From Candidatus Bipolaricaulota bacterium (GTDB lineage Bacteria; Bipolaricaulota; Bipolaricaulia; M55B111), in the NCBI GenBank assembly GCA_018335015.1, contig JAGXKX010000007.1:1-34211 (forward strand): a stretch of DNA of 34,211 nt, read 5' to 3'. The stretch's first letter is position 1. Each line of letters starts with the position of its first letter. Of this stretch, positions 1-34,211 are shown in pieces. Under the pieces are notes generated by a model. The model saw only the letters and a list, made by a program, of their open reading frames with translations. It was not told the DNA's origin and did no database searches. Made by a program: the position numbers and the translations under genes.

Positions 1-684
1 CTCCAGGGTTCTGCTCTCCGCGTTTTCAAGATGTTCCCTCACGACTTCTCGGACCATTTTGAGACCTTCATCAAGCATACTATCTATTATTTCCAGGTGT
101 TCTTCGTTGTTTGACCTGACTACTTCGGGGACGTTTTTGTCGGTGCTGGCTTCGGTAAAAGACCGAATTCTCAGTGAATGGTTTCTGACCTGTTTGAGCA
201 TCTTGTTCAACAACGTATCCCCCAGAGCCAGCTCTATCGTCTCTTCAAGCCCCAGATCAACTTCCAGGTAATTTTCGTACTGGCTCGAACTTAGCGGCTC
301 GTCGTCTACTTCATTCTGTATTTCCTGAGCTAAGCTCCTGAGGCTTTCCAGTTCAGCCCTTAGTTTAGAATCCTCGGCAATTTTTTTCGCGGCTTTGCTA
401 GCTGCAAACGGCTCGAGTAGTTTTCTAACCTCGTATGTCTGGAGTATGTCTTCCTCGGATATCGGCGCAACTCGCGCCTTCTTGTTCCGGGCGTTTTCCA
501 CGAGGCCCTGAGCCGACAGTTTTGCCAGGGCTTCCCTGACAGGCGTCGGGCTGACCCCGAGATCCTCAGCAAGGGAGTCAATTGAAAGGACGTCTCCCGG
601 CATAAGATCGTTCTTTACTATTGAGTCTTTAATGGACTCGTAGACTTTTTCCTGTAAGGTTTCTCTAGAGATTCTTTCTACCAT
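1..684 (-). CDS. GntR-family transcriptional regulator, FCD subfamily (3' end cut by window edge)
   Basis: The reading frame runs from ATG at 684 to base 1 without a stop (228 residues visible). The start has a good ribosome site (ATAGGAGGCTCC before ATG). Residues 1-75 form a winged helix-turn-helix typical of GntR regulators, with the recognition-helix stretch SIDSLAEDLGVSPTPVREAL. The rest is a helical FCD ligand domain. Two expected metal-ligand histidines are visible in NEEHLEIID and VREHLENA, but the usual D-x3-H site reads DLGLE, so that ligand is Glu. FCD regulators commonly control small-acid or amino acid uptake genes. The liv operon immediately upstream on the same strand is the obvious target, an inference supported by shared TTGAA-N3-TTCAA palindromes. 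Only the last few residues should be missing, judging by usual lengths of 215-240. Confidence 0.9.
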   Translation of the reverse strand, partial: MVERISRETLQEKVYESIKDSIVKNDLMPGDVLSIDSLAEDLGVSPTPVREALAKLSAQGLVENARNKKARVAPISEEDILQTYEVRKLLEPFAASKAAKKIAEDSKLRAELESLRSLAQEIQNEVDDEPLSSSQYENYLEVDLGLEETIELALGDTLLNKMLKQVRNHSLRIRSFTEASTDKNVPEVVRSNNEEHLEIIDSMLDEGLKMVREVVREHLENAESRTLE

Positions 685-727
685 GGAGCCTCCTATTTCA
701 AATCCAATATTTACTATATAATACCAT

Positions 728-740
728 TTGAATATTTCAA
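728..740. promoter_or_regulatory. Candidate operator, TTGAA-N3-TTCAA palindrome
   Basis: A perfect 5-3-5 inverted repeat lies 44 bases upstream of the GntR regulator start. The same 5-3-5 palindrome recurs at 6345-6357 upstream of livJ, with a 5-2-5 variant at 6056-6067. GntR/FCD proteins usually bind short palindromes near their own promoter and their target promoter, so autoregulation and liv control are plausible. AT-rich palindromes of this size also arise by chance. Confidence 0.35.
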
Positions 741-962
741 GTAGGGATTATAGCCAAATATTTCGAAAGGTGTTAAAGCTATACTCAGCGGCAAATATTC
801 GGGACCGCCTACCGCCTGTTTGGGTTACTTTAGTTTGGACCAAAGTTTCGAAAATTCTTGTTTTTCATAGGCCCGTAGGCTGGTTCAGAACAATCTCCGT
901 AATTCCTGGCCAGTCAATAACCCCGCCCCAAGAGACGGGGCTTGTAGAAAAGCTTTTTTAAG

Positions 963-1162
963 CTCAGTTCTTTCACCGCCTCGTACATCATTGTTTTGTT
1001 TTCCTATGCCTCCTGCCTCTTACCTGGCAACTGATTTAACCTTAAAATTCTACCAGTAGATGAAATCCCGGCAGCCAGGTAAGAGGTAGGAGGCTTGAAC
1101 TAAAAAATATAGTGATCCTAGTAATCTCCACCTTGCTTCCGAATAGCCCTGAAAGAACTGAG
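963..1162 (+). repeat. Structured ~200-bp repeat element, copy 1
   Basis: The element is bounded by perfect 13-bp inverted repeats, CTCAGTTCTTTCA at 963-975 and its complement at 1150-1162. Inside, 1008-1028 and 1074-1094 form a 21-bp stem with one G/T wobble. The 45-base loop begins AACTGATTTAACC and ends GAAATCCCGGCA; GATTT near its start can pair with AAATC near its end. The left outer arm is 45 bases and the right 68. Equivalent copies lie at 10285, 14236 and 21245. There is no coding capacity. It resembles a non-autonomous transposable element with an internal hairpin; a structured RNA or a bidirectional terminator are alternatives. Confidence 0.85.
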
Positions 1163-1206
1163 AAGTAGTTTTTTCCGATCTTTTACAAACAAAACCCCAA
1201 CTCAGT

Positions 1207-2130
1207 TCACTCTCCGCCCAATATCCCCTGAGGTCTAATTCTGATGAGGACCTGGAAAAGTATCGCGATAAATATCGCGTTTATATATCCGGCCCGGGAA
1301 GCAAGTCCCGAGGGCAAATAATTTACAAAAAATTCGGTGAAGGTCCAAACGCCCCAGACCACGAACGCTCCAAGAATTGCGCCCTTGTTGTTTCCTTTTC
1401 CGCCGGCCATTAACATCGCCCAAATGATGAACGTGCCCATCAGGGGGCGGAACGACTCGGGTGAAAGATAGCCGACGTAATGAGCGTAGAAAGCTCCGCC
1501 TACGGCCATTATTACCGACCCCAGAATGAGCGATTGCATCTTGTATTTATACACGTTCTTCCCCATGGCAGCCGCCACTCCCTCGTCTTCCCTGATAGCT
1601 TTCAATACCCTGCCCCAGGGAGACTTTACGATCTTCTGAACGAGGAAGTAAATTATTCCCACGACGGCTAAAACCAGCCCGAGATATACCCAGTTGTAAG
1701 TTTTTGGACCGACCAGGTTGCCAAGTGGGCGAGGTATATCTCCCAGTCCCCAGACGCCCCCCGCAAGCCACTTCTCGTTGGTAATAATCAACCTGATAGT
1801 TTCGGCTATTCCGAGAGAGGAGATACCAAGAAATTCACCCTTCAATCTTAGAGTAGGTATACCGATAATATAAGCAAGTATAGCGGATACAACCATCGCA
1901 GCAATAACGCCGACCAATACGGGAAGGTCAAATCCTCCCAGGTGTTCCATACTCGGGCCGCCCGTAATTATTCCCTCCACGTAAGCCCCGGTGGCAAAGA
2001 AGGCGGCGATCCCAAAGTTATACAGACCCGTGTAACCAAACTGAACGTTAAGTCCCAGGCTTGCTATGGAGTAAGCCCCGGCCGCAATCGCAAAAGTAGC
2101 AAAATATCCGAGCAGACCAGACACATTCAT
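1207..2130 (-). CDS. livM: Branched-chain amino acid ABC transporter permease LivM
   Basis: 307 residues, a polytopic inner-membrane permease of the LivM family. It shows the family signature near the N-terminus (YSIASLGLNVQFGYTGLYNFG) and the EAA-like loop SPWGRVLKAIREDEGVAAAMG, which contacts the ATPases. It pairs with LivH to form the transmembrane channel. It is the last gene of the operon, starting 3 bases after the livH stop; its ribosome site GGGGAGG lies inside the end of livH, so the two are translationally coupled. Length fits the short form of the family. Substrate could be Leu/Ile/Val or another amino acid or amide, since LIV-type systems are diverse. Confidence 0.94.
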   Translation of the reverse strand: MNVSGLLGYFATFAIAAGAYSIASLGLNVQFGYTGLYNFGIAAFFATGAYVEGIITGGPSMEHLGGFDLPVLVGVIAAMVVSAILAYIIGIPTLRLKGEFLGISSLGIAETIRLIITNEKWLAGGVWGLGDIPRPLGNLVGPKTYNWVYLGLVLAVVGIIYFLVQKIVKSPWGRVLKAIREDEGVAAAMGKNVYKYKMQSLILGSVIMAVGGAFYAHYVGYLSPESFRPLMGTFIIWAMLMAGGKGNNKGAILGAFVVWGVWTFTEFFVNYLPSGLASRAGYINAIFIAILFQVLIRIRPQGILGGE

Positions 2131-2133
2131 TAT

Positions 2134-3063
2134 CTATTCCTCCCCGTATGACCTGACGAGCAGAACAATTACCATTAGTACAAAGGCAATCGCCGGCTTG
2201 TAACCCGTCATGGATACCTGAATATTAATTGAGTCGAACATATTCTGCAGAAGGGGGGTTCCCACTTCCTGAGCAATTCCAACCGTCATAGCTCCGGCAA
2301 GGGCTCCGTAAAAATTTCCCTCCCCGCCGATGATAACCGCGGCAAACAACGGGAGAAGAAAATACCAACCCATCATCGGGCGAAGCTGGACATTAATCCC
2401 GTAGAGGACTCCCGCAACCGCCGCCAGAGCCGTACCTATACCCCAGGTCCAGATGACCACTTTTTCAGTATCAATTCCCGTGATCATCGCCAGGTCTATA
2501 TTGTCGGAGGCGGCTCTCATCGCCTGACCCATTTTAGTCCGCTTTAGAAATAGTTGAGTCAATATAACCAGTAAGATCGCCAACCCTATTATGAATATCT
2601 GATCGGGTGTCATCCTGATACCCAGGGGGAATTCCTGGACCATCTGAATTTCGTTTGAGTAGTAGTGTACGCTAGGGCCCCAGATGGTCCTGACCAGGTT
2701 CCTGAGCATCAGCGCCATAAACAAGGAGGACATTCCCAGAATTAAGGGTCCGCTACCGCGGTCTCGAAGAGGTTTGTAGACGAAACGATCGATCGCTATC
2801 ATGATCACAGCTGTAAGACCCATTGACCCAAGTATAGCTATGATCATCTGCCATCCGAACGATAGATAGGGAAATGTAGACCCACTAAGGCCCAGACGAG
2901 GTAGGAACTCGGACAAAACCGTGTAACCCATGTACGCCCCGAGGAGAAGACTGGCCCCGTGAGCAAAGTTGTAAAAGTTAAGGATAGCGGTAGTTAACGA
3001 CAACCCAATCGCGCCCAGCGCGATTATACTGCCTAAAATTAATCCGTTGACTACGAAATTCAT
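2134..3063 (-). CDS. livH: Branched-chain amino acid ABC transporter permease LivH
   Basis: 309 residues, the second membrane subunit of the Liv system. The N-terminus reads VVNGLILGSIIALGAIGLSL, the usual LivH start, and the EAA-type coupling loop is visible as TKMGQAMRAASDNIDLAMITGID. About eight hydrophobic segments are evident. The start has a GGGGGA ribosome site. It follows livF after a 77-base gap containing only a small palindrome (AACCTAGGTT) and precedes livM by 3 bases. It should form a heterodimeric pore with LivM, powered by LivG and LivF. Confidence 0.94.
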   Translation of the reverse strand: MNFVVNGLILGSIIALGAIGLSLTTAILNFYNFAHGASLLLGAYMGYTVLSEFLPRLGLSGSTFPYLSFGWQMIIAILGSMGLTAVIMIAIDRFVYKPLRDRGSGPLILGMSSLFMALMLRNLVRTIWGPSVHYYSNEIQMVQEFPLGIRMTPDQIFIIGLAILLVILTQLFLKRTKMGQAMRAASDNIDLAMITGIDTEKVVIWTWGIGTALAAVAGVLYGINVQLRPMMGWYFLLPLFAAVIIGGEGNFYGALAGAMTVGIAQEVGTPLLQNMFDSINIQVSMTGYKPAIAFVLMVIVLLVRSYGEE

Positions 3064-3140
3064 TTAATTCCCCCTAATAAACACAGAACAGGAAAGTTGG
3101 TAACCTAGGTTGATCGACCTACGGTAGAGGTCCAAGCTCT

Positions 3141-3845
3141 TTAACCGCCCAAATAGAGCTCCCCGACTTCCTCGTTGTCCAGTAAGCCCTGGGCCGTATC
3201 CTCGTATTCCTTTCTTCCCATCGCGAGTACGTAGCCCCTGTCCGAAATCTCCAGAGCGTCCTTCGCGTTTTGCTCTACTATCAATAGAGCGACACCGGTT
3301 CGGTTAATCTCCTCAACTCTCTCCAGAATCATGTCTACCAGGTTCGGCGCCAGCCCGGCGGAGGGTTCGTCAAGTAACAGGATGGTTGGTTCCAGCATCA
3401 AAGCTCGCCCCATGGCTACCATCTGTTGTTCGCCTCCGGAGAGTTTTCCCGCGTACTGGTTTCTATATTCCTCCAGTTGTGGAAATATCTCGAATATCTC
3501 CCTGATCCTATCGCTGTAGTCGTCTTCTCTGATAAAAGCTCCCATGTTCAAATTTTCGGTAACCGTCAACGATTGGAAGATATTCGAAGTCTGAGGCACG
3601 TAAGACATCTGCTTCCTGACTATTTGATTTGGCTTCAGGCCACTAATATCTTCCTCGTTCCAGCAAACTTTGCCTTCCATGGGCTTCAGCAGGCCAAATA
3701 TCGTCTTCATCAGCGTGGATTTACCCGATCCGTTAGGCCCTATGATAGAGACTACCTCCTCCTCCCGGACTTCCATCGATACTCCGTGGATAACCTCTAT
3801 CTCTCCGTAACCGGAATGTACGTCCTCTACCGTTAAAATCTCAAT
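3141..3845 (-). CDS. livF: Branched-chain amino acid ABC transporter ATPase LivF, probable ATT start
   Basis: A 234-residue ABC ATPase with Walker A GPNGSGKST, signature LSGGEQQMVAMGRAL and Walker B ILLLDEPSAGLAP. The first ATG is at 3776, but it would delete the conserved first beta strand. The frame stays open upstream to 3845, encoding EILTVEDVHSGYGEIEVIHG, exactly what LivF proteins carry. An in-frame TAG, which is the livG stop, sits at 3848-3846, so the only codons available for a full-length start are ATT at 3845 or 3839. GGGAGG lies 3 bases before the first ATT. I infer an ATT start coupled to livG termination; a sequence error hiding an ATG is the alternative. It partners with LivG. 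Confidence 0.88.
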   Translation of the reverse strand: MEILTVEDVHSGYGEIEVIHGVSMEVREEEVVSIIGPNGSGKSTLMKTIFGLLKPMEGKVCWNEEDISGLKPNQIVRKQMSYVPQTSNIFQSLTVTENLNMGAFIREDDYSDRIREIFEIFPQLEEYRNQYAGKLSGGEQQMVAMGRALMLEPTILLLDEPSAGLAPNLVDMILERVEEINRTGVALLIVEQNAKDALEISDRGYVLAMGRKEYEDTAQGLLDNEEVGELYLGG

Positions 3846-4619
3846 CTACCTCCCAAGATAAGCATCGAGGACTTCCTCGTCTTTTTGAACCTCTGCCGCG
3901 GTTCCTTCCATCAACTTTTTCCCGTTGCTTAAAACCACTATTGGGTCACACAGCTTCATGACCAGATCCATGTCGTGTTCAATCAGCATAAAAGTTATTC
4001 CCTGTTCCTCTTTGAGGTTCATGATGTAGTTCGACAATTTTTTCATCAGGGTGGGATTGATGCCTGCTCCGGGCTCGTCAAGCAATATGAGTTCGGGATC
4101 GGCCATCATCGTCCTGCCCAGTTCGAGTAACTTTTTCTGCCCCCCGGACAGGTTTCTCGCCTTTTCGTCTTTAAGCCGGGCAAGATCGATATAGTCCATT
4201 ACCTCTTCCGCCCGGCGGCCGATCTTTTCCTCGTGATCTTTTACGGTAATAGGGCGAAACCAGGCATTCCAAAAAGCTTCCCCCGGCTGGGCTTCGGGAA
4301 CCAGTTTCAGGTTTTCGAAGACCGTCATATTTTTGAGCTCTCGAGAAACCTGAAACGTCCGCACGATCCCTTTACGAAAAACTTCGTGCGGTGGCAGAGC
4401 TTCTATTGCCTCTCCGTTATAAAGTATTCGACCTTTTTCCGGCGTGTAGAAGCCGGTAATTACGTTAAACAGGGTAGTCTTCCCGGCCCCATTTGGCCCG
4501 ATAAGACCGGTGATCGTCCCTTCTTGAACCGCCATCGAGCAGTTATCCAAAGCCACAAGACCCCCAAAACACTTTGTCAGTCCTTCGACTTTTAAGCTTG
4601 AGGCCATCAAAACCCCCAT
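3846..4619 (-). CDS. livG: Branched-chain amino acid ABC transporter ATPase LivG
   Basis: 257 residues with Walker A GPNGAGKTT, signature LSGGQKKLLELGRTM, Walker B ILLDEPGAGINP and the LivG-type helical insert (WFRPITVKDHEEKIGRRAEE). It hydrolyses ATP with LivF to drive LivHM transport. Two starts are possible: ATG at 4619, with AAAGGA about 8 bases upstream, or ATG at 4607, which fits the family N-terminus slightly better (MASSLKVEGLTKCFGG). The stop abuts the livF start directly. A hairpin in the gap from livJ may lower expression relative to the binding protein. Confidence 0.93.
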   Translation of the reverse strand: MGVLMASSLKVEGLTKCFGGLVALDNCSMAVQEGTITGLIGPNGAGKTTLFNVITGFYTPEKGRILYNGEAIEALPPHEVFRKGIVRTFQVSRELKNMTVFENLKLVPEAQPGEAFWNAWFRPITVKDHEEKIGRRAEEVMDYIDLARLKDEKARNLSGGQKKLLELGRTMMADPELILLDEPGAGINPTLMKKLSNYIMNLKEEQGITFMLIEHDMDLVMKLCDPIVVLSNGKKLMEGTAAEVQKDEEVLDAYLGR

Positions 4620-4682
4620 TAATTATAGTCCTTTAGCTTCGCTCGCCTTGTGTACGGTCTAAAACCATACCGCTAATAAGAA

Positions 4683-4718
4683 ATATACCCGAGGACGGAC
4701 AGCCTCCCTCGGGTATAT
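4683..4718 (-). terminator. Hairpin between livJ and livG, probable partial terminator
   Basis: ATATACCCGAGG (4683-4694) pairs perfectly over 12 bp with 4707-4718, with a 12-base loop. On the minus strand it is followed by a short interrupted T tract (TTTCTTATT). Such hairpins between a binding-protein gene and its transporter genes often make the binding protein more abundant. The T tract is weak, so it may instead stabilise the upstream mRNA end. Confidence 0.6.
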
Positions 4719-4742
4719 CCTTTTATTGCCCTGCTAATTAGG

Positions 4743-5957
4743 TTAGTCTACAACCTTGATCTGCTTCCATTCTCCGTCTTTGACCTGAAGAATCCCAAAA
4801 GGCGAGACGACGTCTCCATTTTCGTCAAAGTCCATCTGTCCGGCAGCTCCGACGTAGTCGATTTCCTTGCCTTCTTTGATTAGCTCGAAGCCCCGTTCCA
4901 GCTCGGAAGTATCTATCTCCTCTCCCGGAGGACCGGCTACTGCTCTCAGGTTTTCCTTTACCGCCGGGCCGGTAGCCTCTCCAGCACGCTCCATCGCAAG
5001 AGCAGCCAAAATTACCGCGTCGTATGCATTCTGAAGGAAAGCGGGTCTCTGAGGCGGGAAGCCAAAAAGTTCCTCGTGACCCTTCTTGTAGTACTCAAGT
5101 GACTTGGTTTCGGGAGATTGAGCGACTGTCCCATAAGTCCCTTCAAGGTATTGAGCCCCAACCTTTTCTATTACGCCCGGAATACCTGCCATGCCGTCCG
5201 CTACCATGTAGTTCTCGAAAGCACCAGTCCCTATAGCTTTCCTCAATATAGTATTACCGTTCTCCGGATACCCGAGCAGCATCAGAACTTCCGGATCTCC
5301 TTCCGCGGCCTTCCTGATCTCGGCGTCATAAGAGGCTTTACCTTTGTTGTAGGGCACGGTCGCGAGAACTTCTCCACCCCTTTCCTCAAATGCTTTTTCA
5401 AAGTTATCAGACAATCCCTGGCCGTAGGCGTTGTTTACATATATCGTAGAAGCAGTCTCGTATCCCTCATCGTTATATGCAAGTCTCGCCAGTACTATAC
5501 CCTGCAGCGCGTCGGAAGGACAGGTTCGAAACAGATAATCATTGTCTTCTAGCGTCGTAAGTTTTGGGGAGGTAGAAGCGACAGCTATCTGAACTACCTC
5601 ATTTGGCACGGCAACTGCTCTCGCTACCGCCAGGCTGACGCCGCTCGAATTCGCTCCGACCATCACCGGAACCTCATTTACGTTTACCAGCTTATTTGCT
5701 GCATCTACTCCCGAAGTTGGGTTTGTTTTCGTATCCCTGTGGACCAGTACCAGCTTCTTCCCGAGAACTCCGCCCGCTTCGTTGACCTGGTGGGCGGCAA
5801 GATCGGTTGCTTGACCCTCGAACTGACCCCAGGCAGCGAGAGCTCCCGTACGGGGGAGAATAGTACCTATACTTATCGTATCTTCAGCGGAAAAACCAAC
5901 CACCGATAAACCAATAATAAGCGCCAGGACTAAGCTCGCCGAAAACAGCTTTCTCAT
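4743..5957 (-). CDS. livJ: Branched-chain amino acid ABC transporter substrate-binding protein (LivJ-like)
   Basis: 404 residues. Residues 1-23 are a Sec signal peptide (basic start, hydrophobic core, cleavage near SVVGFSA) with no lipobox cysteine, so the mature protein is probably free in a periplasm. The rest is a type I periplasmic binding fold of the LIV family, opening with DTISIGTILPRTGALAAWGQ and containing MVGANSSGVSLAVARAV and a C-terminal sheet with the FGILQVKDGEWKQI ending. It is the first gene of the operon, with ribosome site AGGAGG before ATG. The ligand cannot be fixed from sequence; amino acids, amides and urea are all bound by relatives. Confidence 0.93.
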   Translation of the reverse strand: MRKLFSASLVLALIIGLSVVGFSAEDTISIGTILPRTGALAAWGQFEGQATDLAAHQVNEAGGVLGKKLVLVHRDTKTNPTSGVDAANKLVNVNEVPVMVGANSSGVSLAVARAVAVPNEVVQIAVASTSPKLTTLEDNDYLFRTCPSDALQGIVLARLAYNDEGYETASTIYVNNAYGQGLSDNFEKAFEERGGEVLATVPYNKGKASYDAEIRKAAEGDPEVLMLLGYPENGNTILRKAIGTGAFENYMVADGMAGIPGVIEKVGAQYLEGTYGTVAQSPETKSLEYYKKGHEELFGFPPQRPAFLQNAYDAVILAALAMERAGEATGPAVKENLRAVAGPPGEEIDTSELERGFELIKEGKEIDYVGAAGQMDFDENGDVVSPFGILQVKDGEWKQIKVVD

Positions 5958-6083
5958 ATTTACCTCCTAAATTAAATTGGACTTCTCAAATATTAAAATT
6001 CTCCCAGATTACTACCTGTCTCCCTTATCACCTCCGTTTAAAACTTTTCACCAAGTTGAATTTTCAAAAGGTGTTTTCAATAA

Positions 6084-6190
6084 CTCAGTTCTTTCACAAG
6101 TTTCGTACCTAATTGTTATCAATTTTGCTCTCCCCCCTCTCTGGACTGTTTTAACCGCACAAGCTCAGCAGTAAGCTGCGGAGTGCCTGT
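6084..6190 (+). repeat. Decayed partial copy of the structured repeat element
   Basis: A perfect terminal repeat CTCAGTTCTTTCA at 6084-6096 is followed by bases resembling the copy-1 left arm (TCGTAC-T-ATTGTT). At the right spacing comes a degenerate core left half near 6127-6155 (GCTCTCCCCCCT, then CTGTTTTAACC against CTGATTTAACC). The right arm and right terminal repeat cannot be recognised, so the right boundary is approximate. It sits in the liv promoter region. Confidence 0.5.
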
Positions 6191-6344
6191 AAAATAAAAC
6201 TAGGTCCTCTGCGACGAACTACGTCAACCTTTGTATATTATCTATAGTAAAATAACTGGAGGTAAAATTACCTTACAACCCTTAAGTACAAGTAATTTAG
6301 GCGTTCTGACCAGTCCAAACTTAGAGATACTATATGGTATATTT

Positions 6345-6357
6345 TTGAACTTTTCAA
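6345..6357. promoter_or_regulatory. Candidate operator, TTGAA-N3-TTCAA palindrome upstream of livJ
   Basis: A perfect 5-3-5 palindrome matches the one upstream of the GntR gene at 728-740. It lies about 390 bases before livJ, far for a simple repressor site unless the promoter is distal. A 5-2-5 version at 6056-6067 is closer. This is a candidate only. Confidence 0.3.
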
Positions 6358-6441
6358 ATATTTTGATCGAGGTTTTGGTTTGTTCCAAAGAACTCACATT
6401 AATCTTTTTATTTTCCACTTCCGGGGCTAGAACTCAATCAC

Positions 6442-7638
6442 TTACCTGCATCTAGCCCGACAGCGCTTGATATCAGAGAAGACACCGCCTGCGGTAACTT
6501 CGGGCCCCGCTCCCGGTCCCTGGACGATCAACGGCGGGTCGTCGTAATTAAGGGTCCGAAATATGACTACGTTGGCAGTACTAACTCCCTGGCCGAGAGG
6601 GCCATCCCGGCTTACTTCCTCCAATCCGACAGTTGCTCCTTCTTCGTTAATTCTGGCCACGTAACGCAGTCGATTTTCCCGGCTTCTGGCGGATTTAACT
6701 CTCTCGCAAAAGTCTTCGTTTCTCTCCTCCAGTAGAGACGCCAGCTCATCCCGAGAAGGATTATCTTTCTCCAGGGAAACCAATGGAGTAAGTTCGATAT
6801 CCTCGAAGGAAACCTCCAGTCCGAGACTTCTGCCCAGAATCACTGTTTTCCGAGCTACGTCGTACCCCAGGAGATCCTCTACCGGGTTTGGCTCGGTGAA
6901 CCCCTTTTCTTTTGCCTCGAGCACGGCCTGCTTCAGTCCAGCCCCGACCTCGACCCGCGAAAGTATATAGCTTAACGACCCGCTCAATATTGCCGCTATC
7001 TCCTTAAACTCTTCTCCGTGTCGGTTTAGATGATCCAGAGTGGAGATTACCGGCAGCCCTGCACCGACAGTTGTTTCATAACGGATACCCTTACCCTTCA
7101 GTCTGCCGAACTCCCCGGGATCAATGGTGGTAAGGGGGATTTTGTTTGCCAGGACCACCGACCAGCCCCTGTCCAGAGCCAACCGGTAAAGGTCGCCAAA
7201 TTTCCTTGCATCGGTCACGTCAACGAGAACGCCGCTATTCCGGCGATCCATGAATGATTTGAGGTATCCAATATTATTGGTTGCATTCTCATAAACCTCC
7301 GCCAGCTCGTCTTCGTCTGACTTTACCTTCTTAACTCTCTCGAGCTCCTCTTCAGAGTAGCCAGCTTTTTTCGCCATTAGTCCACTTCTGTCAGCAAATC
7401 CTTTGTACTGGTATTTCGGTTTACTGCTTTCCTCACGATTCCAGCTAATGACCTTCTTTATCAGCTCCCGGCCCACCGTACCTATTCCAAGCTGGATCAA
7501 TGGCACTTCAGGTTTTAAGGAACCATCGCCGGGAGTCTCGGCCTGTCCGGCTATTCCAAACCTGGATTCTTTTCTTAGATCGGCCGACTGATCGTTATCG
7601 CTTTTGGACCTGGTAAATACAGTTTCGTTCTGGACCAT
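6442..7638 (-). CDS. hom: Homoserine dehydrogenase
   Basis: 398 residues. It reduces aspartate semialdehyde to homoserine with NAD(P)H. The nucleotide-binding motif LIQLGIGTVGREL begins near residue 48. The catalytic signature is GFTEPNPVEDLLGYDVARK, with conserved acidic residues and lysine, and the C-terminus carries the family motif GPGAGPEVTAGGVFSDI. There is no ACT domain, so allosteric threonine control through that domain is absent. The first ~46 residues are an unusual polar extension with no recognisable domain, but the ATG at 7638 has a strong GGGAGG ribosome site, so this start is probably real. It starts 5 bases after the stop of the upstream gene in the threonine operon. Confidence 0.93.
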   Translation of the reverse strand: MVQNETVFTRSKSDNDQSADLRKESRFGIAGQAETPGDGSLKPEVPLIQLGIGTVGRELIKKVISWNREESSKPKYQYKGFADRSGLMAKKAGYSEEELERVKKVKSDEDELAEVYENATNNIGYLKSFMDRRNSGVLVDVTDARKFGDLYRLALDRGWSVVLANKIPLTTIDPGEFGRLKGKGIRYETTVGAGLPVISTLDHLNRHGEEFKEIAAILSGSLSYILSRVEVGAGLKQAVLEAKEKGFTEPNPVEDLLGYDVARKTVILGRSLGLEVSFEDIELTPLVSLEKDNPSRDELASLLEERNEDFCERVKSARSRENRLRYVARINEEGATVGLEEVSRDGPLGQGVSTANVVIFRTLNYDDPPLIVQGPGAGPEVTAGGVFSDIKRCRARCR

Positions 7639-7643
7639 TTAGA

Positions 7644-8831
7644 TTACCTCCCTTCAATGAGTAGATCGACCAACTCAGCGCCCCTCTTCAAAACCTCGCC
7701 CGACCTAGAAGCTTCTCTTTCGGCAAATTTTCTCCAGGGAGAAACCCCCGATCGGGAAAATTCCCTTATGGCAAACGGGACAGGACCTCTCTCGTGCGTC
7801 TTGGACTCGATCCCCGTGATATGGTCAGTAACGAGCAAAAGCCTCGAGTCCTCCTCGCCGGACAGGTAGTTTACCAGAGGTTCCAATATCCGCTCGTCTA
7901 TCAGCTCTATTGCTTCTATCTTCAACTCCAGATCGCCGGCGTGCGAAGCCTCGTCCGGCGCCTCGACATGGAGGAAGAGGAGCGAGTCATCTTCCAGGTT
8001 TTCCTTTACCGCCCGGACCTTGCCTGCGTAATCCGTATCAATGGAACCAGTCGCCCCTTCAACTTTCACAGGCGACAGACCAGTAAAAGCCCCCAGGCCC
8101 TTAATAAGGTCAACGGCACTCACGACGGCCCCGCTCAATCCGTAACGCTCCTGGAAAGATGGTAAGTCCGGCTTGACCCCCGCACCCCAGAGCCAGATGC
8201 CGTTAAAGGACTTACTTTCCCTTTTCAGTATCTCCTCTGCCCGGTCCTGAATTATTTTCATCCTTTCAGCTCCGGCCCCCTCGGGAAGGAATTCTTCTAC
8301 GGGTTCACCGGTAATGTCGTGAGGAGGTGTGAGGGTAATATCACCGGGGTCAATTTCGTTCCTTCCTTTCTCCCAGACCAAAAGGTTACGGTAACTTACT
8401 CCACTGTAGAACTTGAACCCATTCACTCCTAGCTCTTCATCGAGCAGCTTAACGTATTGTTCGGCTTCTTCCGTGGAGGGGTGACCGCCGCTGTAATCTT
8501 CCATAATTCGTCTGGACCCGCTTTCTCCGAGACTGACGAGATTACACCGGAAAACTACATCATCTTTTCTCACACGAATCCCTCGACCTCTTGCTTCCAG
8601 TGGAGCCCGTCCGGAAAAGTATTTACCCGGGTCCAGGCCCATCAAGCTCATGTTGCCCACTGAACTTCCCGGCGGCATATCAGGCGGTATCGTGTTCACT
8701 ACCCCCAGTTCCCCGGCAGAAGCGACCTCGTCCATGTGCGGTGTATCTGCGGCTTCCAAAGGGGTCATACCGGAAAGTTCCTCAAGAGGATGATCCGCCA
8801 TACCGTCTCCCTGGACAATCACGTACTTCAT
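7644..8831 (-). CDS. Phosphoglycerate-mutase-like (ApgM/COG3635) protein, probable homoserine kinase
   Basis: 395 residues of the alkaline phosphatase superfamily, related to archaeal cofactor-independent phosphoglycerate mutase. Visible metal and nucleophile motifs are VQGDGMADHP (Asp9), PPGSSVGNMSLMGLDP (nucleophile serine region, residues 53-68), HVEAPDEASHAGD, LLVTDHITG and THERGPVPF. A bacterial branch of this family is proposed to replace ThrB as homoserine kinase. Here it lies between thrC and hom with a 4-base ATGA overlap with thrC, and no GHMP-type ThrB is in the operon, so homoserine phosphorylation is the best guess. A glycolytic mutase role cannot be excluded by sequence alone. 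Confidence 0.85.
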   Translation of the reverse strand: MKYVIVQGDGMADHPLEELSGMTPLEAADTPHMDEVASAGELGVVNTIPPDMPPGSSVGNMSLMGLDPGKYFSGRAPLEARGRGIRVRKDDVVFRCNLVSLGESGSRRIMEDYSGGHPSTEEAEQYVKLLDEELGVNGFKFYSGVSYRNLLVWEKGRNEIDPGDITLTPPHDITGEPVEEFLPEGAGAERMKIIQDRAEEILKRESKSFNGIWLWGAGVKPDLPSFQERYGLSGAVVSAVDLIKGLGAFTGLSPVKVEGATGSIDTDYAGKVRAVKENLEDDSLLFLHVEAPDEASHAGDLELKIEAIELIDERILEPLVNYLSGEEDSRLLLVTDHITGIESKTHERGPVPFAIREFSRSGVSPWRKFAEREASRSGEVLKRGAELVDLLIEGR

Positions 8832-9883
8832 ATGTCGGCAACCTCCAGAACTTCATCTACATCAACTCCCACCGTCTTTGGCTCCGGGCTCGAATCGATA
8901 GCTATATCGGGGTCCTTTAGTCCGTGTCCGGTCAGAGTACAGGTTAACACGCTACCCTGATCGAAATATCCGGTGCCGTCCATTTTCAGTAATCCAGCGA
9001 CGGAGGCAGCGGAAGCGGGTTCACAGAAGACCCCCTCCGTGTCAGCTAAGACCCGGTAGGCATCGACCAATTCCTCGTCGGTCGCTTTACCGATCATGCC
9101 TCCGGACTCGTCCCTGGCGTTTTCTGCTTTCTCCCAGCTTGCAGGGTTTCCTATCCTGATAGCCGTGGCCACGGTTTCCGGGTTTTCTACCTTCTCTCCG
9201 TTAACGATCGGTGAAGCACCCGCCGCCTGGAATCCGGTCATACGAGGTAAACGCTCGGTTTCACCCGACTCGTAATACTCTTTGTACCCCTTCCAGTAGG
9301 CAGTTATGTTTCCAGCGTTACCGACGGGTAGAAGGTGGTAATCGGGAGCCCGGCCGAGAAAATCTGATATTTCGAACGACGCTGTTTTCTGGCCTTCTAT
9401 TCTATTTGGATTGAGCGAATTAACGAGGGTAACCGGATAGTTCTCAGAAATTTCGAGCACCAGCTCCAGGGCTTCGTCGAAATTGCCCCTTATTTGGACG
9501 ACTCTGGCACCGTGCATCATTGCCTGGGAAAGCTTTCCGAAAGCGATTTTTCCCTCGGGAATAACAACTATTGCCTCCAATCCCGACCGGGCCGCAAAGG
9601 CCGCTGCCGACGCGGAAGTATTGCCCGTTGAAGCACATATTACGGCTTTCTCGCCCCTTTCAACCGCCTTCGAAACCGCTACCGTCATGCCCCGATCCTT
9701 AAACGAACAGGTGGGGTTTGCTCCTTCGTATTTTAGATAAACTTCTAAATCGTCTTCTAACTTTTCTTCGATACTGTTTGCTCTGATCAAGGGCGTATTA
9801 CCTTCATTTAAACTTACTATATTTTTACGCTTTTCTATCGGTAAATGATCAAAATACCGGTGGAGGACACCTTTCCATTCCAT
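8828..9883 (-). CDS. thrC: Threonine synthase
   Basis: 351 residues from the chosen start. A PLP enzyme of fold type II that converts O-phosphohomoserine to threonine. The PLP lysine is in CSFKDRGM (Lys62), the phosphate-binding loop reads ASTGNTSASAA, and LPVGNAGNITAYWKGY is the second cofactor loop. An ATG at 9904 is also in frame, but AGGAGG lies 6 bases before the ATG at 9883 and the protein from there begins MEWKGVLHRY, the usual ThrC start, so 9883 is preferred. First gene of the operon thrC, kinase-like gene, hom. Confidence 0.94.
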   Translation of the reverse strand: MEWKGVLHRYFDHLPIEKRKNIVSLNEGNTPLIRANSIEEKLEDDLEVYLKYEGANPTCSFKDRGMTVAVSKAVERGEKAVICASTGNTSASAAAFAARSGLEAIVVIPEGKIAFGKLSQAMMHGARVVQIRGNFDEALELVLEISENYPVTLVNSLNPNRIEGQKTASFEISDFLGRAPDYHLLPVGNAGNITAYWKGYKEYYESGETERLPRMTGFQAAGASPIVNGEKVENPETVATAIRIGNPASWEKAENARDESGGMIGKATDEELVDAYRVLADTEGVFCEPASAASVAGLLKMDGTGYFDQGSVLTCTLTGHGLKDPDIAIDSSPEPKTVGVDVDEVLEVADI

Positions 9884-9984
9884 GAACAACCTCCTGAATA
9901 TCAAAAAGACAATTCAGTAGAATAATTAATTGAGAAACTAAACTCTAAAACAAAGTAGAAGAATAATATTTGGTTAGAGAAGTA

Positions 9985-10029
9985 CTATTGGAGGGAAGGA
10001 GTCCCTCCCGTCATGTGAGTAGCCGTCAT
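9985..10029 (-). CDS. Possible threonine-rich leader peptide of the thr operon
   Basis: A 14-codon frame, ATG at 10029 to TAG at 9985, encodes MTATHMTGGTPSLQ, with four threonine codons. It lies about 100 bases upstream of thrC within the presumed leader transcript. The 3' part overlaps a 7-bp hairpin (GGAGGGA/TCCCTCC). Threonine attenuators use such peptides. Against it, there is no ribosome site before the ATG and the hairpin lacks a T tract. Treat as speculative. Confidence 0.2.
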   Translation of the reverse strand: MTATHMTGGTPSLQ

Positions 10030-10142
10030 CAGAATGGCAACAGAAGAGAAGCCGGTCCCGTTAAGTCTGCACGAATCAAAATTTTTTAGACTTAAGTCTT
10101 CTATCATGGACGTTCCCCTTCTTTCTTGCCACTTAGATTTAC

Positions 10143-10174
10143 ATTATAGTATTAAAATAGTTTGACGCTGTCAA
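10143..10174 (-). promoter_or_regulatory. Candidate thr operon promoter with overlapping palindrome
   Basis: On the minus strand TTGACA (10174-10169) and TATAAT (10148-10143) are both perfect sigma-70 hexamers, but they are 20 bases apart rather than 17. The -35 lies inside the palindrome TTGAC-N3-GTCAA (10162-10174), and a perfect CGCACC-AA-GGTGCG hairpin lies just upstream at 10185-10198. A promoter needing an activator, or repressed through these palindromes, would fit. Confidence 0.45.
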
Positions 10175-10284
10175 GTCAATTATCCGCACCAAGGTGCGAA
10201 AGTTATATCAACAGCCGACAGACTCCTTCCCGAGTAAGCTTCGGACCCAGGCACTTACCCAGCGCCTGGTTTACAATCGTAGAT

Positions 10285-10485
10285 CCCAGATCTTTCACCA
10301 ACGGCGGATTTAGCTATCCGGCCTGAATAACTGCTCTCGCTCCTTACCTGGCAACTGATTTATCCTTTTAAAATCCAGTAGTAGAGGAAATCCGTCAGCC
10401 AGGTAAGGAGGGAGAGCTAGTAGTAAAAAAAGGAAGTCAATATTCAAAATTGGTTCGCTTTCATACGATGGTGAAAACACCTTAG
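10285..10485 (+). repeat. Structured ~200-bp repeat element, copy 2
   Basis: A 20-bp stem (10333-10352 with 10398-10417, one mismatch) surrounds the conserved loop starting AACTGATTTATCC and ending GAAATCCGTCA. Outer arms are 48 and 68 bases, the same polarity as copy 1. The terminal repeats have diverged: CCCAGATCTTTCA on the left and GGTGAAAACACCTTAG on the right. Both outer arms closely match copy 4 (for example GCTTTCATACGATGGTGAAAA against GCTTTCATACAATGGTGAAAA), which confirms the boundaries and defines a subfamily distinct from copies 1 and 3. Confidence 0.8.
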
Positions 10486-10574
10486 TAGATATTACTTCGA
10501 GGCCACAGTGCCCAGTCAATGCCGGTGGGTTTTCTCGGCAGGTTATATAACCAGTCCAGGCAAAAATTAAAAAA

Positions 10575-10600
10575 CCCCGTGACCGAGAGGGGTCACGGGG
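10575..10600 (-). terminator. Rho-independent terminator after the BCCT remnant
   Basis: CCCCGTGACC pairs with GGTCACGGGG over at least 10 GC-rich bp, with a short GAGAGG-type loop. On the minus strand it is followed by TTTTTTAATTTTTG. It lies 40 bases past the stop of the truncated BCCT gene, so it is the original terminator of that transporter gene. Confidence 0.88.
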
Positions 10601-10639
10601 CTATCTGCAGATCCGGAGATAGGAACCTATCCCTTTGGT

Positions 10640-11203
10640 CTAACCGCCAACTTCGCCGTCAAGCTCTTTCTCCTTGTACCGCCCCAATCCTCTAAAGGTG
10701 CCAAAGACCAGGACTATCAACAATATCATCAGGGGGAAAGCTGTCGCTATCGAAGCAGTCTGTATTACGTTCAAACTTCCCGTGGCCGCCAGTACCGCTC
10801 CGATTACTCCTAATGCTACCTCCCAGAAGACTCTTATATGCTTGTTCGGTTCTTCTTCGCCGGAGACGCACATACAGAGCGCCATAGCTGCCCCGTTAGC
10901 GCTGGTCAGAAAGAAGCCGCCTATTAAGAAGAGTACCGCTATCGCCAGTATCGGGGTTAATGGCAGATGCCCAATAGTGGCAAACACCGCACTCTCCAGA
11001 CCTTGTTCGCTCAGAGCTCCCGTGATATCGTAGTGGATACCTGCTCCTCCGACAACTCCGTACCAGAGGAAGTTTGCCAGAGTTGGAAGTAGTAGAGTTG
11101 CGGCAATCGTTTCTCTAATAGTCCTTCCCTTGGATATTCGGGCTATAAAGAGAGCAACAAAAGGTGCCCAGGCAATCCACCAGGCCCAGTAAAGACAGTC
11201 CGG
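10640..11203 (-). pseudogene. BCCT-family betaine/carnitine/choline transporter, C-terminal remnant
   Basis: Translation from 11200 to the TAG at 10640 gives the C-terminal portion of a BCCT transporter. It includes the hallmark YWAWWIAWAPFVALFIARIS and KGRTIRE, then several membrane segments and the charged tail RYKEKELDGEVGG. The N-terminal part, roughly 300 or more residues, is absent. Just before YWAWW the reading frame meets a stop, and the expected W-T-V-F-Y-W codons look broken by a one-base deletion at 11193-11203. An ORF caller would offer an internal ATG at 10987, but no real start exists. The break coincides with an inverted repeat at 11199-11267. The intact gene would have imported compatible solutes or quaternary amines, fitting the adjacent methyltransferase. 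Confidence 0.88.
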
Positions 11204-11267
11204 CTAACTGCGTATGTCATAGTTAGGGCGTATTATTGCAAGATTTAGCGATGATTAACTAGCCGGA
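11199..11267. repeat. Short inverted-repeat segment at the BCCT breakpoint
   Basis: TCCGGCTA at 11199-11206 and its perfect complement TAGCCGGA at 11260-11267 bound 69 bases lying between the truncated BCCT gene and the methyltransferase stop. The left arm lies exactly where BCCT homology ends. It may be the scar or end of an element that deleted the 5' part of the transporter gene. Confidence 0.5.
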
Positions 11268-11281
11268 TATACAGGACCGGG

Positions 11282-12700
11282 TTAGGTAGTTCGGTCCATG
11301 TAATCCTGGAGCTTCTCGTCAATCTTGGGGTCCAGCGGTGGAGCCTCGAAGTCGCTCAGTATCGATTCACAGAGCTCGTGTGCCCGTTCGACCGTTGATT
11401 TCGAGGCTTCTTCGGAATCGAAGCCCTTTCTGTTGCTCAGGGCCGGAACCCGAAAGTCCTTCATGTGCTCTATGGTGGACGGTTCCTTTAGATAATGGCC
11501 TGAATGACCGACATTCTGGATCGCTTCTTTGGCTACGGTCTCTTCGTTTACGGCCAGACCCTTCTGGTAGTTATTTACCATGTCCAGAATTTCGTCGTCC
11601 ATGACGAACTTCTCGTAGGACATGGCCATATAGTTTTTGAGTAATCCCGCAGAATGAAGAACAAAGTCCATGCCATGACCCATTGAAGCGTTAAAGGTCA
11701 TCATCGACTCGTACCCTGCCTGACCGTCGGTCATCAGCGAGTCAGTAATGGAACCTCCACCCCTACACGGTACGTCATAATGCCGGGCCAGCTGGGCAGT
11801 TGCTCCGATAAACTTCGCGTATTCGGGGCTTCCCACGGCAAGATCGCCGGTATTCATGTCGACTATGGTTGAGGCGGAGCCGTAAACGACCGGTGTGCCA
11901 GGATTAACCATCTGTGATAGAATGACTCCCGTCAGAACTTCCACGTTCTGCAGGGTAATCGTACCAGCTACGGTTACCGGACCGGTCGAACCAGCCATAA
12001 TAAGAGAAGCAATAACTGTAGGCTGGTTAAATCGTGCGTGCTCCATGAGGGCTTCGAGCATCCTGTTGTCGTAGCCAAGAGGGCTCGTGGTGTTTATCAG
12101 CGTAATTACTATAGGGCGATCGCAGATTATCTCTTCTTCCCCCATAATGATACTGGCCATCTGGATGGCTTCCCTCGCTTTCTTCTTCCCGAGGGCACTC
12201 CCCATCAGAGGCTTGTCCGAATACTTCGCCCCCGCGTACATCATCTTCACGTGTCTTTCTTCGTCGGCCAGATCCGTCGGTTCCACCAGTACCCCGCCAA
12301 GCACATCGAGATTATCGCTGGCGTGAGCAAGTTTGGTGAAATTCTCGTAATCCTCGTAAGTCGCATCTCGGTTGCTACCATCCATGTCCGTGACCCACGG
12401 AGCGCCGTATCCGGGCGCCAGAACTCCGCTGCTTCCCCCGATTTCTACGTTGTTATCAGGATTTCTAGCGTGAAGTGTAAAAGACGAGGGTACCTTATCC
12501 AGGTACTCCTCGACCAGACTCCCCGGTAGAAATACTTTTTCTCCCTCTACCCGGGCGCCGTGGTCCTCAAATACCTCTCTCGCTTCCTCGTTATGGATTT
12601 CAACTCCCGTCTCCTCGAATATTTCCATCGAAGTTTTATGTATCAATTTGATGTCTTCTTCCGAAAGCAGATCCTTTGTTAAAAAATTCTGCTCAATCAT
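11282..12700 (-). CDS. MttB-superfamily methyltransferase, non-pyrrolysine (trimethylamine/betaine type)
   Basis: 472 residues of the MttB superfamily, the corrinoid-dependent methyltransferases that demethylate trimethylamine or, in members without pyrrolysine, betaines such as glycine betaine or related quaternary amines. Family-typical stretches include IHKTSMEIFEETGVEIHNEEA near the N-terminus and CRGGGSITDSLMTDGQAGYE. The frame is uninterrupted, with no in-frame TAG where MttB carries pyrrolysine, so this is the non-Pyl branch. The start has GGGAGGAACA before ATG. No corrinoid protein, reductive activator or second methyltransferase is in the window. The adjacent BCCT remnant suggests a former quaternary-amine uptake and demethylation unit. 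The substrate cannot be determined from sequence. Confidence 0.9.
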   Translation of the reverse strand: MIEQNFLTKDLLSEEDIKLIHKTSMEIFEETGVEIHNEEAREVFEDHGARVEGEKVFLPGSLVEEYLDKVPSSFTLHARNPDNNVEIGGSSGVLAPGYGAPWVTDMDGSNRDATYEDYENFTKLAHASDNLDVLGGVLVEPTDLADEERHVKMMYAGAKYSDKPLMGSALGKKKAREAIQMASIIMGEEEIICDRPIVITLINTTSPLGYDNRMLEALMEHARFNQPTVIASLIMAGSTGPVTVAGTITLQNVEVLTGVILSQMVNPGTPVVYGSASTIVDMNTGDLAVGSPEYAKFIGATAQLARHYDVPCRGGGSITDSLMTDGQAGYESMMTFNASMGHGMDFVLHSAGLLKNYMAMSYEKFVMDDEILDMVNNYQKGLAVNEETVAKEAIQNVGHSGHYLKEPSTIEHMKDFRVPALSNRKGFDSEEASKSTVERAHELCESILSDFEAPPLDPKIDEKLQDYMDRTT

Positions 12701-13002
12701 TGTTCCTCCCTTTTTTTCGATATCTAAACTTCTGGCAAGTAACGGTCTTAATTATTCAATTAAAAACTTCCTAAACTCTGGTTAACCGCAGTTACCAGTT
12801 GCCCTGTAGCTACCTCTTTCTGGCCTTTATAAATGTAATCATATTATAAAAAAAAGCTCTCAGGTTCAATCTTTTCGTCCCCAACCGCGGGTCTCTATCG
12901 GTCCTATCAACTCTGGGCGCCGTTCTCCCCGGATGGCACTAGTTGACTAAATAAGGCTTATTTTTTACACTTATCTACTATTTTGCGATAAAGGGTGAAA
13001 CA
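12701..13002. other. Divergent intergenic region between the methyltransferase gene and metK
   Basis: It contains promoters for both directions and no gene. A minus-strand candidate for the methyltransferase is TTGAAC at 12869-12864 with TATAAT at 12848-12843 (spacer 15, short). I looked for a SAM riboswitch before metK and saw no recognisable SAM-I or SAM-II core. A weak inverted pair (GGCAAGTAAC near 12734; GTTACCAGTTGCC near 12789) may be a heavily decayed trace of the structured repeat, but I do not claim it. Confidence 0.45.
12943..12971 (+). promoter_or_regulatory. Candidate metK promoter
   Basis: TTGACT (12943-12948) and TACACT (12966-12971) are separated by the ideal 17 bases, putting transcription start near 12978, about 25 bases before the metK ATG. 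The leader is therefore too short for a riboswitch, consistent with none being seen. Confidence 0.55.
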
Positions 13003-14187
13003 ATGAAAGGAAGATATTTCACATCTGAATCTGTAACCGAAGGGCATCCTGACAAAGTTGCGGACCGAATCTCCGACGCTGTTCTGGATAGCGTAATCGA
13101 ACAGGATCCTCAGGGAAGAGTTGCCTGCGAAACATTTGTTAGTACGGGGTTGGTCCTGGTCGGAGGAGAAATCACCACGGAAACCTACGTTGACATCCCG
13201 ACCGTGGCCAGAAATACCGTACTCGACGTGGGTTACAATAATAATAAGTACGGGTTCGACGGAGAAGACTGCGCCGTGCTCACCAGCATAGATGAACAGT
13301 CCCCCGATATTTCCCGGGGAGTAAGCAAGGCAAGGGAGGTCCGAGAGGGAAAAGACAAAAAAAACCATTACGACGAACTCGGGGCAGGCGATCAGGGTAT
13401 CGTTTACGGATACGCCTGTAAAGAAACCAGGTCCTACATGCCCCTGCCCATTACACTCGCCCACCGATTGACAAAAAAACTGGCGGAAGCTCGTAAAACG
13501 AACCAAATCACAAGCCTAAGACCCGACGGGAAGTCCCAGGTTACAATCGAGTACGAAGAAAGGGAACCGGTGAGAGCAGATACGGTTATTCTTGCCGCCC
13601 AGCACGATCCCGAACTCGATGAAGAATCCCTCGCACAGAAACTTATAGACAAAGTTATTCAACCGGTAATAGGTCGCTGGCTCGACGAAGACACGGATAT
13701 ATTTGTCAATTCCTCGGGTAAATTCGTAAAAGGGGGGCCGCCGGCAGATACCGGGATGACGGGAAGAAAAATCATAGTGGATACTTACGGAGGATACGGG
13801 AGCCACGGAGGCGGGGCCTATTCTGGCAAGGATCCGACCAAGGTAGACCGCTCCGGCTCCTACATGGCCCGCTACATCGCAAAAAACATCGTAGCGTCGG
13901 AAGTAAGCGAAGAGTGTGAGGTGCAGATTGCCTACACCATCGGCAAGGCGAACCCTCTGGCGGTAACCATAGATACTTTTGGCACGAGCAACCTGCGGGA
14001 CGACAGGATAGTTGAAGCGGTCGAAGACCTATTCGACATGCGGCCCGCGGCGATAATAGATAAGTTTCAGCTAAGGCGACCGATATACACCCCTCTATCC
14101 GCTTACGGACATTTCGGTCGAGAAGACCTGGGTCTTGCCTGGGAAAAGACGGACAGGAAGGAGGAACTCAGGGAAAAGCTACTGTAA
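13003..14187 (+). CDS. metK: S-adenosylmethionine synthetase
   Basis: 394 residues of bacterial MetK type. Makes S-adenosylmethionine from methionine and ATP. Motifs are the ATP site GHPDK (residues 14-18), [12 protein letters not shown], the active-site loop [22 protein letters not shown] and C-terminal HFGRE. The length is normal for the family. The start is supported by AAGGGTG before ATG and by the conserved beginning [13 protein letters not shown]. It stands alone on the plus strand, divergent from the MttB-family gene and convergent with thrS; the convergence zone holds the structured repeat. Confidence 0.97.
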
Positions 14188-14196
14188 TGACACAAC

Positions 14197-14455
14197 TCCC
14201 CCTGCCCTTTACAATAGCAGACTGATTTAACTTTACTCAGTTCTTTCACACTATTAGGGCGAGGGGGTCTCATATTGCGATAACTATATTTTCAGTTCAA
14301 GCCTCATGCCCCTTACCTGGCAACTGATTTAACCTTAAAATCTTACCAGTAGACGAAATCCCGGCAGCCAGGTAAGGGGCATGAGGCACATGAGAACAAA
14401 ATAATTGTGTACAACGTTGCTGAAAGAACTGAGCAGGAAATCCATTGCCCAAGTA
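14197..14455 (+). repeat. Older repeat copy interrupted by copy 3 (two half-cores)
   Basis: Just before copy 3, 14197-14235 reads like a core left half (TGCCCTTTACA, then GACTGATTTAACTTTA). Just after copy 3, 14434-14455 resembles the core right half (GGAAATCCATTGCCCA against GGAAATCCGTCAGCCA in copy 2). The simplest reading is that copy 3 inserted into the loop of an older, decayed copy. The halves are short, so confidence is moderate to low. Confidence 0.4.
14236..14433 (-). repeat. Structured ~200-bp repeat element, copy 3 (arms inverted relative to core)
   Basis: Perfect 13-bp terminal inverted repeats (CTCAGTTCTTTCA, 14236-14248; complement, 14421-14433) surround a perfect 21-bp stem (14301-14321 with 14367-14387). 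The core reads on the plus strand exactly as in copy 1 (AACTGATTTAACCTTAAAA in the loop), but the outer arms are swapped. The left arm (52 bases between terminal repeat and stem) matches the reverse complement of copy 1's right arm (AACTATATTTTCAGTTCAA against CACTATATTTTTTAGTTCAA). The right arm matches copy 1's left arm. It lies between the convergent metK and thrS genes and could act as a two-way terminator. Confidence 0.85.
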
Positions 14456-14479
14456 CACAATTTACCTCTGGGACAATTT

Positions 14480-16405
14480 TCAGATCAGGGCTTTGTCTCT
14501 AATCTTCTCTTTCGCGAAATCGATAAATTCATCCAGCGGTCTCGGCCCGAGATCTTCTTCGGTTCTCAGCCTGAGCGAAACCTCCCCCGACTCCTCTTCT
14601 CTGTCGCCAACCACCAGCATGTAAGGAATCTTCTCCAGCTGAGCCTCGTGAATCTGGCGAGATAGGTTCTCGTCCACGTCGGTCCTTGCTTCAACTCTGA
14701 TTCCTGACTCGGCTATCTTCCCGGCGACCTCCTCCGCGTATTCGTTGTTGTCCTCAGTCACAGGCAAAACTACCGCCTGTAGTGGAGAAAGCCAGACGGG
14801 AAATGCTCCTTTGTAGTGTTCTACCAGAATACCGAAAAACCGCTCCAGGGTTCCGAGCAACGCCCGATGAATCATGTAGGGCCGGTGTTCCTGCCCGTCC
14901 GAACCCATGTAAGTCATGTCAAACCTTTCCGGCAAGTTAAAGTCAAACTGGACGGTGGTGGTCTGCCACAACCGTCCGAGAGCGTCTTCCAGGTGAACGT
15001 CGATCTTTGGACCGTAGAAAGCTCCTTCGCCTTCTTCCACGTCGTAATCGAGATCCAGATCGACTATCGCTTCCTTAAGCGCTTCGGTGGCTTTGTCCCA
15101 TTTTACCTCGTCCCCCACGGACTTTTCCGGTTTTGTCGAAAGGGCTATCTGGTAGTCTTCGAACCCAAAAGCGGAGAGTATATCGAAAGTAAGATTAAGA
15201 ACTCCCGTGACTTCTTCCTTTACCTGGTCGGGGGTCGCTATGATATGAGCGTCGTCCTGGGTGAATCCTCTCGCCCTGAGGAGACCGTGGAGAACTCCGG
15301 ACCGTTCGTGGCGATATACGGTACCGAGTTCCGCCCACCTGAGCGGCAAATCCCTGTAACTTCTTGTCCTGCTTTGATATATCTGGACGTGAAACGGGCA
15401 GTTCATCGGCTTAAGAAAGTATTCCTGGTTGCTTTCCCGCATGGGCGGAAACATGTCCTCGCGGAAGTAGTCGAGATGACCGCTTTTCTTCCAGAGATCG
15501 CTCTTCCCGATGTGAGGGGTAGAAACGAATTCGTAGCCATCTTCTCTGTGCTTGGAACGCCAGAAATCCTTGATCACGTTGAGCATTTCAGTGCCCTTCG
15601 GGTGCCAGTACACCAGTCCTGGGCCAACTTCGGGGTGGAAAGTAAATAAATCAAGTTCAGGACCGAGTTTCCTGTGATCCCGTTCCTTTGCTTCCTCCTG
15701 CCTTTCGATATACTCCTGTAACTCTTTCTCCTCGGCAAAGGCAGTCCCGTATACCCTCTGCAGCATCACGTTATTCTCGTCGCCTCTCCAGTAGGCACCG
15801 GCTACGTCGAGGAGTTCGAAGTGTTCGAGTTGACCGGTATTCCTGAGGTGAGGTCCCTCACATAGATCAGTGAACCCGTCCTGCCGGTAAAAAGTTACTT
15901 CTTCCTCGCCCTCTGAGACAAATTCTTCCACAAGCTCCAGCTTGTACTCCTCGTCCTGTTCCAGGAGGTGTTCTCTTGCCTTCCCGGGATCCAGGGCAAA
16001 CCTTTCTATCTCGTATTCCTCTTCGACGATTTTCCTCATCTCATCCCTTATTTCGTCGAAATCCTCCTCCGAGAGGGTTTCCGGAAGGTCGAAGTCGTAA
16101 TAGAAACCGTCCTCAATTGCCGGGCCTATCGCCAGCTTTACGTCATCGTACAGACTCTTGACGGCCTGAGCCAGGACGTGAGACGCGGTATGCCTTATAA
16201 TCTCGACCGCCTGGGGTGAATCCAAAGTGATTATCTTGAACTCACCCTCTTCGACGACTTCGTCCCTCAGATCCAGCAATTCACCGTCCAGCGTAGCCCC
16301 CACCGTAGCGTCGCCTAACCCTGGACCTATATCATAAGCGATATCAATTACTCTCTTGCCTTCTTCAACCTCTAATTCGTCTCCGTCCGGCAGGGTAAGT
16401 TTCAT
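14480..16405 (-). CDS. thrS: Threonyl-tRNA synthetase
   Basis: 641 residues from ATG at 16405. Domains in order are TGS (about 1-60), the editing domain with HTASHVLAQ and the downstream TDLCEGPHL zinc site, the class II catalytic core with MNCPFHVQIY and the motif 2 region VYRHERSGVLHGLLRARGFTQDD, motif 3 near ALLGTLERFFG, and the anticodon-binding domain at the end. A GTG at 16414 is in frame, but GGGG sits too close to it and is correctly spaced for the ATG at 16405, whose product starts MKLTLPDGDELEV as expected. It follows hslU by 40 bases, leaving no room for a T-box, so it is probably co-transcribed with hslVU. Confidence 0.96.
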   Translation of the reverse strand: MKLTLPDGDELEVEEGKRVIDIAYDIGPGLGDATVGATLDGELLDLRDEVVEEGEFKIITLDSPQAVEIIRHTASHVLAQAVKSLYDDVKLAIGPAIEDGFYYDFDLPETLSEEDFDEIRDEMRKIVEEEYEIERFALDPGKAREHLLEQDEEYKLELVEEFVSEGEEEVTFYRQDGFTDLCEGPHLRNTGQLEHFELLDVAGAYWRGDENNVMLQRVYGTAFAEEKELQEYIERQEEAKERDHRKLGPELDLFTFHPEVGPGLVYWHPKGTEMLNVIKDFWRSKHREDGYEFVSTPHIGKSDLWKKSGHLDYFREDMFPPMRESNQEYFLKPMNCPFHVQIYQSRTRSYRDLPLRWAELGTVYRHERSGVLHGLLRARGFTQDDAHIIATPDQVKEEVTGVLNLTFDILSAFGFEDYQIALSTKPEKSVGDEVKWDKATEALKEAIVDLDLDYDVEEGEGAFYGPKIDVHLEDALGRLWQTTTVQFDFNLPERFDMTYMGSDGQEHRPYMIHRALLGTLERFFGILVEHYKGAFPVWLSPLQAVVLPVTEDNNEYAEEVAGKIAESGIRVEARTDVDENLSRQIHEAQLEKIPYMLVVGDREEESGEVSLRLRTEEDLGPRPLDEFIDFAKEKIRDKALI

Positions 16406-16445
16406 CAGGTTCACCCCTTATGAGAATTTTGTTCGTCACGAAAAA

Positions 16446-17816
16446 TTAAAGAATGTATCGGGAAAGATCCCTATCCTCGATTATTCTCTCCAGCTTGTCC
16501 TTCACGTAATCACGATCTATTTCCTCGACCCCAGTTTCCATGGACGGGGCCTCGAAGGAAATTTCCTCCATTAACTTTTCCATTACAGTCTCCAGTCGTC
16601 TTGCTCCTATGTTCTCAGTGGTTTCATTTAACTTAGCAGAGGCCTGAGCGATTTCGTCGATTGCGCCCTCGGTGAATTCCAGATCGAGCTCCTCCACTTC
16701 CAGTAGCGCCCTGTATTGCTTTACGAGAGCGTCCCTGGGTTCTGTCAAAATCCTCTTGAATTCGGGAGCGTCGAGACTATCAAGTTCGACCCTTATCGGC
16801 AGCCGACCCTGTAGTTCGGGAATCAAGTCCGAAGGGCTGGAAACGTTGAACGCCCCCGCGGTGATGAAGAGTATGTTTTCAGTATTTATGGTTCCCTGTT
16901 TGCTCCTCACCGTCGAACCTTCGAGTAGAGGCAATATGTCACGCTGAACGCCCTGTCGGGAGACTCCGGGACCGCTTCCGCCCGATTCGCCGGGCCTATC
17001 CCCGGCTATCTTATCTATTTCGTCCAGAAATATTATTCCGGATTCCTCGGCCAGTTCGATTCCCCGGCGCTTGATTTCCTGTTCGTTGAGGAGTTTGTCC
17101 ACTTCCTCGTCGAAAAGCATGTCCCTTGCCTTTTCTATCTTCACCCGTTTGGTCTCTTTCTTCGACGGGAATATGTTACCCAGCATATTGCCCATGTCGA
17201 TTCCCATCTGATCCATACCCTGATCGGAGAAAACTTCCACCTGAGGCACGTTCGATTGCGTCACTGAAACTTCTATATACCTGTCGTCCAGGTCCCCCTG
17301 GCGTAGTTTACGCTTCAGCTTGTCCCTCGTACGCTCCAGGCTTTCGGCGCGTTCTTCCTTCGCGTCCTCCGTAGGCAATAATTTGTCGAGAATTCTGTCT
17401 TCGACCATGGCCCGGGCCTCCTCTTCGACCTTTTCTACCTCGTGCTGACGGACCATTTCTATCCCTCGACTCATCAGATCCCTTATCATGGACTCAACGT
17501 CTCGGCCCATATACCCCACTTCCGTGAACTTAGTGGCTTCCACCTTCAGGAAAGGGGCCTGGGCTATATTTGCAAGTCGGCGAGATATCTCCGACTTGCC
17601 CACTCCAGTAGGACCTATCATCAGGATGTTCTTCGGTTTTATATCCTCTTTTATCTCGCCTTCGACCCTCTGTCTTCTAACCCTGTTTCTCAACGCAATA
17701 GCAACGGACCGCTTGGCTTCGTCCTGACCTATTATGTACTCGTCCAGCTTATCGACTATCTGCCGGGGAGTTAATTCTTTTTTATCGGAATCAAGTATTG
17801 TCGGTAGGTTAACCAT
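16446..17816 (-). CDS. hslU: ATP-dependent protease ATPase subunit HslU
   Basis: 456 residues, the AAA+ unfoldase of the HslUV protease. The Walker A is GPTGVGKSE, preceded by the family start LTPRQIVDKLDEYIIGQDEAKRSVA. The Walker B is IIFLDEIDKIA. An intermediate domain lies between (about residues 110-240), and the arginine-finger/sensor region includes ELQGRLPIRVEL. The C-terminus ends DLSRYIL, matching the conserved tail that docks into HslV. AAGGAGG precedes the ATG, and the gene starts 16 bases after hslV. Confidence 0.97.
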   Translation of the reverse strand: MVNLPTILDSDKKELTPRQIVDKLDEYIIGQDEAKRSVAIALRNRVRRQRVEGEIKEDIKPKNILMIGPTGVGKSEISRRLANIAQAPFLKVEATKFTEVGYMGRDVESMIRDLMSRGIEMVRQHEVEKVEEEARAMVEDRILDKLLPTEDAKEERAESLERTRDKLKRKLRQGDLDDRYIEVSVTQSNVPQVEVFSDQGMDQMGIDMGNMLGNIFPSKKETKRVKIEKARDMLFDEEVDKLLNEQEIKRRGIELAEESGIIFLDEIDKIAGDRPGESGGSGPGVSRQGVQRDILPLLEGSTVRSKQGTINTENILFITAGAFNVSSPSDLIPELQGRLPIRVELDSLDAPEFKRILTEPRDALVKQYRALLEVEELDLEFTEGAIDEIAQASAKLNETTENIGARRLETVMEKLMEEISFEAPSMETGVEEIDRDYVKDKLERIIEDRDLSRYIL

Positions 17817-17832
17817 TATTCCTCCTTAGCTC

Positions 17833-18411
17833 CTACCATTCGATCGATTCAATCGACAACTGGTCGTTCGTATAGACATCGATAGAGGAGGTCAGAAGGA
17901 GCGACTCCCTGGCCACCTCGACCGGAGAGAGCTGAGAGTGTTCAAGCAGGGCTCGAGCGGCCGCGAGTGCATATGAACCACCGGACCCAATGCCGATTAC
18001 GTTGTGATCGGGGCGAAGCACGTCTCCCGCGCCGGATATAAGAAGCAGGGATTCCGAATTAACCACGACCATCAGTGCTTCCAGCTTCCTCAGGATCTTG
18101 TCCGTGCGCCACTCTTTCGTAAGTTCTACTGCGGCCCTTTCCAGTTTACCGCTGTACTGCTCCAGCTTTCCCTCGAATTTATCAAATAAGGTCATTGCAT
18201 CAGCCGTCGAGCCGGCGAACCCGGCCAATACCTCTCCACCGTAAAGGACCCTGACTTTGTTCGTGTTGTTCTTTACCACAGTATCTTCCATGGTTGCCTG
18301 TCCGTCGGAAGCCACTACGGCTGTACGGTCCTCGGGTGTTCTTACTGCAATTATAGTAGTACTCTCTATTCTATTCCGGACTGTTTTATGGTTTTTATCA
18401 CTGGCTAACAT
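17833..18411 (-). CDS. hslV: HslV peptidase subunit with an extended propeptide
   Basis: 192 residues. The N-terminal-threonine protease of HslUV. The mature protein should begin at TTIIAVRTPEDRTAVVASDG, placing the catalytic Thr at residue 18 after 17 preceding residues. Most bacterial HslV have a propeptide of one or a few residues. No ATG, GTG or TTG lies between the first ATG and the threonine, so the extension is real unless a rare codon is used; the ribosome site before the ATG is weak (GTGAGG). Other motifs are GFAGSTADAMTLFDKFE, TKEWRTDKILRKLEA and GIGSGGSYALAAARAL, all normal. First gene of hslV-hslU-thrS. Confidence 0.95.
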   Translation of the reverse strand: MLASDKNHKTVRNRIESTTIIAVRTPEDRTAVVASDGQATMEDTVVKNNTNKVRVLYGGEVLAGFAGSTADAMTLFDKFEGKLEQYSGKLERAAVELTKEWRTDKILRKLEALMVVVNSESLLLISGAGDVLRPDHNVIGIGSGGSYALAAARALLEHSQLSPVEVARESLLLTSSIDVYTNDQLSIESIEW

Positions 18412-18533
18412 ATAAATACCTCACTCTAACCTAAAAAAGACTAGACAAAAATTACTCACAAAACGCGAAAGCTTAGAATGAAAAACCGAATTGTAGATTG
18501 CTTAACCCAGGTTGTAGAAGTTTACCGACTCGG

Positions 18534-19088
18534 TCAGGCAGTATCAACTTCCCTTCTGTCAAACCCGCAATGAGAGCATCTATAGTCCGGAAATACTCCC
18601 CCGCAGGCCGGACATTCGTGCCACCCTTCTTTGAACCTGGCTTTCCTTTTTTTCTGCTGGGTAACGAGAAGCGATTTCAGGCTTCGTCTTGCTAGTTCGT
18701 CCAGCGCCGTATCCGCCAGCGCTTCTTCGATCTTTTTACGCTCCTCCTCGCTGAGGCTAATTTCCTCGATATCGCAGCTATCCCTCTCTCTCCCGGGCTC
18801 TTCCGAAAATCCCCCCAGCTGAAATTTTAACTTATCGATTTTAGAATGGGTCAGGTTTTCATTCAGTTTATCCAGGAATTCTTCTTCCAGAAAAGATAGT
18901 TCCTGTTTTGCTGCGGCGGAAGGGACTTCGAGTACTAGGCTCCCACCCTGAACCTTTTTCGGTCGGGCGACCTTTCCGAGTTCGCCCGCGATCTCGGTCC
19001 AGACGAAGACGGGCTCCTGTTCTTCGTACTCTGAAAGGAGGTTATTCTTCCTGAAGATGGCCGCAAGTGATCCCCTGTCGAGAGTCAT
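18534..19088 (-). CDS. DUF721 (DciA-like) protein with C-terminal zinc ribbon
   Basis: 184 residues. Residues about 1-95 form a DUF721/DciA-type domain (GSLAAIFRKNNLLSEY, FVWTEIAGELGKVARPKKVQ, EFLDKLNENL). The C-terminal 28 residues carry a CxxC...CxxC zinc ribbon (CPACGGVFPDYRCSHC). DUF721 proteins often sit next to recF, and the DciA branch helps load the replicative helicase. The ATG overlaps the recF stop by 4 bases (ATGA), so the pair is coupled. The zinc ribbon is an addition not typical of the minimal family. Function in this organism is inferred from family and context only. Confidence 0.8.
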   Translation of the reverse strand: MTLDRGSLAAIFRKNNLLSEYEEQEPVFVWTEIAGELGKVARPKKVQGGSLVLEVPSAAAKQELSFLEEEFLDKLNENLTHSKIDKLKFQLGGFSEEPGRERDSCDIEEISLSEEERKKIEEALADTALDELARRSLKSLLVTQQKKRKARFKEGWHECPACGGVFPDYRCSHCGFDRREVDTA

Positions 19089-20173
19089 TGCCTCTCAATC
19101 ACCCCATCCTGGATCTTCAAGACGGTAAACTCGCCGGAAAGTTTCCTGAACGAAGGGGACCTGGTTGCAGTTGTCATGAAAATCTGCGGCGCTTCAGGCA
19201 GGTTCTCGAGGAATGCTTCTCCCCTCGCCCTGTCCAGCTCGCTGAGGATATCGTCAAGCACGAGAATCGGTAGCTCATTGAACTTTTTCTCGTATAGCTC
19301 GAGGTAAGCCAGGTAGGTGGCTATAACAGCAGTTCTCAACTCGCCCTGAGACCCGAAAGTTCGTAGGTCTCTACCGTCCAGGAGATATTCGAACTTGTCC
19401 CTGTGAGGACCGACTACCGAGGTCCCCCGGTCGAGTTCCTTTTCCCGGTTCCGTTCGAGTCTGTCGGAAAGTAGTTCCTCTAGCTCCTCCTGGGACCTGT
19501 CTATTAGACCGTCCTCGGTATAGCTCAAATTAAGCTTTTCGTCAGTTTGAACAAACTGGCCGTATATTTCAGGCAGATACTGGTTTAGCTTCTTAAGGTA
19601 ATCAGCACGCTCCCCGGTTATTCGGGCACCGAGTTCGATCAATCTCTCGCTCAAAACTTCCAAAAATTCCTCGTTTATCTCGTCCTTTTTCAGCAGAGTG
19701 TTTTTCTTCTTTAGTTCGGCATTGTAATCCGATAGGAGGTGCCCGTAACCGCTACTTAGCTGGCTTAAATGGCGATTCAACAGGGATCGCCTGCGTCGCG
19801 GCGGTCCCTTTGAAATGTAGAGGTCCTCGGGCACGAACGTATGGGTAGGGACGAGAGACCTGAGGTCCGATTGCCTGCCGGACTTCGAATTGATCTTTAT
19901 CTCTTTACCCTCCCCTTCCTCAAGGTAAACGACGATCTCCTCGACATTCAGCAGCCCCATTCTGACCAGAGCGTAGTTCGAATCCCAGTTTATCAGTTCC
20001 CTTTGCCGCGAACCCTTTATGTTGTCCCCCGTGGAGACGAAATGGATAGCTTCACAAAAATTTGTCTTCCCGGAACCGTTCGGGCCAAAAATTAGGTTAA
20101 GCCCGGAATTTGGCTCTATTTCGAGATCCTCGAGATTTCGGTAATTCGTTATCTTTAACCTATCAATTTTCAT
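19085..20173 (-). CDS. recF: DNA replication and repair protein RecF
   Basis: 362 residues, an SMC-like ATPase that loads RecA at gaps with RecO and RecR. It starts MKIDRLKITNYRNLEDLEIE, has Walker A FGPNGSGKTNF near residue 30, signature SQGELRTAVIATYLAYLEL and Walker B LPILVLDDILSELD. The start is 9 bases after the hydrolase stop, with only a weak ribosome site (GGTA), so translation may be coupled. The usual dnaA-dnaN-recF-gyrB arrangement is not present around it. Confidence 0.96.
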   Translation of the reverse strand: MKIDRLKITNYRNLEDLEIEPNSGLNLIFGPNGSGKTNFCEAIHFVSTGDNIKGSRQRELINWDSNYALVRMGLLNVEEIVVYLEEGEGKEIKINSKSGRQSDLRSLVPTHTFVPEDLYISKGPPRRRRSLLNRHLSQLSSGYGHLLSDYNAELKKKNTLLKKDEINEEFLEVLSERLIELGARITGERADYLKKLNQYLPEIYGQFVQTDEKLNLSYTEDGLIDRSQEELEELLSDRLERNREKELDRGTSVVGPHRDKFEYLLDGRDLRTFGSQGELRTAVIATYLAYLELYEKKFNELPILVLDDILSELDRARGEAFLENLPEAPQIFMTTATRSPSFRKLSGEFTVLKIQDGVIERQ

Positions 20174-20182
20174 TACCGGTAA

Positions 20183-21124
20183 TCACTCTGACGGGACTCC
20201 CGTATTATTGGACAAATAAATTTCGAAGAACGAGGAAACCCTTTTTTGATACTCTTCAGGATATATTTCGTGTGCGCCCAGGTGCCACGCACCCTCTACG
20301 AGCCACATGCTCCTGGGACCCCCGGCGTTTTCGTATATTAATTGGGAATTGACCGGTCCGAGAGCCCGATCTTCCAGACCGTGGATCAAGAAAAGAGGGA
20401 CATCCAGCTCCTCTACCCTCTCAACAAGGTTGGTTTTTCCGTACACGTCGAAGTTCAAGCTAAACCTGGCCACCCCCATATAGAACGGGAAAAAAATCTG
20501 CATCACCTTGTCTTCGTTTTCCTTACCGTAATTGGTGGCAGCTATTTTTAGATTTGCATAGGGGCTATCCGCTACTATCGCATCTATTCCGGGTGACTCC
20601 AGTCCGGCGATAATGGCAGCTGAAGCGCCGGCGGATCCTCCCCAAACTCCGACAGTCTTCACACCTCTCTCTTTTTTCAGAAATTCAACCGCGTTTGCGA
20701 TATCCTGACTTTCAAAGTAGCCAAAACCGTACCTATCCCCCTCGCTCTCTCCCGTACTTCGGGGATCAAACAACAGAACGTCGAAATCGTTATCGTAGAG
20801 GTGCTTTACAGGCGCTTCTTTTAGTACGTCCCACTTGTTTCCTCCCTTCCCCGGGGCAAGAATCACTGCCCTGGAAGACCCCTCGTTGTCGACGAACCAG
20901 CCTTTGACCGTAAGGTCATCGGTGGTCTTGAACTCGACTTCCTCAAACGGCAGTTCCCAGTCTTTCGGAGTAAAGGTTCCCACCTCGCCCCTGGACGTAT
21001 TGTAAACTTGTCCGTTAATAGTGGCGCTGATATCGTAAAGTGCCCTGCCCGTGCCAAGTAATGCCAGCAGGACGATAAACGGCAACATGTTGAGATACAA
21101 CTTGGTGTTCCTTCGGTCTTCCAT
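20183..21124 (-). CDS. Alpha/beta hydrolase, membrane-anchored
   Basis: 313 residues from ATG at 21124. A hydrophobic segment near the N-terminus (LNMLPFIVLLALLGTGRALY) suggests a membrane anchor with the enzyme outside. Catalytic triad candidates are Ser in VWGGSAGASA, Asp in HGLEDRALG and His in VEGAWHLGAHE. It resembles the BAAT/prolyl-oligopeptidase-like hydrolases often called extracellular peptidase or YfhR-like proteins; the substrate is unknown. A GTG at 21202 would add 26 residues, but that stretch overlaps a repeated DNA sequence (21192-21233) and lacks the anchor context, so I prefer 21124. Neither start has a good ribosome site. It may be the first gene of a run continuing into recF. 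Confidence 0.85.
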   Translation of the reverse strand: MEDRRNTKLYLNMLPFIVLLALLGTGRALYDISATINGQVYNTSRGEVGTFTPKDWELPFEEVEFKTTDDLTVKGWFVDNEGSSRAVILAPGKGGNKWDVLKEAPVKHLYDNDFDVLLFDPRSTGESEGDRYGFGYFESQDIANAVEFLKKERGVKTVGVWGGSAGASAAIIAGLESPGIDAIVADSPYANLKIAATNYGKENEDKVMQIFFPFYMGVARFSLNFDVYGKTNLVERVEELDVPLFLIHGLEDRALGPVNSQLIYENAGGPRSMWLVEGAWHLGAHEIYPEEYQKRVSSFFEIYLSNNTGVPSE

Positions 21125-21191
21125 AACGCTAAATTTTAGCTGGCCCCATACCCTGTAACAACTGTAAGGGGGGACTATTAACTGCGGCGCC

Positions 21192-21233
21192 AGTTTGAGC
21201 ACGCGATCGGAATTTTCTCGGCTCGGGAAACCC
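21192..21233 (+). repeat. Direct repeat, copy A of a 42-base sequence
   Basis: The sequence starts AGTTTGAGCACGCGATCGG and ends GCTCGGGAAACCC. It recurs at 21627-21669 with a single extra G. Copy A lies just outside the terminal repeat of structured element copy 4. A diverged inverted relative is seen at 21460-21480. Confidence 0.85.
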
Positions 21234-21509
21234 GGATTTCCTGTCTTAAATTTTTCACCATTGTATGAAAGCTAAACCTATTATATGAAGGTTGGATTTA
21301 TTCTTTTACTAGGAGCTCTTTGCCCCTTAGCTGGCTACCGGATAATTTAATATTTTACGTGAAAATACTCACTTTGGAGACCGTTCGATAAAACCAGGAT
21401 CAATTTCCGATCTCGGCCTCGCTCTCCACCCTTTCTTTTTTGGAACCGACAAAAAGGCTCCGGGCCGAGAAATTTCCAGCGAAGCGGCGCATATGTCTGA
21501 CCGAGCCTG

Positions 21510-21539
21510 GAATTACCTGGAGCTTGCTTCAGGTAATTC
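21510..21539. other. Strong hairpin GAATTACCTG / CAGGTAATTC
   Basis: A perfect 10-bp stem, extendable through AGC/GCT with one G/T wobble, lies in the middle of the insert in copy 4. The TTACCTG/CAGGTAA part echoes the TTACCTGGC stem of the surrounding element family, so it may derive from a related core. It is not followed by a T tract. Confidence 0.6.
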
Positions 21540-21626
21540 AAGGAGAGGGATATTTCCATAACCGAATGAGATAAATCTTTATGGGTAATACTCCCTGTAA
21601 ATAAGAACCACCGTCGTGAAGGCACT

Positions 21627-21669
21627 AGTTTGAGCACGCGAGTCGGAATTTTCTCGGCTCGGGAAACCC
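21627..21669 (+). repeat. Direct repeat, copy B of a 42-base sequence
   Basis: Matches 21192-21233 except for one inserted G after CACGCGA. It lies inside the insert of copy 4, 435 bases from copy A. Confidence 0.85.
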
Positions 21670-22006
21670 AGAGGTTGAGAGTAAGGACCGACAAAAGGGT
21701 GGAATCGTGCCCGCTCACCCTCGAAGTTCAGCTTCGACTGAAAGGGTTTTTCCTGAACGGTTTCCAGAGTTATTTAGGTAATTTATCCAGCAAACCCTGC
21801 AGTATGGGCTACCGGGATTTCGCATATGTTAAACCTTTTAGAAGTTAAACCAGTTGCCAGATAAGGGCCAAAGAGCAGTAGTCCAGACTAGAGGGGTAAA
21901 TCCTCCGTCGATGAAAGAACTTAGCCAAACTAACCGGAGTTTAAGAACCTTCCCGTTTGTCTTAAACTGAGAGAGATAAACCGATAATTTCGACCTGGAG
22001 GAACTT

Positions 22007-22987
22007 ATGAGTAAAAGTTTCGTTTTTGGTGTCGACATAGGTGCTACCTGGGTCAGAGTTGCTATTTCCGATCCATCCGGGAATATAGTGATAAAAGACA
22101 GGGAACCAATTGACACTTCCTCAAATCTGGTAGTAAGCAAGCAGATAGAAAAAATCGGAAGAAACCTCTGTCAGAGGGTTGATAGAGAACCCGGGGACTT
22201 ATCCGGTATAGGTATAGCCTCTGCGGGACCGATGAACAGGAAAGAGGGGAAACTAGTAAACCCCTCTAATATACCACTGGGAGAGGTACCTCTGGCGGGA
22301 CCGCTCGAGAAGTCGTTCGACACGAAGGTCGAACTTATAAACGACGGAGTCTCCGCCGTCCTCGCCGAAAGTAAATACGGAGCCGGACAGGAGTACGACA
22401 ACCTGGTCTATATCACTATAAGTACGGGTATAGGAGGCGGAGTAATCGTGGACGATCACCTGCTAATAGGAAAAAACGGTAACGCCGCCGAGGTAGGTCA
22501 CTTCACGATCGACGAAGAGGAAAAGTTAAAGTGCGGCTGTGGGCGCAAAGGCCACTGGGAAGCATATTGCTCCGGATCTAATATTCCCGATTTCGTTAGA
22601 ACGAGCCTGGAGAGCATCGAGCCAGAAGCGAGAAATAGTCCCCTGCTCGAAGAGAAAAAGAAGGCTTTTCGGGACTTTCAACCACGAGACCTTTTTGAAT
22701 ACGCCAAAGGGGGGGACGAACTGGCACTAAACATCGTCGAAGAGATCGGTAGACTGAACGCTATAGGTTTCGCCACGGTCACGGAAGCGTACGACCCAGA
22801 ACTTATTACAGTGGGGGGCGGGGTGGCTCTAAACAATCCAGAACTGATTCTTGAACCGATCAGGAAAAAAATCACCGACCACACCCAGAACGAAGTGCCA
22901 GAAATAAAGATAACCCCTCTGAACGAAGAAAACGTGCTCTACGGGGCAATAGCCAGGGCATTGACCTTATCCGAAAATTTACGTTAG
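22007..22987 (+). CDS. ROK-family sugar kinase (glucokinase-like)
   Basis: 326 residues. N-terminal ATP-binding motif GVDIGATWVRVAI (residues 8-20), second phosphate motif YITISTGIGGGVIVDD, catalytic Asp in the LINDGVSAVLAE region, and the ROK zinc motif in AAEVGHFTIDEEEKLKCGCGRKGHWEAY. The usual third cysteine (CGCGRxGC) is His here (GRKGHWEAY), as in some archaeal and thermophile ROK kinases. It probably phosphorylates glucose or an aminosugar at C6 in the cytoplasm. GGAGG lies 5 bases before ATG. It is a single-gene unit; no sugar transporter is adjacent. Confidence 0.9.
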   Translation: MSKSFVFGVDIGATWVRVAISDPSGNIVIKDREPIDTSSNLVVSKQIEKIGRNLCQRVDREPGDLSGIGIASAGPMNRKEGKLVNPSNIPLGEVPLAGPLEKSFDTKVELINDGVSAVLAESKYGAGQEYDNLVYITISTGIGGGVIVDDHLLIGKNGNAAEVGHFTIDEEEKLKCGCGRKGHWEAYCSGSNIPDFVRTSLESIEPEARNSPLLEEKKKAFRDFQPRDLFEYAKGGDELALNIVEEIGRLNAIGFATVTEAYDPELITVGGGVALNNPELILEPIRKKITDHTQNEVPEIKITPLNEENVLYGAIARALTLSENLR

Positions 22988-23310
22988 ATGTAAGGTCAGC
23001 CAGCAAAGGCCACTGCCGGACCATCCGTTATCGGACCCCCTCACCCATCAATATCAATTTGAGGATAACCCTCGCGACGGCGGGGCCAGTCTCAGTTCTT
23101 TGTCGACTCCGGTCTCTAAGTAAATCTTTAGTTCCCCAACCCGACAATTATCCCGCTCCACCGTCTACCCGAACCACCACAAACTATCCCGGTAAGTACT
23201 TAAAAGGTCTGACAAACCGGTTCAAGTTTGGGTATAATTACTGGATGTTATTAAGTTCCCTGAATCTGAAGGTAAATCGAGGCAGACAGAGGTAGAGCTA
23301 GCCTGATCCC
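22988..23310. other. Intergenic region between the ROK kinase and tilS
   Basis: No gene and no clear terminator. A solitary CTCAGTTCTTTGT at 23091-23103 resembles the terminal repeat of the structured element, but no hairpin core follows. The tilS promoter candidate lies at 23209-23238. Confidence 0.5.
23209..23238 (+). promoter_or_regulatory. Candidate promoter for the tilS-rseP operon
   Basis: CTGACA (23209-23214) and a perfect TATAAT (23233-23238) are separated by 18 bases. Transcription would start near 23245, giving a leader of about 65 bases before tilS. Confidence 0.6.
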
Positions 23311-24705
23311 ATGCAAGTATTAAACGATACTCGGAACTTCTTGAAACGTCATTCTATCGAGAATAGCTCCGTTCTGGTTGCCGTTTCCGGTGGAGTAGAT
23401 TCCACGGCGCTGCTTCGTGCCCTATCGGAACTGGAACCGGAGTTCGACCTCGAACTCTCCGTAGCCCACCTTGACCACGGCATACGGGGGGAGGCCTCCG
23501 CCGAGAACGCCGAGTTCGTCCGTGATATAGCTGAAAAACAGGGTTTAAAATTAATAGTGGAAAAGAGACCCGTTACCCGGATAGCCGAGGAGGAGGGCCG
23601 TTCCCTGGAAGAAGCGGCAAGATCGGTAAGATATAGATTCCTGTCTCAGGCGGCCCTGGAAAACGAGATGGATTTCGTCGCTCTGGGTCATAACCGAAAC
23701 GATCAGGCCGAAACCATTATCATGCACCTGATACGAGGGGCTGGACTTCGGGGTTTGAGCGGGATGAAAGAAAAAAGCGGCCGATACATAAGACCGCTAG
23801 TTCAAACTCCGAGAAAGGAGATAACCGACTATGTCGAGGCAAGAGATATCGACTATCGATTCGACGAAACAAATGAGGATACGAGTTTCACGCGCAACAG
23901 AATTAGACACGAACTGATACCAAAACTTGAGGATGACTATAACCCCCGAATAATAGATAACATCGTCCGGCTCGGCAAACTTGCCCGAGGCGCCCGGGAA
24001 TTCATCGAAGGGCGTGCAAATAGAGCTTACGAAAAAATAAAGCTAACCGAAGAGCCGGATGGTGAATGCTTCAGCAGGGGGGAACTTCTGGCACTCCACC
24101 CCTACCTTCAAAGGTCGACAGTCCGAAAATTCCTTAAGGAGGCAAGGGGAGACCTCGAAGACCTTGCTTATTCGCACGTCGAAGACCTCCTCAAAAAATT
24201 GCGGGAAGAGCCGGCCAGTACCCGACTCGATCTTCCCGGAATTACTTTCAGCCTTGACCGGGACAAAGCCTGCTTCGGCAAGGATCTCTCGGAAATAACC
24301 CAACCTTCCTATTATTTCGAGATTCAGCCCGGAGAAGTAATAGACATCGAAGAGGCCGATCTGAAAATTACCTGTGAAATTATTTCATCAGAAGAGGGAT
24401 GGAATCTCGACGATTTTTACGGTGATAGATTGATCGAAGCGGTGGATTGGCGTAAGGTTGAACAACCGATCCTGGTCAGGAACAGGGAAGACGGGGACCG
24501 GTTTGTCCCCCTTGGTATGAACGGGGACAAGAAATTGAAAGACTTTTTTATCGACTTAAAGATACCCCGCAGGGAAAGAGATAAGATTCCTCTTGTCTGC
24601 GACGAAAACGGGATTATCTGGGTTGTGGGGTTCAGAATAGACGACCGCTACAAGGTGGACGATACGACGGAGGAATTACTAACCATGCGAGCGAGGGAAA
24701 TATGA
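23311..24705 (+). CDS. tilS: tRNA(Ile)-lysidine synthase
   Basis: 464 residues. It modifies the wobble cytidine of the CAU-anticodon isoleucine tRNA to lysidine. The PP-loop SGGVDS is at residues 26-31, followed by AHLDHGIRGEASAENAEFV and ALGHNRNDQAETIIMHLIRGAGLRGLSGM, both family hallmarks. Residues about 210-320 are the TilS substrate-binding region, and the C-terminal domain includes NREDGDRFVPLGMNGDKKLKDFF. The ribosome site is weak. The stop overlaps the rseP start (ATGA). Confidence 0.96.
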   Translation: MQVLNDTRNFLKRHSIENSSVLVAVSGGVDSTALLRALSELEPEFDLELSVAHLDHGIRGEASAENAEFVRDIAEKQGLKLIVEKRPVTRIAEEEGRSLEEAARSVRYRFLSQAALENEMDFVALGHNRNDQAETIIMHLIRGAGLRGLSGMKEKSGRYIRPLVQTPRKEITDYVEARDIDYRFDETNEDTSFTRNRIRHELIPKLEDDYNPRIIDNIVRLGKLARGAREFIEGRANRAYEKIKLTEEPDGECFSRGELLALHPYLQRSTVRKFLKEARGDLEDLAYSHVEDLLKKLREEPASTRLDLPGITFSLDRDKACFGKDLSEITQPSYYFEIQPGEVIDIEEADLKITCEIISSEEGWNLDDFYGDRLIEAVDWRKVEQPILVRNREDGDRFVPLGMNGDKKLKDFFIDLKIPRRERDKIPLVCDENGIIWVVGFRIDDRYKVDDTTEELLTMRAREI

Positions 24706-25991
24706 CTACCGTACTGCTATTTCTTGCCGTACTTTCGTTTTTAATTGCAATTCACGAGGCCGGGCACCTGATGTCAGCCAAACTCGCCGGAGTCTGGGTG
24801 CACGAGTACTCTATCGGGTTTGGTCCCAGTTTGATTAGCCGAAAGATAAACGAGACTGCTTATTCCTTGAAACCCATCCCTTTCGGGGGATTCGTTAGAA
24901 TGGCCGGGGAAGACGTGGAGAAAGAAGCGGAGCAGGACGAAGACGTTCCCGAAAACAGGAAGTTCTACTCGCAGTCCCCGGGAACGAAGATGCTCATCTC
25001 GGTCTCGGGACCTGTAATGAACCTCCTGGCTGCCGTCCTGATAATGATACTCGTAGTAGGGGTAACCGGGACTCCAAGAGTCTCTATCTACGGGTTTCTC
25101 GAAGATTCTCCCTCCAGAGGGAAGCTCGAACGCGGCGATCAGGTATTGTCCATAGAGGGAAAAAGGATTACCTCGACCAACCAGTTAAACTCTCTGATCC
25201 AGCAAGGAGAGGGTGGCCCCCTGACCATCACAGTTTATCGGGGCGGAGAGGAGAGGGTCTTAACTGTTAATCCAGAGTATTCCGAAGAATACGAGAAATA
25301 TATGCTGGGGGTGAAGCTGGGGAATGCGATGATCAACGAAGTCACTCAGGTCGATAACGAGTCCCTCCCGGGAAAAGCTGGACTAAAAAAGGGGGACCGG
25401 ATAACGCAGATCAACGGGGTCTCCGTAAATAACGGTGCATCGATCGTAAACAGCCTGGAAGGAGTGAAAAATGGTGAACCGATAACCTTCACGGTGGCCC
25501 GAGACGGAGAAACGGTCGATTTGACCCTGGAACCGGAAAACCCCGAGGAAGCTCTTACCGGATTCTCGTTAAAAACGATCAGGGATCCCGTAGGCCCTGT
25601 TACCGCGATAGAACGGGGTCTAAATCAGATAAAAAGCATAATAATCCTGACCTATCAGGGAATTAGGATGATAGTAAGAGGGGAAATGGGGGCAGGACAG
25701 GCAGTAACTGGTCCAGTTGGTATAGCCAACATACTCGGCCAGAGCGCTCGCCAGGGAGTGTACTCACTGTTCTTTATGATTTCTCTAATAAGTTTGAACC
25801 TCGGGTTAATAAACCTGGTTCCCTTCCCCGCCCTGGACGGAAGTCGGATCGGCTACGCGACTTACGAGTTAATAAGAGGAAAACCCATACCTCCAGAGAA
25901 AGAGGGACTGATTAATTCGATCGGGTTCCTGATTCTGATCGGCCTGATGATCTTCATAACTTACAGGGATATTATCCGTTTCTTCACTTAA
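24702..25991 (+). CDS. rseP: Site-2 intramembrane metalloprotease RseP
   Basis: 429 residues. The zinc motif HEAGH is at residues 18-22 in the first membrane helix, followed by GVWVHEYSIGFGP. Two PDZ domains (about 115-190 and 200-285) lie between, and the second catalytic motif NLVPFPALDGSRI is in a late membrane helix. Such proteases release anti-sigma factors or clear signal peptides in the inner membrane. It is translationally coupled to tilS. The common neighbours dxr, cdsA and bamA are absent. No anti-sigma factor is visible, so the substrate is unknown. Confidence 0.95.
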   Translation: MTTVLLFLAVLSFLIAIHEAGHLMSAKLAGVWVHEYSIGFGPSLISRKINETAYSLKPIPFGGFVRMAGEDVEKEAEQDEDVPENRKFYSQSPGTKMLISVSGPVMNLLAAVLIMILVVGVTGTPRVSIYGFLEDSPSRGKLERGDQVLSIEGKRITSTNQLNSLIQQGEGGPLTITVYRGGEERVLTVNPEYSEEYEKYMLGVKLGNAMINEVTQVDNESLPGKAGLKKGDRITQINGVSVNNGASIVNSLEGVKNGEPITFTVARDGETVDLTLEPENPEEALTGFSLKTIRDPVGPVTAIERGLNQIKSIIILTYQGIRMIVRGEMGAGQAVTGPVGIANILGQSARQGVYSLFFMISLISLNLGLINLVPFPALDGSRIGYATYELIRGKPIPPEKEGLINSIGFLILIGLMIFITYRDIIRFFT

Positions 25992-26059
25992 GCTCCGGAG
26001 TCCGGAACTGGTTTAAATATTAAAAAAATAATCTACCGGGTAAGGAGGCCGAAAGTCCA

Positions 26060-28189
26060 ATGAACTTATCCAAAGAAGATTTGCTCGAGACCGCGGATAA
26101 ATTTGCCCCGACCTTCAGGCAGGTCAGGTTGGCGTTTTTGCTCTTCTTTACCCTGACCATGCCGCTGGTAATCTACCTCGGTAACACGGAGTACGGGTAC
26201 ACGAAGACAATCTACACTTTCGTCTATATTTCTTTACTCACGATACTCTGGCTAATAGAGCTGTTCCTGAACGATGAGGAAGAAATATCCCTGACCCGGC
26301 TATCTATTCCCGTAGGCCTGCTCGTCATTTCCGGCCTGTTGTCCTTAATCAACGCACCCAGCAAAGGGGTCGTTCTTCAGAGCCTGGGACTGCTGGTTTA
26401 CTTTTACCTCGTTTACCTTCTCATAGCCAACACGATAAAGACAGAAACCGAAGCAAGATACCTCCTGATTGCACTGATGACTTCCGGGCTCGGAGCGACC
26501 GTCTACGGACTCCTCCAGTATCTGGGAATAGTGAGGGGTGCTCACGGCTTCGCGGCGAGAGCCGGTTCGATAATTAGCGTGATGGGAAATCAGAACTATC
26601 TGGGCGGATTCATCTCATACCTATTCATCCCGGGGTTCGCGCTGATATTGATATCAAAATCGAAAATCCTTAAAACGTATCTGATCCTGGTCCTGGGGCT
26701 CTTTTTCTTCCTTCTATTTCCGATCGGAGCCCGTGGTGCCTGGTTGAGTCTGGTATTCGCCTCCCTGGTTTTCGCCGCCGGCCTGCTGTATTACAAGCCT
26801 ATAGACAACCTGAGGAAACTGTGGCTGACTCTTCTGGTTATAGTTCTCGTACTTTTCCTGGCCTATCTTTTCGCTTCCGCTCCGGGTCCGCTAAACTCGG
26901 TCCTTTCCTATTCAGCACCGGAAGACGGCGATAGATCGTGGGGGGTCTTCACTCCCGTCATCAGGCCGCTCGTGGAGGAGCTGGTGAAAAAGGGTGGTGC
27001 CCGTGTCGAGGACTGGTACATCGGTCTGGAAATGCTCAAAGACCACCCGCTGGTGGGAATAGGCCTGGGTAACTACAAGATAAAATTTCTCGAATACAGG
27101 GGCAGGTTTTTAACCACCGAAAAAGGACGTAATTTCGGCGGCTTTATTCCCCGCGGAGCCCAGGCGCACAACGAGTACGTCCAGTTTACCGCCGAGATGG
27201 GGATAATCGGGCTGATCGCCATCCTGGCGGCAGTAATTATGCTTTTAGCGAATATTTTCGCCCGGGTGGGCCCCTCGGGGCCTCCTGATCAGTGGTCCAC
27301 GAGAATACTGGGACTGGCCCTGGCAGGGGGGGTAATCGGTTACCTAATCCATTCCGGGGTAAGCTTTCCCGCTCACCTGCCGGCCTCTTCGTTCGCCGCG
27401 GTTGCTTTCCTCGGGTTGATAAACTCGGAGGCATTCGGTGAGGTGGAGTACACGTTAAACTTCTCTGGCCTTGCCCGCTACCTGACGCTGATAGTTATCT
27501 TTGCCTTCCTGATCACGGTAACGGTGTTTGCGTACAGGGACTGGAGGGCCAACGTAGTGATGGGAAAGGGGAAAGACCAGCTTCAGTACGGAAACTACCA
27601 CGTGGCGAAAGAACGGTTAAGAGAAAGTTTAGCTCTGGACTTTCACCCCAGACAGACCTATTACTTCCTGGGAGTGGCCGAGCGGCAGCTTGGTAATGAA
27701 ATGCAAGCTCTCGAGTATTTCGAGAAATCACTGGGCAGGTTCGAACCCTACAATCTTTACCTCCAGCTCGGTACCCTCTACCAGAGCCAGAACCAAATGG
27801 ACAAGGCAAAAGGAGCTCTCCGAAAATTCTTGAAGCTGGGAGCAGAAGAATCCCTCAACCTAAAGGCGAAGTTCTACCTGGCCACAATTGCAATTCGAGA
27901 GAATAAGGTAGACGAGGCGGAGAGCATCCTTCAGGAAATCCTGAACGAGGATCCGAAATTCGAAAGAGCAATAATTCTCCAGGGAGATATCGCGGACTTT
28001 CGGGGGAACGAGAGCAAGGCAAGAGAGAAGTGGGAAGAGGCCCTCCAGGTGATAAACGACAAATTGTCCAGAGTTGACTCGAGACTATCGGGAGAGGTTC
28101 AACTGGAGGAACTGGGAGACCTGAGATCGGAGAAAGAGAGGTTGACCAGGATAAGAGAACAGGTAAGCAAAAAACTGGGTGAATCTTGA
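26060..28189 (+). CDS. O-antigen ligase/polymerase-like membrane protein with C-terminal TPR repeats
   Basis: 709 residues. About 12 membrane segments span residues 20-490, with the WaaL/Wzy-type periplasmic loop around residues 300-390 and conserved GLEMLKDHPLVGIGLGNYK and RGAQAHNEYVQFTAEMGIIG. Residues about 510-680 are a run of TPR repeats (for example QTYYFLGVAERQLGNEMQAL and FYLATIAIRENKVDEAESI). The C-terminus is charged and helical. TPR-fused O-antigen ligase homologues occur in several phyla; the acceptor may be a lipid, a glycan or a protein. AAGGAGG precedes the ATG after a 68-base gap from rseP. The nearest glycan gene is the Wzz-type protein at 33477. Confidence 0.88.
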   Translation: MNLSKEDLLETADKFAPTFRQVRLAFLLFFTLTMPLVIYLGNTEYGYTKTIYTFVYISLLTILWLIELFLNDEEEISLTRLSIPVGLLVISGLLSLINAPSKGVVLQSLGLLVYFYLVYLLIANTIKTETEARYLLIALMTSGLGATVYGLLQYLGIVRGAHGFAARAGSIISVMGNQNYLGGFISYLFIPGFALILISKSKILKTYLILVLGLFFFLLFPIGARGAWLSLVFASLVFAAGLLYYKPIDNLRKLWLTLLVIVLVLFLAYLFASAPGPLNSVLSYSAPEDGDRSWGVFTPVIRPLVEELVKKGGARVEDWYIGLEMLKDHPLVGIGLGNYKIKFLEYRGRFLTTEKGRNFGGFIPRGAQAHNEYVQFTAEMGIIGLIAILAAVIMLLANIFARVGPSGPPDQWSTRILGLALAGGVIGYLIHSGVSFPAHLPASSFAAVAFLGLINSEAFGEVEYTLNFSGLARYLTLIVIFAFLITVTVFAYRDWRANVVMGKGKDQLQYGNYHVAKERLRESLALDFHPRQTYYFLGVAERQLGNEMQALEYFEKSLGRFEPYNLYLQLGTLYQSQNQMDKAKGALRKFLKLGAEESLNLKAKFYLATIAIRENKVDEAESILQEILNEDPKFERAIILQGDIADFRGNESKAREKWEEALQVINDKLSRVDSRLSGEVQLEELGDLRSEKERLTRIREQVSKKLGES

Positions 28190-28204
28190 TAATCGGGAGG
28201 AATT

Positions 28205-28993
28205 ATGGAACTTACCGAGCACCTAAATCAGTTTGAACCGGAAGCGGAAATCGCCCGGGTCGAAGACTTCATCGCCCGGGCAAAATCCGAGATAGGGTTC
28301 AACAAAGCAATAATCGGATTGTCCGGAGGAATAGACTCGAGTCTAACCGCGACCCTGGCAAACCGGGCGCTATCCGATAAAAATATGGAAGTCGTATTTC
28401 TACCCGAAGCTACCACGCCCGAGCGGGATAGAAGTGACGTTTCCAGGCTGGCGGAGAAGCAGGATATTGACGTCCGGGAGATCGCGATAGACGACTTAGT
28501 CTCGGCTTTCAAAAAGAAGCTCGGGGGGATGTCGGAACTGACAGAAGCCAATTTGAAAGCGAGAATCCGGATGGTCGTCCTTTATACCATTGCCAATCGG
28601 AGCGGCGGGCTCGTGCTGGGTACGGGAAACTTATCCGAGTGGCTACTGGGTTACTTTACGAAGTACGGCGACGGAGCTGCTGACCTCACACCACTGACCC
28701 ATCTCTATAAGACAGAAATCAATATAATGGCCGGATACCTCGAGCTTCCGGAGACCATAATTTCTAAGCCTCCTTCCGCCGGGCTCTGGGAGGGTCAAAC
28801 GGACGAAGAAGAACTTGGTGGTAGCTACGAGGATATAGACAAAGTACTCTATCTCAAGCACGACGAGAACTACACGCTCGAAGATGCAAAAAAGGCGCTC
28901 GATCTGGACCCGAATTTCGTGGAGATGGTTTACGATATGGTGGGGAATTCAGCCCACAAGCGAGAGGAGCCCGCGGGGCTTGACAGGAAATAA
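28205..28993 (+). CDS. nadE: NH3-dependent NAD+ synthetase
   Basis: 262 residues with the PP-loop GLSGGIDSSL (about residue 38), GTGNLSEWLLGYFTKYGDGAADLTPL and KPPSAGLWEGQTDEEELG, all typical of NadE. There is no glutaminase domain, so it uses free ammonia to amidate deamido-NAD. GGGAGG precedes the ATG, and the gene begins 15 bases after the ligase-like gene, so it shares its transcript. Confidence 0.96.
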   Translation: MELTEHLNQFEPEAEIARVEDFIARAKSEIGFNKAIIGLSGGIDSSLTATLANRALSDKNMEVVFLPEATTPERDRSDVSRLAEKQDIDVREIAIDDLVSAFKKKLGGMSELTEANLKARIRMVVLYTIANRSGGLVLGTGNLSEWLLGYFTKYGDGAADLTPLTHLYKTEINIMAGYLELPETIISKPPSAGLWEGQTDEEELGGSYEDIDKVLYLKHDENYTLEDAKKALDLDPNFVEMVYDMVGNSAHKREEPAGLDRK

Positions 28994-29071
28994 GCAAAGA
29001 TTATAGCGACTTGGGTCGATTTAATTAACGAGAGGAGAATTACTAGCAGAAACAGAAAAACGGGGGTAAGA

Positions 29072-30583
29072 ATGTTCGCTAGCAGATGGAAATCAGCTTT
29101 ACTTATAGTAGTCTTAGTGCTGGCTCTGGCCCAGCTGTCAATTGTTGCCTACGCGAGCGGCCCCAAATACGGAGGAACGCTCAAAGTCGCTTTACCGGCG
29201 GAACCGCCGGGGCTCGACCCTACCACGCATACAGCAGCAGTGATCGATAGGGTACTCTACAACAACGTCTACCAGGGACTTGTAAGAATCAACAGGGAAG
29301 GAGAGGTGGTGCCTTCACTTGCCCGGGACTGGGAAGTTTCCGAGGACGGAACACTCTATACCTTCTATCTCCGAGAGGGAGTCAAATTCCACAACGGTAA
29401 AAAGTTTACAGCGGAAGACGTCTCGTTTACCTTCGAGCGAGCTCGAAGCGAAACCACGACCGTGCCTCACCCGGAGTACTTCTCCCCCATAGAAAATATA
29501 GAAACCCCCTCCCCAACCACGGTTAAAATCTACCTTTCCCGGCCCAGTTCGATCTTCCTGTTTAACCTGGCAAGAGGAGATTCTGTAATACTTCCCGGTG
29601 GCGTCGAAGAACTATCGTCGCGTCCGGTAGGAACGGGTCCGTTCAAATTTAACGACTGGAAGAGAGGATCCAACCTCACGTTGACCAGATTCGAGGACTA
29701 TTACAGGGGCGAGTTACCGTATCTGGATAAAGTAGTATTTGAATTTATAGGGGACGTGAATACCCGAATCACCAGCCTCAAGAGCGGTGGAATTGACGCG
29801 ATAGCTTACCTGAGTAGCCCGGAAAACGCCGTATCTCTGAAAGAAGTAAACTCGTTAAAGGTTCTGACGGGGCTAACCACCTGGGAGGTAATCCTTGCCA
29901 TGAACAACTCCCGGGAACCTTTTTCCGACCCCCTGGTCAGAAAAGCGATAAATTTCGCTCTGGACAGAGAGGAAATAATCGAAGGAGCGACCTTCGGGTT
30001 CGGAAAACCAATAGGAAGCCTCATGAGCCCCACCAACCCAAACTACCTGGACCTGTCCTGGCTTTACCCGCACGACCCGGATAAGGCAAAAAGATTGTTA
30101 AAGGACGCCGGTTATCAGGGTGGCTTTGAAGCGACTTTGACCCTGCCCGCAAACTACGAACTATCCCTAAGGTCCGGCAAGATTATCGCGGATCAGGCCG
30201 GGAAGGTCGGGATCAACCTGAAAATAGAAAAGATCAGCTGGGCTCAATGGCTCCAGAGGGTCTTCTCGAACTCCGAATACGATTTGACAATAATCGGTCA
30301 CTCCGAAGCCTTTGATATATCGATTTACGGAAATCCGGATTATTATTTCAACTACGACAACGAGAGGTTTCAACAGGTTATAGGTAGAGCCGAACGGGAG
30401 ACGGACGAAAAAACCAGGAGACAACTTTATTCCCTTGCTCAGTGGATAATTGCGGAAGAGGTGCCCTCGGCTTTCCTCTTCTCCGCCCCGAGTCTTCCCG
30501 CGATGAGGAACGAAGTAATGAACTGGTGGAAAGACTACCCGATTCCTGCCGTCGACTTAACGGAGGTCTGGATAGATGAGTGA
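29072..30583 (+). CDS. Family 5 ABC substrate-binding protein (peptide/nickel type)
   Basis: 503 residues with a Sec signal peptide (residues 1-29, cleavage near VAYASG) and no lipobox cysteine. The mature part begins KYGGTLKVALPAEPPGLDPTTHTA, then YNNVYQGLVRINREGEVVPSLARDWEVSEDGTLYTFYLREGVKFHNGKKFTAEDV, the family 5 signature. Relatives bind di- and oligopeptides, sugars or metals, so the ligand is uncertain. A GGGGGT ribosome site precedes the ATG. It is followed by two permease genes, giving a transporter operon starting after a 78-base gap from nadE. Confidence 0.93.
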   Translation: MFASRWKSALLIVVLVLALAQLSIVAYASGPKYGGTLKVALPAEPPGLDPTTHTAAVIDRVLYNNVYQGLVRINREGEVVPSLARDWEVSEDGTLYTFYLREGVKFHNGKKFTAEDVSFTFERARSETTTVPHPEYFSPIENIETPSPTTVKIYLSRPSSIFLFNLARGDSVILPGGVEELSSRPVGTGPFKFNDWKRGSNLTLTRFEDYYRGELPYLDKVVFEFIGDVNTRITSLKSGGIDAIAYLSSPENAVSLKEVNSLKVLTGLTTWEVILAMNNSREPFSDPLVRKAINFALDREEIIEGATFGFGKPIGSLMSPTNPNYLDLSWLYPHDPDKAKRLLKDAGYQGGFEATLTLPANYELSLRSGKIIADQAGKVGINLKIEKISWAQWLQRVFSNSEYDLTIIGHSEAFDISIYGNPDYYFNYDNERFQQVIGRAERETDEKTRRQLYSLAQWIIAEEVPSAFLFSAPSLPAMRNEVMNWWKDYPIPAVDLTEVWIDE

Positions 30584-30608
30584 CAGCTCTTCTTTCCTCT
30601 GATGGAAA

Positions 30609-31553
30609 ATGTTTGGATACCTCACCAGAAAATTTACGGCTCTGGTCCTGACTCTAATACTTGTTTCGCTGGCAATATTTCTAGTGCTAAGGTTTCTCCC
30701 CGGTGACCCGGCCCAGCTCGTTCTGGGTATAAACGCCTCGCCCGAGAGCCTGGCTCAGCTGCGGTCGGAACTCGGGCTGAATGAACCGCTCCACGTCCAG
30801 TATCTAAACTGGATGAAAGGGTTACTGACCGGCAACCTGGGAGATTCGATATTTTACGAAAAGAGCGTCGGGTCGTTGATTGCCTCCCGCCTGGCGGTGA
30901 CGTTACCTCTTACGTTTCTCGCCACCCTCCTCTCGATAATAATCGCGTTACCGCTGGGGATTTTAGCCGCAATTAACCACCGACAACCCGGGGACTTCGG
31001 GATCATCGTTTTTTCTCAGCTGGGAATATCGGTTCCAGCCTTCTGGCTGGGCATTCTTGGCTTACTGCTATTCTCCGTCAAACTGAACCTCCTGCCGTCC
31101 GGAGGATTTATCGAATGGGGGGCCAACCCCCTGGGGGCGATAAGGTCTCTCACCCTGCCGGTAGTTACGCTAGCAATAATTCAATCGGCTGCTCTTACGA
31201 GAATGACAAGGTCTTCCGCTCTTGATGTCCTGTCCCAGGATTACGTGACCGCCGCCAGGGGGCGGGGTTTACCTGAAGTCAGAGTCCTCTCCAAGCACGT
31301 GCTCTCCAATTCCCTGATCTCGATAATAACGCTTATCGGTCTTCAGGTGGGTCAGTTGCTCGCCGGCGCGGTTATCGTGGAGAGCGTATTTCACCTTCCG
31401 GGTCTCGGTCGGCTGCTCATACTCGCCGTCGAACAGAGGGATCTACAGCTGGTCCAGGGGATTGTCACCATCCTGGTAGGAGCAATTATCACGATAAATT
31501 ATCTGGTGGACTTAACTTACGGCATCCTCGACCCAAGAATCAGACTGACCTGA
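30609..31553 (+). CDS. dppB: ABC transporter permease, DppB/OppB family
   Basis: 314 residues. The N-terminus TRKFTALVLTLILVSLAIFL and RFLPGDPA are hallmarks of DppB-type permeases. About six membrane segments are seen, and the coupling loop reads DYVTAARGRGLPEVRVLSKHVLSNSL. The ribosome site is poor, and a nearby ATG at 30602 is out of frame, so the start could be slightly misplaced. It forms the pore with the next gene product. Confidence 0.93.
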   Translation: MFGYLTRKFTALVLTLILVSLAIFLVLRFLPGDPAQLVLGINASPESLAQLRSELGLNEPLHVQYLNWMKGLLTGNLGDSIFYEKSVGSLIASRLAVTLPLTFLATLLSIIIALPLGILAAINHRQPGDFGIIVFSQLGISVPAFWLGILGLLLFSVKLNLLPSGGFIEWGANPLGAIRSLTLPVVTLAIIQSAALTRMTRSSALDVLSQDYVTAARGRGLPEVRVLSKHVLSNSLISIITLIGLQVGQLLAGAVIVESVFHLPGLGRLLILAVEQRDLQLVQGIVTILVGAIITINYLVDLTYGILDPRIRLT

Positions 31554-31565
31554 TCGGAGGAAGGA

Positions 31566-32429
31566 ATGAAAAAGTTCAAAGCTCGGCTCGGGAAGATTTC
31601 GACCTACCCCAAAAAATGGGCTACTCCTCATCTCCTGGTGGGTGGGGCTATCGTCCTGCTGGTACTGGCGACCTTCGTCAGCAGTTACTATCTTACCCCT
31701 TACCCTCCGTCGAGTATGGATATCGGTAGCCGACTTCTTCCACCGAGCCCCAATCATCCCTTCGGCACGGACCAGTTCGGAAGGGACGTCCTGAGTCGGG
31801 TGATGGTGGGTTCTCGTAATAGTTTCGCGGTGGGAGTAATCGCCGTCGGCATAGGTATAGCCATTGGAGTGCCCGCCGGCAGCCTGGCCGCTTTCTCTGG
31901 CAGGTTTACGGATACCTCTGTAATGAGAATAATAGATGCCCTGTACGGCTTCCCTCCGGTAATAACGGCAGTTCTCATTACTTCTCTTTTCGGGCCGGGG
32001 CTGGTAAACTCCATGATCGCAATAGGCCTATTTAACATCCCTATTTTCGCTCGACTAACCCGGGGAAACTTCCTGTCGATAAAGGAAAGGCAATTCGTCG
32101 AAGCGGCAAAAGCGTCGGGGAGATCTGACTTTTCGATCATTACTCGACACGTACTCCCAAATATTAGCTCTCCTATCCTCGTCCAGGCTTCCACCCAGTT
32201 CGCGTTGGCAATACTTGCAGAAGCCGCGCTGAGCTACCTCGGGCTCGGGATCCAGCCACCAAACCCATCCTGGGGACTGATGTTGAAACAGGCCCAGTCC
32301 TTTATGGGGTTATCGCCGTGGCCTGCAATCTTCCCCGGACTCGCGATAGTGATAACGGTGCTCGGGTTTAACCTGGCAGGCGACGGACTCCGGGACCTCC
32401 TCGACCCCAGACTCGCACGACTTTCTTAG
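31566..32429 (+). CDS. dppC: ABC transporter permease, DppC/OppC family
   Basis: 287 residues. DppC signature is HPFGTDQFGRDVLSRVMVGSRNSF, and the coupling loop is ERQFVEAAKASGRSDFSIITRHVLPN. It ends GDGLRDLLDPRL as is typical. GGAGGAAGG precedes ATG 12 bases after dppB. The usual next genes, the DppD and DppF ATPases, are absent; an unrelated phosphatase follows. Confidence 0.94.
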   Translation: MKKFKARLGKISTYPKKWATPHLLVGGAIVLLVLATFVSSYYLTPYPPSSMDIGSRLLPPSPNHPFGTDQFGRDVLSRVMVGSRNSFAVGVIAVGIGIAIGVPAGSLAAFSGRFTDTSVMRIIDALYGFPPVITAVLITSLFGPGLVNSMIAIGLFNIPIFARLTRGNFLSIKERQFVEAAKASGRSDFSIITRHVLPNISSPILVQASTQFALAILAEAALSYLGLGIQPPNPSWGLMLKQAQSFMGLSPWPAIFPGLAIVITVLGFNLAGDGLRDLLDPRLARLS

Positions 32430-32480
32430 GTTGGGAATAGGATCTTAAAGTCTTAAACCTCAAGGAGGTTCTGGACAGAC

Positions 32481-32516
32481 ATGGTACCTAGGTTCGAGGC
32501 TATCAACTTGTTCTGA
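32481..32516 (+). other. Tiny open frame after dppC, doubtful
   Basis: An 11-codon frame (MVPRFEAINLF) lies 12 bases after a strong AAGGAGG that also forms the hairpin AACCTC-AAG-GAGGTT. The spacing is long and the product has no resemblance to anything I know. It is recorded because the ribosome site has no other gene to serve: the next gene has none. Confidence 0.15.
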
Positions 32517-32544
32517 CCAATCAGCTTGGCTAAAATTTTTGGGT

Positions 32545-33300
32545 ATGTCCCTAAATTTTGAGGAAATCGAAGCTATTTTAGAGGAAGAAGGAAACCTCGT
32601 TACGCCTGACAACCCGGGGAGATTGGTCTTCGTGGGAGATACTCACGGAGACCTTGAAGCTTCACGGACGGTATTCGAGAGGTATTTTGACGAGCATACG
32701 ACCCTGGTATTTCTCGGGGACTACGTCGACAGAGGGGAGAAATCAGAGGAGAACGTGAACTACCTGCTCAAAAAGAAGGTAAACAACCCCGACCGGGTTA
32801 TCCTGCTTCAGGGGAACCACGAAGGTATCAAGCACCAAAGGTTCGGTCCCGTAAACTTCTGGAACTCTCTGGCGCCAGGGGATCGAGAAAAATACCAGAA
32901 CCTCCTGGCAAGTCTACCGCTCGCTCTTTCCTGGAACGGGCTCGTAGCCACTCACGGCGGACTTCCCGACGTCTCCAGCCTCGAGGCAATCGAGGAAATA
33001 GAAGGGGGAGAACCCAACTGGGAGAAGATTACCTGGGGAGACTTCAACGAAGTGGACGGTTACGTGCTGGGTGGAGGATTCGGTCGCCCGCAGCTCGGGG
33101 CCGATTACTTCAACCAGGCTATGAACAACCTGGGCAAAGACGTGCTCGTTCGATCGCACCAACCCAACGTACCGACCTACCTCTTCGAACAGAGGTGTAT
33201 CACGATATTTACTTCCGCCGCCTACGGAACGAGTAGAAGGGTGGCGCTCGCCGAAGCTCCGGTTAAATCCGGGAGAGACCTGACCATAGAAGAACTCTAG
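32545..33300 (+). CDS. PPP-family serine/threonine protein phosphatase (metallophosphoesterase)
   Basis: 251 residues from ATG at 32545 (TTG at 32539 is also in frame). All PPP motifs are present: GDTHGD, GDYVDRG, GNHE, the HGG histidine in VATHGGLPD, and RSHQ near the C-terminus, so a two-metal phosphatase of the PP1/PP2A fold. Bacterial members dephosphorylate phosphoproteins or, in related clades, diadenosine tetraphosphate. No kinase is adjacent. The start lacks a good ribosome site. It is separated from dppC by 115 bases and from the next gene by 176 bases, so it is probably a separate unit. Confidence 0.9.
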   Translation: MSLNFEEIEAILEEEGNLVTPDNPGRLVFVGDTHGDLEASRTVFERYFDEHTTLVFLGDYVDRGEKSEENVNYLLKKKVNNPDRVILLQGNHEGIKHQRFGPVNFWNSLAPGDREKYQNLLASLPLALSWNGLVATHGGLPDVSSLEAIEEIEGGEPNWEKITWGDFNEVDGYVLGGGFGRPQLGADYFNQAMNNLGKDVLVRSHQPNVPTYLFEQRCITIFTSAAYGTSRRVALAEAPVKSGRDLTIEEL

Positions 33301-33417
33301 CTTTTCCTAATCGGCGTTTTCACAACCAAGTTCTTCTACCTTTTCAATTAGAGATGGCCGTAGTTTTAGTCGATATCTCCAGTTTGTCTAGGGAGGGCAA
33401 ATAAGTTTTGGGGTAAA

Positions 33418-33446
33418 TTGACAATACCACTACGTCAAGGTTAAAC
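33418..33446 (+). promoter_or_regulatory. Candidate promoter for the Wzz-type gene
   Basis: A consensus TTGACA (33418-33423) is followed after 17 bases by TTAAAC, a weak -10. The ATG is about 30 bases further on. The good -35 and ideal spacing make it a reasonable candidate. Confidence 0.4.
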
Positions 33447-33476
33447 TTAGTAAAAACTTCACGAGGAGCGAAAAAT

Positions 33477-34211
33477 ATGGAAGACGAGGTCCGCGACCCG
33501 TACGAGTACGAGGTGGATTTACGAGACTATATAAAGGTAATCTGGGAACAAAAGTGGTTGATAGCACTGATCTTCATTGTAGCCGTGGGTGCCGCCCTGG
33601 CCTTTTCCCTCTCCTCGACCCCTAAATACAGGACCAGGGCTTCTTTGATAATTACCTCCCCAATCGCCGATAAGCTCGTCTCCCAGCCCGGGGGAACTCA
33701 GAATCAGGTTGATTTCATCTCGGAGTTCGATTACGAGGAAGTCGGATTCTCGAACGAGTTGCTGGAGACGATAATAACTGATCTTGACTTAACAACCGGT
33801 TCTGGAGAGGCCAGGTCCCTGAACTCGTTAAGAAACCAGATGTCGGTTAGCCTTGCCCTTCCGGGAAGTTCGGACATTGATACGGATAAACCCGTCCTGC
33901 ACCTCGACGTCACGGGCAGCAGTCGAGAAAGTATAAAGGAAATAGCGGACAAGTGGGGAGAATTATACCTTCAGCGGGCTTCGGAGATTCTTTCCGGTGA
34001 AGTTGAACGTTATCATGAGATGATTTCGGACGAATATTCTAAGGCCCGGGAAGATTTACAGGCAAAAATCGAGGATAGAATCGAGGCAAGAAAAGAACAT
34101 AACCTGCAGCTTATAAAAATTGAAGCTAACGTTTTGAGAGATAGATACAAGGATTATCTCGCGTCTCTGGAGCCAAAAAAACTCGATCTGGAAAAGAAAC
34201 GGGCTCAACTT
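33477..34211 (+). CDS. Wzz/GNVR-type polysaccharide chain-length determinant (3' end cut by window edge)
   Basis: ATG at 33477 (ACGAGGAGCGAAAAAT before it) opens a frame that reaches the window end, 245 residues without a stop. Residues 10-25 are YEVDLRDYIKVIWEQ, the classic Wzz opening. A membrane helix follows (WLIALIFIVAVGAALAF), then the exposed domain starting YRTRASLIITSP. From about residue 165 onward it is a long charged coiled coil (HEMISDEYSKAREDLQAKIE). These proteins set glycan chain length or drive polysaccharide export; some continue into a tyrosine kinase domain, which cannot be seen here. It probably begins a glycan gene cluster beyond the window. Confidence 0.9.
   Translation, partial: MEDEVRDPYEYEVDLRDYIKVIWEQKWLIALIFIVAVGAALAFSLSSTPKYRTRASLIITSPIADKLVSQPGGTQNQVDFISEFDYEEVGFSNELLETIITDLDLTTGSGEARSLNSLRNQMSVSLALPGSSDIDTDKPVLHLDVTGSSRESIKEIADKWGELYLQRASEILSGEVERYHEMISDEYSKAREDLQAKIEDRIEARKEHNLQLIKIEANVLRDRYKDYLASLEPKKLDLEKKRAQL

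Follow-up and report, generated by a model that had tools for sequence, protein, structure and literature searches.

What are the structured elements of about 200 bp that recur in a 34,211-nucleotide stretch of DNA (the window) from a hypersaline Candidatus Bipolaricaulota metagenome-assembled genome (MAG), and how did they come to be repeated? The original prediction placed a common architecture at four positions, and all four were confirmed as copies. The copies were found to be related over their entire length, not merely across a short hairpin, and to have a common unit order of terminal inverted repeat (TIR), short arm (about 46 bases), 21-bp stem, 45-nt loop, stem, long arm (about 69 bases) and TIR. 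The measured stem (21 bp) and loop (45 nt) agreed with the 20-21 bp and 40-45 bases proposed, and the core TTACCTGGCAACTGATTTA occurred four times compared to zero occurrences expected. The proposed 13-bp TIRs were detected as exact 13-mers in copies 1 and 3 but were degenerate in copies 2 and 4; across the four elements, the TIRs measure 13-16 bp. The division by arm sequence into two subfamilies was correct, with arms of type A in copies 1 and 3 and of type B in copies 2 and 4. Unequal arms of about 46 and 68 bases had also been described, and these sizes were right; however, the order of the arms relative to the hairpin is reversed in copy 3 (65/46). This inversion of the hairpin relative to the arms, which had been overlooked, is the most interesting point of the elements.

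Copy 1 (positions 963-1162, plus strand) has type A arms of 45 and 68 bases in the 'normal' orientation. Its left TIR, CTCAGTTCTTTCA (963-975, plus strand), and right TIR (1150-1162, minus strand) were without mismatch, and its 21-bp stem is formed on the plus strand by a 5′ arm (1008-1028) and a 3′ arm (1074-1094) that enclose the conserved 45-nt loop (1029-1073). When folded as single-stranded DNA, copy 1 had a z-score of -6.4. Copy 2 (10285-10485, plus strand, type B) is more diverged and is flanked by a perfect 5-bp direct repeat, TAGAT, at 10280-10284 and 10486-10490; its central hairpin (10332-10418, plus strand) scored 86.5 bits with a covariance model. Copy 3 (14236-14433, plus strand, type A) has TIRs at 14236-14248 and 14421-14433 and a central hairpin at 14301-14387 (plus strand, 113.3 bits), and is without an intact target-site duplication (TSD). 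Copy 4 (21245-21924) has type B arms and a minus-strand hairpin; its loop is split by about 480 bp of sequence from another repeat, and the part of its hairpin recognized by the model (21807-21858, minus strand) scored 29.9 bits. A probable decayed fifth (half) copy with an exact TIR, short-arm-like sequence and hairpin-like remnants was found at 6084-6180 (plus strand); its 3′ limit is uncertain, and it was not scored by the covariance model.

Other repeats were observed around these copies. Copy 1 is nested within another dispersed structured repeat, GTCAAGAACCCCGCCCCAAGGGRCGGGGCTTGTAGAAAA...GGTCTTTTACAAA (about 921-1195), intact paralogues of which are numerous in relatives. A second repeat family, GTTTGAGCACGCGAGTCGGAATTTTCTCGGCTCGGGAAACCC, was located at 21193-21240 and 21630-21673 of the window, beside and inside copy 4. 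Inserts related to GTTTGAGCACGCGAGTCGGAATTTTCTCGGCTCGGGAAACCC also break the hairpins of other copies (C98:1-242 of the source genome, L277 and L281), a pattern that would be expected if such inserts favored the palindrome.

Four copies in the window had been taken to suggest many genome-wide, and a covariance-model search of the source genome (1.96 Mb, 152 contigs) bore this out with at least 150 hairpin matches. Among 100 Bipolaricaulota genomes, the same model found matches in five (source included), all of one genus, and none outside that genus. The exact core was otherwise found only in two MAGs of Bipolaricaulota, whose isolate names refer to Great Salt Lake (GSL) and Tobar. The TIR pattern, with up to 2 mismatches allowed, gave 172 matches compared to 5 for a reversed control. 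Copies with two ends were mostly 196-207 bp, and nearly all had the central 87-base palindromic hairpin. A simple ORF caller was applied to the 395 kb around the elements and, as an indicative count only, placed 44 of 95 copies between convergent genes, 35 between tandem genes and 16 between divergent genes; four were within ORFs. No strand preference was detected between tandem gene pairs (16 vs 19).

Evidence for mobility was provided by the flanks. Seventy-six two-ended copies were available, 75 of them with enough flanking sequence, and an exact 5-bp TSD was found in 29 of the 75 compared to 0.6% expected from mismatched flank pairs. Per-position identity of the TSD was 0.63-0.82, and the excess was confined to 5 bp, with no contribution from other lengths or end offsets. 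One copy, at C69 of the source genome, interrupts the loop of a second copy and has TACTA duplicated at its ends; in many uninterrupted loops, TACTA occurs once. The insertion site of copy 1 is unoccupied in intact paralogues of its host repeat. The comparison of empty and filled sites that had been proposed was thus successful for unoccupied related sites but not for a clean cross-species junction: L053 is without the elements of source-genome C151, but the junction was not cleanly aligned, so the unoccupied related sites were relied upon. Mobility is confirmed by these sites together with the 5-bp TSDs. The family was found to consist of a short TIR-bounded unit with a TSD of fixed length, no coding capacity, and dispersed, mostly intergenic copies with unoccupied sites. 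Based on these sequence features, it is assigned to the miniature inverted-repeat transposable elements (MITEs), here non-coding, non-autonomous DNA transposons of about 200 bp that belong to one hypersaline Bipolaricaulota genus. Insertion with a 5-bp TSD would be catalyzed in trans by a putative DDE-type transposase acting at TIRs of about 15 bp, CTCAG(T/A)TCTTTCACC.

The window had been described as free of transposase genes, in agreement with its ORF list, which holds ordinary metabolic and transport genes, with Pfam analysis of 10 of its ORFs, none of which is a transposase, and with the finding that no ORF of at least 80 amino acids is confined to copies 1 to 3. A full-length, transposase-bearing element between TIRs, which the original prediction had suggested should be sought, was not found: no transposase gene bounded by the family TIRs was detected in the 395 kb around the elements or at hairpin-less TIRs of these fragmentary draft assemblies, and when TIR pairs separated by 300-6000 bp were screened for a shared TSD, a single accidental pair was obtained. 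The TIR at contig C67 borders a different, very abundant structured repeat, and the hairpin-less TIRs or arms at C98, C62, C111 and C54 are decayed, truncated or interrupted copies. Genes of PF01609 (IS4/IS5-type) and PF05598 (DUF772) were absent from the genus. The rve domain (PF00665) was found in two relatives only, with no partner carrying the family TIRs, and IS1380-type genes (PF13701) were present only as remnants without these TIRs. Broken PF13701 genes were observed at L199 (C76:11557-12219 of the source genome) and L198:1447-2067, with no family TIRs nearby, and the PF13701 gene of G042 is truncated beside an IS110-like transposase gene. The family also differs from a TIME (Tn3-derived MITE) in its ends: the 5-bp TSD fits, but TIR similarity extends over only about 16 bp compared to about 38 bp for Tn3-type repeats.

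Orientation of the hairpin was assigned by the conserved strand of its loop. By this approach, the hairpin was found to run from short to long arm in 50 copies and in reverse in 25, and on a tree built from the arms, orientation had to change a minimum of 18 times, compared to 21 with shuffled labels; orientation is near-random. In the genomes from Great Salt Lake and Tobar, orthologous sites were found that hold the same insertion with collinear flanks and arms and with the hairpin inverted. Such inversion was detected in 7 of 14 distinct orthologous comparisons, where a site seen twice in one relative is counted once and C41:4088 is counted per species (two); with C41:4088 counted once, the proportion is 6 of 13. 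In the clearest case, C5:9962-10048 of the source genome and L104 of the Great Salt Lake genome, the arms were identical at 87 of 94 and 89 of 96 positions, and the hairpin was identical at 80 of 89 positions when turned compared to 60 of 81 unturned (loop 44/45), with three paired (compensated) stem changes accompanying the inversion. As read from these alignments, the orthologous sites show that the hairpin can invert in place after insertion.

Conservation was unevenly distributed along the element. Between pairs of copies with long arms less than 55% identical, identity was 0.92 for the inner stem, 0.80 for the loop, 0.78-0.80 for the TIRs, 0.55 for the outer stem and 0.44-0.46 for the arms; no other part is as well conserved as the inner stem, TTACCTGGC/GCCAGGTAA. 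Despite divergence of the outer stem, pairing was held at 84-97% per stem position, and covariation was strong, with double-sided changes in 13 of the 21 pairs (86 cells of this kind compared to 22 in shuffles). By contrast, at orthologous sites 84 stem pairs were kept in one species only compared to 21 that were compensated, and the loop was 86% identical compared to 79% for the arms. The hairpin is thus conserved between diverged copies and decays in place between species, which, as a pattern of sequence conservation, suggests that constraint acts on copies that propagate and not on residents, and that the hairpin may have a function. A sister element at C83:1061-1222 of the source genome (L039:630-791) has the same TIRs, a perfect 5-bp TSD (TACTT), a different interior and no hairpin; movement therefore does not strictly depend on the hairpin. 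It is unlikely that the hairpin is a functional module, conserved independently of the arms, that is turned by a dedicated protein of the genus and that most copies require for spreading; the family would then be a MITE with an invertible structural part of its own. Relatives of the sister element (L279, L275) were observed in another species of the genus, G041, in which the hairpin model found only a single match.

Taken together, the explanation we consider probable is a MITE family with its hairpin under constraint and inverted in place, most likely by template switching. A DNA polymerase that switched templates between the 21-bp inverted repeats during replication would invert the hairpin, and the same switching would homogenize the stem arms to give perfect stems of differing sequence. 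We infer that this is the likeliest cause of flipping, as frequent inversion, near-random orientation and perfect but unlike stems would be explained by one process with no special enzyme. The spacer is inverted with collinear flanks, as expected of template switching at inverted repeats. Template switching has been reported to homogenize arms and reversibly invert spacers, although the spacers reported to invert in coding genes of yeast measure 2-5 bp (PMC8604942) and the spacer here is 45 bp; multibase compensatory stem changes have likewise been reported (PMC8794818). Stems mostly decay in place, so homogenization is not strong everywhere. Frequent, independent, in-place inversion and the conservation of the inner stem could also be the work of a dedicated recombinase that flips the hairpin as a DNA inversion site, perhaps switching neighbor genes. 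This is unlikely, since template switching already accounts for both the inversion and the stem homogenization (PMC8604942) and since the location of 44 of 95 copies between convergent genes and the lack of strand preference (16 vs 19) do not suggest promoter control. We consider it quite unlikely that the inversions are palindrome assembly errors or reflect hairpin exchange between copies by recombination. All of the genomes are draft MAGs, and most inverted loops were no closer to their orthologue than to random copies (loop identity 0.86 between orthologues compared to 0.82 between random copies), which leaves room for exchange at all sites save C5:9962 (44/45); a chimeric element at L054:4975-5210, in which a left arm of type B is joined to a right arm of type A, suggests that recombination between copies occurs. 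However, the 87-base hairpin would fit within an ordinary short read, the inversions were seen against two independently assembled relatives, and C5:9962 compared to L104 retains site-specific loop letters (44/45) with arms 93% identical.

Two further readings concern the nature of the unit itself. A covarying 21-bp stem with a conserved loop might be read as a structured RNA (small or cis-acting) that happens to be dispersed. This is very unlikely: the hairpin occurs in both orientations relative to the arms and to neighboring genes, its stems decay in place, the TIRs and TSDs mark the unit as DNA, and Rfam yielded no family but only generic hairpin matches far below the gathering score. Movement of a REP/REPIN-like element by a hairpin-recognizing Y1 (HUH) transposase is highly improbable, even though Y1 transposase genes were detected in three genomes of the genus, with one match in the source genome. 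The ends of the element have 15-bp TIRs and 5-bp TSDs, which to our knowledge are not features of Y1 transposition. Moreover, the hairpin is of 87 bases with a 45-base loop, compared to 20-40 bp for REP sequences (PMC3733652).

A mobile unit bounded by TIRs with its hairpin probably turned by template switching can be compared to several known systems. The bcr1 repeat of the Bacillus cereus group is a mobile, structured, high-copy intergenic repeat of about 150 bp; it is likened to the family by description only, and we know of no invertible hairpin described for it. Prokaryotic MITEs (PMC10969869) are similarly short and non-coding, with TIRs, TSDs, many intergenic copies and nesting, but here a conserved central hairpin that inverts in place is found in nearly all copies. 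Template-switch systems (PMC8604942, PMC8794818) share spacer inversion and may share homogenized or compensated stem arms; by contrast, the present case is a bacterial MITE with a 45-bp spacer, at least 150 parallel copies in one genome and half of orthologous sites turned. Small inversions at chloroplast hairpin loops (PMC6824564, PMC2903610) also involve a palindrome-flanked segment that inverts repeatedly, but at single plastid loci and not in a dispersed mobile family. REP/REPIN sequences (PMC3733652) are likewise high-copy intergenic palindromes, but are of 20-40 bp, Y1-associated and without such a TIR/TSD unit, compared to a unit of about 200 bp here. The family had been called unrecognized, and neither it nor the inversion record was found in Rfam or in the open-licence papers searched; description elsewhere, for example in insertion-sequence databases, is possible. 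The kind of element (MITE) is already known, while the family, its genus-restricted burst and the record of in-place inversion appear new; among MITE families, this one stands out for its scale and its inversion record. With at least 150 parallel palindromes with readable flanks and arms in one bacterial genome, hairpin inversion and stem homogenization by template switching could be measured in a natural setting, with no engineered reporter required. The family also shows that covariation in the stems of repeats does not have to reflect selection for RNA structure, a pitfall often met when RNA families are sought. A third structured repeat, CAGCAGTCAATCGAG...CTCGATTGACTGCTG then CCGATTCCTCCCCAGGGCAAGCCCTGGGGCTTCCTCGGCT, was also observed at L175:1-167 (C67 of the source genome) and L179:1500-1665, with about 28-53 matches per genome in all five genomes of the genus.
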